Assembly (NCBI GenBank): GCA_022571985.1
Contig: JACZWU010000001.1
Coordinates: 591,501 to 655,500, forward strand
Source: Candidatus Zixiibacteriota bacterium
Lineage (GTDB): Bacteria > Zixibacteria > MSB-5A5 > GN15 > FEB-12
DNA length: 64,000 nt
Reading direction: 5' to 3'
Made by a program: the position numbers and the translations under genes. The notes beneath the pieces were generated by a model. It ran no database searches, was not told the DNA's origin, and worked only from the letters and a program-made list of their open reading frames with translations. Numbering within the stretch: position 1 is the first letter of the stretch; the number at the start of each line of letters is the position of its first letter. This document shows, one piece after another, positions 1 to 64,000 of this stretch.

Positions 1-65
1 GGCAGGCTGAACAGGCATACGACTGTCAAAATCGTCAGGCTTATTATTGCAAACAGGTTTTTCAT
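1..65 (-). CDS. Start of a secreted protein (partial, signal peptide only)
   Basis: The minus strand from position 65 has an ATG followed by MKNLFAIISLTILTVVCLF, then SLP, before the window ends. This is a classic Sec signal peptide: a Lys near the start followed by a long hydrophobic core. It begins 12 bp after the stop of the PorV-like gene and so is probably the next gene of the same operon. Nothing of the mature protein is visible, so no function can be given. Confidence 0.6.
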   Translation of the reverse strand, partial: MKNLFAIISLTILTVVCLFSL

Positions 66-77
66 TTATACTTAACT

Positions 78-1067
78 TTAAAAAAGAATGTCGAATGAGA
101 AAATATGCTCTTCCCCTTCGCCGGCTTTGTCAGTTGAAAAAGCATAATCAATAGCCAGGGTATTACCGCCCAGCTTAAATAGATAGCCGGTACCGGCAGT
201 GAAACTTCCGTCCGAAAGTCCGGCTCTTATTGCAAATTTTTGTTCAACCAGATATTCGGCGCCGGTGTAAAATCGGACAGTTGATTTGTTATGCTTTAGG
301 ATATCAACCGCCAGATTAAGAGTCTTGTGTAAGAAACTTGCTGCGCCGCCTATGGCGAACTCGGTGGGAACGTTATCTACCTGTTCGCTGGCCGGTGTAT
401 TACCCCCGAAATATCTTCTGACATATTCGCTGTTGCTCCAGACAAACCTGGCGCCTATATTTTTGACAGCAACACCGAGCTGAATATTTTGAACCGGCAT
501 CAGGTCGCGTTTTTCGCGGTCGACAAGCTGGTCAAAGTAAATCATAATGCCGAAATCTATGCCGACAGTACCGCTGTTTATCTCCGTAAAATTTGACTGG
601 AAATAATTTATCTTAAGTCCTGCCGAAAGATAGTTCTCAAAACGCTTGGCAAATAAAATTCCAATATCGTGGCTGTTGAAGCTTACGTCGTGACCTGCTA
701 ATTGCCCCAGACTGTTCCTTGCTTCTACCGAGCCGGAACCGGCATAAAGCCAGTTGATGCCCAGTACAGAATTACCCTGGGTTGGAAACAATATTGAAAT
801 ATAAGTCAGCGAGCGGTCAAGTTTCATGGCCCGGTAGGAAGTTGTAAACAGCTTTTTTTTCATGTTGGCCAGACCGGCCGGATTATACAAAAGACCAGCG
901 CCATCATCGGAAATCCCCATGTAGGCTCCGCCCATAGCTGCAGCTCTGGCGCCGATAGGAATTTCTAAGAAGCTGGCGGCATAGCCAGCGCCTTCATCAC
1001 CTGCAGATGCAGAACCTATTGTAGTTAAGAAGATGAGTCCGGACAGTAATATAGTTTTTCTAATCAT
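78..1067 (-). CDS. PorV/PorQ family outer-membrane beta-barrel protein
   Basis: A 329-residue protein with a signal peptide (about 1-22), then the family hallmark near the mature N-terminus: 'FLEIPIGARAAAMGGAY' followed by 'GLLYNPAGLANM'. The rest alternates short polar and hydrophobic stretches and ends in Phe (SFDILF), as expected for an outer-membrane beta-barrel. Family knowledge: PorV and PorQ are FadL-like barrels; PorV acts as a shuttle/anchor in type IX secretion, but many FCB paralogs have no known role. It lies 11 bp after the stop of a large secreted propeller protein that ends in a FlgD-like domain, so the two are probably co-transcribed and may work together. The family is secure; a true type IX role is inference. 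Confidence 0.85.
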   Translation of the reverse strand: MIRKTILLSGLIFLTTIGSASAGDEGAGYAASFLEIPIGARAAAMGGAYMGISDDGAGLLYNPAGLANMKKKLFTTSYRAMKLDRSLTYISILFPTQGNSVLGINWLYAGSGSVEARNSLGQLAGHDVSFNSHDIGILFAKRFENYLSAGLKINYFQSNFTEINSGTVGIDFGIMIYFDQLVDREKRDLMPVQNIQLGVAVKNIGARFVWSNSEYVRRYFGGNTPASEQVDNVPTEFAIGGAASFLHKTLNLAVDILKHNKSTVRFYTGAEYLVEQKFAIRAGLSDGSFTAGTGYLFKLGGNTLAIDYAFSTDKAGEGEEHIFSFDILF

Positions 1068-1078
1068 TAAATTTTTAC

Positions 1079-3682
1079 CTATGGTATAATTGCCAGTTTT
1101 CCCCAGCGGGTTTCGCCGGTCGAAAATACAACTTTGAAATAATACATACCCACCGCTAACTCATCGCCCTGCCCGTTTAGAGCATCCCAGTCTACTCGAG
1201 CCGTAAGATTGGGATAGAAATTGGCTGCAAAAAACTTATTATCAATAACTCGACGAACAAGATTCATAGCGAAATCATAAACTTCGATTGTTACCGAAGC
1301 ATCCTGCTTTAAGGCAAACCGGAAAGTAATATCGCCTCCGCTGTGCTGAACATTGCTGTACGGCACCGGGAAAGCATAAACCTCTTCGACCGCAGTTGCG
1401 GTATCAACTACATAAAATCCCTGTGAGACTGAACTGGCCAAATCAACTACCAAGACTCTGTCTTCGCCCCCAACCCAGAGATTACCGTCAATTACCTCTA
1501 CCCCAAAAACAGGGCGGGAGGCATCATATATTTCTTCTCCTGCAAAATCATTAAACTGCATCGTATCCCAGCTAAAACCGGTGTCTGACGAAAAAATCAA
1601 ACCATTGTTAGTTGCCGCAAATACAGTATCACCGTTAAAAGCAAAGTTCCAGGCAAAGTCGTTATATACCGAAACCCAGAGACGCTCAAAAATAAATGAC
1701 GAATCCGGCAGCAACACCGGCACCACCGCCCCGGCGGCGATTCCGTTAGTCTCTCCGCTTCCGACAGGACGGCATGAAGCCCAGACAATGGCCGGGTCAG
1801 CGCCGCGGTACTGAATTTCCATGGCCGGCACAAAATTTCCGGTTACTCCGGCCACAAAAGGATTGGCAATGTTATATTGAAACTGCACCACCGCGTTAGC
1901 CACTAAAGTATCAGTATTTATTCTGGTAATTTTAAATTTTGGAGGCTGGGCGGAGTCGCGCGCGTTTGAGATGGCAAAGCCATTTTTAGTGCCAATAAAG
2001 ATGGTGTCGCCGTGCACTGCGATGGTCGTCATGGTGTCCCGGTCAAAATTATCAGTCGTCACGCTGTCTTTGATTGACAAAGATGTGACAAACATTCCCG
2101 GAGAAAACGACACTATCCTCTTAACTCCCTGTGTGCCGACTATGTAAACCGTATCACCGGTGAAGTTAACATCGTGACTAAGCTCGGCCACTCCCTGGCC
2201 TATCTGCAGTGGATCCCAGCTGAGTCCGCCGTTGCTGGAGCGGGCCACAATAGGCGAGCCATCAATAGTCGTCCGCTGGTTGACTGTCCAGATAGCTGTT
2301 GAATCCAGAGTTGTGTCGGTGTAAAACCGCTGAGTGCGAACTTTAGTTACTCGGGCTGAACTGTTGGCATCTTCTGTGAAAACATAAAACCGCGAAAAAT
2401 CGACCGCACCGGCAGGGTCCAAAAACAGCTGCACCAGTCCGGAATCGGTACCAAGCCTGAGCGTGTCAGCCTGGGCATCAAGAGCATAAACGACATTTCG
2501 CCGGTTGCCCTGACTAATATCAGGAGTGTCAATTACTACTGTCGACCAGCTCAGGCCGCTGTCTTGCGACACCAATAATCCGGCTTCTTCTGCCGCCAGA
2601 TAGAGCCTCTCATCAATAACTGCAAAATCGTAAATGCGGTTGGAGTTTCCGGCCGAGGCGTAGCTTGCATTAAATCCGGAAACGGGTGTGAACGAATCAC
2701 CCCGGTCATCGGAGTAAGCCAGTCCGGTCGAAGAACTGCCACTGGCATCAGCTGTACCGACTATAACTCTGTCGCGGAAATCAATTACGGCACTTACCTG
2801 CGGCCCCGGCAGGCCGTCTGCTTGAAAACGCGAGACAAAAGGTCCGCCGGTCTTAAAGCCGCGAGTCAGGCCATTGTTGCCGCCTATAAATACGAAAGAA
2901 CCGGCCGAATCTGTACAGGCATCACAGAACGAAATTTGATTTATCAGCGGTGAAAACGCTTTTAAGTCAGCCGGAATAAAAATGTATTCGAAAATACCTT
3001 CGGCGGTACCGCCCCACAAAAAGAGAGTGTCTCCGTGCGAAGTGTCGGCCACACACGAAAAGTAGAGCATGCGTAAATCAGGAGTCGCAATGTTAGTATA
3101 ATTTATAGAATCAACTATCGAAGGAAACAGCCTTCGCCAGCTGGTGCCGCCGTCGCGAGAGGCTACCAAGGCACCAGCCCATGCTGAGAAAAACAGCCAG
3201 TCTTCGTTCTGACTGGCGTCATAATGACCGGTTATGTCAAAAATCTGACGACCATACCCGTAAACCTTATCTACACCGAGTGCATCGAAATCAACCTGAA
3301 ACCAGTTGTCACCCAGATCATCGGTGTATAACAAGCCATCGGAAAATGTTTCCGACGCATCGCTGACCAATTCCGAATGATTAGCGCCCAACCAGAGCCG
3401 GTTATTTTGTGAAAAAATGGCAGACAGATTTTCGCTTAACAGCCCGTTACTCGTATTATACAAAAGCCAGGTTTGTCCCAGATCAAAAGTAAAATTCACT
3501 CCTGCGCCTGTGGCAGCCCATACTCCGCCAGCAAGTTTTATAAACTCTATGCTGGCAGTAGCAGCCAGGACCGTATCGGGGTCTTCGTAGCTGGTGGCTA
3601 TGGCTGCTTTGGCTTTAGGAATCAGGATTATTACCAGGAAAAAACAAAGAAGAAATTTGACGCTATTCAATAGTCGCTCCAT
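1079..3682 (-). CDS. Secreted beta-propeller protein with C-terminal FlgD-like sorting domain
   Basis: An 867-residue exported protein with a signal peptide (about 1-26). The body carries many 'D.G.(S/T)W' motifs (DLGQTWLLY, DLGDNWFQV, DGGTSWRRL, DSGLSWSTV, NGGLSWDPL, DTGFSWDTM), each about one blade apart, as in sialidase/BNR or Ycf48-like propellers. The last ~100 residues form a FlgD-Ig-like domain: 'VYAFPVPYSNVQHSGGDITF', then 'VTIEVYDFAMNLVR', then 'WDALNGQGDELAVGMYYFKV'. Such tails act as type IX-like sorting signals in FCB bacteria. It precedes the PorV-like gene by 11 bp. It may be a surface or released protein; the ligand or substrate cannot be told from sequence. Confidence 0.8.
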   Translation of the reverse strand: MERLLNSVKFLLCFFLVIILIPKAKAAIATSYEDPDTVLAATASIEFIKLAGGVWAATGAGVNFTFDLGQTWLLYNTSNGLLSENLSAIFSQNNRLWLGANHSELVSDASETFSDGLLYTDDLGDNWFQVDFDALGVDKVYGYGRQIFDITGHYDASQNEDWLFFSAWAGALVASRDGGTSWRRLFPSIVDSINYTNIATPDLRMLYFSCVADTSHGDTLFLWGGTAEGIFEYIFIPADLKAFSPLINQISFCDACTDSAGSFVFIGGNNGLTRGFKTGGPFVSRFQADGLPGPQVSAVIDFRDRVIVGTADASGSSSTGLAYSDDRGDSFTPVSGFNASYASAGNSNRIYDFAVIDERLYLAAEEAGLLVSQDSGLSWSTVVIDTPDISQGNRRNVVYALDAQADTLRLGTDSGLVQLFLDPAGAVDFSRFYVFTEDANSSARVTKVRTQRFYTDTTLDSTAIWTVNQRTTIDGSPIVARSSNGGLSWDPLQIGQGVAELSHDVNFTGDTVYIVGTQGVKRIVSFSPGMFVTSLSIKDSVTTDNFDRDTMTTIAVHGDTIFIGTKNGFAISNARDSAQPPKFKITRINTDTLVANAVVQFQYNIANPFVAGVTGNFVPAMEIQYRGADPAIVWASCRPVGSGETNGIAAGAVVPVLLPDSSFIFERLWVSVYNDFAWNFAFNGDTVFAATNNGLIFSSDTGFSWDTMQFNDFAGEEIYDASRPVFGVEVIDGNLWVGGEDRVLVVDLASSVSQGFYVVDTATAVEEVYAFPVPYSNVQHSGGDITFRFALKQDASVTIEVYDFAMNLVRRVIDNKFFAANFYPNLTARVDWDALNGQGDELAVGMYYFKVVFSTGETRWGKLAIIP

Positions 3683-4027
3683 ACACCCGATTTTAATCGA
3701 GTTTCAGTTATTCAATTCAATAAATCAGTTAGCTATTTTCTTATAGTTGCCTCAATAGCCTATGCCGGCATACGCTTTAATTTGAGGTCTCGAGAAAATA
3801 CCCGATAGCAAGGTGAGGAGCAAGCCAAATAAGAGCATACCGATTATACCCGAATTGAGCCCAAAAAAACAAATTATTGTCAATCTATTATTTTCCCAAA
3901 TTGCAGGAAATATTGGGACAGAATCCTGCCACAATCGTAAAACATTAAAAGAGATTTAACGATTGACACCAAATCCGGCCGACCTGTATATTTCGGGCCG
4001 AAACCTTTAGACTCAGACGGAAAAAAA
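3683..4027. other. Divergent intergenic region (345 bp)
   Basis: This stretch lies between two divergent genes, the propeller protein (minus) and the PKD lipoprotein (plus). It is AT-rich and holds the plus-strand promoter given separately. Short open frames in it show no start signal or recognisable protein. I see no other structure. Confidence 0.5.
3963..3992 (+). promoter_or_regulatory. Sigma-70-type promoter for the PKD lipoprotein gene
   Basis: TTGACA at 3963-3968 and TATATT at 3987-3992 are separated by 18 bp. The -10 ends 35 bp before the ATG at 4028. The -35 is a perfect match and the -10 has five of six consensus bases. Confidence 0.6.
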
Positions 4028-4639
4028 ATGAAAAGAATCTGGATAATTACGATATTCACAGTAGCTGCTTCTGCAGCTTTTTTAGCTACCTCCTGCGATA
4101 CTTTAGTTACAGAAGTAAATGAAGTTACCCTCAGCGGATACCCCGAAGCATTAATTGATGTCGATACAAACTCCTGCTGTTTACCATGTGTCATTAAGTT
4201 TTATAGTAAATCTAACGGTCCTCATCATGAATGGCTATGGGATTTCGGAGATGGTGCCACTTCAACAATACAAGATCCGTTGCACAGCTATGCTCTGGCC
4301 GGAAAATATACGGTCATTCTGACTATTACAGATACAATAGAAGATAATGATAACCGGGAAATCAGATTAAATTATATAACTGTAAAAGACACGTTGCATA
4401 GTACTACCGCCGACTTGGCCTTTTCCCCTTTGACCGGTACCATAGTTGATACTTTTACTTTTTCTGCTTCAGATTTTGGAACTGCCAATACCTGGTTCTG
4501 GGATTTTGGTGACAGCAGCACTTCAACCGAAATTTCACCGACCCACGTTTACGCGACAGCTGATACTTTTGAAATCAGACTGACAATTACAAATGACTGC
4601 GATTCTCTTGATATCGTAGATACGCTGATAGTAGAATAA
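4028..4639 (+). CDS. Lipoprotein with two PKD domains
   Basis: A 203-residue protein. A signal sequence ends in a lipobox (LATSC, Cys at about residue 23), so the mature protein should be lipid-anchored. Two PKD (polycystic kidney disease, Ig-like) domains follow, at about residues 38-118 and 125-203. Each has the core motif WxWDFGD (WLWDFGDG, WFWDFGDS) and ends in a strand of the type 'YTVILTITD' / 'FEIRLTITN'. PKD domains usually mediate protein or glycan contacts. It is monocistronic, with its own TTGACA promoter, and faces a convergent gene 33 bp away. No catalytic domain is seen. Confidence 0.8.
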   Translation: MKRIWIITIFTVAASAAFLATSCDTLVTEVNEVTLSGYPEALIDVDTNSCCLPCVIKFYSKSNGPHHEWLWDFGDGATSTIQDPLHSYALAGKYTVILTITDTIEDNDNREIRLNYITVKDTLHSTTADLAFSPLTGTIVDTFTFSASDFGTANTWFWDFGDSSTSTEISPTHVYATADTFEIRLTITNDCDSLDIVDTLIVE

Positions 4640-4672
4640 AGACTTCAATTTTGTCAGTCGTGGAAATTTAAT

Positions 4673-5080
4673 TCAGACCTTGACAAAAATCCGGGCAATT
4701 CGAACGGTTATGAAAATAGCCATAAGAATTCCGGCAATTGCTGCCGCCATAAACCAGGGCGGGTGGGGAATCTGAAACATTATATAAATTGACCCGCTCA
4801 TAGTGGCCAGCCCGATTAGTGAGGCAAAAAGCAGCGGCTTAACTTTGGAAATAATGCAGGCCAAAAGACCGCCGCCCATAGTGGCCACTATCCAGGCCGA
4901 CAGAACTATCAGCAAAGCCTGGGGCGGAAGGCTCTCTATATGCTGGCGCATCTGGTCAATATTTTGGGAGTCTATGCCATCGGGAAGCGGATAAAGTTCG
5001 TAGCCTAATCCTTCAATAGAAGTGACTAAGGCCAGGGCCGCCAGCAGACCCACTACCAGTGCTATAATTTTGCGAATCAT
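4673..5080 (-). CDS. Small integral membrane protein of unknown function
   Basis: A 135-residue protein with about four hydrophobic segments (roughly residues 5-23, 54-74, 79-99 and 107-128) and a 30-residue polar stretch after the first. I do not recognise a family. The start is supported by GGAGGG seven bases before the ATG. It lies 27 bp after etfA and is likely co-transcribed with it. Whether it has any link to electron transfer is unknown. Confidence 0.65.
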   Translation of the reverse strand: MIRKIIALVVGLLAALALVTSIEGLGYELYPLPDGIDSQNIDQMRQHIESLPPQALLIVLSAWIVATMGGGLLACIISKVKPLLFASLIGLATMSGSIYIMFQIPHPPWFMAAAIAGILMAIFITVRIARIFVKV

Positions 5081-5107
5081 CCCTTATCCCTCCATCAAAA
5101 TTAGCTA

Positions 5108-6070
5108 TCAGCCGCCGAGCTCTTTATTAAACTTGGCCGTCAGAGCCGGTACAATTTCAAAGGCATCGCCGACAATACCATAATTGGCAACGCTAAAAAT
5201 CGGAGCATCTTTGTCTTTATTAATAGCAACAATAGTCTGCGAGCTTCTCATACCTACCAGATGCTGAATAGCTCCTGAGATACCAACTGCAATATAGAGC
5301 TTGGGATTCACCGTCTTGCCGGTCTGTCCGACCTGGTGAGAATACGAAATCCAGCCGGCATCTACAATAGCCCTGGATGCCCCCATAGCCGCCCCCAGAG
5401 ACTTTGCCAGCGCCTCGACAATAGGAATATGTTCAGGACCTTTCATCCCCCTGCCGGCCGAAACAATTCGGTCAGCTTCGGTCAAGCTGAGTTCACCTGC
5501 CGCTTCGACCTTGGATTCGATTACTTTCGAGACTGCTTCAAAGGCCGCAGAATCAACGGTTTCGTTTACTACTTGTCCTGGCCCATCTTTTGATTCAGGG
5601 AAAATCTTTGCCCTGATAGTGACAAAAAACGGCGAATCGCCTCTGTTTTCCACCGTAGAAACAACCGAACCGCCATAATGGGGTCTGGTAACTTTTAGAG
5701 TTTCTCCATCTTTTTTGAGGCCGGTAGCTTCAGAAGCCATAGCCCCGCCATTTAGGGCAGCCAGTCGGCACAGCAAAGCCTTACCGTAAAGCGAAGCGGG
5801 ACAAAGGATGACATCTGGCTTGTGCTTTTTGATTAGTTCTGTCAATACTTTGGCATGAATCTCTTCGTTAAATAGCTTTAAGGAGGTATCAGCAACTGCT
5901 AAAATTTGCCCGCCTCCTCGTGAAGCTAATTCTGAAGCAATTGCATCAGGATTTTCGGCCAAAATTGCAGTTAATATATCTTCAGAAATAGACCTGGCCG
6001 CCTGAATCATTTCAAAGGAGGCAGAAGTAAGCTTGTTATCTTTCTGAAGGGCAATAGCTAAGACTTTCAT
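5108..6070 (-). CDS. etfA: Electron transfer flavoprotein alpha subunit
   Basis: A 320-residue protein of normal EtfA length. The N-terminal half is the Rossmann-like ETF domain ('KPDVILCPASLYGKALLCRLAA', RPHYGGS). The C-terminal FAD-binding domain is clear: GRGMKGPEH, GASRAIVDAGW, 'HQVGQTGKTVNPKLYIAVGI', SGAIQHLVGM, and INKDKDAPIF. EtfA with EtfB accepts electrons from acyl-CoA and other dehydrogenases and passes them to the quinone pool through ETF:QO. EtfB is normally encoded next door but is absent on both sides here; the gene is followed instead by a small membrane protein. Either etfB lies elsewhere or the operon has been split. Confidence 0.93.
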   Translation of the reverse strand: MKVLAIALQKDNKLTSASFEMIQAARSISEDILTAILAENPDAIASELASRGGGQILAVADTSLKLFNEEIHAKVLTELIKKHKPDVILCPASLYGKALLCRLAALNGGAMASEATGLKKDGETLKVTRPHYGGSVVSTVENRGDSPFFVTIRAKIFPESKDGPGQVVNETVDSAAFEAVSKVIESKVEAAGELSLTEADRIVSAGRGMKGPEHIPIVEALAKSLGAAMGASRAIVDAGWISYSHQVGQTGKTVNPKLYIAVGISGAIQHLVGMRSSQTIVAINKDKDAPIFSVANYGIVGDAFEIVPALTAKFNKELGG

Positions 6071-6407
6071 TGTAAACTGTTCTCTCTTAATTCATTATTA
6101 GCAAATTGGTCAATTAGGATTGTTATATAATTGATTCTTGATTTGACTGCAACTTCATTAGTACGACAAAACATCAAGAATTGAACAATTACGACAGTCC
6201 TGCTGTTGAAAAATTCTGCAATAGTAAGAGTTGTCTCCTTGTGGCCGTAGACAGCTGATTTTCAGTTTAAGTTTGCCTCTTTCACGCCGATAATATTGGT
6301 ACTGGCTCGTAAAAGAGCCGGTTTGGATTAGATGTTTCATAGGATTGAAAAAAACAATGGCTTAAGGCCGGACAAAATTACTTGAATAGCTATAAGAGGA
6401 TATTCCC
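6071..6407. other. Divergent intergenic region (337 bp)
   Basis: The region lies between etfA (minus) and the FHA cassette (plus). It is AT-rich. A 5-bp-stem hairpin GGCTC-GTAAAA-GAGCC sits near 6305-6320. AGAGGA, seven bases before the ATG at 6408, is the ribosome binding site of the FHA gene. No convincing promoter hexamers were found on either strand, and a 60-codon open frame on the minus strand looks random. Confidence 0.4.
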
Positions 6408-7103
6408 ATGGCTGAAATATTAGTCAAATTCGAAGACAAGCTGATCGAAAGAATTGTTACTGAGAAGAGACGTCTCTCTATCGGTCGTACCACCGATAAT
6501 GACATTGTCCTTGAAAACCGCGGAGTCTCGCGCAAGCATGCCATGATTGAATTTAATGAAAATGCGGCAGTTATCATAGACAATGAATCTCTAAACGGTA
6601 CTTTCGTCAACAACCGCAAAATCAGCGAAGAAGTTCTCCGGGATTCAGACGTTATCTCAATAGGTAAATACTCTCTCATTTACAAAACTGAAACATCTCA
6701 AGAAGCCGACGAGGCTATCAATTTCGACGGCACCATGGTTCTCAATACTAAGGCTCAAAGAAAGCTTTTGGAAAATGATAGAGTTGATAGACAGATAATT
6801 GAAAAATATGGCGGCTCAGTATTGCTTGGCGAAGAAAACGCCGATTTTCTGGAGTTCAAACTGGACCGCGAAGTTACCACCATTGGTAAGGCGAAATTTG
6901 TTCATGTAAAGGCCAAAGGTTTTTTCCTGGCCGGTATCCAGGCAAAAATTGTGCAGGAAAACAATAACTTCTCATTGGTAAACCTTGGCAAAGCTAAAAA
7001 AACAAAACTCAATGGTGAACCTGTCAGCAGAGCCCATTTGAAAAATGGGGACATCATTACCATAGGAAAATCCACTTTCAAGTTCGTTGAAGGCAGCAAA
7101 TAA
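6408..7103 (+). CDS. FHA-domain protein with a canonical and a degenerate FHA domain
   Basis: A 231-residue soluble protein. The first forkhead-associated domain (about 20-92) keeps the phosphothreonine-binding set: GRTTDND, VSRKHA and SLNGTFVN. The second (about 135-230: TTIGKAKFV, 'KLNGEPVSRAHLKNGDIITI', GKSTFKF) has the fold pattern but lacks the SxxH core, so it probably does not bind pThr in the usual way. FHA proteins dock onto Ser/Thr-kinase substrates. The gene has an AGAGGA site seven bases upstream. Its stop overlaps the next ATG by one base (TAATG), and the kinase is two genes downstream, so it is a likely partner or reader of that kinase. Confidence 0.88.
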   Translation: MAEILVKFEDKLIERIVTEKRRLSIGRTTDNDIVLENRGVSRKHAMIEFNENAAVIIDNESLNGTFVNNRKISEEVLRDSDVISIGKYSLIYKTETSQEADEAINFDGTMVLNTKAQRKLLENDRVDRQIIEKYGGSVLLGEENADFLEFKLDREVTTIGKAKFVHVKAKGFFLAGIQAKIVQENNNFSLVNLGKAKKTKLNGEPVSRAHLKNGDIITIGKSTFKFVEGSK

Positions 7104-7831
7104 TGCGTATTGCTCTGGTATCGGATGTCCATGCCAACCTCGAAGCATTAGAAGCTGTCCTTAATCATATCGAATCAGAAAACACAGACACAATTTGTAG
7201 TCTGGGTGACGTAGTAGGATATGGCAGCGACCCTTCGGCTTGCCTCGAGTTGGTCGATAAGATCTGTCAGATTAAACTTATCGGCAACCACGACTATTAC
7301 GCCCTGGGTCGGGAATCCTCAAATGACTATTCCCCCCTGGCTAAGATATCTACTGAGTGGACCAAGAAAACTTTGACGGACAAGGATGTCTCGATTCTGG
7401 ACAGTTTTACGATGGAAGAAGTAATCGAGGGAATACACCTCGTCCATGCATCACCATTTAAACCGCAAGAATTCCACTACATTTTGACCCACAAAGATGC
7501 TGCAGATGCTTTTCCCAACTGCAAAACAAACCTTTGCTTCATGGGTCATACCCATGTTCCGGTAATATTCAATGAAAAGCCGGGTCAACCGCCCCGTCAG
7601 AGGGTTGGTCACGATTTTGTACCGCAACCTGACTGCAAATATCTGATCAACGTAGGTTCGGTAGGTCAGCCCCGGGACAATGATCCCAGAGCATCTTATG
7701 TAGTTTATGATACCGAGACCAGAGACGTCTGCTATCACCGGATTGAGTATGATATCAAATCAGCTCAGAGGAAAATGGAAGAGGCCGAGCTTCCGGAAAT
7801 GCTCATAGAAAGGCTTGCCGTAGGTAAGTAA
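7103..7831 (+). CDS. Calcineurin-like metallophosphoesterase
   Basis: A 242-residue cytoplasmic protein with the full dimetal metallophosphoesterase set: D8-x-H10 (SDVHAN), GD36 (GDVVGYG), GNH63D, H115 (VHASP) and GH149TH151VP. Its length matches the single-domain YfcE/MJ0936-like group. Known members are phosphodiesterases or phosphatases with varied substrates; some act as protein or dinucleotide phosphatases. It is translationally coupled to the FHA gene (TAATG) and lies 5 bp before the CHASE2 kinase. A role in reversing kinase signalling is tempting, but the family more often acts on nucleotides, so this is inference. Bacterial eSTK operons usually carry a PP2C phosphatase, which is not seen here. 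Confidence 0.85.
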   Translation: MRIALVSDVHANLEALEAVLNHIESENTDTICSLGDVVGYGSDPSACLELVDKICQIKLIGNHDYYALGRESSNDYSPLAKISTEWTKKTLTDKDVSILDSFTMEEVIEGIHLVHASPFKPQEFHYILTHKDAADAFPNCKTNLCFMGHTHVPVIFNEKPGQPPRQRVGHDFVPQPDCKYLINVGSVGQPRDNDPRASYVVYDTETRDVCYHRIEYDIKSAQRKMEEAELPEMLIERLAVGK

Positions 7832-7836
7832 TAAAC

Positions 7837-10380
7837 GTGACTAAATATGCCTCATATATAGTTTTTCTGCTGATTTCCATTTTGGTGGCTTCTTTTTATG
7901 TTAACGGATTCGGGCCTATAGAAAGTCTCCAGAGCAGCATCAATGACAAACTTCAGAATCTGACCGCCTCGAATGAAATGGTTCAAAACGTAGTAATCGT
8001 AACAATCGACGGAGCTGCCCAGGACCAATACGGCAGCTGGCCCTGGGGTCATGACCGGATAGCAGATTTAACCGCAGCCATTGCAGGCGCCGAACCAAAA
8101 GTTATTGTGCTGGATTTTGAACTTCAGGAAAATGCTGCCCAGGAAAAAGCCGGTAATACCAAAATTTTGACAGAGCAGCTAAGCTGGATTGATAACTTAG
8201 TTATTCCCTATGATATCGCCTTAGCCACTTTCAGAAGCAGCCGCACCAGCAACCCCGATTATCTTTTTGATTATTCTTTGACGGTCAATGACCAATTAGG
8301 GCTTATGGAAGAGAATTCAAGTCTCTTAGCCCGCAAATTATTTTTACCTGCAGGTAAAGTGCTCAAGACCAGGCCCAAGCTTGGCTTTAGTTATATTATG
8401 CCGGATGATGATAGAATTTTGAGACACCAGTCGATGGTGATGAATTACGAAGGTTACTATTATCCATCGGTCGCCCTTATTGCTGCTGCTGTTTATGAAA
8501 AAGTACTGCCTGATATGGTGAAAATAACCGAAGGCCAAATTATAGAACTGGGCAGCAAGGTAACTATCCCAATAAATGAAAAAAGCGAGTTTTTCCTGAA
8601 TTTCTACAAAGAAAACCCGTTTATAAAATTTTCCGCCAGTCAGATTCTGGGTGAAGGCTTTAATTTTGGCCAGTTGGCCGGAAAAGCAGTTCTCATTACC
8701 GTTGATAAATTTGAATCTGCAGAATACTTTAAAACTCCCGTAAGCGATGAAACACCGAGACATCTGATAACTGCTACCACCTTGAGCAATCTCATAAACC
8801 GGGATATGATTACCATTGGTTTTAATTCAGTCTTGTTCAATCTGTTACTTTTGTTTTTGCTTGGCGGTATTTGCGCTTTTGTAATGCCCCAGATTTCACT
8901 CTTGTATCGCTTTGTCACACTCGGAATCGGGCTCTTCTTATTGATCAATATAAATTACTTTATGTTAAGTTCTTTCAACGTACTGGTTGAGCTATCATAT
9001 ATCGGATTGGAAATCTTCCTGTTTATGGCGGCCGCACCAATGTTAGAGACCAGCCTGGTATTGGGTGAAGAAGCCGAAGAAATCAGAAAGAAAAGAGCCA
9101 AAGAAAAAGCCAAGAAAAGAATGGAAAGACTTCGCCTTAAAGCCAAGTCTCAACCTGATGGAGCAGAAGCTGACGAACCGGTAGTAAGAGAAATTAAGGC
9201 CAGCAGCTCCGATCCTGAAAACGTGGCAACTGCTGTCCTTTCAGGAGAAGAGGTTAAAGTCACCAGCGCTATTGAGCAGGACCAGAAGGTCAAAAGCTCT
9301 CTTGGCGGTTCTACTGCCATTCCGTTTAACGATCATCAGTCGCTTAATCTGGATGGAGACGATTCCGGCGATGACCATAGCGAAGAAACCAGCGGGCTGT
9401 CACAGAAAATTAAACTCGATTCTGAACCTGAAATAATTGATCCGACGTCGCTTGACAAGGTGGCTGCAACTAACGATGAAGAAGATAGCGTTATTTTCGC
9501 TGGCAGCAATGATGGTTTTAATTCTACACCTCAGCCCGCAGACATTACGAAGCTCGGCAGGTATGAGGTTTCAGGCATTCTGGGCAAAGGCGCCATGGGC
9601 CAGGTTTACATGGGTAAAGACCCGGCTATTAACCGGCCGATTGCCTTAAAAACAATAAGACTCGACTTTGTAACAGACCCGACCGAAATGGCCGAGCTTA
9701 AAAAACGCCTGCATCTTGAAGCTCAGGCAGCCGGCCGGCTCTCTCATCCGAACATTGTGACTATTTACGACGTCGGCTCCGAAGGCGACCTGCAATATAT
9801 CGCCATGGAATATCTGGAAGGCCAGACACTGGAACAAATGATTAAGCGCAAAGTTAAATTCAACTATCGCATAATCGCGCAGATAATTGTTCAAATTTGC
9901 GCAGCTATGGACTACGCCCACAGACAGGGCATCGTCCACAGAGATATAAAACCGGCCAATATCATGATTCGCTCTGACTACCGCGTCAAAGTTATGGACT
10001 TTGGAATCGCTCGGGTGGAATCAAGCTCCATGACCAAAACTGGTATTGCCATGGGCACTCCCAACTATATTTCGCCTGAGCAGCTAAAAGGTAAGCGCGT
10101 AGATAATAAAGCTGATATATTCTCCTTAGGGGTAGTCATGTACGAGATGCTTTTAGGCAAACGGCCGTTTAAGGGCGAGAATATTACTTCACTGATCTAT
10201 TCGATAATCCATACTGAACCGGAAAAACCCTCAAGCGTCAATCCGCAGGTGCCTCTCTTGTTTGACCATATTGTTTTGCGCGCCCTGCAAAAAGACCCCA
10301 AAGACCGTTACCAGAACGCTCTGGATATAACTAATGATTTATCTGATTTTGTAGATTCGTTCAGCGCCAGAAAACATTAA
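7837..10380 (+). CDS. CHASE2-domain membrane Ser/Thr protein kinase
   Basis: An 847-residue protein starting with GTG, 5 bp after the previous stop. An N-terminal TM (about 5-23) leads to an extracytoplasmic CHASE2 sensor (about 30-325: VIVTIDGAAQDQYGSWPW, then KVIVLDFEL). Three TMs (about 335-405) and a charged linker (about 410-570) follow. The C-terminal kinase (about 575-840) has G-loop GKGAMGQVY, catalytic Lys in ALKTI, HRD at 701-703 (HRDIKPANIM), DFG at 721-723 and GTPNYISPEQ. All catalytic residues are present, so it should be active. CHASE2 is more usual on adenylate cyclases and histidine kinases, though CHASE2-STKs are known. The FHA and phosphoesterase genes upstream form one unit with it. 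The signal sensed is unknown. Confidence 0.9.
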   Translation: MTKYASYIVFLLISILVASFYVNGFGPIESLQSSINDKLQNLTASNEMVQNVVIVTIDGAAQDQYGSWPWGHDRIADLTAAIAGAEPKVIVLDFELQENAAQEKAGNTKILTEQLSWIDNLVIPYDIALATFRSSRTSNPDYLFDYSLTVNDQLGLMEENSSLLARKLFLPAGKVLKTRPKLGFSYIMPDDDRILRHQSMVMNYEGYYYPSVALIAAAVYEKVLPDMVKITEGQIIELGSKVTIPINEKSEFFLNFYKENPFIKFSASQILGEGFNFGQLAGKAVLITVDKFESAEYFKTPVSDETPRHLITATTLSNLINRDMITIGFNSVLFNLLLLFLLGGICAFVMPQISLLYRFVTLGIGLFLLININYFMLSSFNVLVELSYIGLEIFLFMAAAPMLETSLVLGEEAEEIRKKRAKEKAKKRMERLRLKAKSQPDGAEADEPVVREIKASSSDPENVATAVLSGEEVKVTSAIEQDQKVKSSLGGSTAIPFNDHQSLNLDGDDSGDDHSEETSGLSQKIKLDSEPEIIDPTSLDKVAATNDEEDSVIFAGSNDGFNSTPQPADITKLGRYEVSGILGKGAMGQVYMGKDPAINRPIALKTIRLDFVTDPTEMAELKKRLHLEAQAAGRLSHPNIVTIYDVGSEGDLQYIAMEYLEGQTLEQMIKRKVKFNYRIIAQIIVQICAAMDYAHRQGIVHRDIKPANIMIRSDYRVKVMDFGIARVESSSMTKTGIAMGTPNYISPEQLKGKRVDNKADIFSLGVVMYEMLLGKRPFKGENITSLIYSIIHTEPEKPSSVNPQVPLLFDHIVLRALQKDPKDRYQNALDITNDLSDFVDSFSARKH

Positions 10381-10394
10381 CAGAGAATCACGGA

Positions 10395-10847
10395 TTATTC
10401 TTTTTCTTTCCTGCTTGAAAGAATATCTTCGGCCAAAGACATGGCCACCCCTGACAGCATCGCCTCTACTCCCAACTTAGTGAAATCCGAAGATATCAAC
10501 TCACGGTTCATTGCGGCATAAGAAGAGCATGATGCCCCCCGCTCCACTACCAGTCCCGAAAGCCTCTCCGGAGATTCGGCCACAAAGGTAACTTCTCCAA
10601 GCTCGTCAGAGACAACATAGCCGGTGCAATTATGAAGCTGAAGATGGACATTCCCGGCATAGACAACAATCAGCATGCCCCTCCCGCGCCCCAGATCAGT
10701 CTCAGTATATATCTGAAGTGTTAAAGAGCGTCTCTCTTCTTTATTGACAACTTTGATACGATAATGATCTGTGTCGTGGATTACTTTGACTGCCCCCAAA
10801 ACAGATGCAATTTTTTCCAGATCTTTTTTCCCAAGAGCGTCGGACAT
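10395..10847 (-). CDS. Hypothetical protein, last gene of the fur-purine operon
   Basis: A 150-residue soluble protein with no signal peptide or TM. The middle looks beta-rich (YRIKVVNKEERRSLTLQIY, GMLIVVYAGNVHLQLHNC), and two Cys lie in HNCTGY and ASCSSYAA. The C-terminal ~35 residues look helical. I recognise no family. It is 9 bp downstream of tatA, so it is probably co-transcribed, and it converges on the CHASE2 kinase with 14 bp between stop codons. It could be a small regulatory or binding protein; nothing more can be supported. Confidence 0.7.
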   Translation of the reverse strand: MSDALGKKDLEKIASVLGAVKVIHDTDHYRIKVVNKEERRSLTLQIYTETDLGRGRGMLIVVYAGNVHLQLHNCTGYVVSDELGEVTFVAESPERLSGLVVERGASCSSYAAMNRELISSDFTKLGVEAMLSGVAMSLAEDILSSRKEKE

Positions 10848-10856
10848 AATTCTTAC

Positions 10857-11093
10857 TTAGTTGTCTTTGTTCCGGGGCTTGGTACCTGGCTGAGAATTTG
10901 ACGGCGTAGAATTACTGCTGGGATTGTCGTCTAAACCCTCTTTGAGTTCGTCTGAGGTGTCTTTGATAGCTTTCTTGAACTCTCTTATACCTTTACCCAT
11001 CCCCTGAGCGATCTCAGGCAGCCTGCGGGCGCCAAACAGCAAGAGCACGGCTACAAATATTAATATTAATTCTCCCGGTCCCAATCCAAACAT
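10857..11093 (-). CDS. tatA: Sec-independent protein translocase TatA/E
   Basis: A 78-residue protein with the standard TatA layout: a single N-terminal TM ([16 protein letters not shown]), the conserved [20 protein letters not shown] hinge and amphipathic helix, then a polar Ser/Asn/Pro-rich tail (about 52-78). TatA forms the pore-lining oligomer of the twin-arginine translocase that exports folded proteins. TatB and TatC are not nearby. It sits 29 bp after the DUF4321 gene in the long minus-strand operon. Confidence 0.93.
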
Positions 11094-11122
11094 AATGACC
11101 TCCTTACAAGCCTAATTTTGGC

Positions 11123-11389
11123 TTATAAATACCACCACCTGAAATATATCATTACCAATATAACTGCCAGAGCAGATAGTAAATTTATTTTTAACATCAA
11201 TCCCACTGTAAATGAGATAGCATAGAAATCAACTTTTAGTGTCTGAAAGCCAATTTCGATTGATTTCGAAAACAATGTCTTGGCAGCTCCATCCGGCAGG
11301 TAAGTAGCTATAATTTCTCCCAGAAGACCGCCGATGACAGCGCCCAATATCAGCGCTACTGTGATAAACATAACTTCGCGTCTTTTCAT
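11123..11389 (-). CDS. DUF4321-type small membrane protein
   Basis: An 88-residue protein with an N-terminal TM containing the Gly-rich 'LGAVIGGLLGEI' motif, a middle hydrophobic segment and a C-terminal TM ending in RWWYL. This matches the DUF4321 family as I recall it, whose function is unknown. Its start overlaps the purQ stop by 4 bp and tatA begins 29 bp downstream. Confidence 0.75.
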   Translation of the reverse strand: MKRREVMFITVALILGAVIGGLLGEIIATYLPDGAAKTLFSKSIEIGFQTLKVDFYAISFTVGLMLKINLLSALAVILVMIYFRWWYL

Positions 11390-12099
11390 GCCTTACCTGC
11401 TGTGGTCAAAGTCAAAAGTGCTGCTCTGACAGACTCAAAAACTTTTAAGCCGTCGACAGAACCGAGTATTTTCTCTGCTGCTCTTTCCGGGTGCGGCATC
11501 ATGCCCAGCACATTTCGTTCCATGTTTACAATCCCCGCTATATTATTAACCGAGCCGTTTGGATTAGACTCTTTGGTCAGATTTCCTTCATCGTCACAGT
11601 AACGGAAAAGTACCCGGCCGTCGTCTTCGAGCTGCCTTAGTTCCTCACCGATACTGTAGTAATTGCCGTCACCATGGGCGATGGGCATTTTGATAACGGC
11701 CTCGGAGGCATAGGCATTGGTAAAAGCAGAGCTGGTCTCTTCAACTTTTAAATAGACGTCATGGGCACGGAATCTGATAGAGTCGTTACGAATCAATGCT
11801 CCCGGCAAAAGTCCGCATTCTGTCAGCATCTGAAAACCGTTGCAGATGCCGAGAACCAAACCGCCGGAATTGGCAAACTTTATGACAGCTTCCATAATCG
11901 GCGAGAATCTGGCTATTGCCCCCGAACGCAGGTAGTCACCATAAGAGAATCCTCCCGGCAGAATAATCAGCTCACAGTTCTTTAGGTCAGTCGATTTATG
12001 CCAGAGAAATTCAACTTCTTCAGCCATAACGTGCCGGACCAAGGCATAGGCGTCGTAATCGCAATTGGAACCGGGAAAGGTGACAACTCCGACTTTCAT
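11386..12099 (-). CDS. purQ: Phosphoribosylformylglycinamidine synthase, glutaminase subunit PurQ
   Basis: A 237-residue class I glutamine amidotransferase. The nucleophile C86 is in VLGICNGFQ, the N-terminal motif is VTFPGSNCD, and the His-Glu pair is in MMPHPERA near the C-terminus. PurQ releases ammonia from glutamine for the PurL synthase, which makes FGAM from FGAR in step 4 of purine synthesis. Separate PurS, PurQ and small PurL subunits are the Gram-positive/archaeal-type arrangement. PurS is encoded directly upstream with a 1-base overlap; purL is not in this window. Confidence 0.96.
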   Translation of the reverse strand: MKVGVVTFPGSNCDYDAYALVRHVMAEEVEFLWHKSTDLKNCELIILPGGFSYGDYLRSGAIARFSPIMEAVIKFANSGGLVLGICNGFQMLTECGLLPGALIRNDSIRFRAHDVYLKVEETSSAFTNAYASEAVIKMPIAHGDGNYYSIGEELRQLEDDGRVLFRYCDDEGNLTKESNPNGSVNNIAGIVNMERNVLGMMPHPERAAEKILGSVDGLKVFESVRAALLTLTTAGKA

Positions 12100-12350
12100 T
12101 ATTGTTTTTCCACTCTATAATTTTCAATTACAGGATTTGCCAGAAGCTTTGAGCAGATTTCGTCAATGCGGCTATCCATATCAGAACCGTTTGCCTCAAT
12201 TTCAAGTTCAAAAAACCGGCCGGTCCGGACCGATAGAAACTCACTATAGCCCATTTGAGACAGAGCTTTCTGGATAGTCTTGCCTTCCGGGTCTAATACC
12301 CCGTCTTTTAACTTTACGTAAACTGTTGCTTTTTTAAGACTTCCACTCAT
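12099..12350 (-). CDS. purS: Phosphoribosylformylglycinamidine synthase subunit PurS
   Basis: An 83-residue protein of the usual PurS size. Hallmarks are 'KLKDGVLDPEGKTIQKAL' and 'LLANPVIENYRVE' at the end. The small PurS dimer bridges PurQ and PurL and helps channel ammonia. It lies 7 bp after pssA and overlaps purQ by one base, so the two are translationally coupled. Confidence 0.95.
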   Translation of the reverse strand: MSGSLKKATVYVKLKDGVLDPEGKTIQKALSQMGYSEFLSVRTGRFFELEIEANGSDMDSRIDEICSKLLANPVIENYRVEKQ

Positions 12351-12357
12351 TTTCTTG

Positions 12358-13125
12358 CTAACTCGTTTCGCTCTCTCCCGCCTTGCGGGTAACTTTTACC
12401 ACCCCTTTGGCAAAAAGCCGGTATAGCTCTCTTACCATACCATACAATATATATAGCGCCAATATGGGAAACAACATCAGCCTTGGCCAGAATAAGATAG
12501 CGCCGGCGGCTGCTATCATGAAAAGCAGCTTAATTCGCCCCTGCTTGGACTGGAAATTCTGTGGAAAGGTGTCATATTCGACCTGAGAAACCATCAGGAA
12601 GGCAAACAGGATTATCATAGAGACCAGCCATTCGCCGTACTGCATACTGCCCCATAACTTATAACTAAGGATAATAAACGAAATCATGGCCAGAGCTGCT
12701 CCGGGTACAGGCAGTCCCACAAAGCCTTTTTTCTCTTCGGTGTCAGCGTACAGATTAAATTTGGCCAGCCGAAATCCGGCCGCGACAACATAAACGGCAG
12801 TAATAATAATCCAGCCCATCTTGCCCAACGAAGCCAGCTGCAGTGAATTTATTAAGACAGCCGGTGCCACTCCAAACGATAGAAAATCCGCCAGAGAATC
12901 CAGCTCGATACCGAACTTGCTGGAGACGCCGCTGAGTCTGGCTACTTTGCCATCAAGCACGTCTAAGAAACCTGCCAGCATAATAAACCAGCAGGCGTTG
13001 AGAACTTCTCCGTCTAATGTCTGAAGTATCGCTACAAAGCCGCAGACAGCATTGAGCATAGTAAAGGTGCCCGGGAAAATCTCGCGGTACTTTGATACCT
13101 GCTTGTTATTTGTTTGAGTCGACAT
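12358..13125 (-). CDS. pssA: CDP-diacylglycerol-serine O-phosphatidyltransferase
   Basis: An integral membrane enzyme of about 255 residues. The CDP-alcohol phosphotransferase signature is complete (DVLDGKVARLSG, then G-x3-D-x3-D in GIELDSLADF), followed by several TM helices. It makes phosphatidylserine from CDP-diacylglycerol and serine. I place the start at the ATG at 13125 (MSTQTNNK): it has CTGAG just upstream and falls 7 bp after the psd stop. An in-frame ATG at 13158 would add 11 residues inside psd and has no ribosome binding site. Directly upstream is psd, so the operon covers both steps to phosphatidylethanolamine. Confidence 0.93.
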   Translation of the reverse strand: MSTQTNNKQVSKYREIFPGTFTMLNAVCGFVAILQTLDGEVLNACWFIMLAGFLDVLDGKVARLSGVSSKFGIELDSLADFLSFGVAPAVLINSLQLASLGKMGWIIITAVYVVAAGFRLAKFNLYADTEEKKGFVGLPVPGAALAMISFIILSYKLWGSMQYGEWLVSMIILFAFLMVSQVEYDTFPQNFQSKQGRIKLLFMIAAAGAILFWPRLMLFPILALYILYGMVRELYRLFAKGVVKVTRKAGESETS

Positions 13126-13132
13126 CTCAGTT

Positions 13133-13789
13133 TTAAACAGCCGAGGGCAGGCGGCCAATAATGGTCAGGCCGCCGGTGACATGCTCTCCTTTTTTTATTT
13201 CAAGTTTTGTTCCAAGTGGCAGAATCATATCCGCCCTGGAACCAAATCTTATTAAGCCGTAGCGTTCACCGGTGTCGCACGACTGTCCTACTTTCAACTT
13301 ACAGATAATTCGTCTGGCAATCAAACCGGCAATCTGCTTAAATGCTATTTTGACGCCTGATTCCGTAATCAGCCCGACTTCGGTCTGTTCGTTTGCCTCC
13401 GATGCTTCCTCTTTAAAAGCCGACAGAAATTTACCAGTTTTATAATTTACGTACTCGATTCTACCTGCCACCGGAATACGATTTATGTGCACATCAAAGA
13501 TAGTCAAAAAAATCGAGACCTGAATCGCCGGAGCTTTCAAAAAATGGTGGTCTGATATTTCGCTTATGCCGACAACGAAGCCATCCGCCGGCGAGACTAA
13601 TATATCACGTCCCTCCGGAATTTTCCGGTTGGGGTCCCTGAAAAACAAAGCCATATACAAAGTCAATACTGTTGCAAAAAGCGCGGCCGACAGCAGCCAG
13701 ATGTTGTCACTGAGATACCTGCCGGCAAACAAAACGGCGGTCACAATAAAACTTCCGATTACAAATGGCCAACCTTCTCTGGCTATCAC
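13133..13789 (-). CDS. psd: Phosphatidylserine decarboxylase, short proenzyme form
   Basis: A 218-residue protein of the short Psd class. Two N-terminal TMs (about 8-24, 31-50) come first, then RDPNR, SPADGFVVGI and 'FLTIFDVHINRIPVAGRIEY'. The self-cleavage site is in GLIRFGSRADMILP, where the G183-S184 bond would break to give the beta chain and a pyruvoyl-capped 34-residue alpha chain. It decarboxylates phosphatidylserine to phosphatidylethanolamine at the inner membrane. It overlaps purB by 4 bp and precedes pssA. Confidence 0.95.
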   Translation of the reverse strand: MIAREGWPFVIGSFIVTAVLFAGRYLSDNIWLLSAALFATVLTLYMALFFRDPNRKIPEGRDILVSPADGFVVGISEISDHHFLKAPAIQVSIFLTIFDVHINRIPVAGRIEYVNYKTGKFLSAFKEEASEANEQTEVGLITESGVKIAFKQIAGLIARRIICKLKVGQSCDTGERYGLIRFGSRADMILPLGTKLEIKKGEHVTGGLTIIGRLPSAV

Positions 13790-15081
13790 TTGCTGAAAAC
13801 CCGCTTGAAAATCTTGTCAACATTACGCACGAACGGTTTGAGTTCAAAACATTTTTCGATTTCGTTCTTCTTTAGATACTTGCTGATCTCTTTATCTTTT
13901 AAGACTGCCTCTTTAAAAGACAGATTTTTTTCTATGGCCGCCAGGCCGTGCTTCTGAACTATCTTGTATGCTTTTTCTCTGGAGCCGATTGTCTCTGTAA
14001 GTTTTAAGAGCAACCGCTGAGAAAAGACCAGACCGCCCCGGAAGTATATATTTTCCAGCATTCTCTCTTTGTTAATAACCAGCCCTGACATCAGCCCGAT
14101 AAACTTATGGAGCGAGTAATCGATTAAAGTTGTAGCATCGGGGAAAATAATTCTTTCAACCGATGAATGCGCTATATCCCGTTCATGCCAGAGGGGAATG
14201 TTTTCCATAGCGCTTAAGGCGTAGCCCCTGAGCAGTCTTGCGATCCCGGTTATACGCTCGGCGGTGATTGGGTTTTTCTTATGCGGCATTGACGACGAGC
14301 CTTTTTGACCTTTTGTAAAACCTTCGTACATTTCGCCAATCTCTGTTCGCTGCAGGTTTCTTATCTCAGTCGCAAATTTCTCAAGCGAGGAGCCTAAAAT
14401 TGCTATTGAAGTTATAAAGGCGGCGTGGCGGTCACGTTGTATTACCTGCGTAGAAACTTCGGCAGCTTTTAATCCCAGCCGCTTACAAACGGCTGCTTCT
14501 ACTTTGGGGTCAACGTTGGCAAAATTGCCGACTGCACCTGAGAGCTTGCCCACAGAGATTCCTGCCGTGGCAGCTTTAAATCTGGCCTGACTTCGTTTCA
14601 GTTCAGTATACCAGACCGAAAATTTCAGACCGACTGTCATCGGCTCGGCTAAGACGCCATGAGTGCGCCCGATGCAGGGTACGTTTTTGTATTTTTTGGC
14701 CAGCTGCGCCACGACTTTAATCGCTGCAGCTAATTTTTTGTCTATAATTCCGGCCGCTTCTTTGATACGTAATGAGAGCGCCGTATCGACTACATCTGAA
14801 GAAGTCAATCCGAAGTGTAAATATTTAGCATCGCTGCCTATTGATTTACTGACGCTGCTTAAAAAAGCCAGCACATCATGGTTGACTTCTTTTTCAATCC
14901 TGTCGATTTCGGAAACTTTGAACTTGGCTTTCTTTTCAATAGAACGGGCAGCAGAGGCAGGAATCATCTTATGCTTTGCCATTGCCCGGGCAGCTTCTAT
15001 CTCGACTTTAAGCCAGCTCTTATATTTGTTTTCTTCAGACCAGAGCTTACCCATTTCGGGCAGGGTATAGCGCTCTATCAT
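13786..15081 (-). CDS. purB: Adenylosuccinate lyase
   Basis: A 431-residue enzyme of the fumarase/aspartase superfamily. It has the N-terminal motif [20 protein letters not shown], the substrate loop [17 protein letters not shown] and the signature loop [17 protein letters not shown] with the catalytic Ser. It removes fumarate from SAICAR and from adenylosuccinate (purine steps 8 and 12). It overlaps both neighbours (fsa upstream, psd downstream) by 4 bp. Together with purS and purQ it makes this operon partly a purine operon. Confidence 0.96.
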
Positions 15082-15728
15082 TTATTTGCCTGAGAGTTTT
15101 TGTAGTCAGACAAGAATTTCTCCAGCCCGATATCGGTCAGCGGATGTTTAATCAGCTGGTGAATCACGCTAAGCGGCATAGTGCAGACATCGGCACCTAT
15201 AAGAGCTGATTCTACAACGTGCAGAGGATGCCTGACCGAGGCTACCAGCACTTCTGTTTTAAACTGATAGTTAGCGTAGATCGTCACTATCTGTTCAATT
15301 AATTCCATTCCCGAAGTAGAGATATCGTCGAGCCTGCCAATAAATGGCGAGACATAAGCAGCCCCGGCTTTGGCCACTAAAAGCGCCTGCGATGCCGAAA
15401 AAACCAGAGTTGAATTGACCGGAATTTTTCTGTCAGCCAGAGTTTTGACAGCTTTTAATCCTTCGGCAATAGTCGGAATTTTAATTACAATATTCTCTGC
15501 AATTTTGATCAGCTCGTCACTCTCGGCAATCATGGCGTCATGCTCGGTTGAGATAACTTCGGCAGAAACCGGTCCGGGCACAATTTTGCAGATTTCTTCC
15601 AAAAGCTTTCGGTAGGGCATAGTTTCTTTGGCGGCGAGTGAGGGATTGGTAGTGACACCATCAAGCACGCCCATATCCATAGCTTCTTTAATTTGATTAA
15701 GATTGCAAGTGTCGATAAAAAACTTCAT
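15078..15728 (-). CDS. fsa: Transaldolase / fructose-6-phosphate aldolase family protein
   Basis: A 216-residue protein of the short TalC/FSA subfamily. It starts [20 protein letters not shown], with GVTTNPSL. The Schiff-base lysine is K83 in [15 protein letters not shown], and the phosphate site is in SPFIGRLDD. Short members act as transaldolases (sedoheptulose-7-P + GAP to F6P + E4P) or as fructose-6-P aldolases; sequence alone does not settle which, though the family is usually annotated as transaldolase. It overlaps truA and purB by 4 bp each. Confidence 0.92.
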
Positions 15729-16510
15729 TTACTTTCTTCCTCTTTATAACTGACTGAAACCAAATACAAGCCCTGGGACGGAGCGGTAAACAAGGCCCTG
15801 TCCTTATCAGGAGAGCTTAACATATTTTTGAAATCGTCCAAAGTCAAGTTGCAGCTGTTCTGGTCCTGGTTTTCTGTGGCCAGATTTATCATACAGCCAA
15901 CCAAAGAGCGTACCATAGAGTGCAAAAACCTGTTGCCAACAATGTCATAGGTAAAAAGCGGTCCATGAATTTGCCACTCAGAATGCTCAATTTTGCAGCG
16001 GTTGTTGTCTTTAAGCGAGGCTGTCACACAGAAAGCTGAAAAATCGTGTTCCCCTGTCAAAATTGCAGCAGCCTGATTCAGCTTTTCTAAAGAAATTCGC
16101 CGGTTATCCTCCCAGCGCAGATTTCTGTAAATAGCAGATTTTTCAGTGGCATAAAGATAACGATAATGCCGCGAAACAGCATCATTCCGGGAGCGAAAAT
16201 CAAAATTTACTTCGACTGCTGACTTTATTATTATTTCACGCGGCAGAAAGTTATTTATGGCATCTTTGAATCTGCCGGCTTCCAGACGGTGCTCAATCTT
16301 AAAATTTGCCACCTGCCCTAAAGCATGTACACCGGCATCGGTCCGTCCTGCCCCGTGAATCCTGACTTTCTGAGCGGTGATTTTATAAATTGCTTTTTCT
16401 ATTGCATCCTGAATTGTCGAAGATACAGCCTGTGACTGCCAGCCGGAAAAGTTGGTTCCTTCGTATTCTATTAAGAGCTTAATATTTTTTTCTGCCATAT
16501 ATAAATACAA
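15725..16510 (-). CDS. truA: tRNA pseudouridine(38-40) synthase TruA
   Basis: A 261-residue protein. The catalytic Asp lies in [19 protein letters not shown] (D58). Other family motifs are [14 protein letters not shown] at the N-terminus, [15 protein letters not shown] in the middle and [14 protein letters not shown]. It converts U38-U40 of the tRNA anticodon arm to pseudouridine. A second ATG at 16498 (MAEKN) gives a better family N-terminus, and neither start has a clear ribosome binding site. It begins 6 bp after ecfT and overlaps fsa by 4 bp. Confidence 0.95.
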
Positions 16511-16516
16511 CCAATA

Positions 16517-17317
16517 TCAGGTTATGTAAAACAGAGCCAGTAAAAGAGCAACGCTGGTCAGAGAGAAAACGGTTTCATTCAGTCCGAAATTCTTGAGACT
16601 GAAGTAGGTTCTTGACCTGTTTTTGCCGTAGCCGCGATTTTCAATCGCTTGCGCTATTTCGTCGGCACGCCCGGCTGTGGCTACAAAAACGGGAATTATA
16701 ATACTCGATGATTTCTTAATACGATTATACAAAGAGCCGCCGAAACTGGCTCCCCTGAGTATCTGAGCATTTTTTATAGTCTTAAACTCTTCGTATAAAA
16801 CCGGTATAAATCGAATGGCTATAAACAAAATCAAAGCTATATCATCAACCGGCAATTTTATCTTTTTTAGCGGGTTCATAATCTTGGCCAGAGAGTCAGC
16901 CAGTTCCGATGGTGAACTGGTCAGGGTTATCAAAAAAACAATCGAGACAAATAAAACCAGTCTCAGCGAATAGAAGACACCATAATGCAAAGCGCCCTCG
17001 GTCAGCTCATATGAAAAGATTGAAAATATCACCTGGCTGCCCTCGCCTGAAAAAATAAGATGAAATACTAATGTAAAAGCGACCAGCCACAAGATTGGCT
17101 TGAATCTTTCAATAAGAATACTTTTTGAGATTCCAGACTGCAGCAGAGCAGCTATCAAAATTACGAAAGTTGACAGGTAGAAGAGATACGATTTAGTAAA
17201 TAAAGCTAATACCAAAACCAATAAAACGGGAATAATTTTGGCGCGACTGTCGAGCCGATGCAGGAAAGAATCAAGCGGACGGTATTGTCCTAAGAGCACC
17301 TGGCTGCTGTTTATCAT
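16517..17317 (-). CDS. ecfT: Energy-coupling factor transporter transmembrane protein EcfT
   Basis: About 266 residues with 5-6 TMs. The cytoplasmic coupling-helix motifs are present in their usual places: 'AQILRGASFGG' and 'AIENRGYGKNR' (the two x-R-G motifs that contact the ATPases). EcfT links two ABC ATPases to a substrate-binding S component for vitamins or Ni/Co. No EcfA ATPase or S component is in the window. I start at the ATG at 17317; a TTG at 17329 is possible. It begins 31 bp after the FeoB-associated gene and so appears to share the fur-feo transcript. Its substrate could be a metal or a vitamin; this is open. Confidence 0.88.
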   Translation of the reverse strand: MINSSQVLLGQYRPLDSFLHRLDSRAKIIPVLLVLVLALFTKSYLFYLSTFVILIAALLQSGISKSILIERFKPILWLVAFTLVFHLIFSGEGSQVIFSIFSYELTEGALHYGVFYSLRLVLFVSIVFLITLTSSPSELADSLAKIMNPLKKIKLPVDDIALILFIAIRFIPVLYEEFKTIKNAQILRGASFGGSLYNRIKKSSSIIIPVFVATAGRADEIAQAIENRGYGKNRSRTYFSLKNFGLNETVFSLTSVALLLALFYIT

Positions 17318-17348
17318 AACCTGAATCAATCAAATTTTGACAGCGAAA

Positions 17349-17525
17349 TCAAGTTCTGGTCTGACGGCTTATGGCCGGTTTGTTTTTCTTTACTACTGCT
17401 TGTTTGAGCTGGCAGGCAGCACAGCCACTCTTGGCCGAGAATTGACGATAGACATAGAATGCTAAATAGGCTGCGGCAGCTGACATAACAGCCCAGACGG
17501 CCATATTTTGAAACGACAGTTCCAC
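17349..17525 (-). CDS. FeoB-associated Cys-rich small membrane protein
   Basis: A 58-residue protein starting with GTG at 17525, directly after the TAA of feoB with no gap. It has one TM (about 8-26: MAVWAVMSAAAAYLAFYVY), then a Cys pair (GCAAC, C35 and C38) and a basic tail (VVKKNKPAISRQTR). This is the layout of the FeoB-associated Cys-rich family that often follows feoB, where the CxxC is thought to bind iron or help assembly. A shorter form from the ATG at codon 8 is also possible. It falls below usual gene-calling cut-offs. It is probably translationally coupled to feoB. Confidence 0.82.
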   Translation of the reverse strand: MELSFQNMAVWAVMSAAAAYLAFYVYRQFSAKSGCAACQLKQAVVKKNKPAISRQTRT

Positions 17526-19724
17526 TTACAACCCCATCCCATCGAAAATTTTATAAACCAGCCAGCTGCCCGCATAGGCCAGTGTCGTCATATAGACAAA
17601 AACAAAAACCGGATAGCGCATTTTGCCCGTCTCTTGCTTTATGGTCACCAATGTAGCTCCGCATTGACAGCAGAGCGCAAAAAAGACCATAATAGAAATC
17701 GCCACCGCCGGGCTAAAAACGGGCTGTCCGATTTTATCACCATGGTCCCAGACTGCACCGCGTAATTTACTGACGAGTGATGAAGATTCCTCGTTAGTCT
17801 CTGAGCCTAAATTATAAATAGTTCCTAAAGTCGCCACCACTACTTCTCTGGCCGGAAACGAAGCCAGCGCCGCCAGAGTTATCTTCCAGTCCCAGCCCAA
17901 CGGTTCAAACAGCGGCTCGATAGCCCGCCCAAGCCTTCCGAAATACGAATTTGTCAGATGAGCGCCGGCTTCTTCGTTAGAGATTTTTGATCTGTTTGCT
18001 TCGTACTGATCGTCAAAAACTACGGCTTCGTATTGGGCAGCGTAGTCGGCAGAGATTTCATCTGAGTGCGGATAGTAGCTTAGCGCCCAGATTACAATTG
18101 TAATTGCCGCAATTAAAGTTCCGGCGCGTTTCAAAAATGACTTGGTGCGACCAAGCACACGAGTAGCCACCGCGCGCAGAGTCGGCATCTTGTATGACGG
18201 TAACTCCATCATGAAAGTGCTTTGCTCAGACTTGATTATAATCTTTAAGACAAACGATACACCGATTGCCACTATTAGCCCCAGCACATAAAGCGCTGTC
18301 AGCACCAGTCCCTGCAGGTTAAAAATACCGAGCACAATCTGATAGGGTATGAAAGCGGCAATCATGATGGCATAAATCGGCAGTCTGGCCGAGCACGTCA
18401 TCAGCGGCGCTACCATGATTGTAATCAGCCGAAGTTTACGGTCCTCGATTGTCCGGGTAGCCATAATTCCCGGTATGGCACAGGCATAGGAAGTAAGCAG
18501 TGGAATGAAAGATTTTCCCGAGAGACCGCACCAGTGAAACATTTTATCGACCATAAAGGCGGCTCTGGCCAAGTAGCCGGAATCTTCGAGCACCGAAATA
18601 AACAGAAAGAGAATTACAATTTGAGGCAAAAATATGATGACAGAGCCGATACCACCGATAATGCCATCAGTAAAAAGCGACCGCAGGGGGCCATCGGCCA
18701 TCAATGAACCGACAGAGATAGAAAGCTGACCAAAAAGATAGTCGACCCCGTTCATGAGCGGTTCCGCCCAGCTGAATATTGCCTGAAACATGAAAACCAT
18801 AACTGCCGCCAGCAGTAGCGGACCGAGCAGGGGATGCAGCAGATATTTGTCTATCGTATCAGAGATGGTTTCATCACGGGCTTCAACTCTGGTAATCGAA
18901 TTATCAGCTATTTCTGCAGCTCTTTTGCCAAGCCGGGTGTTTAAGGCCAGACTGAGTGAGCCATGCTTTTTAATCAAAGCTGCCCGACCTTCTTTGATAA
19001 TCACATCGAGAGAGTGCAGTCTCCCGCCGTTATCTGACGGTTTTTCGGGCTCATCAAAAATCGATCTTAATAGTTCGGCCCGGTGCCGGTGACCGTTACC
19101 GCTTACCTGTGACATTCTGCCAAGCAGCTGTTCGACAGATTCATCATAAAAGCCGCCGCTGGGAGGCGCCGCGGCGTTGGTCGCTCTGGCCATTTCTGCT
19201 TTGAGAGAGGCTATGCCGGTGCCTGCTGTGGCTACCAGCGGCACTACCGGAACACCGCCTATCGCCTTTGACAACGCCTTGACATCAATCTGAAGACCCT
19301 GTCTTTTGGCCAGGTCAATCATATTAAGCGCCACTACTACCGGCCGGCCTATTTGCAGAATTTGGAAAATAAAGCTCAGACCTCTTTCGAGATTGGTAGC
19401 ATCAACAACGCAGACGATTGCATCTGAGAGCTTTTCGCCCTCTATCAGCCCGCACAAAGCTGCGGTTGCTATTCTTTCGTCGGGAGAAAAGGGAGTCAAG
19501 GAATAAGTTCCGGGGATATCAATCAGCGTATATTCTTCGGACTTAGTGGTTGCAATGGTAAATTTGCCGGTAACTTTTTCGACCGTTACGCCGGGATAGT
19601 TGGCTACACTCTGCCTGAGGCCGGTGATAGCATTAAAAATGGTAGTTTTGCCGGAATTCGGGATTCCGCAGATAGTAATTACTCTGGTGTCGTTAGCTGA
19701 CTTTGTGGCTGCCGCTCGGCTCAT
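17526..19724 (-). CDS. feoB: Ferrous iron transporter FeoB
   Basis: A 732-residue protein. The N-terminal G-protein domain has G1 GIPNSGKTTIFNA (about 19-31), G2 region NYPGVTVEK, G3 DIPGTYSL and G4 NMID. A helical GDI-like spacer follows, then the membrane part with two gate domains (GGIGSVIIFLPQIVILFLF, LARAAFMVDKM, FIPLLTSYACAIPGIMATRTI, and FASFPAREVVVATLGT). It takes up Fe2+ across the inner membrane under low-oxygen conditions. It overlaps feoA by 4 bp; with fur upstream and the Cys-rich gene downstream, this is a complete Feo unit. Confidence 0.97.
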   Translation of the reverse strand: MSRAAATKSANDTRVITICGIPNSGKTTIFNAITGLRQSVANYPGVTVEKVTGKFTIATTKSEEYTLIDIPGTYSLTPFSPDERIATAALCGLIEGEKLSDAIVCVVDATNLERGLSFIFQILQIGRPVVVALNMIDLAKRQGLQIDVKALSKAIGGVPVVPLVATAGTGIASLKAEMARATNAAAPPSGGFYDESVEQLLGRMSQVSGNGHRHRAELLRSIFDEPEKPSDNGGRLHSLDVIIKEGRAALIKKHGSLSLALNTRLGKRAAEIADNSITRVEARDETISDTIDKYLLHPLLGPLLLAAVMVFMFQAIFSWAEPLMNGVDYLFGQLSISVGSLMADGPLRSLFTDGIIGGIGSVIIFLPQIVILFLFISVLEDSGYLARAAFMVDKMFHWCGLSGKSFIPLLTSYACAIPGIMATRTIEDRKLRLITIMVAPLMTCSARLPIYAIMIAAFIPYQIVLGIFNLQGLVLTALYVLGLIVAIGVSFVLKIIIKSEQSTFMMELPSYKMPTLRAVATRVLGRTKSFLKRAGTLIAAITIVIWALSYYPHSDEISADYAAQYEAVVFDDQYEANRSKISNEEAGAHLTNSYFGRLGRAIEPLFEPLGWDWKITLAALASFPAREVVVATLGTIYNLGSETNEESSSLVSKLRGAVWDHGDKIGQPVFSPAVAISIMVFFALCCQCGATLVTIKQETGKMRYPVFVFVYMTTLAYAGSWLVYKIFDGMGL

Positions 19725-19969
19725 TTTAGGGCAACAGTAGGTTCTTCCGTATCAACTTGCACCAGTGATGCTTCAGCTTTCCTGATAAACAGCCTGCTCG
19801 AACCAACTTTCAGCTGTACCGGATCACGAAGAGGCGCCTGGCGCACCAGCGTAATTCTTCTGCCCGGCACCAGTCCCAGTTCCATCAGACGACGGGTAAC
19901 TTTGCCGTCCCTTTCAAAGCCAATAATAGTTGCGCTCTGCCCCGGGTTAAGTTTGTCTAATTGGCACAT
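19721..19969 (-). CDS. feoA: Ferrous iron transport protein FeoA
   Basis: An 82-residue SH3-like protein. It has the typical 'MELGLVPGRRITLVRQAPL' turn and RDPVQLKVG, with two polar additions at the ends. FeoA binds FeoB in the cytoplasm and is needed for iron uptake. It lies 29 bp after fur and overlaps feoB by 4 bp. Confidence 0.95.
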   Translation of the reverse strand: MCQLDKLNPGQSATIIGFERDGKVTRRLMELGLVPGRRITLVRQAPLRDPVQLKVGSSRLFIRKAEASLVQVDTEEPTVALK

Positions 19970-19998
19970 TTTATTCTCTTCGTTAAATAAATTTTCGT

Positions 19999-20478
19999 CT
20001 ATCTCTTCTTGCTCAGTTTAGCCTTGGAAACCCCGGGAGACTCCGAAAGACTGCGCTTCGTTTTTCTATTTTCTTTATCGCGGCAGCTTTTACAGACGCC
20101 TTCTATTTCTACTTTGAATGACTCTGTCTCAAATTTTTCGGCGGTGGCTACTTTGGCAAGTCTGCCGGCTATTTCATTTAAGTCAAACTCCAGCAAACTT
20201 TTACAGCTAACGCAGTAGAAATGCCCGTGCGGTTTGCGGGTGACCCGGTCGTAGCGAGTGACGCCGTCACCAACGTTAACTTCGCGTGCCAGCCCGACTT
20301 CACATATAAGTTTCAAATTACGCCAGACGGTGCTGTAGCCCACTGCTTTATCAATCTGTCTGACCCTGTCAAACAGCTCGTCAACTGAGACATGCTCCCC
20401 CAGCTCAAAAAATGAGCGGAAAACCAGCTCCCGCTGTGGAGTCATTTTGTAGCCTTTGGTTTTTAAGAACTCTCTCAT
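19999..20478 (-). CDS. fur: Fur-family metal-responsive repressor
   Basis: A 159-residue protein. The N-terminal winged helix (about 1-85) has MTPQRELVFRSF and the recognition helix region VGYSTVWRNLKLI. The C-terminal domain has the metal-binding HGHFYC and two CxxC pairs (CVSC, CKSC) for structural zinc. The tail (last ~25 residues) is Lys/Ser-rich. Sitting first in an operon with feoAB, it most likely acts as the ferric uptake regulator of that operon, though a PerR- or Zur-type role is not excluded. A Fur-box-like palindrome lies 18 bp before its ATG, which suggests autoregulation. Confidence 0.93.
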   Translation of the reverse strand: MREFLKTKGYKMTPQRELVFRSFFELGEHVSVDELFDRVRQIDKAVGYSTVWRNLKLICEVGLAREVNVGDGVTRYDRVTRKPHGHFYCVSCKSLLEFDLNEIAGRLAKVATAEKFETESFKVEIEGVCKSCRDKENRKTKRSLSESPGVSKAKLSKKR

Positions 20479-20495
20479 AAATTTCTTTGACTAAA

Positions 20496-20510
20496 TGAAA
20501 ATCAATTTCA
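20496..20510 (-). promoter_or_regulatory. Fur-box-like palindrome upstream of fur
   Basis: The 15-mer TGAAAATCAATTTCA (plus strand) is an inverted repeat in the 7-1-7 Fur arrangement, close to TGATAAT-N-ATTATCA. It lies 18 bp before the fur start and just downstream of the proposed promoter, where a bound repressor would block transcription of the whole fur-feo operon. Confidence 0.5.
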
Positions 20511-20516
20511 ATACCG

Positions 20517-20545
20517 AATTCACCTATTTCCTGCTCAGAAGTCAA
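20517..20545 (-). promoter_or_regulatory. Candidate promoter of the fur-feo operon
   Basis: On the minus strand TTGACT (20540-20545) and TGAATT (20517-20522) are 17 bp apart. The -35 is good; the -10 is weak. It lies right before the Fur-like palindrome. Confidence 0.4.
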
Positions 20546-20579
20546 GCGTAATCTATACAAATATGTGTGTTATTTTACC

Positions 20580-20609
20580 AGCCAAATCATGGAAAAAAGC
20601 GATAAAACT
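20580..20609 (+). repeat. Short direct repeat, copy A
   Basis: AGCCAAATCAT followed by an A-rich spacer and AAAGCGATAAAACT. Copy B at 20751-20779 is nearly identical (one indel, few changes). The pair flanks the inverted-repeat element at 20617-20708, as if that element had been inserted or duplicated with its surroundings. Confidence 0.7.
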
Positions 20610-20616
20610 GGGTTAC

Positions 20617-20708
20617 GTCATTGCCAGAAGTCCCGATAGAATCGGGATGACGAAGCAATCTCCCTTGCGCCTCGACGATTGAGATTGCCGCGCTGCGCTC
20701 GCAATGAC
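20617..20708. repeat. 92-bp inverted-repeat (MITE/REP-like) element
   Basis: The outer ends are GTCATTGC (20617-20624) and its exact complement GCAATGAC (20701-20708). Internal parts also pair: GAAGCAATCTC versus GAGATTGC, and CCCGATAG-AATCGGGA forms its own hairpin. The GTCATTGC...GCAATCTC...GCAATGAC layout resembles short dispersed palindromic repeats seen between genes in many bacterial genomes. There is no coding capacity. Confidence 0.65.
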
Positions 20709-20750
20709 TGATATCGGCCTTTTTAAAACACCGCAAGCGGCGGGCGACCA

Positions 20751-20779
20751 AGCCAAATCATAAGAAAAGCGATAAAACT
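20751..20779 (+). repeat. Short direct repeat, copy B
   Basis: Second copy of the 29-30-bp repeat at 20580-20609, with the same AGCCAAATCAT and GCGATAAAACT ends. Confidence 0.7.
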
Positions 20780-20790
20780 ACGTTTGTACG

Positions 20791-20880
20791 GCCATTATTT
20801 ACGATAAGGCTAATAATTACCATAATGCCGTTATTTACCATAAGGCTATTATTTACCATAAGGCCGTCATGTAGCATAAA
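20791..20880. repeat. 18-bp tandem repeat array, five units
   Basis: Five back-to-back units of exactly 18 bp start at 20791, 20809, 20827, 20845 and 20863. The consensus is GCYRTTATTTACCATAAG; units 3 and 4 differ at two positions and the outer ones are more degraded. The array runs directly into the first 85-bp repeat. It is not a CRISPR, since there are no spacers, and no gene spans it. Confidence 0.85.
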
Positions 20881-20881
20881 A

Positions 20882-20966
20882 CCGTCATTCCGCACTTGTT
20901 GCGGAATCCAGCCGGTGATACGAACACTAAAAGTTCAGTGCAGGATGTCCTGATCCCACCGCCCGC
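20882..20966. repeat. REP-like 85-bp repeat, copy 1
   Basis: It begins CCGTCATTCCGCACTTG. It contains an 8-bp perfect stem (ATTCCGCA, loop CTTGT, TGCGGAAT) and then the near-palindrome CAGGATGTCCTG. Copy 2 lies 124 bp further on with roughly 90% identity by eye. The two-palindrome unit resembles a REP/BIME-type intergenic element. Confidence 0.75.
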
Positions 20967-21005
20967 GGCGACGTCCTGAGCTCAAATGCAAGGTCACATC
21001 TCCCG

Positions 21006-21089
21006 CCGTCATTCCGCACTTGTTGCGGAATCCAGTCGCTGATACGATCACTAAAGTTCGGTGCAGGACGTCCTGATCCTACCGCCCGC
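21006..21089. repeat. REP-like 84-bp repeat, copy 2
   Basis: The same unit as copy 1, with one base deleted. The second palindrome is perfect here (CAGGACGTCCTG). Directly after it comes another hairpin, CCCGCC-ACA-GGCGGG (about 21084-21098). Confidence 0.75.
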
Positions 21090-21123
21090 CACAGGCGGGG
21101 TGGGAACCAAGCTAAATAGCCCC

Positions 21124-21142
21124 AAAAAAGCCGCTACGGCTG
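21124..21142 (-). terminator. Intrinsic terminator of the M6 protease gene
   Basis: Read on the minus strand: AGCCG-TAG-CGGCT followed directly by six T. It is enclosed by a second inverted repeat, AAATAGCC (21114-21121) with GGCTATTT (21153-21160). It lies about 40 bp after the stop of the M6 gene. Confidence 0.75.
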
Positions 21143-21183
21143 ATTACCAGGCGGCTATTTCGGTCTGATGTAAATATCTAGAG

Positions 21184-23946
21184 CTATTTTAAGAGCATCA
21201 TCTTTTTTGTCTGAACTTCAGGCCCCAAAATCAGCCGGTAGAAATAAATGCCGGAGGCGACTCTGCTGCCAGAGTCTGTCTCTCCCCGCCACTCTACTGT
21301 ATATGTCCCGGGAGACTGCACTTTGTCCACCAAGGTCTTCACTTTCCGGCCCAGAACATTGAATATATCCAGCTGGGTGCGGTAAGGCTCGCTGCCGATA
21401 CTCCCCCGCGATCTGATAGTATATGAAATCGTAGTCGAAGGATTAAAGGGGTTAGGGAAATTCTGATTTAGTTCAAAACTTTCGGGCAACTGCGAGAGTG
21501 GATTATCATCATAAAAACCGGTTGATACCGGGTCAAAGAAATCTATTACCCGGTTTATCAGCGTATCAACTGGCCAGATGCTCAGAGAGGGAGAAAACTG
21601 ATAGACTATTGCTTCTACGGGGAAACTAAGAATTACCGATTTATGAGTTCCACGATAGCTGATTCCTGCTGATGGTTCTACTTGGTTATGTTTGTAAGTA
21701 AGAAAGCCTTCACCGCCTGAGGCTACTCTCATTGCTGGGCGCGGATAGGGAAAGTCTGGAGTTGATGGTACTGTGTATCTTGACAGATCACCCAATTCAC
21801 TTCCTGGTACACCCCTTGCAGCTGAAATTGAGATAGAAATGTCATAGAAATTTGCTTTAAAATATTCAGCAAGAAACGCTGAATCCAGATTGTGCATATC
21901 TTTTAAGCCCGAAGCTGACGAAAAAAACAAACTATTGCCGTTATCCATAAAATCTTTCATGGCGGTAATATCTGAGGCTGTAATCACGTTGGCGGCATCG
22001 GCTCCGGTATGCCAGAAAACTATCGGGTATTTTTTAAGTTCTGCTGAAGTCGGCGAGTTCTGAACTTTTTTGTTCCATATCTTAAAGGGCATTCTTCTGG
22101 TTCTGAGAACGTCCATGATTACCTGTTCATAATCTGCCCCGCGGTCATCGTCGACAATCAGCACTTTGGGTGTGCCCACCGCGATTTCAAATCCGAAAGT
22201 TCTGCTGTAATTTTCATCGTTGCCCGGTGTCCCGGCGAATAATGAATCGCAGCTGATAGTCAGAAAAAATGAATCAAGCACCGATTCTGCGGATTCCGAA
22301 ATAGTAAATGTTATGGCTGCGCCGTCGTTGTTGACCGTAGTTGCGTTGAAAACGGGAGCAAAAGTGACATCGTTGGCTGTAAATGTTACATCCGGATTAG
22401 AAGTAGTCAAAGTAGCTTTGGCTTTATAACCTTCTTTCATCATATTGCGGGCTGTAAAAAAGACCTGAATAGTTTCGCCCGGGTCAAGGTTGCCATCGCC
22501 GTTCCCCAGCGCATCGTCGAATAAAATAGAGTCCGTAACTATATACGGGCGTGACCATTCAATATCAAAATCGGCGTACATGATTGAGTCACTGTCGGAA
22601 ATGTCCCAGATGCCAATTTTGGTCTTTGTGCCTAAAACATTAAGCGCATTATTCGGAATTGATTGGTCATGAAACTCCCGGTTGACCGTATTACCGGGAA
22701 AGGGGTCGCCGGCATCTCCTAAGTTATTTAAGGTAAATTCTAAATCTTGTTTTCCGTCAGCCTGTTCGATTCCGACTCTATATTGATATGGAGTCGTATT
22801 GCTGCCGTTCTGAGTTGGCGCCGTGGGGTCAATGTGATAAATAAGTAATCCTGATGCCGGCAGAAAAACATCGGAACCAATCCTCTGCTTATTCTCAACT
22901 ACCCAGTACTGCGGACTGGAAACGGAATTTACCAATCGATAAGCCATGGGTGTAAATTCAATAGCTGGTATGGCGACACTATCTTGATTGAAGTTTACGT
23001 CGATCAGGTTCAGGAAACCCATCTGATCTTTTGACCAGGCACAAAAATGCGCAGGTGATTGAGAGTTGCCGTTGTAACTGCCGGTAGCCATTATAGCCCA
23101 ATTACCAAGTCCGGCGGAAGTATTCTCAGTATCAGTTACGTCGTACAAATCCGGCAGCCCCAAAAAATGCCCGAATTCGTGGCAGATTACGCCTATGGGA
23201 GCTATGCTGCCCGGCTGTTCTTCGGGGTTCATGGTATAGTCGTCCACTACGATGCCGTCCAGAAGCAAAGGTGAGGGAAGCTCCCACTTATGCGACCAGA
23301 TTCCGTAGGCACCTGTTTCAGCACCCACTCCGGCGTGAATTATGACCAGACCATCTAAAAAGCCGTCGCCATTGGCGTCAAAGTCCGCAAAGTTTACACC
23401 CCAAGTCTTTGCCGCCATAACGGCTTCTTGCGCTAATTGTCTACTTCTTGGGTTAAGCCCGTTGGTGGTATCTACATAATATTGATAGGTACTCGGCATT
23501 CGCAGCCAGTCAGTCACCGAACCTGTTACCAAAAAATTACCGTAAGAATTTTCTAAATAGAAATCTTTTAGGGATCCTGTGGGATTCTTGTCAGAAAACA
23601 GAATTGAATCAATATCTGTGGGAGTGGCAGCAAAAGATTGCCCGGTATATACATGGTCGCTAAAGTCTACCAGAATTACCAGAATTTTAGCGGTATCTAC
23701 AAAAAGAGAGCCAGAGCTTTTGGCCGCTGCCAGACTTTTCTGGTCGAAAACAGAATGCTGCGACGGCGCACAGCCGCCTGCGGCCTTAAAGTTTTTCCAG
23801 ATCTCGATATTTTTCTTGAGAACGCCTGCGGCTTTCCACTTCTCAATCGTTCCCGGCGCCGGCGCTACCGCATTAACGGGTAGAGCTAACGGGACGAAAG
23901 CTATAATAAGCAAAGCTGACAAACTTAGTAGAACAGATTTATTCAT
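21184..23946 (-). CDS. Secreted M6-family (immune inhibitor A-like) metalloprotease with sorting domain
   Basis: A 920-residue exported protein with a signal peptide (about 1-26). The zinc site is HEFGHFLGLPDLYD (H256, E257, H260), as in M6 peptidases, and 'ILVDFSDHVYTG' and 'NSYGNFLVTGSVTDWL' are typical of the family's prodomain/catalytic start. Later parts look like Ig-like/CARDB modules and a Rossmann-like segment (VLIVDDDRGADYEQVIMDVL, then VFWHTG). The C-terminus is a type IX-like sorting domain: 'LNQNFPNPFNPSTTISY', a FlgD-like strand set, then KKMMLLK. It should cleave extracellular protein. It is the last gene after the S8 protease (74-bp gap) and has a terminator. Confidence 0.9.
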   Translation of the reverse strand: MNKSVLLSLSALLIIAFVPLALPVNAVAPAPGTIEKWKAAGVLKKNIEIWKNFKAAGGCAPSQHSVFDQKSLAAAKSSGSLFVDTAKILVILVDFSDHVYTGQSFAATPTDIDSILFSDKNPTGSLKDFYLENSYGNFLVTGSVTDWLRMPSTYQYYVDTTNGLNPRSRQLAQEAVMAAKTWGVNFADFDANGDGFLDGLVIIHAGVGAETGAYGIWSHKWELPSPLLLDGIVVDDYTMNPEEQPGSIAPIGVICHEFGHFLGLPDLYDVTDTENTSAGLGNWAIMATGSYNGNSQSPAHFCAWSKDQMGFLNLIDVNFNQDSVAIPAIEFTPMAYRLVNSVSSPQYWVVENKQRIGSDVFLPASGLLIYHIDPTAPTQNGSNTTPYQYRVGIEQADGKQDLEFTLNNLGDAGDPFPGNTVNREFHDQSIPNNALNVLGTKTKIGIWDISDSDSIMYADFDIEWSRPYIVTDSILFDDALGNGDGNLDPGETIQVFFTARNMMKEGYKAKATLTTSNPDVTFTANDVTFAPVFNATTVNNDGAAITFTISESAESVLDSFFLTISCDSLFAGTPGNDENYSRTFGFEIAVGTPKVLIVDDDRGADYEQVIMDVLRTRRMPFKIWNKKVQNSPTSAELKKYPIVFWHTGADAANVITASDITAMKDFMDNGNSLFFSSASGLKDMHNLDSAFLAEYFKANFYDISISISAARGVPGSELGDLSRYTVPSTPDFPYPRPAMRVASGGEGFLTYKHNQVEPSAGISYRGTHKSVILSFPVEAIVYQFSPSLSIWPVDTLINRVIDFFDPVSTGFYDDNPLSQLPESFELNQNFPNPFNPSTTISYTIRSRGSIGSEPYRTQLDIFNVLGRKVKTLVDKVQSPGTYTVEWRGETDSGSRVASGIYFYRLILGPEVQTKKMMLLK

Positions 23947-24020
23947 TTTTAATCCTTATGTAGTCATTTAAACAACTCTCAGAGAAGGCCTGTTCCAGAC
24001 GAATATAATATCTAATCATT

Positions 24021-26936
24021 TTATTTCAACAGCATCATTTTCATAGACGCAGTCTGTGCGTCTGTTGTTAATTTGTAGAAATAGACTCCGCTGGCTGTCC
24101 TTCTGCCGCTCTGATCGGTACCGTTCCAGTCAAAACTGTGTGAACCGGCGGCTATCGTACCAGAATAGAGCGTATTCACTTTCTGCCCCAGAGAGTTATA
24201 GATTTCGAGCAATACTTCACTTTTTCGCATCAGGTCAAATGAGATAGTGGTCGAGGGATTAAAGGGATTGGGATAATTCTGGTTAAGTGAAAATTCTTGC
24301 GGAAGACCGCCGTTCTGATCGTCGTCAATATCTGTTGGGGCGCTGTATCTCTGGACAGCTCTGGTAACGTTTTCATAAAGATCGTTTAAATCTGAGCCTA
24401 TCGCCAGCGCAAAAGCTATTTTGATGGAAACCCCCGGCGCCATGTTATACGGTCCGGAAATTGTATTCATCATAAAGTCAGCGGCGGTAGTTTGCAGGCT
24501 GTCACTGTTGGAAAGACTTATAAGTTCAAATTTTTCCTGTTTAGTAAATCCTCTTTTGCTGCTGCCGTTGTTTGAGATGTGGAAGCCCGTAACATTTTCA
24601 AGGTTTACCAGCGCAATCGATTTTCCGTCGGCTGAATACTGCCTCATCATTTGCAACTGCTGGTCAAATTCTGTAAAATCTCCCGAAGCTGAGATATCAG
24701 CATCAATAAAAAAGCCAAAGCGCAGCGAAGTAAGATAGTCGATAGTGTTATTCTTTAACCAGTACTCAAATATGATGAAGCCTTCATCATAGACTGTCTG
24801 ATAAGTTGTCGTTTTCTGCATAATTGTCAGTGGAATCATAACATCGGACAGATTGTCACGCATTACAGAAGAGATTGAAAGCCTGTCGCTGAATATTTCA
24901 TCTATGGTCATTGGCTCCAGCACTCCAAAATCGGTAAGGTCGAAATCACCGCTGCTGTTTCTGACCGATGACGAGAGCTGTGTAGAATTCCTGCCGACGA
25001 TAATGCCCGCTTCGTAAAGAACATTCGCGGCTCCGTCAAAACTCAGTCCTTTACCGCCTACATTGTAAATTGAGCCGGGAGCAAAACCGTACTGTCCGAA
25101 ATCAGAAACTGAAAATTCTATTCTGTCTGTTGTCTGCTCAGCTATTCTGCCGAGCGGGGCAACTCCTGCAGTCAGACTGAATGATAAAGTATCTGCAATG
25201 GTGCCGCTTATATCCTTGAGAACTAATTTAAAATTGACTTCCTGGCCATGATAGAGAGCAGAATCAAAAGAAATTTCGAATTGCGGCAGACTGAAAGCGG
25301 TAGTGCTGTTTAGCCCAAAGTAAAATTTTGAACTGCTCATACTGATTTCAGCCTGATTGCTGTTAACCGCACTTATCGTCCCGGTAACTTCTTCCACATT
25401 GGCGGCTTCGTTGCCGAGAGTAATCTGCAAATGAAAAGTCTCTCCGGGGAAAGGGGTGGTGCCTTCGATAACAAACTTATCTTTTATTTCAAAAACAGCC
25501 AGACCCGGAGGAGGAATAAAGTTTAAGATTATTGAAGCATCCGGCAAACCGTTGCCATAGGCGTTGTCTTCGCCGGCAGCTCCCAGGTCCTGGCAGGAAT
25601 TTATTATGGCCTGTTTGATCTGTTCGACTGTGGCATCGGGATTGTATTCTCTGATCAGCGCCACCAGACCGGCGATAAACGGCGCCGCCATCGACGTTCC
25701 TGTCATAAATCCATAGCCGCCGTCTTTACTGGACGAACGAACCAGGACACCCGGTGCGACAACTTCGGGTTTGATTTGCGAAGTATCACAGGATGAAGGT
25801 CCCCGGCTGGAAAAGTCACCAATTACCTTATTATTATCAACAGCCCCGACTGAAAAACTGTTTAAGGGCGTTGCGGCTCTGTCGGCCGGGTCACGCATAG
25901 TCAGGGGTTTGGGACCTTCGTTTCCGGCTGCAAAAACTGTAACAATACCGGCTGCTTCTACATTATCAATTACTTCCCAAAATGTTTCAGAGCAAGGAGT
26001 AAAAAGTCCGCGCGGAACACCCCAGCTGTTAAGAATTACATCGGGTACATCGCTGGTCGTGTTTACGTCGCCGTCAGGATTAAGAACCCATTGAAAGGCA
26101 GCCAGAATATCACTGATTGTTGAGGGCAGCGGCTGTCCCTGGTCTATAACGCCGGCCGTTATCCACTGGGCATCAAAGGCTACGCCGATTGTATCGGCAC
26201 CGTCAGAACCGACCATCACGCCCATGGTATGGGTGCCATGACCAACTTTATCTGACGGCAGGCTGTCCGGGGCAACATTTGAAAACCAGGCCGTAGACAG
26301 CGAAGTGCCGTGGCCGCGCCATTTTATATTCAGCGCCGGATGGCCAACTTCGACACCAGTATCAAAGGAACAGATTAGCCTGCCCTTGCCCGTTAGTCCG
26401 CGGCTCCAGAGCGAAGGAATATTCAGCATCTCAAGATGACTGGAGACACCGCTTGATAAAGCCGGTGCCGAATAAGATTCTACCGGTTGATCATAGGAGA
26501 GAGACACATCAGGAACTACATATGAGATGTTTTTGAACTGTTCGAGAGCTTTAAGTTTGCTTACCGGCAGAGTCGCCTTGAAGGCCGGCACAATCCAGAA
26601 TCTGGTCGGTGGTTCTGAGGCGTGAACATTAAGAAATCTTTCTAACTCAGCCATCTCTGTTGTTTGAAATTCACGTAATTTTTTTGAGACAAGTTTAATT
26701 CGGTCATGGCGGCTCAGTTTTAGATTCAAAGCTAACGGCGCCAGTTTGCTGCTGGTATATCCTGTTTCTGCAAAAATGACAATATCAACCAGGCTGTCGG
26801 TCAGGCTTGACAAACCGGAGGCAGTCAGGCTGTTAAGCCTGGTGGATAAAATCGGGCTGTCTGAACCAGCAGCGGACAGTCCTGTAACTGTCAGTAAAAG
26901 GGTAATTATGAAATATGTAAGTTTTCCGGTTCTCAT
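24021..26936 (-). CDS. Secreted subtilisin-like (S8) serine protease with sorting domain
   Basis: A 971-residue protein with a signal peptide (about 1-22) and an inhibitor I9-like propeptide (to about residue 150). The catalytic triad is complete: D192 in FDTGVEVGH, H233 in GHGTHTMGV and S415 in GTSMAAPF. The oxyanion Asn is probably the one in AAGNEGP. A long beta-rich region follows, then the sorting domain 'LNQNYPNPFNPSTTISF' and 'DQSGRRTASGVYFYKL', ending KMMLLK like the neighbouring M6 protease. The start has GGAGAAAG just before the ATG. It is probably an extracellular or surface peptidase for protein scavenging, expressed with the M6 enzyme. Confidence 0.92.
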   Translation of the reverse strand: MRTGKLTYFIITLLLTVTGLSAAGSDSPILSTRLNSLTASGLSSLTDSLVDIVIFAETGYTSSKLAPLALNLKLSRHDRIKLVSKKLREFQTTEMAELERFLNVHASEPPTRFWIVPAFKATLPVSKLKALEQFKNISYVVPDVSLSYDQPVESYSAPALSSGVSSHLEMLNIPSLWSRGLTGKGRLICSFDTGVEVGHPALNIKWRGHGTSLSTAWFSNVAPDSLPSDKVGHGTHTMGVMVGSDGADTIGVAFDAQWITAGVIDQGQPLPSTISDILAAFQWVLNPDGDVNTTSDVPDVILNSWGVPRGLFTPCSETFWEVIDNVEAAGIVTVFAAGNEGPKPLTMRDPADRAATPLNSFSVGAVDNNKVIGDFSSRGPSSCDTSQIKPEVVAPGVLVRSSSKDGGYGFMTGTSMAAPFIAGLVALIREYNPDATVEQIKQAIINSCQDLGAAGEDNAYGNGLPDASIILNFIPPPGLAVFEIKDKFVIEGTTPFPGETFHLQITLGNEAANVEEVTGTISAVNSNQAEISMSSSKFYFGLNSTTAFSLPQFEISFDSALYHGQEVNFKLVLKDISGTIADTLSFSLTAGVAPLGRIAEQTTDRIEFSVSDFGQYGFAPGSIYNVGGKGLSFDGAANVLYEAGIIVGRNSTQLSSSVRNSSGDFDLTDFGVLEPMTIDEIFSDRLSISSVMRDNLSDVMIPLTIMQKTTTYQTVYDEGFIIFEYWLKNNTIDYLTSLRFGFFIDADISASGDFTEFDQQLQMMRQYSADGKSIALVNLENVTGFHISNNGSSKRGFTKQEKFELISLSNSDSLQTTAADFMMNTISGPYNMAPGVSIKIAFALAIGSDLNDLYENVTRAVQRYSAPTDIDDDQNGGLPQEFSLNQNYPNPFNPSTTISFDLMRKSEVLLEIYNSLGQKVNTLYSGTIAAGSHSFDWNGTDQSGRRTASGVYFYKLTTDAQTASMKMMLLK

Positions 26937-27222
26937 CTTTCTCCGATCTGTTATCTAAGGAGTCAAAAGAGCAAAGGATATGCCGTTGCTTAAACCTGCA
27001 AGAGATTGCGCTATAATGGTGTGAACTATATAGTTTACCCCCTAAGTGATAGCGCAAGGCCTTTTCCTGCAAGTACTTACGGTGCCCGACCGGGGCTGGT
27101 TTTTGACTTTGACTGCAAATTGGATAAAATCCGGTATGCACCGAATTTGTGCCCCGGGTAAAGGAAAAAGCACAGTCTGCAAAATATTACAGAATCGCCT
27201 TCAATTTGATATATTGGTAAAT
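26937..27222. other. Divergent intergenic region with nested palindrome (286 bp)
   Basis: The region separates the S8 protease (minus) from the GT39-type gene (plus). It holds the nested palindrome listed separately and a plus-strand TATAAT at 27012-27017 with no good -35. A longer plus-strand reading frame from 27046 is in frame with the glycosyltransferase but lacks signal or TM character, so I treat it as non-coding. Confidence 0.4.
27006..27057. promoter_or_regulatory. Nested palindrome between divergent genes
   Basis: The outer arms TTGCGCTAT (27006-27014) and ATAGCGCAA (27049-27057) are exact complements. They enclose GTGAACTATATAGTTTAC (27021-27038), an 18-bp palindrome with one mismatched pair. 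The symmetry suggests an operator for a dimeric regulator or paired sites. The regulator is unknown. Confidence 0.45.
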
Positions 27223-29382
27223 ATGCAGCAGAGACTCGCAGATTTTTACAGAAAAAACATGGCCATAATCTGGATTCTATTGGCTGCTTTTCTGCTTAGA
27301 ATTGTCTATCTGGTAATCTACTCAAGTATGCCCGACTGGAATATGCTGACTGTAGATAATTACTACCACTTCAATTGGGCTAAAGATATGTCGTCGGGGA
27401 ATATATTTGGAGATACGACATATTTCCGAGCGCCATTTTATATTTTTTGTCTGGCCCTGGTTTTTTCTCTTTTCGGAGCAACGTTAACTACCGCCAGGAT
27501 TTTTGGTCTGGTCATTGGTCTGGCCTCACTGCTGCTTACTTTTTTGACAGGCAAGAAACTGTTTGGCAAACGAACCGGTCTGATAGCAGCGGCGATTCAG
27601 TCTGTCTATCCTCTGATCTTATATTTTGAGTCAGAGCTGCTGCTTGACCCGCTTTTCATGATGCTCCTGCAGCTGTCGGTATACTATTTTGTCCTCTGGT
27701 ATAAAGAACAAAATTTATCGAATCTTGTCTGCATGGCGCTGGCACTGGGTCTGGCATCTATTACCAGACCAACCGCGCTATTATTTTTACCGCTGGTCAT
27801 TTTATTTTTATACTTCAGCAGCACACTCTGGAAGCAAAGAGTAAAGCTGATTGCTTTGTTTGCTCTTTTGCTGGCCCTGATAATTCTGCCGATTACGATT
27901 CGGAATTTTGTTGCAGGCGGAGAAATTGTCTTGATATCATCTCAAGGCGGTATCAATTTTTTCATCGGTAATAACAGACAATCTGACGGTGTCACTGCCG
28001 CCATGCCTACACCACTTGGTCATAACTGGAAAATTGATGATATCCGTTATCTGGCAGAATCTGAGACAGCGAGTGAATTGAAATCCGGAGCGCTCTCTGA
28101 TTTCTGGTATAATAAAGCGTTCGATGAGATTCTTGAGAGACCGCTGCAATGGAGCAGTCTGTTTTTCAAAAAACTCTATTACAATTTTTCTAATCGTGAA
28201 ATTTCTAATAACAGAAACCTGGCGTACTTTTTTTCACAGCACTCACTTCTAAAATTCAGTTATTTTCCCTTTGCGGCTCTGTTAGCGCTTTCGGTTCTGG
28301 CGGTAGCAACAGGGTATAAGTCTCACTGGGGAGTGAGATTGCTGTTTATTTTGATTGTCGTCAATTCAGTTGCTGTCGCCCTCTTTTTCTTCAACAGCCG
28401 CTTTAGACTGCCGCTTTTGCCCTTTTATATCATCCTGTCTGCGGTGGGCATAGAAAGTTTAATGAAGCTCTCAAAGCAGAACTATGGCAGGTACTTGCTG
28501 CCCGCAGCTCTGGCTGCGCTGGCTGCTATCCTTTCGGTAGCACCGATAGCGCCACTTCCGGCAGGCAGACAGCCGCAGCACCTGGTTTCGCTCGGTCTGT
28601 TCCATTATGCAAATGATAACACTAGTGCGGCAATCGGCTACTTTCAAAGAGCCGCTAAAATTGATTCGACTTTCCCGGAGTTAAATCTCAATATCGGCGC
28701 CTGCCATCTTCGACTGAAGAATATTGACAGCTCTATTTTCTATTTCGAAAAAGAAATCAAAGCGCACCCAAAGCGGGCTCTGGGATATAGCAATCTGGCC
28801 GGCATATACCTCGTAGAAGAAAAGTGGGACAGTGCTTTCAGTAATGCAAGCAGGGCGATAGAACTAAAACCGTATCGCTCTGACGCTCATACTATAAGAC
28901 TAAGAGCTGCAGCCAATATAGCAGGCATTAACAATGACTCCCTGATAGCTATCGCCAACTATGCCAGAGAGAGAACAATCCAGGACCTTAAGGTTCTTTA
29001 CAATGCGGCCGTCATATTAACGCAGAGGAGCTCGCCTGAGGAGGCCATCTCTTTTCTGAAAAAAGCTTTAAGCTCAGAATCTGTGCCGATAGAAACCGAC
29101 GACCAAGCCTTTACCCCGTACTATGAGGAAACGAAAGCTGCCCGAAAATCCAAACGGGCGCTGGTTAATTATCAGCTGGGCTATATTTATGGAATAAAAA
29201 AAGAATACGGGAATTCAATTCTTTATAGTATCGCAGCAATATCAATCGATCCAAACTTAGAGTCTGCCTATGCCAATCTTGCCGCAGGCTACTACGCTTT
29301 AGAGAATTTTACATCTGCAGATTCGGTTATCACGGCAGCGAAAAAACTTTTTCCAGCCAGTCAAATCTTTGACAGACCATAA
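27223..29382 (+). CDS. GT39/ArnT-like membrane glycosyltransferase with TPR tail
   Basis: About 719 residues from the ATG at 27223 (MQQRLADFYRKN), chosen because the first TM and the family motif follow directly. The N-terminal ~500 residues hold about ten TMs of the PMT/ArnT type, with the lumenal acidic motif 'DNYYHFNWAKDMSSGNIFG' and YFRAPFY in the first loop and a conserved RPTAL. The C-terminal ~220 residues (from about 515) are tetratricopeptide repeats (FHYANDN, NLNIGACHLRLKN, GYSNLAGIYLVEEKWDSAFS, ESAYANLAAGYYALENF). Such enzymes move sugars from polyprenyl-phosphate carriers onto lipids or proteins. It is a single gene ending in a shared terminator. Confidence 0.85.
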   Translation: MQQRLADFYRKNMAIIWILLAAFLLRIVYLVIYSSMPDWNMLTVDNYYHFNWAKDMSSGNIFGDTTYFRAPFYIFCLALVFSLFGATLTTARIFGLVIGLASLLLTFLTGKKLFGKRTGLIAAAIQSVYPLILYFESELLLDPLFMMLLQLSVYYFVLWYKEQNLSNLVCMALALGLASITRPTALLFLPLVILFLYFSSTLWKQRVKLIALFALLLALIILPITIRNFVAGGEIVLISSQGGINFFIGNNRQSDGVTAAMPTPLGHNWKIDDIRYLAESETASELKSGALSDFWYNKAFDEILERPLQWSSLFFKKLYYNFSNREISNNRNLAYFFSQHSLLKFSYFPFAALLALSVLAVATGYKSHWGVRLLFILIVVNSVAVALFFFNSRFRLPLLPFYIILSAVGIESLMKLSKQNYGRYLLPAALAALAAILSVAPIAPLPAGRQPQHLVSLGLFHYANDNTSAAIGYFQRAAKIDSTFPELNLNIGACHLRLKNIDSSIFYFEKEIKAHPKRALGYSNLAGIYLVEEKWDSAFSNASRAIELKPYRSDAHTIRLRAAANIAGINNDSLIAIANYARERTIQDLKVLYNAAVILTQRSSPEEAISFLKKALSSESVPIETDDQAFTPYYEETKAARKSKRALVNYQLGYIYGIKKEYGNSILYSIAAISIDPNLESAYANLAAGYYALENFTSADSVITAAKKLFPASQIFDRP

Positions 29383-29421
29383 AAAAACTTCGCCTTTTTC
29401 AATCTATTTAAAAGGCGAAGT
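29381..29421. terminator. Strong bidirectional intrinsic terminator
   Basis: A perfect 12-bp stem, ACTTCGCCTTTT (29387-29398) with AAAAGGCGAAGT (29410-29421), and an 11-nt loop. On the minus strand seven T follow the stem, ending the TonB receptor operon. On the plus strand it starts five bases after the glycosyltransferase stop and is followed by CTTTAAT. Confidence 0.85.
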
Positions 29422-29447
29422 CTTTAATATTTAAATCCTAATCAGTT

Positions 29448-31718
29448 CTAATACATGCCTGCTGCTTCCGGGTCGCCATATAACCTTTCGTACTCTTCCA
29501 CCCGTTGTCTGTAATTTTCCCTGGCATCCTCTATGGTAAGATTCAGCTTGGAATCATTATAACGCGGCTTGGCAGGTGGCGCTCCCAAAGAGGGGTCATA
29601 TAACCAGTTCAGTACAGAGTCTGCCATGCTCTGGAAAGCGAGTGTATCCAGTACAAGTGGTGTAAAGTTGCAGTGAACAGTTCTGTACAATCCGGCGTTT
29701 AACCTATGGGCAACCGGTGCGGCTTCAAAAATGAAATTATCTCCGAGCGGATGTGTCGAACCATAGAAAGACTTATATTTGTAGAGCAGTTCGGTACCAA
29801 ATGTCCTGATACTCCAGCCTACTTCGGGCAAACCATAGTTAGTTTGTGTCGGATCCCAATGGAAGTCTGTATTCGTCGACGCACTCCAGTTTAGAAGAGT
29901 GCGCAACCTGAAAGTATCCACCACCATATCAACCCAGCCGGGCTGCCTGGCTGTGGCACCAATGAAATCTTCAATACGGGCTTGAGGAGAACACTTACCT
30001 TGTGCGTGACAACCCCATCCTGAATAAACCACTTGTGTTACGCCAAAATACCGGGCGTAGTTAGAAGGCGCGGGCCAATTTGTCAGCGGCACTGTCTGGC
30101 CGCCTAATTCTATTGTTGCACGCACCATCAGCCATACATTTACTCCGGCATCGATAGCCTTATAAATCTTTGGCATAATGTCCAGGTTAACGGTCGGACG
30201 CTTTGCGCTCTCGTTATACAAGATAATCAGCTTGTGCTGCAATAGAGCGGCGAGAGACACAGTATCGCGAGTTCTTTTTGTTTGCAGATAGTCTCTGTAA
30301 TGTTTTCCAGCCTGAGGCGTTCTTGAAGTATCAAGATACAATGAGGGATCATTCCGTGAATCTGCCCATTTCTTTATGACATCATACCAGAACCCTCTAG
30401 CTGAGTCGTCTTTTATCCAGCGATTAGACCATTTTGTAATAATCAGGTGCTCGGTAACATCTACAATCAGAACTTCACGCTCATAGCGCGGATTAAGCAC
30501 TCTTACTGCTTTAAATGCAGGCACTATATCGGGTACCTGGGCATCATCCCGGCATCGAATCCAGAAAACAAAAGTCATTTCAACTGTTGTGTCGCGTTCG
30601 GGAAATTCAGAGATTGAATCCTTGTAGGAGGCAAACACATTGAATATTGTGTCTCCTGTTTTTTCAACCCAGGGTCCGCCGTCAAGACTGTTAACTGACT
30701 TAAACACTATCGAATTAAAAAGAGAATTGTCTGCAAACAACGAAGTATCAATATCAAAGAAGTCTTCAAGTCCGCCGGCAGCAGTAGTCGGAGTCCGCAG
30801 GCTGACAACCAGCGTGTCACAAGTGATGGCGGTATCGGGGGCAAGTGTAGTCGTATCGCAGATGATGGCAGTATCTTGCGGGGTAACCGTTGTATCAATT
30901 GTGGTATCGCATACAATCAGCTGCGGCAGCGTAATAGTAGTATCGCATTTTATGATGGTGTCTCCGATTACAAAAACTCCTCCATCAGCGGTTACATACC
31001 TTCTTGTAAAAAACTGGGTGCTGACAAGATTGAAAATGGAATCATTGTAAGGTCCGTACAAGCGGTACTCAAATTCAAAAGGCGGCGGATCCTGCGGGAA
31101 GTCAATCAAATCTTCACCTCGCCAGCGCAATTTCACACCGGTAATAACTCCTCCCGCCTGTACGGCATCGACAAATGGCTGGTCTATGGCCGGCGGGTTA
31201 AATAGAATCGTCTGGGGCGGATTGTCATTTCTTCCGAAAATTCTCCATACAATTATAGAACCCAGGCCCTCTTCGTCAAAAGCCTGTAAAAAGACATACT
31301 GCTGAACGAAAGTGTTGACAGGGTCATTAAGATCGGCTGAAAGTTTAATAATATCCTGTGTGCCCGGCTGTGAGTTAGAGACATCTACATCCAGAACAGT
31401 CCAGTTAGTATCATCAACTTTCTGGATATATACTTCCGGTGCATCAGGTCCAAGCTCATCAAAGGTTGCTACATGATAGCGGAAAAATGCTATAATTCCA
31501 TCCGGATCACTCCCCCACCAATAGATCACAGAATTTCTTGAAAAATTAGTACTTTCCGGCGGAGAATTAATGAAACCAACTATCGGAGCCAAATTTGCGG
31601 TAGCTTCTCCCTTCCAGTCCGAACTACAGCCAGACACAAACAGAAAACTAAGTGGAACCATTAGCAGGAGAAAAAGCGTAAGAGCTGAAACCAATCTATT
31701 CTTTGCAACATTGTCCAT
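29448..31718 (-). CDS. Large surface lipoprotein, unknown function
   Basis: A 756-residue protein. The signal sequence ends in a lipobox (FVSGC, Cys at about 31). The next region resembles fibronectin/Ig-type modules (SPPESTNFSRN, YWWGSDPDGIIAFFRYHV). Residues about 258-304 carry four quasi-repeats with the core [IV]xCDT(T/L), an unusual Cys/Thr-rich run. The C-terminal half contains a Rossmann-like stretch (REVLIVDVTEH, ending near residue 430), 'LIILYNE' and an aromatic-rich end. I do not recognise the family. It is last in an operon with the TonB receptor and PorV-like protein (20-bp gap), so it is probably an accessory lipoprotein at the outer membrane. Confidence 0.75.
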   Translation of the reverse strand: MDNVAKNRLVSALTLFLLLMVPLSFLFVSGCSSDWKGEATANLAPIVGFINSPPESTNFSRNSVIYWWGSDPDGIIAFFRYHVATFDELGPDAPEVYIQKVDDTNWTVLDVDVSNSQPGTQDIIKLSADLNDPVNTFVQQYVFLQAFDEEGLGSIIVWRIFGRNDNPPQTILFNPPAIDQPFVDAVQAGGVITGVKLRWRGEDLIDFPQDPPPFEFEYRLYGPYNDSIFNLVSTQFFTRRYVTADGGVFVIGDTIIKCDTTITLPQLIVCDTTIDTTVTPQDTAIICDTTTLAPDTAITCDTLVVSLRTPTTAAGGLEDFFDIDTSLFADNSLFNSIVFKSVNSLDGGPWVEKTGDTIFNVFASYKDSISEFPERDTTVEMTFVFWIRCRDDAQVPDIVPAFKAVRVLNPRYEREVLIVDVTEHLIITKWSNRWIKDDSARGFWYDVIKKWADSRNDPSLYLDTSRTPQAGKHYRDYLQTKRTRDTVSLAALLQHKLIILYNESAKRPTVNLDIMPKIYKAIDAGVNVWLMVRATIELGGQTVPLTNWPAPSNYARYFGVTQVVYSGWGCHAQGKCSPQARIEDFIGATARQPGWVDMVVDTFRLRTLLNWSASTNTDFHWDPTQTNYGLPEVGWSIRTFGTELLYKYKSFYGSTHPLGDNFIFEAAPVAHRLNAGLYRTVHCNFTPLVLDTLAFQSMADSVLNWLYDPSLGAPPAKPRYNDSKLNLTIEDARENYRQRVEEYERLYGDPEAAGMY

Positions 31719-31738
31719 TACTATAATAATCCTTCTGA

Positions 31739-32746
31739 CTAAAATGCGAATGATAAAGTAAAGCGATGTACTTCAGTTAATATTCCAAAATCCTGATAGG
31801 CATAGTCTATCCGAATTTCCTGGTCTTCGTTAAAGGGCAGTCTCAATCCTCCGCCGGCGGTCAGACCGTCAACGTCATAATTGAATCGTGCACCTGCCCG
31901 GAGAGAAACCATATCCTTGAATGTATATTCTACTCCGGTGTTATATTTTTCAAGGTTGTCCGAGGGATGCCAGCCTTCAGCAGCGAATGTCACAAAATGG
32001 TCAACCTGTTCAATAACGTTTATTGAGGCTCCGAACTTGAAATTAATCGGCAGGGGATAATCCACCCGCTCAAATCTCATGTCTCCGCCAAAATTGGTAA
32101 TAACCATGCCAATCTTGAATCCTCTAAAACCAGTGTCGTAAAGCGTGCCAACATCGGCGGCCCAGCCGTTCGATGTAAAGAATAACGCTTTTTCATGTAG
32201 AAACTTAACTGTAAAACCAATAGAGAACCTGTCAGTTAAATAACGTCCGTAACTAAAACCCAGCGCCAAATCTGTCCATGAGAATGTTCTTCCAGTACCT
32301 CTTTCTGTTGGGCTAACAACGCCGTTGCCGTAAGTTGTTTCAATAATGTCTCCAGAACTGAGCGCATAGCCGCTAATTGCAATAACGCCACCAATTGATT
32401 CCAACGGCATACCAAAACCAAAGAATGAATAACTGACATCAGCCGGCATGCTGATAAGGGTGAAAGAGGCCTCATACCCGTAGAGTGATGTCAGAGCAGC
32501 CGGGTTATAATAGACTGCCGAGATGTCATCTACAACAGCCGTAAAGGCTTCACCCATGGCCATGGCTCTTGAGGAAACTCCGAGCTCCAGAAACTGCGCA
32601 CCGGTTGTGCCTACTTTGGCCTGAGAGAAAACCACAGGCGATGTCAGAGCTATCGCTACCAATGCACAACTGATCGATAGCAATACCATCCTGCTAGTTT
32701 TCTTTGCCCTCCCTGCCAGTTTTTCTTTATTTTTTAAAGAAGTCAT
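31739..32746 (-). CDS. PorV/PorQ family outer-membrane protein, second copy
   Basis: 335 residues from the ATG at 32746, preferred because GAGG lies six bases upstream; an ATG at 32758 lacks a site. A long basic signal region (to about residue 42) leads to 'GTTGAQFLELGVSSRAMAMG' and 'AVYYNPAAL', the family hallmark. The barrel ends HRFTLSFAF. It is only distantly like the copy at 78-1067. It sits between the TonB receptor (36 bp) and the large lipoprotein (20 bp), so here the PorV-like partner belongs to a TonB-type operon. Confidence 0.86.
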   Translation of the reverse strand: MTSLKNKEKLAGRAKKTSRMVLLSISCALVAIALTSPVVFSQAKVGTTGAQFLELGVSSRAMAMGEAFTAVVDDISAVYYNPAALTSLYGYEASFTLISMPADVSYSFFGFGMPLESIGGVIAISGYALSSGDIIETTYGNGVVSPTERGTGRTFSWTDLALGFSYGRYLTDRFSIGFTVKFLHEKALFFTSNGWAADVGTLYDTGFRGFKIGMVITNFGGDMRFERVDYPLPINFKFGASINVIEQVDHFVTFAAEGWHPSDNLEKYNTGVEYTFKDMVSLRAGARFNYDVDGLTAGGGLRLPFNEDQEIRIDYAYQDFGILTEVHRFTLSFAF

Positions 32747-32782
32747 AAACCGCCTCATATATTTAATGATAATATTTCCATT

Positions 32783-35700
32783 CTATAAGTTCAGCTCAAT
32801 ACCGAGCCTAATTTGTCTGCCAAAATCCCAGTTGGCCGGATTTGAATCAAAAGGCGTGCCGCCTTTAATAATTCCGCTCTGGTTCTGTTGTGTATCTGGG
32901 CGACCAGTACCACTATACACGAAAACAATATTTTCGCTGTCGAATACATTTTCGACATTGGCAATAAAGCGATAATATAAGCCCGCCATTTTAAATTCTT
33001 TTGAAAATCTAATGTCAAAATTGATAAGTGAGGGTCTCCTGAGAGAATTGGTCTGAATATCTTCGCCGAGAGACTGGGTAATGTTGGGATACGAACGAGA
33101 AGGAGTAAACGGACGCCCGCTTTCTACCAGAGTTACCAGACTAAGCGACCAGCCATTGGGAATCCCAATTCCAAACAAGCGAGGTTTAATAGTTGTCGGC
33201 ACCACAATCTGGATACTGGCCTTTAATGAATGACGAACATCGTTATCCAAAGGAGATTCCGAAAGAGGCTCACGTGACAATTCGAAGTCGCTCAAGTAAT
33301 TATCGTTTGTCTGAGAAGCCTTTCCGAATGCAAAGGCATAAGTATAACTTAAGAAGCCATTGACGTATCCGCCGCCTCTTTTTTCAACTGTCAGCTCAAA
33401 TCCACGGCCGCGTCCATAGTCACTATTGCGATACTGCTGCCGCAAAATGTTGTTATCATCGCGAACATTTTGAATATTAATTTTGTCAAATTCATCTTTG
33501 AAGTAACCGCCAATATCAATCGAGTAGTGCTGACTCATGGCATATTTGACTCCGAAAGAGTACTGAATTGTTTTCTGATAGTCGAGGTTGTAGTTACCAA
33601 CCACTACGTTCCTATTAACTGAAGCGGTATTTCTGGCGTACATCCACTGCAAACTTGGCAGCTGATAAAAGTGACCGTAGTTAAAATAAACTTTGGCCTT
33701 GTCAGATATAGGATATGAGAAACCTATGCGGGGAGAAATCTTCTGGCGGTCTCCAAGTATGATCCCTGTTCCGAGGTCGTCATTGCGGGCTATCTCTCTT
33801 AGCTGTTCGGTTTCCTGAAGAAAGAAATCCCAGCGAATTCCTAACGACGCAATCATCGAACCATACTCAAGCTTGTCTCTAAAATATACAGAACCAGCCC
33901 AGGGACTATACTGGAACATATCCCTGAACGCTCCCCGGGTAGAATATGGGCCACCATCAGGGATACCAAGGTATTCAACGTATGGTTGTTCAATGTCCTG
34001 GAAGACAAAATCCATATTTCTGACGGCAAATCCACCCTTTAACTCATGAGAGCCCACCTGCCAAAAAGACTGGATCTTCCCACGAGCCGTATTGATTTCT
34101 CGCCGGTGCCATGTCGCAGGACTTAGGTAAGAGATTGGATTAAGGAAATTGCTGGAACCGCCGGCATCCCAAATTCCGTTGCCATTAAAATCAGTAAACG
34201 GCTCCCCCTGGTCATACTGGAAATTCGGCGGGTCATAAAGTCCGTTACCGTTTCTATCGACAAATGGAATTCCTTCAGACCAAAAGCCCAAAGGACCATC
34301 ATAAAATCCGTTTTCGTTTAGGTCGTGAACCGTACGAATCCATTTATCAATGCCGGGCTGGAAAATGCCGTCACCATTTACATCATTAAAGGGTTCTCCG
34401 ATAATTGAGTCACCGTCCATATATGGCTCGGGGTCGCGGTCATTTATAACGTTTCGTCGGTCGGCATCCAGAATGCCGTTACCGTTGCGGTCATGCAGAA
34501 AATCTCCCTGATCCCAGACGCCGTTTCCGTTCAAATCTATAAACGGTTCTCCTTCAAGAAAATCTATATAGCCGTTGTTATTAAAACGAAAGCCGGAACT
34601 TTCCTGAGAACCACCCTGGAAGTTAATCTCAAAATTTGACTCACCAAAAGTATAGGCCGGTCCGTTAAAGTTATCTCCGAATGTCATTGTGTCAGGAAAC
34701 AAATTAATAACCGGTTCCGGTGCATCGTAAACACCATTGCCATTCAGATCTTCATAAGTTTCCCATTCATAATCAAAGGCGAACTGATCGGGAGTCAAGC
34801 CATGCCCCGGGTTATTGGGGTCTCCTGGCTGCTGGCTGACAGTACTCTGTTGGTAGGAGAATATCGCTTCATAATGGAAATTTCTGGAAATCGCGTGGGT
34901 TACTTCTAAAGAAATGATTTTCAACTTATCCTCACGGATTGGAGCAGTCCCAGAGCTGTATCGATAGCTCCAGTCAAATAATGTTCTTCTGCTCAGCGTG
35001 TTCTTATAAGAGAATAAAAACTTCAGATTCTGTTGGGGGCGAAAGACAATGTTACCTTTCCAGTGATAAAGGTTGTTTAGTCGCTCAGGGACATCAATCC
35101 CGAAAAAGTTAAAAAAACCATCATTGCGTACGGTTTGAGGTGTATTAAAATTATCATACTGAAAGAAACCGTCATTCTTATCAATTTCGGCATAAAAGAA
35201 ATAGGTCAATTCTTTATCCTCGAGAAAATTTATCCCCAAAGCTGGCAGAATTTTGCTGCGCAAAATCGGGTCCGGACCTGAAAGCCTGAATCTTACATAA
35301 TCACTATTTCGTGAGTATTCATTTAAGGCAGCATTACCGAAATCATCAGTCTGAAACTGCATGTTTGCTCTGGTGACGTCCTTTGAACCGGTCTGGGTTC
35401 TTATGGTAACAATCCCTGAAAGTGCATCACCATACTCAGGGTCAAAGCCGTCTTTAATAATCGTGAATTCCTGAATGGAGCCCGAAACCAGTGATAGCTG
35501 GGCGCCAGCCTGTCCCAGACCGCCAAGTGCATCATCAATAGGCACACCGTCTATAATGTAGCTGACCTCAAAAGCTCTGCCGCCACGGATAAAAATTTCA
35601 CCGGCACTATTAGTGACAACACCTGCAACTTGCTGAATCAGTTCATCAACTGTCGTAACCGGCTGAGTTTCAATTGTCTCTTTCGTCATAATCGTCTGGT

Positions 35701-36109
35701 TAGAGGTTTCAAACTTATCAATTATATCAATTACGGCCTCAACCACGATTCTTTCTTCCAGAGCTTCCACCGTCTCTGAAATACTCTGATTAATCTCAAC
35801 CGTCAAATTGGATTTTACAACAACGTTGGTCACTTCAACAGGATTGTATCCGACCAGTGAAATAATAAGTTTGTATGTTCCGGGCTCGACCAGGGAGATT
35901 TTGTATTTACCATCAAGGCCGGTGTTAGCGCCGCGATTGGTACCATCTATACGAACAGTCGCACCGATAAGCGGGTCGCCTGTCGCTTTATCTTTTATTA
36001 ATCCCTTAATTTGCCCTGTAGACGCTGCAAAACTACTTCCTGCAATAAGCAATATGCATAGCGTTGAAGCTAACAGCCAAAATGTTTGCTGTTTGCGTTT
36101 GCTCCGCAT
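32783..36109 (-). CDS. SusC-like TonB-dependent receptor with Ca-loop-like repeats
   Basis: 1108 residues from the ATG at 36109, which has a perfect GGAGGA five bases upstream; a longer frame to 36235 has no signal peptide. Layout: signal peptide (ending GSSFAAS), carboxypeptidase-regulatory-like domain ('GLIKDKATGDPLIGATVRID'), plug domain ('PVTTVDELIQQVAGVV', FIRGGRAFEVSYIIDGVPIDD) and a long beta-barrel ending in RQIRLGIELNL. About 200 residues (34155-34765) hold seven or more D-x-N-G-N-G-x-x-(D/F) loops, each resembling a calcium-binding or thrombospondin type-3 loop. No SusD gene is adjacent. It imports a large or scarce substrate, not identifiable here. Confidence 0.9.
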   Translation of the reverse strand: MRSKRKQQTFWLLASTLCILLIAGSSFAASTGQIKGLIKDKATGDPLIGATVRIDGTNRGANTGLDGKYKISLVEPGTYKLIISLVGYNPVEVTNVVVKSNLTVEINQSISETVEALEERIVVEAVIDIIDKFETSNQTIMTKETIETQPVTTVDELIQQVAGVVTNSAGEIFIRGGRAFEVSYIIDGVPIDDALGGLGQAGAQLSLVSGSIQEFTIIKDGFDPEYGDALSGIVTIRTQTGSKDVTRANMQFQTDDFGNAALNEYSRNSDYVRFRLSGPDPILRSKILPALGINFLEDKELTYFFYAEIDKNDGFFQYDNFNTPQTVRNDGFFNFFGIDVPERLNNLYHWKGNIVFRPQQNLKFLFSYKNTLSRRTLFDWSYRYSSGTAPIREDKLKIISLEVTHAISRNFHYEAIFSYQQSTVSQQPGDPNNPGHGLTPDQFAFDYEWETYEDLNGNGVYDAPEPVINLFPDTMTFGDNFNGPAYTFGESNFEINFQGGSQESSGFRFNNNGYIDFLEGEPFIDLNGNGVWDQGDFLHDRNGNGILDADRRNVINDRDPEPYMDGDSIIGEPFNDVNGDGIFQPGIDKWIRTVHDLNENGFYDGPLGFWSEGIPFVDRNGNGLYDPPNFQYDQGEPFTDFNGNGIWDAGGSSNFLNPISYLSPATWHRREINTARGKIQSFWQVGSHELKGGFAVRNMDFVFQDIEQPYVEYLGIPDGGPYSTRGAFRDMFQYSPWAGSVYFRDKLEYGSMIASLGIRWDFFLQETEQLREIARNDDLGTGIILGDRQKISPRIGFSYPISDKAKVYFNYGHFYQLPSLQWMYARNTASVNRNVVVGNYNLDYQKTIQYSFGVKYAMSQHYSIDIGGYFKDEFDKINIQNVRDDNNILRQQYRNSDYGRGRGFELTVEKRGGGYVNGFLSYTYAFAFGKASQTNDNYLSDFELSREPLSESPLDNDVRHSLKASIQIVVPTTIKPRLFGIGIPNGWSLSLVTLVESGRPFTPSRSYPNITQSLGEDIQTNSLRRPSLINFDIRFSKEFKMAGLYYRFIANVENVFDSENIVFVYSGTGRPDTQQNQSGIIKGGTPFDSNPANWDFGRQIRLGIELNL
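34155..34765 (-). repeat. D-x-N-G-N-G loop repeats inside the TonB receptor
   Basis: The encoded units are DLNGNGVYDAPEP, DLNGNGVWDQGD, DRNGNGILDAD, DVNGDGIFQPG, DLNENGFYDG, DRNGNGLYDPP and DFNGNGIWDAG, spaced 15-40 residues apart, several preceded by (G)EPF(T/N/I)D. They match the 9-12-residue calcium loops of EF-hand and thrombospondin type-3 repeats. They lie in the first third of the barrel, probably in one large extracellular loop. Confidence 0.75.
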
Positions 36110-36114
36110 GTTTG

Positions 36115-36120
36115 TCCTCC
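36115..36120 (-). promoter_or_regulatory. Ribosome binding site deciding the TonB receptor start
   Basis: GGAGGA on the minus strand, five bases before the ATG at 36109. It settles the start against the upstream in-frame TTG at 36235. Confidence 0.75.
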
Positions 36121-36265
36121 TGAACATTAGCAATCTGGGTTCAGATCTTTCTCCAAAAGTAAACCGGCTGATTTTTAAGGCTGTGGGAGGGAATATCAAT
36201 AGCCAGGCTCTTAGCAAAACTTGACTGGTTCCCAACCTCCCTTTATTACAACCCGAAAAGACTCA

Positions 36266-36289
36266 TTGAGCGACAACAACTTCGCTCAA
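36266..36289 (-). promoter_or_regulatory. Hairpin in the TonB receptor leader
   Basis: A perfect 8-bp stem, TTGAGCGA and TCGCTCAA, with an 8-nt loop. It lies in the untranslated leader about 20-45 nt after the predicted start of transcription. There is no T-run after it, so it is not a simple terminator. Confidence 0.45.
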
Positions 36290-36316
36290 CCGGCCTCGTT
36301 AATTCTAAACCGCCAA

Positions 36317-36344
36317 ATTATCTGCATGAGCCATGATAAGTCAA
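36317..36344 (-). promoter_or_regulatory. Promoter of the TonB receptor operon
   Basis: TTGACT (36339-36344) and GATAAT (36317-36322) on the minus strand, 16 bp apart, five of six matches each. Transcription would start near 36310, leaving a ~200-nt leader before the ATG at 36109. Confidence 0.6.
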
Positions 36345-36400
36345 GCGATTTTTCCCTGATAACAATCGAATCTATCAATTAAAAACTGTTCCTTTACTGT

Positions 36401-37225
36401 TTATAGACTCTCCACCGGCTCAGAACGTTTAATGAGATTTCGCTTTAGCAATGGATTTTTCATCAGAAAATCTCTGATGGCCTCAATGGCTTTCTGTTCT
36501 GGTTCGCTTGGCGTTCTGTTTTTTAACGAGATGCCCAATGTCCCTGCTAGATTTCTGCTGAAAGATTCGGAAATGTCAGATAGATTTTTGCCCTTAATCC
36601 ATTGGGTTTCATCGGGTTCAGGCTCGCATTCGGCTTTTTTTGAAAGAGCCGGATGCTCGGAGTGTTTAGTAAGCTTGATTGAACCATGCTGCAGAAAGGT
36701 GTCGTTTATCCGCCTTTGAGCAGAGCCTACAATCTTACGTCCGTCGCTTACGATTTCATAGCGGGCAGCCGATTGAAAGCAGCTAAGCTTATTGAAGCCG
36801 TCCTTTTCTTTGAACCCCGGAGAAGATTGTCGCACGATTTGCGTCACTAACCCGATATCGTCCAAAAATCCAGCCAGCGCTGCTGCTATCAACCTTGACG
36901 TTTCTTGAACTGAGCTGGCAAGAATTCCCGAGCCTGAGCCGATTGCCCGAGCTGCAATAGAATAAGTGAGTTCGCCCGGATCGTGATAGAGTGCCCTGCC
37001 TCCGGTTATTCGACGTATCACAGCAGTTCCGTTTAGCTGGCCTAAGTCTACGGCGCGTTCAATCTCCTGATTCAGTCCAATTGTTATAGCGCCCGGGCTC
37101 CAGGAATAGAGTCGAACGAAAACTGTGCCCGGCTCTTCTGCCGCCCTTGCAAACAGCCATTCGTCCATGCCCATATTGTAAAAGGGGTCACAGTTAAATG
37201 TTGAATAAAAATATCCGTTTACCAC
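36401..37225 (-). CDS. Lipoate-protein ligase A-like protein
   Basis: A 274-residue protein starting with GTG. The BPL/LplA/LipB fold is clear: 'FNCDPFYNMGMDEWLFARA', then 'WSPGAITIGLNQE', then the loop 'RRITGGRALYHDPGELTYSI', and the conserved Lys in GRKIVGSAQRR. These enzymes attach lipoyl, octanoyl or biotin groups to carrier proteins. The RRxTGGRAxxH loop favours a lipoate/octanoyl role (LplA or LipM) over biotin ligase. It sits 166 bp after the TPR/sigma-54 activator and probably has its own promoter. Confidence 0.85.
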   Translation of the reverse strand: MVNGYFYSTFNCDPFYNMGMDEWLFARAAEEPGTVFVRLYSWSPGAITIGLNQEIERAVDLGQLNGTAVIRRITGGRALYHDPGELTYSIAARAIGSGSGILASSVQETSRLIAAALAGFLDDIGLVTQIVRQSSPGFKEKDGFNKLSCFQSAARYEIVSDGRKIVGSAQRRINDTFLQHGSIKLTKHSEHPALSKKAECEPEPDETQWIKGKNLSDISESFSRNLAGTLGISLKNRTPSEPEQKAIEAIRDFLMKNPLLKRNLIKRSEPVESL

Positions 37226-37391
37226 AGGCAGAATTTATCAGAGAAAACCATCTGTGGCAACAGCAGTAAGTCAGAAAGTTTTTAGTTTGCTGATTATTTT
37301 TATTGTTCGACAGGTTTGTGAGCCTGCACAACCACAACAGTTAAAGCACAAAGAGAAAATATTGATAATTATTGAAATTGCAGATCTGCCG

Positions 37392-40334
37392 TCAGCTGGA
37401 CCGAAGATCGATGTTGTATTGCTTCATTTTCAAGCGCAGGGTTGATTCTGGAATATTGAGCAGAGAAGCCGCGTGTTTTTTTACACCTTTTTTTGTGCCC
37501 AGGGCTTTAATAATGAAATGCTTCTCATGCTCGGCTAAGTAGTCATAGAGTGAATAGTTGTCGTCAAATTCTATATCGCCGTTAAGCTGCTGAGCCTGCC
37601 TGACCGGCTTGCTGCCATTAGCTGAAGAGTCGCCCTTAACAGACTGTGATACGATTTCGCTCTCAATTACTTTTTTGTCACCTGCTAACAATATCAGTCT
37701 TTTAACTTCGTTTTGCAGCTCTCGGATATTGCCCGGCCAGTCATGCTCAGACAACATTTGCAGTGCTTCCGGAGAAATAGTTTTACCGGAGTCTTCCAGG
37801 AAATGCGAAACAAGAAAGAGTATATCTTCGCGTCGCTCCCGCAGCGGCGGCAGCAGGAAGGTCATAGCGGACAGTCTGTAATAAAGGTCCTGTCTGAAAG
37901 TTCCTGCTTTCATCTCTGCTTTTAAGTCTTTATTGGTAGCCGAGACTATCCGCACATCGACTTTGCGGCAGGTTGTTTCGCCAAGTCTTATGATTTCTTT
38001 GCTTTCGAGCACTCTCAGAATCTTGGCCTGAATGCTCAGAGGCATATCTGCAATTTCATCCAAGAAAAAAGTTCCGCCATCGGCTTCTTCAAACAATCCA
38101 ATTTTATCTCTGTCGGCGCCCGTAAAAGCACCGCGGACATAGCCGAACAGTTCTGACTCAAGCAGCGTCTCCGGCAGAGCAGCACAATTTACCGAGACAA
38201 ATCTTTTGGCGCTGCGGCCAGAGTTGAAATGAATCGCACGCGCCAGCAAATCCTTACCGGTGCCGGTTTCTCCCTCGATATTGATTGAGATATTTGAATC
38301 GACAACCTGCTTAACCTGCGCCAGTACTTTAAACATCTTTTCGTTTTGGGTTAGAATGCTGGGGAAAGCTGTTTTATCCTGAAGCTGATTTTTGAGTCTG
38401 CGGTTGTCTTCAAGCAGAGCGTTCTTTTGAATTTCGGCCCATTTAAATGAAATAAGATCAGCAAATCCAACAGCAAAATTGAGTTCAGTCTGCGAAAACG
38501 GGTCAAGCGACTGGTCTTCGGTCAGCTTGTCAATATATAGATAATACTTGCTGTTTTCGGCAGTAGCAAAGGGTACCACAATTACACTGGTCACAGTCTC
38601 AGGAATATCCGAAATCAGCTTATTAACAAACGGGTCACGCCGACAGTCAAGAAGCAGAGTGGGCTTCGTTTCAGAAAATTCTTCACCTAACAGATTATTA
38701 AAGTTGTCTTCGAATCTTTTGGTATGAATCCGGCTAAACTGAATATTTGAAACGATTTTTTTATCCGAATCTTCCGGAGCATAAATCAAAGCTCTGTTAG
38801 CAGAGCATTTCTTTAAGAGTATATCAAGGATGCCCTGCACCGAAGAACTCTTGATGTCCGTATATTCGGCAGCGCTTATCAGCTCGCCAAATATTTTGAA
38901 ACTGTTTTCCTGCGAAATCGAAAGGGCCACCGCCTGCTCCGATAGCGAATGCAGAAACTTGCTGATGGCGCGGACTCTGGAAGTATCGCCCAGTTTACTG
39001 AAATTCTTTTCGGCCCGGCTTAATCTCTTAAAGCCCCGTGAGAGCTCTCCGCACTGGCAGGAGTGAACACCATCAATGTAATCGCAATGGGAACCCCAAT
39101 ATTCTGCTTTAAGTCTCTTAAACAATTTACGGGCTTCGTCTAACAGGGAATTTATTTTGTCGCTTTCAATCTGTTCACCACTCAGCCGGATTTCGGCTGC
39201 TACCAGCAAGGTGCGAGCCAGGTCATAAGGATCACTAACTTCTCTCAGGACCTCAATGGCTAAGTCAATATTTTCAATCGCCTCATCATAATCCCCTTTT
39301 AATACGAAGGTTTTGGCTATGAGTCGGCGGGATAGACCAATTTCTGCTTTTTCTCCCAAGGCCAGGGCCAATTCCAAAGATTTTTGCCCGTATTTCATGG
39401 CATCATCAGCATTGTCCAGGGATAGCTCAGCTTCGGCCAGTCTGCGGCCGGACTGCGAGACCAGCGCCGAGTCAGGAGCCAGCATGGTTCCTTTTTGATA
39501 GGCTTCACTTAAAACAGCCTTGGCCTTAAAATAGTCCCCTTTTTCCAAAAGCAACTCACCAAAAAATTCCAGGTAATAAATTTTTTCACGTTTTAATCCA
39601 AGCGCCGCTATTTTTTCTAAGGCTTTGTCAAATTTCCGTCGGGCTTCATGAAAATCTCTGCGGCGAAGCTGTAAATAACCCAGATCAAGCAGGTTATTTA
39701 CCTGCGAAACTTCGTGATTATTCTTTTCAAAGTACTTTAAGGTCTCGCTAAGTTTCTCTTCAGCCTCATTCCAGTTGCCTAATCTGAGCTGGATCCTGCC
39801 CAGGTTACCTGTCATCTGGGCACGTTTGCGAGGATTGTCTCCTATAAGCTCAAGGGCCTGTTCAAGGTGTTCTAAAACAGCTCTATAATTAGTGCGGATA
39901 TAACAGACACGCGCTAATTCATTTAAGGCGTCACTTTGGCCAACCCTGTCGGCACCTCTGCGATAGGCAGCCAGGGCATCCCTGGCCCTTATTTCGGCAT
40001 TTTTGAGATCACCAACTGCAGCATAAGACTGCGAGACCACCAGTTGTGCACGGCCATAACAGCTATTTAAAGGAAAACCGGCTAAAAGCTTAACTGCTTT
40101 CAAACCGATTTCTAAAGCGTCTTTGTAATTGCCCTCAAAGTAATTTGCGGCGGATTTTAATGACTGCCAGAGCCCAAGCTCATAAGCTTTTTCTTTGAAT
40201 TCTTTTTCTTTAAGGCCGTTCAACTCTTTTACTGCCCGGGCGTATTGGCGCTGCCGAAACAGCTCCTGCACGGCGAGAAGACGACTATCTAAAATAATTT
40301 TAGGCGAGGAGACCTTCATTATTTCTTTTCCCAT
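37392..40334 (-). CDS. TPR-GAF sigma-54-dependent transcription activator
   Basis: A 980-residue protein. The first ~450 residues are tetratricopeptide repeats of the MalT/AAA-activator kind (DALNELARVCYIRTNY, AQMTGNLGRIQLRLGNWNEA, NNLLDLGYLQLRRRDFHEA). A GAF-like region follows (about 470-640), then a sigma-54 AAA+ domain (about 660-900) with Walker A GETGTGKD (about 683), an intact GAFTGA loop (about 734) and Walker B GGTFFLDEIAD. The end is a Fis-type helix-turn-helix (KGVKKHAASLLNIPESTLR). It should drive sigma-54 promoters in response to a partner bound by the TPR part, with no phosphorylation domain. It is 66 bp after a small secreted-protein gene. Confidence 0.9.
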   Translation of the reverse strand: MGKEIMKVSSPKIILDSRLLAVQELFRQRQYARAVKELNGLKEKEFKEKAYELGLWQSLKSAANYFEGNYKDALEIGLKAVKLLAGFPLNSCYGRAQLVVSQSYAAVGDLKNAEIRARDALAAYRRGADRVGQSDALNELARVCYIRTNYRAVLEHLEQALELIGDNPRKRAQMTGNLGRIQLRLGNWNEAEEKLSETLKYFEKNNHEVSQVNNLLDLGYLQLRRRDFHEARRKFDKALEKIAALGLKREKIYYLEFFGELLLEKGDYFKAKAVLSEAYQKGTMLAPDSALVSQSGRRLAEAELSLDNADDAMKYGQKSLELALALGEKAEIGLSRRLIAKTFVLKGDYDEAIENIDLAIEVLREVSDPYDLARTLLVAAEIRLSGEQIESDKINSLLDEARKLFKRLKAEYWGSHCDYIDGVHSCQCGELSRGFKRLSRAEKNFSKLGDTSRVRAISKFLHSLSEQAVALSISQENSFKIFGELISAAEYTDIKSSSVQGILDILLKKCSANRALIYAPEDSDKKIVSNIQFSRIHTKRFEDNFNNLLGEEFSETKPTLLLDCRRDPFVNKLISDIPETVTSVIVVPFATAENSKYYLYIDKLTEDQSLDPFSQTELNFAVGFADLISFKWAEIQKNALLEDNRRLKNQLQDKTAFPSILTQNEKMFKVLAQVKQVVDSNISINIEGETGTGKDLLARAIHFNSGRSAKRFVSVNCAALPETLLESELFGYVRGAFTGADRDKIGLFEEADGGTFFLDEIADMPLSIQAKILRVLESKEIIRLGETTCRKVDVRIVSATNKDLKAEMKAGTFRQDLYYRLSAMTFLLPPLRERREDILFLVSHFLEDSGKTISPEALQMLSEHDWPGNIRELQNEVKRLILLAGDKKVIESEIVSQSVKGDSSANGSKPVRQAQQLNGDIEFDDNYSLYDYLAEHEKHFIIKALGTKKGVKKHAASLLNIPESTLRLKMKQYNIDLRSS

Positions 40335-40400
40335 TAAAGAGGACCAGACCCTCCCGGATCATCTCTTGTTGTAAAGGTCAATTTTCCTTATCGTTTTCGT

Positions 40401-40724
40401 TCAATAAGCAGTCTTTACCTGTGCCTTGGGGGAAGTCCACTCATAGTAGCGATCCACAATAAAAGCAGACAACCTCGACATCAATCCGGAGAACCAATTC
40501 TGCGTACCATCGCCGCCGTTTGGGTTCCCTGCTATCGTCCCTGTCGGGGAATTAGCAACTTCACCAGCATCATTCTTAGCTGAATCTGGTGGTACACCCG
40601 TAGAGCCGCCATTGTCGCCGTCAGCGTCCCAGGGATTTTCACCGGACAATGCGGGCACGGATAAAAAGCTGGCGAACAACAACAACAAAGTCATCGCTGT
40701 CAAAATGAGTTTGGACTTTCTCAT
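40401..40724 (-). CDS. Small secreted protein of unknown function
   Basis: 107 residues from the ATG at 40724, which has GGAGG eight bases upstream; earlier in-frame ATGs lack a site. It has a signal peptide (about 1-27: ILTAMTLLLLFASFLSVPALS), a Gly/Asp/Asn-rich low-complexity segment (about 28-75), then a hydrophobic amphipathic end (WFSGLMSRLSAFIVDRYYEW). I know no family. It has a near-consensus promoter and a ~90-nt leader, and is followed 66 bp on by the TPR/sigma-54 activator. It could be a secreted signal or a small envelope protein. Confidence 0.65.
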   Translation of the reverse strand: MRKSKLILTAMTLLLLFASFLSVPALSGENPWDADGDNGGSTGVPPDSAKNDAGEVANSPTGTIAGNPNGGDGTQNWFSGLMSRLSAFIVDRYYEWTSPKAQVKTAY

Positions 40725-40823
40725 TAAAAATGCCTCCAATCCGAACCTTGAGATATAGATCGTTTTTCTAATAAAAGCAGAAGTGGCGAGATTCATGTAC
40801 TAAGCGCATTTCCTGCTACTTCC

Positions 40824-40852
40824 ATATTAGCCAAAAGCCTACATTATGTCAA
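40824..40852 (-). promoter_or_regulatory. Near-consensus sigma-70-type promoter
   Basis: On the minus strand TTGACA (40847-40852), exactly 17 bp, TAATAT (40824-40829). It is the best promoter match in the window. Transcription would start near 40816 and read the small secreted protein and probably the TPR activator. Confidence 0.7.
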
Positions 40853-40982
40853 GCTAAATGACGCTATTGAGGAATCGCCGCAGATCCTGCGCCAACTCCC
40901 CAAAATTCAGCCTGCAGGTTAGTCTACCAACTTCTGTAACAGCAGTATCGTCAAGATAGTTCTATTAATTTTAAGAAAGTTT

Positions 40983-42023
40983 CTAATTTGAATTTAGAAG
41001 TTCGCGAATGGCGCTTGAGGTCATCTCGAATGTGATGCCCTTCATGCACTTCATATACTTTGAGCCTTTTTGAGGACACTTGTTTTTCAGACACGAGATA
41101 CAACCAAGCTGATTTAAGTACAGCATTTTTTTTCTGGCAGCCAGCGGAGATGTTTCTTCAGGGTCATCAGCACCGGACAATACCACTACAGCTGTACCAA
41201 CTGCTGCTGCCAAATGTGCCGCGCCGGAGTCATTACCTATAAAGACAGCGGCATTCGAGAGAACGGAAGCCAGTTCTCTGATGCCTGTCTTACCTGCCAG
41301 ATTTATTACTTTGGCCTGACCGGCTGCTTCGGCAATGCTATTGCCTTCGGGCGCATCTTCTTTTTGACCGGTCAATAGAACTGTCAAATTTAGCTCGGAG
41401 ACAATCCATTTAGCCAGCCGGGTATAATTCTCTACTCCCCAGCGGCGCGACTCAGCCACCGCCCGAAAAGCAATAACGGCATATCCGGCCGAGCTGTTAA
41501 CTCCAAAACCTTCCAGCAGTTTCACGCCCTTTGATATATCAGCATCACTCAAGAAGAGCTTTGGCTTGGAATAACTATATTCCTTGCCGTACGAGCGCCT
41601 GAGAAGATTGAGATAAGTTTCGCTGCGGTGAGTACTATTAATCGGCTCCGGCAGTGGCAAAGCTTTGGTCAAAAGAAGCCGCCTGCCATCTGCAATATAG
41701 CCTATTCTTTCACGGACACCGGCCAGCTTGAAAGACGAGGCCGAGCTAAACGACGGCGGCAGAATAAAGCCGGTATCGTATTTCCCCTTTTTTATGATAT
41801 CAGTAAGTTTAAAAACTCCGGCCAGACCGTGTGCGTATCTGTCGGGGAAAGTCAATCTTTCATCAATAGCCTGATTGCCTTCAAATAATTCCGAAAGTCC
41901 TTCTCTTATTAATAGAGTAAGTGAACAGCCCGGAAAGGCCTCGCCTGTTTCACTAATCATGGGCATTGACATAATGCAGTCGCCCAGATGGTTTGGAGCT
42001 CGAACAATTATTTTATGGCTCAT
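40983..42023 (-). CDS. Glycosyltransferase family 9 (heptosyltransferase II-like)
   Basis: A 346-residue protein with the GT9 N-terminus 'IIVRAPNHLGDCIMSMPMI' and the C-terminal nucleotide-binding 'FIGNDSGAAHLAAAVGTAVV' followed by GADDPEETSP. The C-terminal Cys cluster (CISCLKNKCPQ...CMKGI) is typical of RfaF-like members. It transfers ADP-heptose to lipopolysaccharide inner core or a related sugar. Its ATG overlaps the TolC-like stop (TGATG), so it is coupled to an export operon. Confidence 0.88.
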   Translation of the reverse strand: MSHKIIVRAPNHLGDCIMSMPMISETGEAFPGCSLTLLIREGLSELFEGNQAIDERLTFPDRYAHGLAGVFKLTDIIKKGKYDTGFILPPSFSSASSFKLAGVRERIGYIADGRRLLLTKALPLPEPINSTHRSETYLNLLRRSYGKEYSYSKPKLFLSDADISKGVKLLEGFGVNSSAGYAVIAFRAVAESRRWGVENYTRLAKWIVSELNLTVLLTGQKEDAPEGNSIAEAAGQAKVINLAGKTGIRELASVLSNAAVFIGNDSGAAHLAAAVGTAVVVLSGADDPEETSPLAARKKMLYLNQLGCISCLKNKCPQKGSKYMKCMKGITFEMTSSAIRELLNSN

Positions 42024-43549
42024 CAGCCCGGAAATTTACTCTCTATTTCTATCTTGTTTAACAGGTAGGATTCCAGTTCCTGCAAGTACCTGTCTTTTGT
42101 TTCCACATAGAAAATCCTGCTGACCAGATAAGTCAATTTTGAAATTTGCCCATCCTGATATCTTTTATCGGCTATTTTCAGCCGGTTGTCGGCCAGACCG
42201 ATCTGCTTGCTGATAATATCAAGCCTGCGGTAAGAAACATCCAGCTGATTTATCAGGTTCACAATCTGCGCTCTGACCTGTTTTTCGGTGCGCTGATATT
42301 CTAAACGTGACTGGTCGGCCTCAAACCAGGCGGCCTTTACTTCGGCGCTGCTGGCGCCGCCGTCAAAAACCGGCACCCGCACATTAAGGCCGACAGTCCA
42401 GCCGGTAGTATTAATGTCATCATCTATCTGAGAGTCGCTATACTCTGTCTCTATCTTACCCCGCCCCAAAGAATAGCCGGCAGTTATATCTCCCTGAATA
42501 CCGAATGCAGCAGCGGAAAACGAGGCTATCTTTTCAGCCTTTTTCAATTCAACTCTGGCTTTTAGGATATCGGTGCTGCTCTGCCAGTTGCTTTCCATTT
42601 GTTGTTTTTCAGATTCCGTTAAGTGTTCAGATATGGACGGTTCTTTTAACTCCAGCGCCTCCTGATCATCCATATCCAAAAGCAGGGCCAGCTCTCTTTT
42701 CTGGTCACGCCATCTGGTTTGAAATTCAAAGCGCTCCAGCTCTGCATCCAGCATAGCCGAAGTTGAAGTCAGCAGTTCTTCTTCGGAAACGACCCCATCG
42801 CTGAACTTACTCGAATCAATACCGGCTTTAAGCCTGGCCGACTCCAATTTGTCAGCGTAAATACTGGCTTTTAATTTTGCCTGAAGCAGGTCCAGATAAG
42901 CGGTGGTGACATCTTTTTCGAGTCCGGCCTGTTCCTGAATTCTGGCGAAGGCGGCAATTTCTTTGTTGGCCTTTCTGACACCAAGGTCGTGCTTGGCCGA
43001 AGAGGGCCGAAACAAAGGCTGAGTCAGCCTGAAATCAAAAAATGCCCTGCGACTCTTTTCAGTTACAAAGGCATCGCCGGAAACAGGATTGCCGCTTATG
43101 TCAAGCCGTCTGGTATCCGGATATTGGTCGTCATTGTCAGTCAGATTGGCCGTAATTGTCAATGCTCCACCCGTTATCAAGCTTTGCTTTAGTTCCACAA
43201 ACGTCCTGAAGCTCAGTTCTTTTGTTTTATAAAGTTCTTTCTGTGAGGAGCCCCCAAAAAACCTGAAAGATTCATCTACCGAGTATGATGGCAGCGAACC
43301 GTTTATCGAAATTTCCGGAACATAGAAATTTATTCTTTTGGCTCTGTAATTCTGCTCAGCGACTTCCGATCTGCCTCTGATAATATATCCTCGCGGAGTC
43401 TTGTTGACTGCTATTTCAATGGCCTGTTCCAATGTAAGTTGCCTGGACAAAATCTGCGGCGCCAGACAAGTAGAAAAGACAAGCGCAAAAAAAATCGGCA
43501 TCAGCTGATGCCGCCTGTGCGGTATTAAGAAATTAAAACTTTCAAACAT
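42023..43549 (-). CDS. TolC-family outer-membrane efflux protein
   Basis: 508 residues from the ATG at 43549, which has GAGGG six bases upstream; an ATG two codons earlier overlaps that site. A signal peptide comes first. Two long helical outer-membrane-efflux repeats follow (about 40-270, 290-500), with LTLEQAIEIAVN at the start and TGWTVGLNVRVPVFDGG in the second half. It forms the trimeric exit duct for the MacA/MacB-like proteins encoded upstream, with which it shares a transcript (27-bp gap). Confidence 0.88.
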   Translation of the reverse strand: MFESFNFLIPHRRHQLMPIFFALVFSTCLAPQILSRQLTLEQAIEIAVNKTPRGYIIRGRSEVAEQNYRAKRINFYVPEISINGSLPSYSVDESFRFFGGSSQKELYKTKELSFRTFVELKQSLITGGALTITANLTDNDDQYPDTRRLDISGNPVSGDAFVTEKSRRAFFDFRLTQPLFRPSSAKHDLGVRKANKEIAAFARIQEQAGLEKDVTTAYLDLLQAKLKASIYADKLESARLKAGIDSSKFSDGVVSEEELLTSTSAMLDAELERFEFQTRWRDQKRELALLLDMDDQEALELKEPSISEHLTESEKQQMESNWQSSTDILKARVELKKAEKIASFSAAAFGIQGDITAGYSLGRGKIETEYSDSQIDDDINTTGWTVGLNVRVPVFDGGASSAEVKAAWFEADQSRLEYQRTEKQVRAQIVNLINQLDVSYRRLDIISKQIGLADNRLKIADKRYQDGQISKLTYLVSRIFYVETKDRYLQELESYLLNKIEIESKFPG

Positions 43550-43576
43550 TGTCATCCCTCTAAAACAGTTTTTAGA

Positions 43577-44881
43577 TTATTCATATCGTAAAGCATCGAT
43601 TACGTCAAGATTGGCAGCCTTGTAAGCCGGGTATAAACCAAAACTGACACCCACTGCAGTCGAGACGCTGACCGCCAAAAAAATTGAGAAGTATGAAACG
43701 ACCGTCGGCCAGCCGGCATAAAAACTAATCCCGCGTGATATTATCAAACCGATAGCCAGTCCGACAATACAGCCTATCAAACAGATTGTCACTGCTTCCA
43801 TCAGGAATTGCCGCATAATATCATCCCTTTTGGCGCCCACCGCCCGGCGCACTCCAATCTCTCTGGTTCGCTCGAGGACCGTGGCCAGCATTATATTCAT
43901 TATGCCGATACCGCCGACTAACAGTGACAAGCCGGCTATAGCTCCCATGACAATGTTAAAAATTTGCTGCGTTTTTTGCGATTGCCGCAAGAGCGACTCC
44001 GGTACTACAATTTCATAATCAGCGACTCCGGCATGACGGCGCTGCATAACTTTTTCAATAAGTTTTGAAACAGCCGTGACATAAGCCAAATCTTTGACGG
44101 TGACAGTCAGCTGGTCAATTTCCGGAGTGTTGTAATTTTGAGTGGCGACAGTTTTTGTTATCATAAAAAAGTGCCCGCCCGAAGTCTGCCTTTTTGCCTC
44201 GACTCGGTCGAATTTTTTAACAGCTGTATTTAAGGGAATGTAAATATCTTCATTAAAATTCTTTAACTCGAAGCCCTCAACTTTGCCGCGGCCGATATAT
44301 TTATCCTGCATGACGCCAACTACGGTAAAATCCATATCACCGATACGGACAGATTTTCCGAGAGCATCCTCGAAAGTAAACAGCTGCCGCTTGGCCTTGG
44401 CACCCAGTACACAGACCTGTCTGAATTCCTGGTTATCAGAATCAGTTATAAAACGTCCCTGCTCGACACCTATAGATGAAGAATAAACAAAGTCAGGTGT
44501 TGTCGCCACAACCCTGACAGACGCTTCCTGACTGCCGTTAAAAACTGAGGGTATAGGTTCGTATCTTTGGGGCACGACACCTGCTACCAGATTTTCAAAT
44601 TTCTTGATGTTTTCCCCGTCTGCCAGCGAAAGCCCCGGCGAGCGATGCAAACCGAGGTCACTGGTACGGATTTGTTCCGGCACTACAGCGTTGATTATAA
44701 TATTATTGATGCCTAAAATAGAAATTTGCTTCAGGACTTCTTCTTTGGCTCCCTCGCCAATCGAAAGCATGGCCACTACCGCCGCCACGCCAATAATGAC
44801 TCCAAGCATCGTCAAAAACGTGCGCAGTTTGTGTGAACTTAATGAATCAAGAGAAACCTGAATAACCCGGCGATAGTCCAT
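43577..44881 (-). CDS. MacB-like ABC transporter permease (FtsX domain)
   Basis: 434 residues from the ATG at 44881, overlapping the adaptor stop as TGATG. The first TM (TFLTMLGVIIGVAAVVAML) is followed by a large periplasmic MacB_PCD domain (about 45-290). Three C-terminal TMs (FtsX domain) come last, with 'ERTREIGVRRAVGAKRDDIM'. This mechanotransmission permease normally works with a MacB or LolD-type ATPase. The ATPase domain is neither fused nor encoded next door, so it must come from elsewhere. It exports peptides, lipoproteins or small toxins in relatives. Confidence 0.88.
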   Translation of the reverse strand: MDYRRVIQVSLDSLSSHKLRTFLTMLGVIIGVAAVVAMLSIGEGAKEEVLKQISILGINNIIINAVVPEQIRTSDLGLHRSPGLSLADGENIKKFENLVAGVVPQRYEPIPSVFNGSQEASVRVVATTPDFVYSSSIGVEQGRFITDSDNQEFRQVCVLGAKAKRQLFTFEDALGKSVRIGDMDFTVVGVMQDKYIGRGKVEGFELKNFNEDIYIPLNTAVKKFDRVEAKRQTSGGHFFMITKTVATQNYNTPEIDQLTVTVKDLAYVTAVSKLIEKVMQRRHAGVADYEIVVPESLLRQSQKTQQIFNIVMGAIAGLSLLVGGIGIMNIMLATVLERTREIGVRRAVGAKRDDIMRQFLMEAVTICLIGCIVGLAIGLIISRGISFYAGWPTVVSYFSIFLAVSVSTAVGVSFGLYPAYKAANLDVIDALRYE

Positions 44882-46155
44882 CAACCGCCCCGTTTGCCTT
44901 TACTTGATCCCGAACGCTGCATTTTCATTCTGGGCTGACGACCTTTATTTATTTCAGGCTCAGTCGCTCTGTCACCAGCCAGCTGCCGCTCCTCGAGAGT
45001 GGGATTTACCAGGCAAATAGTTTCTGTGCCATTTAGCCCTTCTAAAATTTCGATAGACATATCATTGCGGCGGCCGACTTGAACTTCCTGTGCTTTTTTA
45101 TTTTCAAAATAAACCACCGTCCTGCCGTCTCTTTCAAAAACTGCTTCTAGCGGCACCGAGACAACATCCTGAAGTCTGCTAATTACGATTCGAGCCGCTG
45201 CCGACATGCCCGGTTTGAGATGATCGGTTTCGTCTTCAATAGCGATTTCGATATCAAATACATTAATTTTGGAGTTAGGGTCTTTGCGACGGGCCAGGGT
45301 GCTCTTCTTGGTTACTATCCCCCGGTAAGTTTCGTCGGGAAAAGCGTCAAGCGTTACAATTACTTTTTGGCCGGACTCAACTTTACTGGCATCAACTTCA
45401 GAGACTGTACCTTTGACCACCATTTCAGAGAGATCCGGAAGGTTGACCAGACCCTGACCTGACCAGGGAGAATCTCCCTCCTGCACTTTGCTCATGGTGC
45501 CGCCTTTCCAGATTTCAAGATAGACAACCATGCCCGGAATGGGAGCATAAATTGTCATCTGGTCCAGCTCGTGCTGAGATGTTTCTACTTTGTCTTTGGA
45601 ACGCTGAACTTCGACCTCTGCTTTAGAGACATCTGATTTTAACTGGTCAAGTTTGGCCTCGAAATTCAGCTCTGCCAGTTCCAGCTCAAGGCGGGCTTCT
45701 TCGGCCATTTTCGGGGCTTCGTGCTTTTTCTCGTCGTAGTTACGTTTGGCTTTCTGGAGATCAAGTCTTAAGCGTTTGTCCTGAATTGTGTATTCCTGCT
45801 TAGTTCTTTGTAAGGATTGCCCTTTTATCTTAAGGTCAGATCCAAAATCTTTTAGTTCCGACATCTGCTTGGTAGCATCAAACTTTATGACCGGGTCGCC
45901 CTTTTGAACGGTTGAGCCTTCCGGCGCCAGCCAGGTAATTTGCAGCCCTCTGATTCTGGGGGATGAAATGACATAGGCCCGCTGGGCATCAATCTGGCCA
46001 TTAATTTTTAGCGATATCAAAAAAGGACCTTTGCGAACATTAACGACCGGGATATCAAGATCGTGAGTAAAGATAGCGTCGACGCCATAACTGCCGCCGA
46101 GAATGACAATCAGTACTACACCGATAATTATAAATTTCTTAACTTTTGGTTTCAT
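44881..46155 (-). CDS. MacA/HlyD-type periplasmic adaptor protein
   Basis: A 424-residue membrane-fusion protein. It has an N-terminal TM (about 8-24), a barrel-sandwich hybrid half ('ISSPRIRGLQITWLAPEGSTVQKGD'), a long coiled-coil hairpin (about 100-205), the second half (MTIYAPIPGMVVYLEIWKGG) and beta-barrel and membrane-proximal domains. The tail is basic (RMKMQRSGSSKGKRGG). It bridges the MacB-like permease and the TolC-like duct. It is first in this three-part export unit. Confidence 0.88.
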   Translation of the reverse strand: MKPKVKKFIIIGVVLIVILGGSYGVDAIFTHDLDIPVVNVRKGPFLISLKINGQIDAQRAYVISSPRIRGLQITWLAPEGSTVQKGDPVIKFDATKQMSELKDFGSDLKIKGQSLQRTKQEYTIQDKRLRLDLQKAKRNYDEKKHEAPKMAEEARLELELAELNFEAKLDQLKSDVSKAEVEVQRSKDKVETSQHELDQMTIYAPIPGMVVYLEIWKGGTMSKVQEGDSPWSGQGLVNLPDLSEMVVKGTVSEVDASKVESGQKVIVTLDAFPDETYRGIVTKKSTLARRKDPNSKINVFDIEIAIEDETDHLKPGMSAAARIVISRLQDVVSVPLEAVFERDGRTVVYFENKKAQEVQVGRRNDMSIEILEGLNGTETICLVNPTLEERQLAGDRATEPEINKGRQPRMKMQRSGSSKGKRGG

Positions 46156-46289
46156 AATAGCAGCTCTCTTGTTTATTTCTCCTGCACTAATATATCACAA
46201 TTTATCGTAAATAGGGAAAGACTATTGCCTGTCTTTTTTGTCAGTCTATTAGTCTATTTGAATTTTTACGCAATTAGCTGAAGACAGTT

Positions 46290-47177
46290 TCAATTTTCCT
46301 CAGTTTTCCAGCGCCGGTGAGTCCAGAGCCACTGGTCGGGCCAGCGGCGAATGCCATCCTCGAAAAAACTCGTATATTTCTCAGTAATATAACGGATATC
46401 CGCTTCTTCATTACCGGAATCGGGCGGATAAATCATCGGGCCGGCTATCACTACGTGCCTGTCAAATCGCTCCCTTCTAATTAGAAAAGGGCAGACTGGC
46501 GCTTTCCTGCGGATTGAGAAGAGAGCCGGGCCTCTGGCTACAAAGGCTTCTCTGCCCAGGAAATTCAGTTTGATACCAGATGGAGCATGCTGGTCGGCTA
46601 CGATGGCAACAATCTCATTAGCTTTGAGAACTTTGAAAACTATCCGGGCGCTTCGCTCCAGAGGAATGATGCCAACGCCCATTTCCTTTCTCTGCTTAAT
46701 TAAAAAATCGTTAACCAGCAGATTATGCTGTGAAGCGACCAAAAAGTGAATCTTAAAGCCTAATGTCGTGGCCATGCCTCCCAGCAGTTCCCAGTTACCA
46801 AAATGCGCCGTTAGCACTATGCAGCCGTTGCCCTCCTCTTTGGCTTTAATCAAGTGCTGCAAAGAACCAAGTTCGACTATTTTCTCAGCTCCGCTCTGCC
46901 CCAGCTGTCTTAATCTGGAAACTTCAATAAGAGTCCTGCCAGTATTTTGAAAAACTCGTTTTACCAGCGCCTCTATTTCGACCTTGCTGAAGTTTTGCCC
47001 TATATCGCTTTTCTTGATATTCTCAATTGCAACTTCTTTTCGGGATCCCCAGAAGAAATGAAACAGGCTGCCCAGGGCGCTGCCCAATGAATCTGCCATT
47101 CGGGCCGAAAGAAGATTGGCTATTGCAGCGAAAAAAAAGACAGCAGCGTATTCAAGCCGGTGGCTTAGCTTCGCCAA
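46290..47177 (-). CDS. LpxL/HtrB-family lysophospholipid acyltransferase
   Basis: A 295-residue protein with one N-terminal hydrophobic segment (about 11-28). The acyltransferase HX4E motif is H125-FGNWE130 in VLTAHFGNWELLGG, and VADQHAP and GREAFVARGPA also fit the family. Members add secondary acyl chains to lipid A or act on related lipids. It starts 13 bp inside the end of the peptidase-MA gene. The nearby heptosyltransferase supports an LPS-type envelope. Confidence 0.9.
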   Translation of the reverse strand: MAKLSHRLEYAAVFFFAAIANLLSARMADSLGSALGSLFHFFWGSRKEVAIENIKKSDIGQNFSKVEIEALVKRVFQNTGRTLIEVSRLRQLGQSGAEKIVELGSLQHLIKAKEEGNGCIVLTAHFGNWELLGGMATTLGFKIHFLVASQHNLLVNDFLIKQRKEMGVGIIPLERSARIVFKVLKANEIVAIVADQHAPSGIKLNFLGREAFVARGPALFSIRRKAPVCPFLIRRERFDRHVVIAGPMIYPPDSGNEEADIRYITEKYTSFFEDGIRRWPDQWLWTHRRWKTEEN

Positions 47178-48127
47178 GGCTCGTCTTCCCCGTCAGTCTT
47201 CTCCGGATTATCTGGGTCGCCGTAGTCAAAATCGGTCGATTGCAACTTTTCTTCGGCTTCCCACTTGCGGTAATACAGCCGGCGCTTTTTAAAGCGGAGA
47301 AAGCCGGCCACTACCACTACTGCTGCCATCGCTATCCAGAAATAAGATGTATCCATAAATAGAGAGGTTAAATTATATCTTTCACTTAAATAATCTCTGT
47401 ACTCTTTTTCGAACTCTTTATAGCTGCCGCCGATAGAATTGTTCATGGCTTCATCCATTGACTTACCCATAGCAATATTATCCAGCAATATATTTAAGGT
47501 ATTGCTGCCGTATTCTCTTATCAAGTATTCAACTGCCAGATACGACTGGGCATAAGCTATCTGAGCTTTGGGCGATTTGAAGCGGTTGAGATTTTCTATC
47601 TCTCTTAGAGACAGAAATTGCCCAAAGGTGCCGGCCCTGCTCATGGCCAGGTTGTCCGACCAGCCCCACTCTAATGAGATGTACATGGCCAGTCCTTCAT
47701 CAAGCCACCGCGGAGAGCGTTTGAAGCCGGTTCTTTTGTGTAATAACAAATGAGAATATTCATGCGGCAAAAGCTCGCTGAGTGTCTTTCCGACCGGGAA
47801 CTTTTCGGGGGACTTGACTGCTATCAGTTTTCTCTGCGGAAAAGCGGCGGCGGCTCCCCAGTCAGGGAAACGTCCCCGTATCAGCCGGTTGAACTCGTCA
47901 ATATCATTTAAGACATAGATGGAAGGTTTGTAATCAAGGCTGTCGTGCAGCAGCTTTATCATTTTCTGGCGGGCACGGTTTAAGATTGAATCTGCCTGGG
48001 AAATAATTTGACGGTTGGCAAATTTGTATTTGAAAAATTTCTTTTCAACCAGCGTATCAATAGAGGCCGAGCCGGCAGTAGAGCATATCAGGCAGAGAGC
48101 AGCAAAGAGGTATACAAATTTATTCAT
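47165..48127 (-). CDS. Secreted peptidase-MA-like metalloprotease with C-terminal TM
   Basis: A 320-residue protein with a signal peptide (about 1-20). The gluzincin site is H122-E-Y-S-H126 in ELLPHEYSHLLLH with the third ligand E144 in WLDEGLAMYI, as in the peptidase_MA_2 group. A TM (about 263-280: FWIAMAAVVVVAGFL) and a basic then acidic tail follow, so the catalytic domain faces the periplasm. Substrates are unknown. It overlaps the acyltransferase by 13 bp. Confidence 0.82.
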   Translation of the reverse strand: MNKFVYLFAALCLICSTAGSASIDTLVEKKFFKYKFANRQIISQADSILNRARQKMIKLLHDSLDYKPSIYVLNDIDEFNRLIRGRFPDWGAAAAFPQRKLIAVKSPEKFPVGKTLSELLPHEYSHLLLHKRTGFKRSPRWLDEGLAMYISLEWGWSDNLAMSRAGTFGQFLSLREIENLNRFKSPKAQIAYAQSYLAVEYLIREYGSNTLNILLDNIAMGKSMDEAMNNSIGGSYKEFEKEYRDYLSERYNLTSLFMDTSYFWIAMAAVVVVAGFLRFKKRRLYYRKWEAEEKLQSTDFDYGDPDNPEKTDGEDEPWRS

Positions 48128-48184
48128 CTAAAAAAGAAGATAATAAAGTTATAGGTATTGCCAAGTGCTCAATAATGCTGGCAG

Positions 48185-48922
48185 TTATGCAGTTCGGTCT
48201 TTGTCCAGTCCCACTAACTGACTCAGATAGGTAAGTTCTCCGTCTGTCAGTTTTCTCCAGGATCCGGGATTAAGACCTCTTACAGTAATACCTGCGAACT
48301 CAACCCTCTTTAATGATTTAACGGGATGACCAACTCCCGAGCAGAGTTGTTTGACTTCGCGCTTGCGTCCTTCGGTCAGTGTTAATCTGATAAGAGTTGT
48401 ATTCCTGCGAAAATTCAAAATATCAACTTTGGCGCGTCCTATCTTGCCGTCTTCGAGCTTTACCCCGCGGCTGATCAGCATCGATTGCTCCCTTTTGAAC
48501 TCTCCTTTGACAAGGGCCTCATATATTTTTTTGACGCCAAAGCGCGGATGCGCCAGCCGGAAAGCGAGTTCGCCGTCATTGGTCAAGATCAGTACGCCTT
48601 CGGTATCATAGTCAAGGCGGCCTATCGGATAAACTCTGTACTTCATGCTCTTGACATAGTCTGCTATGGTTTTTCGTTTAAATGGGTCCTGCAGAGTCGT
48701 CATTACTTTTCGGGGCTTATTGAGGACAATGTAGAGCTTAATTTCGACAGGCTTGATGATGACGCCGTCTACTTTTACGACGTCAACTTCGGGGTCAATA
48801 ATCAGGCCTATTTTTTCAGGCAGTTCGTCGTTGACAGTAACGCTTTCGTTTTTTATAAGCGCTTCTGCACCGCGGCGTGAGGTTACTCCGCATAATGCTA
48901 TGAATTTGGAAATACGAATCAA
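48185..48922 (-). CDS. rluB: Pseudouridine synthase of the RsuA/RluB family
   Basis: A 245-residue protein. The N-terminal S4 RNA-binding domain (about 1-48: RISKFIALCGVTSRRGAE) is followed by the synthase domain with catalytic D104 in YPIGRLDYDTEGVLILTNDG. The ending 'EGRKREVKQLCSGVGHPV' is also typical. RluB modifies 23S rRNA U2605 and related enzymes act on 16S. In many genomes it follows scpA-scpB, exactly as here (106-bp gap), which favours RluB. Confidence 0.9.
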   Translation of the reverse strand: MIRISKFIALCGVTSRRGAEALIKNESVTVNDELPEKIGLIIDPEVDVVKVDGVIIKPVEIKLYIVLNKPRKVMTTLQDPFKRKTIADYVKSMKYRVYPIGRLDYDTEGVLILTNDGELAFRLAHPRFGVKKIYEALVKGEFKREQSMLISRGVKLEDGKIGRAKVDILNFRRNTTLIRLTLTEGRKREVKQLCSGVGHPVKSLKRVEFAGITVRGLNPGSWRKLTDGELTYLSQLVGLDKDRTA

Positions 48923-49028
48923 CTGCCCAGTCTACCTTGCAAATCGCAATATATTGGTTTTCGGCCTGTAGAAGAACTTGATCAAGTTAAGAATGAATTT
49001 GCAGACTGAATTAAAAATCTATCAGAAA

Positions 49029-49790
49029 TTAACTCTCTGACTCTTCTTCGCTTTCTAAAATTATAGAAACGCGGTTCATTGTTTTGTCTGCCGGCATGTT
49101 GATCTCTGAGAGTCCTTCCTGTTCTTCGGATTCTGCTTCGGCAGTGCTGGCTCCCTGGGTGTTACCGTTTATTGATTCGTCCTGTTTAATTGTCTGGTTA
49201 TCTTCTACAACGTCTGACTCAACATTTAGTTCAACTATTTCATCTTCATCGGGCTCTGTCGATTTTAATATCTCTTCAATTTCAGACATCTGCGGCAGGT
49301 CATCCAGTTTGTTCAGACCAAAGAATTTCAAAAATTCATCGGTGGTTGCGTATTGCAGTGCCCGGCCGGCTGATTCTGAACGTCCTTTAATATTCACCAG
49401 CTTTTTTTCCAGTAAATTATGCAACACACCGTCTGATGATACCCCCCTGATATGCTCTATGTCAACTTTGCTGACCGGCTGTTTGTAGGCTACTATTGCC
49501 AGCGTTTCCATAGCGGCTCTGGTCAGACGCAATTTTCTGCGACGGGTAAAAAGAACATCGACATACCTGCTGAAATCCGGCAGAATATAAAATTGATAAC
49601 CGCCGGCCACTTCCCTGATTCTGAAACTTGCCCCGATTTGTTCATAGCTATTATTCAAATCCAGAACAGCCTGAGCAACTTTGCCGGGAGTGAGAGCGCT
49701 GTCTGATTCTGATATTCTTTTAGCATTTATAGGCTCTGGCGAGGCTAATATCAAAGCCTCCACTACTGCTTTTTGGTTATAATTTTCCAT
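49029..49790 (-). CDS. scpB: Segregation and condensation protein ScpB
   Basis: A 253-residue protein with two winged helices (VEALILASPEPI, then 'RAAMETLAIVAYKQPVSKVDIEHIRGVSSDGVLHNLLEK') and a long acidic tail (about 175-253). ScpB dimers bind ScpA on the SMC condensin. The start overlaps the ScpA stop by one base. Confidence 0.95.
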   Translation of the reverse strand: MENYNQKAVVEALILASPEPINAKRISESDSALTPGKVAQAVLDLNNSYEQIGASFRIREVAGGYQFYILPDFSRYVDVLFTRRRKLRLTRAAMETLAIVAYKQPVSKVDIEHIRGVSSDGVLHNLLEKKLVNIKGRSESAGRALQYATTDEFLKFFGLNKLDDLPQMSEIEEILKSTEPDEDEIVELNVESDVVEDNQTIKQDESINGNTQGASTAEAESEEQEGLSEINMPADKTMNRVSIILESEEESES

Positions 49791-50605
49791 TACTGTCCTA
49801 CCGTCTCCTGGACTATCTCATTCCCGATTTCTTCAATTTCATCAATTTTCCGAATCTCTTCATCAGTTGAACTGTAATTATCTCCGCGATAGACACGAAG
49901 TTCTTCAAACAGACTCGACTGCCTGATTTTTATCCGTCTTTGACGCGTCATTTCAAGCAGAGCTATGAAAGTAACTACCGCCACAATTTTCCTGGGCCTG
50001 TCGGAAAACAACTCCCGGAAAGTAGAAAACTCTCTGTTGGCCAAAAAAGCCAGGACATAGGCTACCCGTTCTTCGACACTGACTTCCTCTAATTCGACGT
50101 CGTGAATGACTTCTTCTTTTTGCTCCTCTATCATTTCCTTAAAAGCCGTAACCAGGTCAAACAGAGTCGGACCGGGAGTTAAGTCTGTAATCATTTTCTT
50201 GTCACTAAATGGAGATGGCGGCACAATTTTGGCCTCTTCAATAATGGCAGTATCTCTGAAAATTTCTCCGGCCTCTTTGTACTTGCGGTACTCTATCAAA
50301 GCCTGCATCAGTTCGTGACGGGGGTCATCTTCGGCGGTTTCTTCGTCATCGCGAGGCAGCAGCATTCTTACTTTCATACGAATCAAAGAAGCGGCCATCA
50401 AAATATACTCACCGGCAACCTCTAAGTTCAAATCTGTTAGCAGGTCGATATACTCAAGATATTGTTTGGTAATTCCGGCAATGGGGATATCGTAAATGTC
50501 TATTTCATCTTTTTTAATCAGATACAAAAGTAAATCCATCGGGCCTTGAAAAAGCGACAGATCTACCAGGTATTGATTGTCTGCTGTATTTTGCGTCTGA
50601 ATCAT
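49790..50605 (-). CDS. scpA: Segregation and condensation protein ScpA
   Basis: A 271-residue kleisin. It has the N-terminal motif 'LSLFQGPMDLLLYLIKKDEIDIYDIPIAGIT' and a C-terminal winged helix (VVTFIALLEMTRQRRIKIRQ). It bridges the SMC heads. It overlaps trpS and scpB by one base each, so the three are translationally coupled. Confidence 0.95.
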   Translation of the reverse strand: MIQTQNTADNQYLVDLSLFQGPMDLLLYLIKKDEIDIYDIPIAGITKQYLEYIDLLTDLNLEVAGEYILMAASLIRMKVRMLLPRDDEETAEDDPRHELMQALIEYRKYKEAGEIFRDTAIIEEAKIVPPSPFSDKKMITDLTPGPTLFDLVTAFKEMIEEQKEEVIHDVELEEVSVEERVAYVLAFLANREFSTFRELFSDRPRKIVAVVTFIALLEMTRQRRIKIRQSSLFEELRVYRGDNYSSTDEEIRKIDEIEEIGNEIVQETVGQ

Positions 50606-51633
50606 TATTTTTTTTCTTTTCTGTAATTAGTTTTCATAGCCGTGCGAACTTTTTCCATCACGTTCTGGGCACGATGTCTGGCTCGGGTAGCTCCTTCTTC
50701 TAATACATCCCATATATAATCAGGTTTCTTAATAAGTTCAGCCCTTTTTTCTCTTATTGGCATTAAAGCATTATTTAGGTTCAGCGCCAGTTTTTTTTTG
50801 CAGTCAACACAGCCAAGTTCTCCGGAGCGACAGGGAGGGGCTATCTCCTGCTTATGCCCGGGAGTGTAAATTTTATGAAGCAGATAAACAGGACATATCT
50901 CAGGACGTCCCTTGTCTCCTTTGCGCAATTTCTTAGGGTCGGTATAGTACTGAAGTAATCTTTTTTCAGTTTGTTTTTCAGTATAGTCCAGCGGAATATG
51001 GTTGTCATAAGACTTGGACATCTTGCGGTTATCGGAGCCAAGTATCAGAGGAGTCTCAGTAAGCAATACTTCCGGCTCGTTGAAAACTTTCTTGAAAGTA
51101 CTGTTAAAACGAATGGCCAGGTCCTTGGCCAGCCAGATATGCTTTTCCTGGTCTTTACCTACCGGAACTTTATCGGCATTGTAAAGGCATATATCGGCTG
51201 CCTGTAAAACCGGATATCCCAGAAATCCGTAGGAGTCAAGCTGGTCCTTTTTCTCCTGAAAAGTCGGCATACGTGTCAGAGTGGGGACAGAAATTAACAT
51301 TGAAAAGATCAGATGAAGTTCGGCATGCTCTTTGACTTCGGATTGAATAAATATCGCACATTTCTCCGGTGAAAGACCGGCTGCCAGAAAGTCCACCGCC
51401 ATCTGAAAAATCTTATCTTTTAGGTCTCTGGTATTTTTGTATTCGGCGGTCAGCGAGTGCCAGTCGACGATACAGAGATACATCCAGTATTTTTCCTGAA
51501 GGTTCACCCAGTTTTTCAGAGCGCCCTCAAGATTTCCCACATGCAGTGAACCGGTCGGCTGCATACCAGAAAGAATAGTTTCCTTTCTGACGGGCTGTGT
51601 TTCTTTGTTTCTCTTTAGCGTCACGTCTACCAT
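50605..51633 (-). CDS. trpS: Tryptophanyl-tRNA synthetase with iron-sulfur-type Cys motif
   Basis: A 342-residue class I synthetase. The HIGH-like motif is in SLHVGNLEGA and KMSKS is exact (residues 204-208). In the anticodon-binding part four Cys are arranged C247-x20-C268-x6-C275-x2-C278 (ICPVY, PPCRS, LGCVDCKK). Thermotoga maritima TrpRS has C-x22-C-x6-C-x2-C binding a [4Fe-4S] cluster. This one is two residues shorter in the first gap but otherwise fits, so a cluster is likely. It charges tRNA-Trp and is coupled to scpA. Confidence 0.95.
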   Translation of the reverse strand: MVDVTLKRNKETQPVRKETILSGMQPTGSLHVGNLEGALKNWVNLQEKYWMYLCIVDWHSLTAEYKNTRDLKDKIFQMAVDFLAAGLSPEKCAIFIQSEVKEHAELHLIFSMLISVPTLTRMPTFQEKKDQLDSYGFLGYPVLQAADICLYNADKVPVGKDQEKHIWLAKDLAIRFNSTFKKVFNEPEVLLTETPLILGSDNRKMSKSYDNHIPLDYTEKQTEKRLLQYYTDPKKLRKGDKGRPEICPVYLLHKIYTPGHKQEIAPPCRSGELGCVDCKKKLALNLNNALMPIREKRAELIKKPDYIWDVLEEGATRARHRAQNVMEKVRTAMKTNYRKEKK

Positions 51634-51742
51634 AAATATTACTGTAAGGCTACTGAGATTAAGAGTCGGTTAAGTGCAAATCAATTAAAAACTTCAGAGG
51701 ATAAATGGCGTAGGTGAAATTGCCTGGTTTACCGGGAATTTC

Positions 51743-52297
51743 TTAATCGACCAGAGTGAAATATTCGGCTCCATTCCACTTTGAATCCATAAACAGATAG
51801 GGGTGCCATAATTTTGATATGCCGCCTTCTCGCTGAATAAAGGTAATATGCGATGGCCGCCTGGGCTTTTTGAAAAGCTTCATGCCGGCCATATCGGGGG
51901 TTCTGTCCCCTTTGCGGTTGTTGCATCTGGAACAGGCGCAGACCAGATTATGCCAGCGCTCTCCGCCGCCCATCATCTTGGGCACTATATGGTCAACTGT
52001 CATCGGCCCCTTGCGGGTTGAACAATACTGGCATTGGTAGTCGTCACGGATAAGAACATTCTTGCGGGTCAGTACGATTCTCTTATAGGGAACTTTGCGG
52101 TAGCGCCAGAGCCTTACCACCGATGGCACACTATAGCTGGTGCTGACCGTTCTGATTCTGAGGCCGTCGGCCGATTCAATCATTTCAGCCTTACCCTGAA
52201 ACATCAGCACCACCGCCCTTCTGGCAGAGCAGACTGTCAAAGGCTCGTAGTTTTGATTGAGCATTAATACTCGTCTATTAATAACCGATACAAACAT
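51743..52297 (-). CDS. HNH endonuclease (McrA-like)
   Basis: A 184-residue protein. The N-terminal segment 'VLMLNQNYEPLTVCSARRAV' is typical of this small HNH group. The nuclease site has C89-x2-C92, D102-H103, N117 and C122-x2-C125-x2-N, so metal and catalytic residues are complete. Members are common single-copy chromosomal genes of unclear biological role. It lies 109 bp before trpS, so it may be transcribed separately. Confidence 0.88.
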   Translation of the reverse strand: MFVSVINRRVLMLNQNYEPLTVCSARRAVVLMFQGKAEMIESADGLRIRTVSTSYSVPSVVRLWRYRKVPYKRIVLTRKNVLIRDDYQCQYCSTRKGPMTVDHIVPKMMGGGERWHNLVCACSRCNNRKGDRTPDMAGMKLFKKPRRPSHITFIQREGGISKLWHPYLFMDSKWNGAEYFTLVD

Positions 52298-52345
52298 ATT
52301 TTTCTGTTCAACAATTTAATTTTTAAAACTGTTATTGCGCAAGTT

Positions 52346-52365
52346 AGTAACCCGGCCAAGTTACT
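52346..52365. promoter_or_regulatory. Palindrome upstream of the HNH gene
   Basis: AGTAAC-CCGGCCAA-GTTACT: perfect 6-bp outer arms with a GGCC centre, 49 bp before the ATG of the HNH gene. The minus-strand pair TTGCGC-17-TTAAAT close by would be its promoter. Confidence 0.35.
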
Positions 52366-52485
52366 GCGACCATAGCGGACAATTTGAAACTAAAAATCGC
52401 TCAGGAAGATGGAAATGTCAACCAGAAATTGTACTACGCAAATTCTTCAGTTCTTTTTCAACTGACTAAAAAAATAGAGGAATTA

Positions 52486-53865
52486 CTACTCCAGCGGATT
52501 GAGATCTTTATCAATGTCGTATTTTTTCAGTTTATCAAAAAGAGTGGTGTAATCAATCTGAAGAACCTTGGAGGCCTTGCGCTTGTTGCCCCGCACCTGT
52601 TTGAGCACTCTGATGATGGCCCCCCGTTCGGCTTTGGCCTGAGCATGAGCGCCTATCTCTTTGAGTCCGGCCCCTTCCCGAAGCCGTATTTCATCGGTAC
52701 GCTGCAGTCTTATAGCCAGCTGCTCGGGGCTGACTGTGCGGCCTTCGGCAAGTATCACAGCTCGCTCCATGGTATTTTCAAGTTCACGTACATTGCCCGG
52801 CCAGTGATATTTTTCCAGAAGATTCATAGCCTCTTTGGATATTTTTTTGACCGGTTTGGACATCTCACGACAATATTTCTGCATAAAATATTCTGCCAGC
52901 TCTTTGACATCGCCAATTCGTTCGCGCAGCGGTGGAATCGTAATTGGAAAAACGGATAACCTGTAATACAAATCTTCACGGAATTTCTTGGTTCTTATCA
53001 ATTCGCTTAAGTCCATATTGGTAGCAGCAATAACCCGCACATCTACTTCAATAGATTTGGTACCGCCTAAGCGCTCAAAAGTTTTCTCCTGCAAAACCCT
53101 TAGCAGCTTGGCCTGCAGAGAAACATCCATATCGCCGATTTCGTCTAAGAACATGGTGCCGCTGTGGGCAATTTCAAACTTACCCATCTTGCGGGCATGA
53201 GCGCCGGTGAAAGCTCCTTTTTCAGAGCCGAACAATTCATTTTCTAAAAGCTCTCTGGGAATGGCGGCACAATTCAGAGCTATATATGGTCGGTCTTTGC
53301 GCGGCGAGAGAGTATGAATTGCCTTGGCAAAAAGTTCTTTACCGGTTCCTGATTCTCCCTGCAGCAAAACCGCGGCATCGGATTTGGCAACTTTTTGAAC
53401 GAGGCTGCTGATTTCCAGCATCTTTTCATTTTTGCCGATGATATTTTCCAGACCATGGTCGGCCATTATCTCTTCTCTTAAGAGAGAATTTTCGGCCACT
53501 AGTCGGCGGTTCTCCAGAGCCCGGCCTATTAATACTCCCAGATGCTCGGTATCAAACGGCTTAGTTATAAAATCTGCTGCCCCTCTTTTCATGGCCGACA
53601 CGGCGTCTTCAATTGTCCCGAAGGCAGTCATAACGATAACCGCTGTTTCGGAGTCAAGGCTTTTGACTCCTGACAATACCTGCAGGCCGTCGACATCGGG
53701 CATCTTGAGATCGGTTAAGACTAAGTCGTAAGATTTGCTCTTAATCAGCTCCAGGGCTTTTTTGCCGTTTGGGGCAGAATCGACCCGATGACCCTCCCCG
53801 GAGAGAGTCTGGGTGAGCATCTTTCTCATAGAATCTTTGTCTTCTACAACCAGTATATCAGGCAT
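52486..53865 (-). CDS. NtrC-family sigma-54-dependent response regulator
   Basis: A 459-residue protein in the order REC, AAA+, Fis. The receiver (1-120) has the acidic pocket EDKD and phosphorylation site D52 in LTDLKMPD. The sigma-54 AAA+ domain has Walker A GESGTGKE (170-177), the intact GAFTGA loop (217-222) and GTMFLDEIGDM. The Fis-type HTH is at about 420-450 (ALKQVRGNKRKASKVLQI-like). It resembles AtoC/ZraR. No histidine kinase is adjacent. It is the second sigma-54 activator in the window. Confidence 0.93.
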   Translation of the reverse strand: MPDILVVEDKDSMRKMLTQTLSGEGHRVDSAPNGKKALELIKSKSYDLVLTDLKMPDVDGLQVLSGVKSLDSETAVIVMTAFGTIEDAVSAMKRGAADFITKPFDTEHLGVLIGRALENRRLVAENSLLREEIMADHGLENIIGKNEKMLEISSLVQKVAKSDAAVLLQGESGTGKELFAKAIHTLSPRKDRPYIALNCAAIPRELLENELFGSEKGAFTGAHARKMGKFEIAHSGTMFLDEIGDMDVSLQAKLLRVLQEKTFERLGGTKSIEVDVRVIAATNMDLSELIRTKKFREDLYYRLSVFPITIPPLRERIGDVKELAEYFMQKYCREMSKPVKKISKEAMNLLEKYHWPGNVRELENTMERAVILAEGRTVSPEQLAIRLQRTDEIRLREGAGLKEIGAHAQAKAERGAIIRVLKQVRGNKRKASKVLQIDYTTLFDKLKKYDIDKDLNPLE

Positions 53866-53969
53866 TTTACTGCTATTTCCTTACCTTTTTTCGCCACCTA
53901 AGAAGTATTCTTGACCGTACTGTAGTCTTATCGGCTGATAGATAAAGGAGTAAACAGAGAGCCCTGTTC

Positions 53970-53987
53970 TTTCTTTGTACAAAGAAA
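53970..53987. promoter_or_regulatory. Perfect 18-bp palindrome
   Basis: TTTCTTTGTACAAAGAAA is its own reverse complement. It lies 17 bp after the stop of the lipoprotein gene and about 105 bp before the NtrC-type regulator. It could be an operator for that regulator or a weak hairpin. Confidence 0.4.
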
Positions 53988-54004
53988 AAGATGTGTTTTT
54001 CGGC

Positions 54005-54457
54005 TTATAGTCGGCCTAAATCGGCAATGACTGTAAAGCCGCAATACTCGGCCTTGAGAAAATAATCACCAGCGGGTATTTCTTCTTTTTTTAAGCGGCC
54101 AATATTGAAAGTAAGTTTGTAGTATCCAAACTTGAGATTCTTGACTAAAAGAGGTCTGATTATTTTCTGATGCCCGTTCATTAGATTGACATAAGTCAGG
54201 CATTCGAATTGTGAGACTTGAAATTCAATCGCAGGTGCCATTTGCAGGTTCTCCCCCGGCTTAATCTCGACATAGAAAGAATCGACACGGTCCGAACGCA
54301 AAAGAGTATACCACTCATCTTCAAGAACTACGGCCGGGTCAATCCAGGCTTTCTCATAGTAGCCGATTTGTTCAACTGCCGGCATATTATAGAGAGTCTT
54401 TTTGCCGCAGCCGACCATTGCTATCAAAATCGCAACTGAAATAAGATATTTATTCAT
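54005..54457 (-). CDS. Small lipoprotein of unknown function
   Basis: A 150-residue protein with a lipobox (IAMVGC, Cys at residue 17). The mature part is beta-rich (VDSFYVEIKPGENLQM, YYKLTFNIGRLKKEEIPAGD) and ends YCGFTVIADLGRL. I recognise no family. It overlaps the FlgD-Ig-like gene by 8 bp, so the two are probably made together. Confidence 0.7.
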   Translation of the reverse strand: MNKYLISVAILIAMVGCGKKTLYNMPAVEQIGYYEKAWIDPAVVLEDEWYTLLRSDRVDSFYVEIKPGENLQMAPAIEFQVSQFECLTYVNLMNGHQKIIRPLLVKNLKFGYYKLTFNIGRLKKEEIPAGDYFLKAEYCGFTVIADLGRL

Positions 54458-55067
54458 TTTGTAATTTTAGCCTGCTTTTTGTTTTTTGTACAATTTCGCC
54501 GTTAATTCGAATCAATCGAACCCAGCCTTCAGGCAGTACTAACTGAATGTCTTTCAATTCAATTCTATGTATTCCAGCTTTCAAAGTTGTATCCAATATA
54601 GCAGAGGTCAGACTGTCACCTGTGTTGAAATCATCGATTGTCAGGCTTGCGGATTCTCCTTTAATTTCTGTAGAGAATCGTTCGTCAAAAAATACAACAT
54701 TGATAACAACACCCGAATAGCTGGCTTTTATTTCACCTCGTTTTTTCTTGCGGCAGTCGTCAATTAAATAGGTATAAGTTCCAGAGTCCACGAAAAATCC
54801 TGAATCATCTTTCTTGTCCCAATAGAAATTGTGATAGCCTCGTCCAGCCAGTAAATCCACCAAGTGTCTGACGACTTGATTGTTACAATCCAGAATATCT
54901 ACAGTTAATCTGCATCTGCTGCCTCGTTCTACAGGCACCCAGATTCTCAGGTTTTCTCTGTCGGCTGAGTCTGCTGGTTGAGTCATAATCTCTTTTAAGG
55001 TCTGCCCGGCAGCAGCCGGCTGGAAGACAGATAACAACAAAACACTAGCTATTAAGAGAATCTTCAT
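54450..55067 (-). CDS. Secreted protein with FlgD-Ig-like domain
   Basis: 205 residues from the ATG at 55067; an earlier TTG at 55082 is less likely. A signal peptide (about 1-20) is followed by a FlgD-Ig fold: 'RIWVPVERGSRCRLTVDILD', 'HNFYWDKKDDSGFFVDSGTYTYLID'. The rest resembles a further beta-sandwich. It probably binds other surface or cell-wall parts. It lies 26 bp after the thermonuclease gene. Confidence 0.72.
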   Translation of the reverse strand: MKILLIASVLLLSVFQPAAAGQTLKEIMTQPADSADRENLRIWVPVERGSRCRLTVDILDCNNQVVRHLVDLLAGRGYHNFYWDKKDDSGFFVDSGTYTYLIDDCRKKKRGEIKASYSGVVINVVFFDERFSTEIKGESASLTIDDFNTGDSLTSAILDTTLKAGIHRIELKDIQLVLPEGWVRLIRINGEIVQKTKSRLKLQNE

Positions 55068-55093
55068 ACAGCTATTATACAATATTATAGGAC

Positions 55094-55756
55094 TCAGGGG
55101 CGGCAGATTCTGCAGGGAGACAAGCCCTCGTATAAGGCCTCCTGCATGATTTCAAAAGTGCGGATATTCGACTGCTTAATCCGGCTGGCTGAGCTGCAGC
55201 CCGGACGATGGAATCTGAGCGAAGATTTGCTGGCAATATATTTATCTTCAAAATCCCGGTCTATCCCCCAGAGACCTATTTTCGATTCAACTGCTACTCG
55301 TTGTGATGCCAGAAGTTCTTTGAATCTCGGACGGCTTAGTTCCTGATCTTTGACCAGATAAAGATAACCCAGACCGGCCGCTAAAATCCTCCTGTTGACG
55401 AATATGGTATCTTCAATATAAACGAATCCCAGGAGCCTGCCGTAGCGGTCACGACGTTTGTCGGCATACTCTATTCTCGACTTTTTGCCCAAAACCAGAC
55501 TTTCCAGAAACATGGCAGCGCTGTCATAAAACAGCTCCCCCCTTTCAGGAGTATCAATTCCCAGCAGCCTCAGCCGGTCGCCGCCGGCCAGTTCAACCGT
55601 ATCACCGTCGATTACCCGCATAATAACAAACCTGTCCCCGGGAGCTTTATCGTGGCCGATATTTTCCACTAGCCGAAACAGCAGAATCAGCACCAAGGCA
55701 ATCAGGATTACTGCTGCTTTTTTGTAAGGCTTTCTTTTCTTTGATGATATTGGCAT
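55094..55756 (-). CDS. Membrane-anchored thermonuclease with zinc-type C-terminus
   Basis: A 220-residue protein with an N-terminal TM (about 14-30), then a staphylococcal-nuclease domain: RVIDGDTVEL, 'LRLLGIDTPERG' (catalytic Arg/Glu region) and RRDRYGRLLGFVY. The last 45 residues carry H183-x3-C187 and C215-x2-C218, like the zinc site of Ada-type or related nuclease tails. It would cut DNA or RNA outside the cytoplasm. First gene of a three-gene unit with the FlgD-Ig and lipoprotein genes. Confidence 0.85.
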   Translation of the reverse strand: MPISSKKRKPYKKAAVILIALVLILLFRLVENIGHDKAPGDRFVIMRVIDGDTVELAGGDRLRLLGIDTPERGELFYDSAAMFLESLVLGKKSRIEYADKRRDRYGRLLGFVYIEDTIFVNRRILAAGLGYLYLVKDQELSRPRFKELLASQRVAVESKIGLWGIDRDFEDKYIASKSSLRFHRPGCSSASRIKQSNIRTFEIMQEALYEGLSPCRICRP

Positions 55757-56480
55757 TCTTATTTCAAAATTTGGCAGATATGAGGCTTAAGTCAATAACA
55801 ACCAACAGATCTGATAATTTCGCGGCTTTGATAAATACGTAAAAAAACTGGAAAAACTTTCCTTTTTCACTTGACAAACTCTCCCTGAGGCCTATTTTGA
55901 TACTGAGCGTGTGTAATAGTTGTTGGTAAGAATCTGAGAGCCAAACTTGATTCGAACTGCAACGCACAAAATACTTCTTTTTACAGAACTGACAAATCGC
56001 TAACGAACTGTTTTTTTGATTATCGAAACAGGTTTCTGTTTTGTAGACAAAGATGCAGGTTTGAATTTATTCTTACTTTGAATCTTTAGTATTGAAGAGC
56101 TTTTCGATAGTAATCTGTTAGCTTCTAAAGTCCGTTAATCCTTCTCATCTTACTTTACTTAAACCCTTAATTAACTACTGGTTTTAAGTAGTTTCAGGAG
56201 GAATCAATAGACACAAAACTGAAAATGAAGTTATTGAAGTCTTCTACACAGACTTTGGATTTATTCCAAAATAATAAAACAATGAATAACTCTTTCTCCA
56301 TATGGTAAAGGAAATATGATGAATTTGTTGACTGGTAAAATTAGCTCGAGCTTCCCTAGACATATTTCGAGTGACTGGCAGAGTGCCTCATGGCTTTTTC
56401 GCTTTTGCGGAATTTGCCCGGTAATTTGCCGATATCGGAACGCGAATTCGTGCTTTTCCTTTCATTTAAGGAGGAATTAA
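55757..56480. other. Long divergent intergenic region (724 bp)
   Basis: This region separates the thermonuclease (minus) from the 1683-aa protein (plus). It is AT-rich. Seen in it: TTGACA at 55873-55878 on the plus strand with only a weak -10, a 7-bp hairpin and a ribosome-site-like AGGAGG (56173-56201, listed separately), two short open frames (27 and 54 codons, the second ending in the true ribosome binding site of the big gene), and AAGGAGG at 56468-56474, six bases before the ATG. The short frames show no clear protein character. Confidence 0.45.
56173..56201 (+). promoter_or_regulatory. Leader hairpin followed by an orphan ribosome-site-like sequence
   Basis: AACTACT and AGTAGTT form a perfect 7-bp stem with a 7-nt loop, directly followed by TTCAGGAGGAATCAATAG. 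The last part mirrors the real start of the next gene (AGGAGGAATTAAATG) but with ATAG in place of the start codon. It may be a leader control element or the decayed start of a related gene. Confidence 0.35.
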
Positions 56481-59400
56481 ATGCTTAATAGACTGATAAT
56501 CGCTGTATTCGGATTAGGTCTGGTTTTTGCCCTGGGCTCTAGTGCTCTGGCAGGTCCTGGTCAGCTTTCTTTGGACGGAGCGGAAGAACCCGTTAGGTTC
56601 ATTCCCGGTCATCCGAAGCTGAATGATTTGGATAATGCTCGTCCTGAGCAGCCATCATTTAAAAAGCCAGCATCTGCCCTGAGAGCTTTGCCTTCAGGTA
56701 CATCTACCGCAGCCCTTCCGTCACAGTCATATTTCTGTGATTTCCAGGGCTATGCAGGTGGACCGGCTTTTTTCTGGACTATTCCGGATGCATTCGGCGA
56801 CGATTTGTTTAACACACGATTCACGGTTGCAGACAACTTTGAGTGTACTCTCAAAGTTGCCCATCTCCTGATGTATTTACCCGAAGTAGTCGGTACTCCT
56901 GACTTGAGGGTATATCTTTGGGATGACGATGGCTTTGGTTTCCCAGGCACAGTACTCGACTCTGTGGACATTTCTCATGCCACATTGCAGGCCGGGTGGG
57001 CAGCGGCAGGCGGCAACCTTGCCTATATGGCAGCAGACTTTTCTGCGGCCGGCTGGGTATTCGCTGATGGTGATGAGTATCACTATGGCTGGACACCGAT
57101 TGGTGCCGCTGGTGATGTCCTGGCCATTATCTCAGATGACGGTTCTGGACCTTCTTCGGGAGAAGAGCGTTCCAGTGAATTCTATCTGGGTGCCTGGGGG
57201 TCGATGTTAAACGATTGGGGAACAGACTATGTCTTTGACATAATCTCCGAACGTTGCTGCGAAGAGATTCCTTTTTCCGATTGCTATACACAGACGTATG
57301 CACAGAATATCAGGTTTTTCTGGCGCACACCTCATCCAACATTTGGTGATACTGCCTGGTCAATGAGATTTGACGTTGGTGGGCCTGAAACCCTCACAAG
57401 CGTTGATATTGCCATATTTGACCACACAGGAATTGTTCCTGAACCAGTTGGAGACGATCCTGTTACTGTCACAATATATGACGATGACGGTTTTGGCCAA
57501 CCTGGAGTTCAATTAGCTCAGGTTACCTTAGCTGCTGGTACATATCCCTTTTTCCCTGCATACACTAATTTTAGTTTTACGCCGCTGGTACTGGAGAATT
57601 CTTTCCACGTTGCTTTCAGCGTTGTAAGTACTGCAGGTAGTTACGAGTCGACTTTATCTTCCGATGGAAACGATGGAGTTGGCCGCTCGAATGGCAGTGG
57701 TGACCCAACCTGGCCCGGAGCTAGCACCTGGTACACTATGCTGGCTTGGTGGGGTGGAGATTACAACTTCCTGTTTGACGCAAACCTTTGCCGGGATGAG
57801 TTCAGTAACTGTTCTATTCAGAACTACTTTAATACATTTACAAATGTCGTAGCAGTTCCCGATGGTAATCCTATTACCGAATGGGCACAGAGGTTTGTAG
57901 CCTTGGGCGCTGAGTGTGATCTTCGCGAGGTTGTATACTGCTTTTATAAGCACCCTGCCGACAGTCTCAGACCAGACATGTATACTGCCGACGTGGCTAT
58001 ACATATCAAAGAAGATGCCGGCGGCTCTCCTGGTGCAATCTTACACACCGAAATCTTGACTGCTGCTGATTTTGCAGCTGCAGGATTTACCGGTCCAGCA
58101 TTTGTAGGAAGCTTCTTACTGACACTCCCCGCACTTAATGTTATAGTCCCGAGCAGTTTCTTTGTCACTGTTGAACCCCTTACGGGTACCAGAGACAGCG
58201 GAATTCGGGTCTGTGTTGACTTTGCCGGAGGAATAACCGGCTTTGTAGGAACACAGATCTTTATAACTGGCGTCGGCTGGCTGCCTATAAGTGCCTTTGG
58301 TGTTCCATCTGACGCTTCAATGTTCGTAAGCGCCAATGTCTGCTGCATACCGTTCCCGGGTGCAACATGCCTGCCACCAGATGCGTGGACAACACAGTCC
58401 CACGACTTTGGCAGAACAGGCGCTTCTAATATGTCTCTAGACGATGCCTGGTGTGATCTGACCACAAGCTGGTTATATGAAACACCGGCCAACACAATTC
58501 CTTATATGTCACCTATCGTCCATGATGGCAGAGTCTATATTTCTACAGCAACTTCAGCTGGCAATGCTTCTACTGTAGAAGTACTTGACCTTATTACTGG
58601 TGCAAACCTTTACACTATCTCCGATCCGGATTTTGGGAATTTTATTTTCAATGATCCGACTATCGTTGGTAGTATTCTATACATTTCCGGTGGTGACTCG
58701 AAAAGAATTACCGCCTGGGACATCTCTACGACTCCTGCAACCAAAGTAATGAGCCGCTTATTTGGCGGCGCTGTTGGTCCGCTCCGTTTTGCGAACACTA
58801 TTGTTCTCGATATCGGCGGTACCGATGTGGTGTATGCCGCAAGTCAAGTTGGTCGTGTTGTAGCTATTGATGCTGTGACGGGCGCCGATTATGGCGGCTG
58901 GGCCGGCCCTAATCCGGTTACTTTGATTTCAGGTCAGCGTATACTCGGTTCTGCCACTGATGGCGTTTCACTATTCTACGGTACCGATATTGCCGGTTTG
59001 GACGGCGACGTTTTTTCTGTCGACGCTGCAACCGGTACCTTCAACTGGCAGCTGTCTACTTCCGGAGGACTGCAAGGTGCAAACGTTTACGGAGCCTCGG
59101 ACAACGATCAGAGAGAAGGATTTACCAATATTTCCTATGATGCTGGTAAACTCTTCGTCGGCGCTCGTATGTACGGCGACGCCCCTCGTGATGGAGTATT
59201 CTATGTACTTGATGCCAGCACTGGCGCAGTTATAAACGCTATTGCTAGCAACGCTTTCGAGTTCAGCAATCCGATTGTTGACATAAACCTGGTTTACTTA
59301 CAAACACATAGCCGCAGGACTGCCGGAACCCCATCGGCAGGAAACAGTCTCTTTGCTGTTTCAAAGAAAAACGGCGCTGTTGCCTGGCAAAGCGAAACAA

Positions 59401-61532
59401 TATATAATTCCCTTAGCAGGGGAAGGTTTAATGGTCAGGGAGTTCGCTCTTGTGAACCCGAAGATGGGCCATACCCCACTGACATAATTATTAATACTGA
59501 TACAGAAGGATCCATTAGCTTCTGGAATTCCCTAACCGGTGAGCAGTTGTTCCGCCGCCGCTGGGATTACGGACAGGATGTTTCTGCTGGTGCCTCTGTT
59601 ACTCTGGCTGCTGACGTTACGGGAGCAGTTCACGTTTTGGTTACCAACCTGAATGGAGCGGTAGTTGACCTTGTCAAAGGCGCTGACCGTCCCCGCCTGG
59701 AGATTCAGAGTTATAGTCTTGAGCTCCCTGTTGATTTCAGCGTTGTAACCTCTGAGATTAAAACCCTCTCTAATGCTTTGGTTAATACAGGATGCGCCGA
59801 TCTGACTTTCACCAATGTAAGCGTCAGCGATGTTTCAAACGGTTCATCTGATCCTTATATCGTCAGTATTGATGTTGTCCGTCAGGAACTTCTTGACCGG
59901 TCGGCTGATCTGGCGAGTAGGCTGGCTGCTGCTGGGAGTTTCTTCAAATACCTCCCGGAACTCAACACTGTTGATGAAGGCAGCGAATTCAGTCTGACAA
60001 GTGTCAGAGAACTTGCCCGGAACAACGAGCGTTTCATCAGCCGTGCAGCTACATCCGCTCACCCTTATTTGAACGGTGTAACTTCACCGGTTAACGGTCA
60101 AGTACTGGCTGGCGGAGATTCGCTGGATATCATACTTGACGTTAATCCGGCAGAAATCTTACGCGGTCCGCAGATATTCTATATCGAGCTGGACACCGAC
60201 GATCCTGATTTCTATGTGAACGCCGGCTCTGCATTCTTGCCGAACCCGTTCCCTGAAATTAAGGTGACTCTGATTGGTGGCTGCCTGCTTGACACTACTT
60301 ATATGGAGTTTGGTGCCGTTCCCAACATTCAAGTAGTAACCAACACAGGACGCTTGGGAACCGGTGAAGACCCGCTCCCTGCATTCGAAATTGATGGCGA
60401 AGCCAATGTCTATTATCAGGGTACCTACGTATTTGGCGTATCAGCCGAGCGTATCGCTATGAGTACTCAGGACTGGTCAGCTGGCGGTGGTGAGGATGAT
60501 GCCTGGAGATCCATTCAGGCCGATCCGAACTGGTGCGATAACACCTGTAAACCAGCCTTGATGACAGGTCTGACCCTTGGCTCAATCTGGGATGGCGCAT
60601 CTTATCAGCCGATTTCCGGTAATATGGTATGCGTTTCCTGGATTGACTCCGTTCAGAACTTCGACCTTGGCGATGGCACAGGTTGGAACTGGCGTAATTA
60701 TAGCGCTGGTTTTGATGACACGCTCACAATGGGCGTTTCAGCTAATACGCGTACCTTTGGTGCTACCAATGTTCCCGAACTTGCTAATCTGACTGTTGAG
60801 ATTTTCGATATTACCGAACGTAACGGAAACTCGATTCCAGACTGGAAGTTCGGTTCTTTCCATGACTACGACATTGTCTTCGAACTCACGGGTGTTGAAG
60901 ATACGAGTCTTGTTGACCAGAGCATTTCTACTGCCTGGTGTACAGATGCAGGTCTAAATAGTGATGTAGCCTGGGGCCAGATCAAAGTGCCGTTTGGCTG
61001 CGGCTATACGCCTCTGAAGAACGCCTATGCAATAGACGAGACTCAGGGTCAGTTTTCAACCGCTGCCAGTGGTAGAGGAAACCCGTACTGGGATTCTGCC
61101 TACCATTACATGTCACTTCCTGCTGGCAACCATGGCCACTTTGTAACTGGCACACCTGACCAGGCGCAGCACTTTACGCTGGTTGAACATGACTTTGGCC
61201 CGAACGAAACTATTTCGTTTGGTATTGCCAACTTTGGTTTCAACTCAGGTTTAGCGACTGTTGCCAACGGTTCGGCACTTGCGCCTACTGCCCATCTGGT
61301 TAACAAATGGGTTGGTTTCGGACGCGGTGACGTCGACGATGACAACGTAATTGGACTTGCGGACATCATGACCTTGGTAGGTATTGTCAGCGGTTCTGTT
61401 CCTGGTGCCATACCATTTGAACATCTTGCCGATGTTAATGCCGATGGTGCTGTGGACGTAGCAGACATAAACTACCTCTTTGATTACTACTTCAATGGTG
61501 GACCATGTCCTGCTGGAGCCTGGACTCTCTAA
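56481..61532 (+). CDS. Large secreted modular protein: three tandem domains, PQQ-like propeller, dockerin-like end
   Basis: A 1683-residue protein with AAGGAGG six bases upstream and a signal peptide (about 1-25). Three tandem beta-sandwich-like domains of about 175 residues lie at roughly 84-257, 258-434 and 435-620; each has an aromatic start, a 'DDDGFG.PG' or 'EDAGGSPG' loop and a Cys pair at its ends. A PQQ-like propeller follows (about 674-1067: GRVVAIDAVTGA, VFSVDAATGTFNWQ, FYVLDASTGAV), then Ig-like parts. The C-terminus (about 1615-1683) is dockerin-like: GDVDDDNVIGLADIMTLV and 'DVNADGAVDVADINYLFDYY'. It is a cell-surface or released protein, perhaps a scaffold subunit. Transcription ends at a strong terminator. 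Confidence 0.82.
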   Translation: MLNRLIIAVFGLGLVFALGSSALAGPGQLSLDGAEEPVRFIPGHPKLNDLDNARPEQPSFKKPASALRALPSGTSTAALPSQSYFCDFQGYAGGPAFFWTIPDAFGDDLFNTRFTVADNFECTLKVAHLLMYLPEVVGTPDLRVYLWDDDGFGFPGTVLDSVDISHATLQAGWAAAGGNLAYMAADFSAAGWVFADGDEYHYGWTPIGAAGDVLAIISDDGSGPSSGEERSSEFYLGAWGSMLNDWGTDYVFDIISERCCEEIPFSDCYTQTYAQNIRFFWRTPHPTFGDTAWSMRFDVGGPETLTSVDIAIFDHTGIVPEPVGDDPVTVTIYDDDGFGQPGVQLAQVTLAAGTYPFFPAYTNFSFTPLVLENSFHVAFSVVSTAGSYESTLSSDGNDGVGRSNGSGDPTWPGASTWYTMLAWWGGDYNFLFDANLCRDEFSNCSIQNYFNTFTNVVAVPDGNPITEWAQRFVALGAECDLREVVYCFYKHPADSLRPDMYTADVAIHIKEDAGGSPGAILHTEILTAADFAAAGFTGPAFVGSFLLTLPALNVIVPSSFFVTVEPLTGTRDSGIRVCVDFAGGITGFVGTQIFITGVGWLPISAFGVPSDASMFVSANVCCIPFPGATCLPPDAWTTQSHDFGRTGASNMSLDDAWCDLTTSWLYETPANTIPYMSPIVHDGRVYISTATSAGNASTVEVLDLITGANLYTISDPDFGNFIFNDPTIVGSILYISGGDSKRITAWDISTTPATKVMSRLFGGAVGPLRFANTIVLDIGGTDVVYAASQVGRVVAIDAVTGADYGGWAGPNPVTLISGQRILGSATDGVSLFYGTDIAGLDGDVFSVDAATGTFNWQLSTSGGLQGANVYGASDNDQREGFTNISYDAGKLFVGARMYGDAPRDGVFYVLDASTGAVINAIASNAFEFSNPIVDINLVYLQTHSRRTAGTPSAGNSLFAVSKKNGAVAWQSETIYNSLSRGRFNGQGVRSCEPEDGPYPTDIIINTDTEGSISFWNSLTGEQLFRRRWDYGQDVSAGASVTLAADVTGAVHVLVTNLNGAVVDLVKGADRPRLEIQSYSLELPVDFSVVTSEIKTLSNALVNTGCADLTFTNVSVSDVSNGSSDPYIVSIDVVRQELLDRSADLASRLAAAGSFFKYLPELNTVDEGSEFSLTSVRELARNNERFISRAATSAHPYLNGVTSPVNGQVLAGGDSLDIILDVNPAEILRGPQIFYIELDTDDPDFYVNAGSAFLPNPFPEIKVTLIGGCLLDTTYMEFGAVPNIQVVTNTGRLGTGEDPLPAFEIDGEANVYYQGTYVFGVSAERIAMSTQDWSAGGGEDDAWRSIQADPNWCDNTCKPALMTGLTLGSIWDGASYQPISGNMVCVSWIDSVQNFDLGDGTGWNWRNYSAGFDDTLTMGVSANTRTFGATNVPELANLTVEIFDITERNGNSIPDWKFGSFHDYDIVFELTGVEDTSLVDQSISTAWCTDAGLNSDVAWGQIKVPFGCGYTPLKNAYAIDETQGQFSTAASGRGNPYWDSAYHYMSLPAGNHGHFVTGTPDQAQHFTLVEHDFGPNETISFGIANFGFNSGLATVANGSALAPTAHLVNKWVGFGRGDVDDDNVIGLADIMTLVGIVSGSVPGAIPFEHLADVNADGAVDVADINYLFDYYFNGGPCPAGAWTL

Positions 61533-61565
61533 TTTGATTTAGACTGTTTAGACTCTATATATTTA

Positions 61566-61599
61566 AGAGGCGGAGACAATAGTCTCTGCCTCTTTTTTT
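61566..61599 (+). terminator. Strong intrinsic terminator of the modular protein gene
   Basis: A 12-bp stem, AGAGGCGGAGAC (61566-61577) with GTCTCTGCCTCT (61582-61593), one G-U pair, a 4-nt loop (AATA), followed by seven T. It lies 34 bp after the stop. Confidence 0.9.
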
Positions 61600-61637
61600 A
61601 TTATCTAAAAGTTCATTCACTTAGCATTATATAAGCA

Positions 61638-62741
61638 ATGGAAAATCAACATAACCCGAAACAAACTGAAGAAATAGCTGCTCTTTTGACTGATCTGTTC
61701 GCTGTCAATGCTGTTTACAATCAGAATGGAAATATCATTTTCAGCCTCGAATATCTCTACGATAGAGAACAGTCTGACAAAGTTATCAAAGACCGCCTGA
61801 ACACCGCCGGGTACAATTTCAAACTGCACCAGCAAGACGAAAATCTTCTGCTTAGCATTAACCCCGGTAGAAAAGAACGGATTCCGCCGGTCAATATCAT
61901 TCTTTTTCTAGCTACGCTTTTTACAGTTTATTTTGTGCCGGTCTTCTTAAAACAGACCGTTATTAGTGAAACTCTGACGAGTGCCTTTGACAATACTTTC
62001 AGGGCACTTGAAAACGGCGCCGGTCTGGTGTTTACAATTGCGCTCATATCTATACTGCTTGTCCATGAGATGGGACACTTCGTGGCCAGCCGCAGGAGGC
62101 AGATTGTAACTTCCTGGCCATATTTTATTCCGGCGCCAAATATCATTGGCACTTTCGGTGCTATCATCAAATCCAAATCTCCCTTTTGGAACAGAAGAGA
62201 TTTAATCGAAGTCGGCGCGGCCGGTCCGATTGCCGGCTGGTTTGTCGCAATTTTTTGGCTGATTTTCGGGTTAGGGCAATCTCAAATTGTCTCTCCGGAA
62301 ACTCTTTCGGCAACAGGAGAAATGTTTTTCTTATTAGAAGGAGAGTCGGTCTTGATGAAACTGGCAACGCTAGCAATAGTAGGTGAGGCGCCTGCAGGAC
62401 AGGTTTACTATCTTTCCGAAGCAGCCTTTGCAGGCTGGGTGGGGCTGCTGGTTACGGCCATAAATCTTTTGCCCATAGGTCAGCTCGATGGCGGGCATAT
62501 TATGTACGGGCTATTTCGCGAAAAACAGAAAATTATGGGAGGCGTGGCCATGGGGTTACTGGTGTTCCTCGGTTTTCTCTCGCCGTTATGGTGGTTTTTC
62601 GCGGGGATGGGTCTTGTCTTTGGGATAAATCATCCGCCGACATTAAATGACCAAAGACCAATCAGCAGGACTGCCTTCTGGATGGCTATGATATCAATCG
62701 GGATTATGATTTTATCTTTTACGCCGGTGCCTTTTCGGTAG
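61638..62741 (+). CDS. Site-2-type membrane protease (M50)
   Basis: A 367-residue integral membrane protein. The N-terminal ~80 residues are a soluble domain; then about six TMs. The zinc site is H143-E-x2-H147 in LVHEMGHFVASRR, and the third ligand D284 is in NLLPIGQLDGGHIMYG. Related proteins cut membrane-bound regulators in two-step signalling; this N-terminal domain type also appears in EGY1-like S2P homologs. It starts 39 bp after the terminator, so it has its own promoter. Its last 23 bp overlap the convergent HD-GYP gene. Confidence 0.88.
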   Translation: MENQHNPKQTEEIAALLTDLFAVNAVYNQNGNIIFSLEYLYDREQSDKVIKDRLNTAGYNFKLHQQDENLLLSINPGRKERIPPVNIILFLATLFTVYFVPVFLKQTVISETLTSAFDNTFRALENGAGLVFTIALISILLVHEMGHFVASRRRQIVTSWPYFIPAPNIIGTFGAIIKSKSPFWNRRDLIEVGAAGPIAGWFVAIFWLIFGLGQSQIVSPETLSATGEMFFLLEGESVLMKLATLAIVGEAPAGQVYYLSEAAFAGWVGLLVTAINLLPIGQLDGGHIMYGLFREKQKIMGGVAMGLLVFLGFLSPLWWFFAGMGLVFGINHPPTLNDQRPISRTAFWMAMISIGIMILSFTPVPFR

Positions 62742-64000
62742 TTTGCAACTCAGCAATAGAATCCAAGTCATAGCTGCAGTCGTAGAGCTTTTTTAAGTCT
62801 AATTCTCCTGATTTAATTACTTCAAAGAAAGCTTTTACCATTTGCGGGTCAAACTGGCTGCCTCTGTTTTTTGCAATTTCAGAGATGGCTACTTTTAACT
62901 CGGCGCCGTCGCGGTATGGTCGGTCAGAAAGTATTGCATCAAAAGTATCTACTACCGCCAGCAGTCTGCCCTCGATGGGAATCCCCTCACCGGAAAGTCC
63001 CGAAGGATAACCTTTGCCGTCAAATCTTTCATGGTGCGAGGCTATATAGGGAATTGCCGGTTTGAAAAGATCAATACCTTCGATAATTTTCAGCCCTAAT
63101 TCGGTATGTTTTTCCATCCGTGCCAGTTCTGCCTTGGTGAGCTTGCTGGTCTTATTTAAAACGGCATCAGGAATGCCAATCTTGCCAATATCGTGAAGCA
63201 TGCAGCCCATTATCAGATTTCTTACCTGCTCAGGTTCCCAGTTAAGATGGCGGGCAACAATTTCTGCAAGCTTTGAGACTCTGTCGGTATGTCCGGCAGT
63301 ATGAGCATCGCGGGCTTCGATAGCTTTGGCGAGCCCTTTTATAGCATTAAGATAAGATTTCTGCAGGTCATGGTACATTTGCCAGTTGGCAATAGCAGAT
63401 GCCGCAAAATTGCTTAAGATGCCCAGTATATTAATATCTCCGGAGAGAATTCTGTCAAATTTCCTGAAAGCTAAAATGTTTATTACGCCCGTCAGAGTTC
63501 TGCCGACAAAAATAGGCTGAGATATTTTAATTCTGTTTCTCCTGGATTCTCCTGAAAGGTCCTCACGTATAGAGATTGCCGGCTGCGGGCTTTTGGTATA
63601 AGTAAATGTTTCCAGAGTTGAGTCGTCGAGAACTTCACCAATGTACTGTTCTTCATCGGCCTCATAAACTTTGCGATTAAGTTCAGCCTTGGAGCGGTCT
63701 GAAATTATAACTCCCGCCGCGACGGCACCAATTTCTTTTTTACAGGACCTGACTAAATTAATCAGGTAGTTCTCAATATCGTTATCAACGGAGCTGCTGA
63801 AACTGGTAGTCTTTAGAAACTCCACCTGACCCTTTAGCTCCAGATTTTCTCTTCTGATATACTGGTGCTCTAAACCACGTTCGACAGTTGCTTTTAGAAG
63901 TTCCATCTTAAACGGCTTGACCAGGAAATCATAGGCACCGTTTTTCAGAACAGATATAACCGTCTCCACCGTCGGGTGAGCGGTCATAAGTATTACGATA
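62719..64000 (-). CDS. REC-GAF-HD-GYP protein (partial, start beyond the window)
   Basis: The frame stays open to the window edge (IVILMTAHP reads in from position 63999), so the N-terminus is missing. What remains is the end of a receiver domain (MTAHPTVETVISVLKNGAYD, then FLVKPF with the conserved Lys-Pro), a GAF-like domain (about 75-195) and an HD-GYP domain. That domain has HTDR, LHDIGKIGIPD, HHERFDGKGYP and DTFDAILSDRPYR, so the metal ligands and GYP are complete. It probably hydrolyses cyclic-di-GMP. The 3' end overlaps the M50 gene by 23 bp, in the opposite direction. Confidence 0.92.
   Translation of the reverse strand, partial: IVILMTAHPTVETVISVLKNGAYDFLVKPFKMELLKATVERGLEHQYIRRENLELKGQVEFLKTTSFSSSVDNDIENYLINLVRSCKKEIGAVAAGVIISDRSKAELNRKVYEADEEQYIGEVLDDSTLETFTYTKSPQPAISIREDLSGESRRNRIKISQPIFVGRTLTGVINILAFRKFDRILSGDINILGILSNFAASAIANWQMYHDLQKSYLNAIKGLAKAIEARDAHTAGHTDRVSKLAEIVARHLNWEPEQVRNLIMGCMLHDIGKIGIPDAVLNKTSKLTKAELARMEKHTELGLKIIEGIDLFKPAIPYIASHHERFDGKGYPSGLSGEGIPIEGRLLAVVDTFDAILSDRPYRDGAELKVAISEIAKNRGSQFDPQMVKAFFEVIKSGELDLKKLYDCSYDLDSIAELQTTEKAPA

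Follow-up and report, generated by a model that had tools for sequence, protein, structure and literature searches.

INTRODUCTION

GarA and OdhI, substrates of PknB or PknG, are FHA phospho-switches of 2-oxoglutarate metabolism. Both have a single FHA domain and a phosphorylatable TT motif at the N-terminus. SapH (Spr1479; 3QFM), an asymmetric Ap4A hydrolase/phosphodiesterase, has to our knowledge no kinase or FHA partner. According to PMC6733907 and Nott 2009 (via PMC8546545), GarA, OdhI and DgcB read their own phosphorylated tails. In DgcB of Bdellovibrio, which also carries a GGDEF output domain, the tail is read by the protein's FHA domain (PMC6733907). Cyanobacterial kinases of the cbSTKII class (PMC2176072) combine CHASE2 and a Hanks kinase in one protein, as does the kinase described below; this likeness is one of domain content. 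Literature searches covering open-access papers returned no description of a cassette made up of FHA protein, metallophosphoesterase (MPE) and CHASE2 kinase. The one analyzed here is a variant, as yet uncharacterised, of the kinase–phosphatase–FHA module already known.

RESULTS

Three coupled genes in a Zixibacteria genome

The window, a stretch of 64,000 nucleotides from a Zixibacteria MAG, contains the following features.

6408–7103, + strand: dual-FHA protein, 231 aa (ORF with ATG start; two Pfam FHA matches)
6726–6752, + strand: linker-motif codons D107-G-T109-M-V-L-N-T114-K115 of the FHA gene, a candidate phosphothreonine switch
7103–7831, + strand: calcineurin-like MPE, 242 aa (ATG start; Pfam Metallophos_2)
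7837–10,380, + strand: transmembrane CHASE2 Ser/Thr kinase, 847 aa (GTG start; Pfam CHASE2 and Pkinase)

The ATG of the MPE gene shares 1 base with the TAA stop of the FHA gene, and the GTG of the kinase gene begins 5 bases past the MPE stop. An earlier, sequence-only reading had named these three genes and their 1-base and 5-base junctions, and ORF and Pfam analysis reproduced both at exact coordinates. A promoter scan of the locus returned fewer sites than were seen in shuffles. The host genome has 20 Pkinase matches and one CHASE2 match, the latter being the cassette kinase. Its sole PP2C_2 match sits on another contig (C6).

Gene order is conserved across the phylum

Among the 132 genomes of the phylum, an FHA ortholog is present in 123 and the MPE in 115 (E ≤ 1e-30). 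Colinear, same-strand FHA–MPE–CHASE2 kinase genes were found at 108 of the 119 loci examined (∼83 distinct genomes), including both cassette copies of one genome, G029 (L047, L078). The FHA–MPE junction is an overlap or a gap of a few bases in all 108 colinear loci, with the largest gap being <20 bases. The MPE–kinase gap in these loci is mostly 6–23 bases, and longer in some families. Several apparent absences of the cassette are contig ends. Family f19 lacks the MPE in 7/7 genomes, and FHA and kinase genes adjoin in the 5 loci read. In family f17, a secreted FecR-domain gene is inserted between MPE and kinase; in G113, the kinase lies on a different contig from the FHA–MPE pair. Because the three-gene order recurs at 108/119 loci with short FHA–MPE junctions, it is not due to chance. 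The operon is real and conserved, and its order is ancient rather than local. Hence the proposal that the genes form a unit, to be checked by looking for the same order in relatives, was borne out within the phylum.

An invariant motif lies next to an intact FHA pocket

The first FHA domain (FHA1) spans residues ∼20–93; the second (FHA2), which is degenerate, spans ∼135–228. In FHA1, the pThr pocket residues R27, S41, R42, H44, N63 and G64 are invariant in 76/76 orthologs, giving the same pocket (R, S/R/H, N-G) as GarA and OdhI. The phosphothreonine reader postulated earlier thus has an intact pocket. FHA2 is probably no pThr reader: where the pocket Arg would be expected it mostly carries Lys, and the Ser/His signature is missing.

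Between the two domains, the motif DGTM[VI]LxT (residues 107–114) stands out from variable surrounding sequence. Mean conservation is ∼29% for linker residues 95–106 versus 88% for residues 107–115 (DGTM[VI]LxTK). G108, T109, M110 and T114 are invariant, with Thr109 and Thr114 identical in 76/76 orthologs. The residue at +3 to Thr109, a position commonly selected by FHA domains, is Leu, replaced by Met in 3 orthologs. In dual-FHA relatives from outside the phylum, T-[MI]-x-[VLM] follows FHA1 in 10/10 cases. This conserved Thr motif, which lies in the FHA protein's own linker, had been overlooked in the sequence-only reading.

For the FHA protein, AlphaFold gives a model with a mean pLDDT of 84, in which a helix (115–134) begins directly after the linker motif. 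Docking of the motif is not visible in this model because pLDDT is <50 over residues 99–109. The nearest solved FHA structures are those of GarA, OdhI and DgcB. GarA and OdhI are closest to FHA1 by sequence and fold, and they too carry a conserved Thr motif, located in a flexible stretch that adjoins their FHA domain. Unlike these single-domain proteins, the Zixibacteria protein has two FHA domains, with the motif C-terminal to FHA1, and it misses the OdhI NCBIfam cut-off (82 versus 200 bits). DgcB would be analogous in supplying its own FHA ligand, but the dual-FHA protein has no GGDEF domain. The invariant linker motif together with the intact FHA1 pocket suggests a phospho-switch resembling those of GarA, OdhI and DgcB. 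With the motif invariant, the simplest reading is that the FHA protein may act as a kinase-controlled self-switch.

The kinase is complete and covaries with the FHA protein

The kinase consists of an N-terminal TM segment (∼1–28), an extracytoplasmic CHASE2 domain (19–344), a TM cluster (∼323–400), a variable, polar cytoplasmic linker of 173 residues (401–573) and a PknB-like domain (574–835). Pfam scores are 121 bits for CHASE2 (cut-off 26.3) and 195 bits for Pkinase (cut-off 31.7). All catalytic residues had been said to be present, and indeed every Hanks catalytic motif is found (GxGAMGxV, K605, HRDIKPAN, DFG and a GTPNYISPEQ loop). With its CHASE2 domain and complete Hanks motifs, the protein is a CHASE2 Hanks-type Ser/Thr kinase. 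In the activation loop, T733 is invariant and T735 nearly so. Pairwise divergence of the FHA protein and of the kinase domain is correlated with r = 0.87, whereas correlations involving the MPE are weaker (FHA–MPE, r = 0.60; MPE–kinase, r = 0.55); all three values are raw and uncorrected for phylogeny.

It had also been suggested that FHA1 docks on the kinase linker. Comparison across species of the 75 residues preceding the kinase domain revealed no shared Thr motif. Because the linker is variable and lacks such a motif, docking at this site was rejected as a conserved feature.

The MPE fold is closer to that of SapH than to PPP phosphatases

In 71 MPE orthologs, D8, H10, D36, N62, H63, H115, H149, H151 and the segment GSVGQPRD are invariant or nearly so. 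The protein belongs to Metallophos_2 (71.4 bits, cut-off 27) and has the ligand set D-x-H, GD, GNH, H and GHxH. It is 42% identical to 3RQZ, which is uncharacterised. With the predicted structure (pLDDT 96.5) as query, Foldseek ranked 3RQZ best, followed by SapH, the nearest characterised fold, at a TM of 0.77 with weak sequence similarity (∼20% identity); PPP phosphatases gave ∼0.5. The PPP signature GDxVDRG/GNHE is absent from the MPE, which has GDVVGYG and GNHD/E instead, and scores for PrpA/PrpB-type NCBIfam models are far below cut-off. On these motifs, with GDVVGYG replacing GDxVDRG, membership of the PPP family was rejected.

PP2C takes the corresponding position in two genomes of other phyla

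Most of the genomes sampled outside the phylum contain a match to the MPE profile. At 0 of 32 out-of-phylum loci was an FHA, kinase or PP2C gene found within ∼4 kb of the MPE, and the idea that the MPE is generally kinase-linked was rejected on this count. At 16 of the 32, nusB lies beside the MPE gene or nearby, frequently together with riboflavin genes. In one family outside the phylum, f30, the MPE gene comes after a dual-FHA gene. At L139 and L143, loci of another phylum, FHA and MPE genes are likewise coupled.

Among 80 out-of-phylum genomes, picked mostly for CHASE2 matches, a full-length CHASE2 kinase was found only in G254 and G300, themselves profile rows; most CHASE2 matches outside the phylum are not Ser/Thr kinases. 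In both genomes, PP2C and dual-FHA genes lie beside the CHASE2 kinase gene (L135 and L154, respectively). These clusters share with the Zixibacteria cassette a homologous full-length CHASE2 kinase, a dual-FHA protein with a T-M linker motif and a phosphatase or phosphoesterase gene in the middle. They differ in order and in the middle gene, being kinase–PP2C–FHA rather than FHA–MPE–kinase. No description of clusters of this type was found in the literature searched. Because both out-of-phylum CHASE2 kinases sit in kinase–PP2C–dual-FHA clusters, the MPE occupies PP2C's position relative to the CHASE2-kinase clusters of other phyla. The earlier statement that a calcineurin-like enzyme takes the place of PP2C is therefore true by position, PP2C being present in the homologous cluster of two genomes from other phyla.

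None of the phylum cassettes read contains PP2C, so they are not kinase–PP2C–FHA modules. Genome searches for PP2C covered two Pfam models, PF13672 and PF00481. With these, the only match in eight families (f8, f11–f17) was a partial one in G115; the MPE is retained in nearly all. In f19, which has lost the MPE, PP2C is present in 6/7 genomes, and no extra PP2C copies compensating for the loss were seen. This complementarity fits interchangeable erasers, with few evolutionary events behind the pattern.

DISCUSSION

In our best explanation, to which as a whole we assign a probability of roughly 0.5, the cassette is a single vertically inherited signalling operon of Zixibacteria. The CHASE2 kinase would sense an envelope signal, autophosphorylate on activation-loop residues T733/T735, and then phosphorylate the dual-FHA protein at Thr109 and/or Thr114 of DGTM[VI]LxT. 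That the kinase phosphorylates the FHA protein is, we infer, fairly likely. Phosphorylated Thr109, with Leu or Met at +3, would be read by the FHA1 pocket, either of the same chain, as in GarA and OdhI, or of a partner chain, and the protein would thereby toggle between target-bound and self-bound states. We lean slightly toward the FHA protein reading its own motif. The co-translated MPE would counteract the kinase, either by dephosphorylating proteins or by removing a ligand that feeds the pathway. This mechanism is favoured by the colinear order, the invariant pocket and motif, GarA, OdhI and DgcB as nearest structures, and the motif in 10/10 relatives. Conservation of T733/T735, the FHA–kinase correlation, the invariant MPE ligands, the out-of-phylum PP2C clusters and PP2C/MPE complementarity point the same way. 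Against it stand the weak tracking of FHA and kinase by the MPE, the loss of the MPE in f19, the occurrence of the MPE family in most other phyla sampled with neither kinase nor FHA neighbours, often beside nusB and riboflavin genes, its Ap4A-hydrolase-like fold, low pLDDT at residues 99–109 of the FHA model, and the few events from which complementarity is drawn. The FHA–kinase phospho-switch is the best-supported part of the model.

The role of the MPE allows two readings, protein phosphatase and nucleotide enzyme, which we consider about equally likely. As a nucleotide enzyme, it would be a SapH-like Ap4A hydrolase or phosphodiesterase whose substrate or product feeds the pathway, and a PP2C encoded elsewhere would act as the FHA–kinase eraser. 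The fold comparison and GDVVGYG speak for this view, as do the family's widespread housekeeping contexts (nusB, riboflavin) outside the phylum and the retention of FHA, kinase and PP2C in f19 without the MPE. It is harder to square with PP2C at the corresponding position of homologous out-of-phylum cassettes, with eight families that keep the MPE and have no complete PP2C match, and with the reappearance of FHA–MPE coupling in another phylum. We place this alternative a little short of even odds. The possible eraser of the sequence-only reading survives in that PP2C holds the equivalent position elsewhere, but the missing PPP signature, the SapH-like fold and dispensability in f19 count against it, and a protein eraser remains a tentative assignment. 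It is rather unlikely that a non-PPP, SapH-like MPE replaced PP2C phylum-wide as a dedicated pThr phosphatase acting on the dual-FHA switch.

Other accounts concern the FHA protein and the gene order. FHA1 might bind the kinase at its phosphorylated activation loop, making the FHA protein a kinase-bound adaptor that does not bind itself and whose linker threonines, as substrates, would release it or recruit a third protein. The activation-loop threonines are conserved, FHA protein and kinase co-diverge, and PknB is known to recruit GarA via its activation loop (Villarino 2005, cited in PMC6213207). By itself, though, this account leaves unexplained the invariance of G108, T109, M110 and T114 and the Leu at +3, which fits an FHA ligand; we consider it somewhat less likely than not. 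Alternatively, the linker motif could be kept for structure, capping helix 115–134 and packing on FHA1, rather than for phosphorylation. It sits directly before that helix in the AlphaFold model, and its full invariance extends beyond the threonines to M110 and G108. Low pLDDT over 99–109, and retention of T-[MI]-x-[VLM] in out-of-phylum relatives though the following residues differ, make this improbable. Finally, the genes could be neighbours merely through frozen genome order, with no common pathway, and the flanking genes (ETFA and a 150-aa gene) are indeed conserved in many genomes too. But many families have lost or relocated the flanks and still keep FHA, MPE and kinase genes together, and overlapping junctions persist while the proteins diverge to 34–50% minimum identity; we give this account very little credence.

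Present in almost every sequenced Zixibacteria genome, the operon looks like an ancient bacterial phospho-switch. If the proposed mechanism is correct, the GarA-type FHA switch would not be confined to Actinobacteria and Bdellovibrio but would reach a phylum that lacks cultured models, and Thr109 offers one precise, testable residue. An MPE family known only from 3RQZ and an Ap4A-hydrolase-like fold would then gain a function, that of a Ser/Thr phosphatase whose partner kinase is known. The gains and losses of MPE versus PP2C allow a direct test of whether one signalling eraser has been replaced by a non-orthologous one, and if the MPE did replace PP2C, it would stand for a new class among the bacterial phosphoprotein phosphatases.

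Cassette genes in other settings

The genome's PP2C gene in f19, the Zixibacteria family whose cassette keeps the FHA and kinase genes without the metallophosphoesterase (MPE), lies 3' of a membrane-anchored dual-FHA gene different from that of the cassette. This FHA–PP2C pair is a module separate from the cassette (coordinates are within each locus).

L148:4009-6300, + strand: membrane-anchored dual-FHA gene, then PP2C gene

Locus L081 carries a second MPE (36% identity). Directly 3' of it lies a gene that joins a kinase to an FGE-sulfatase domain, with more kinase genes after it. This MPE–kinase pairing is an independent one.

L081:4075-10008, + strand: second MPE, fused kinase, further kinase genes

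For family f30, of another phylum, the MPE lies directly 3' of a dual-FHA gene, without a CHASE2 kinase.

L139:4538-6747, + strand: dual-FHA gene, then MPE
L143:4459-6625, + strand: dual-FHA gene, then MPE

At the non-Zixibacteria loci L155-L186, the MPE often adjoins nusB within the riboflavin cluster ribD-ribE-ribBA-ribH, a setting that neither proposed activity (protein phosphatase or nucleotide enzyme) accounts for.

Additional genes at the cassette

Convergent with the CHASE2 kinase gene is a gene whose 150-aa product has no match in Pfam or NCBIfam. Most loci of the order keep it at this place beside the kinase, as do families f5, f9, f10 and f19.

Window 10395-10847, - strand: 150-aa protein gene

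Family f5 has an additional FHA gene, shorter than the one in the cassette and lying directly upstream of it.

L097:6159-7436, - strand: second, shorter FHA gene and cassette FHA gene
L098:3292-4462, + strand: second, shorter FHA gene and cassette FHA gene

Between MPE and kinase, the f17 cassette holds a FecR-domain gene, whose secreted product is a possible extracytoplasmic partner of CHASE2.

L115:5472-6455, + strand: secreted FecR-domain gene, LysM-like N-terminus
L116:4278-5237, - strand: secreted FecR-domain gene, LysM-like N-terminus
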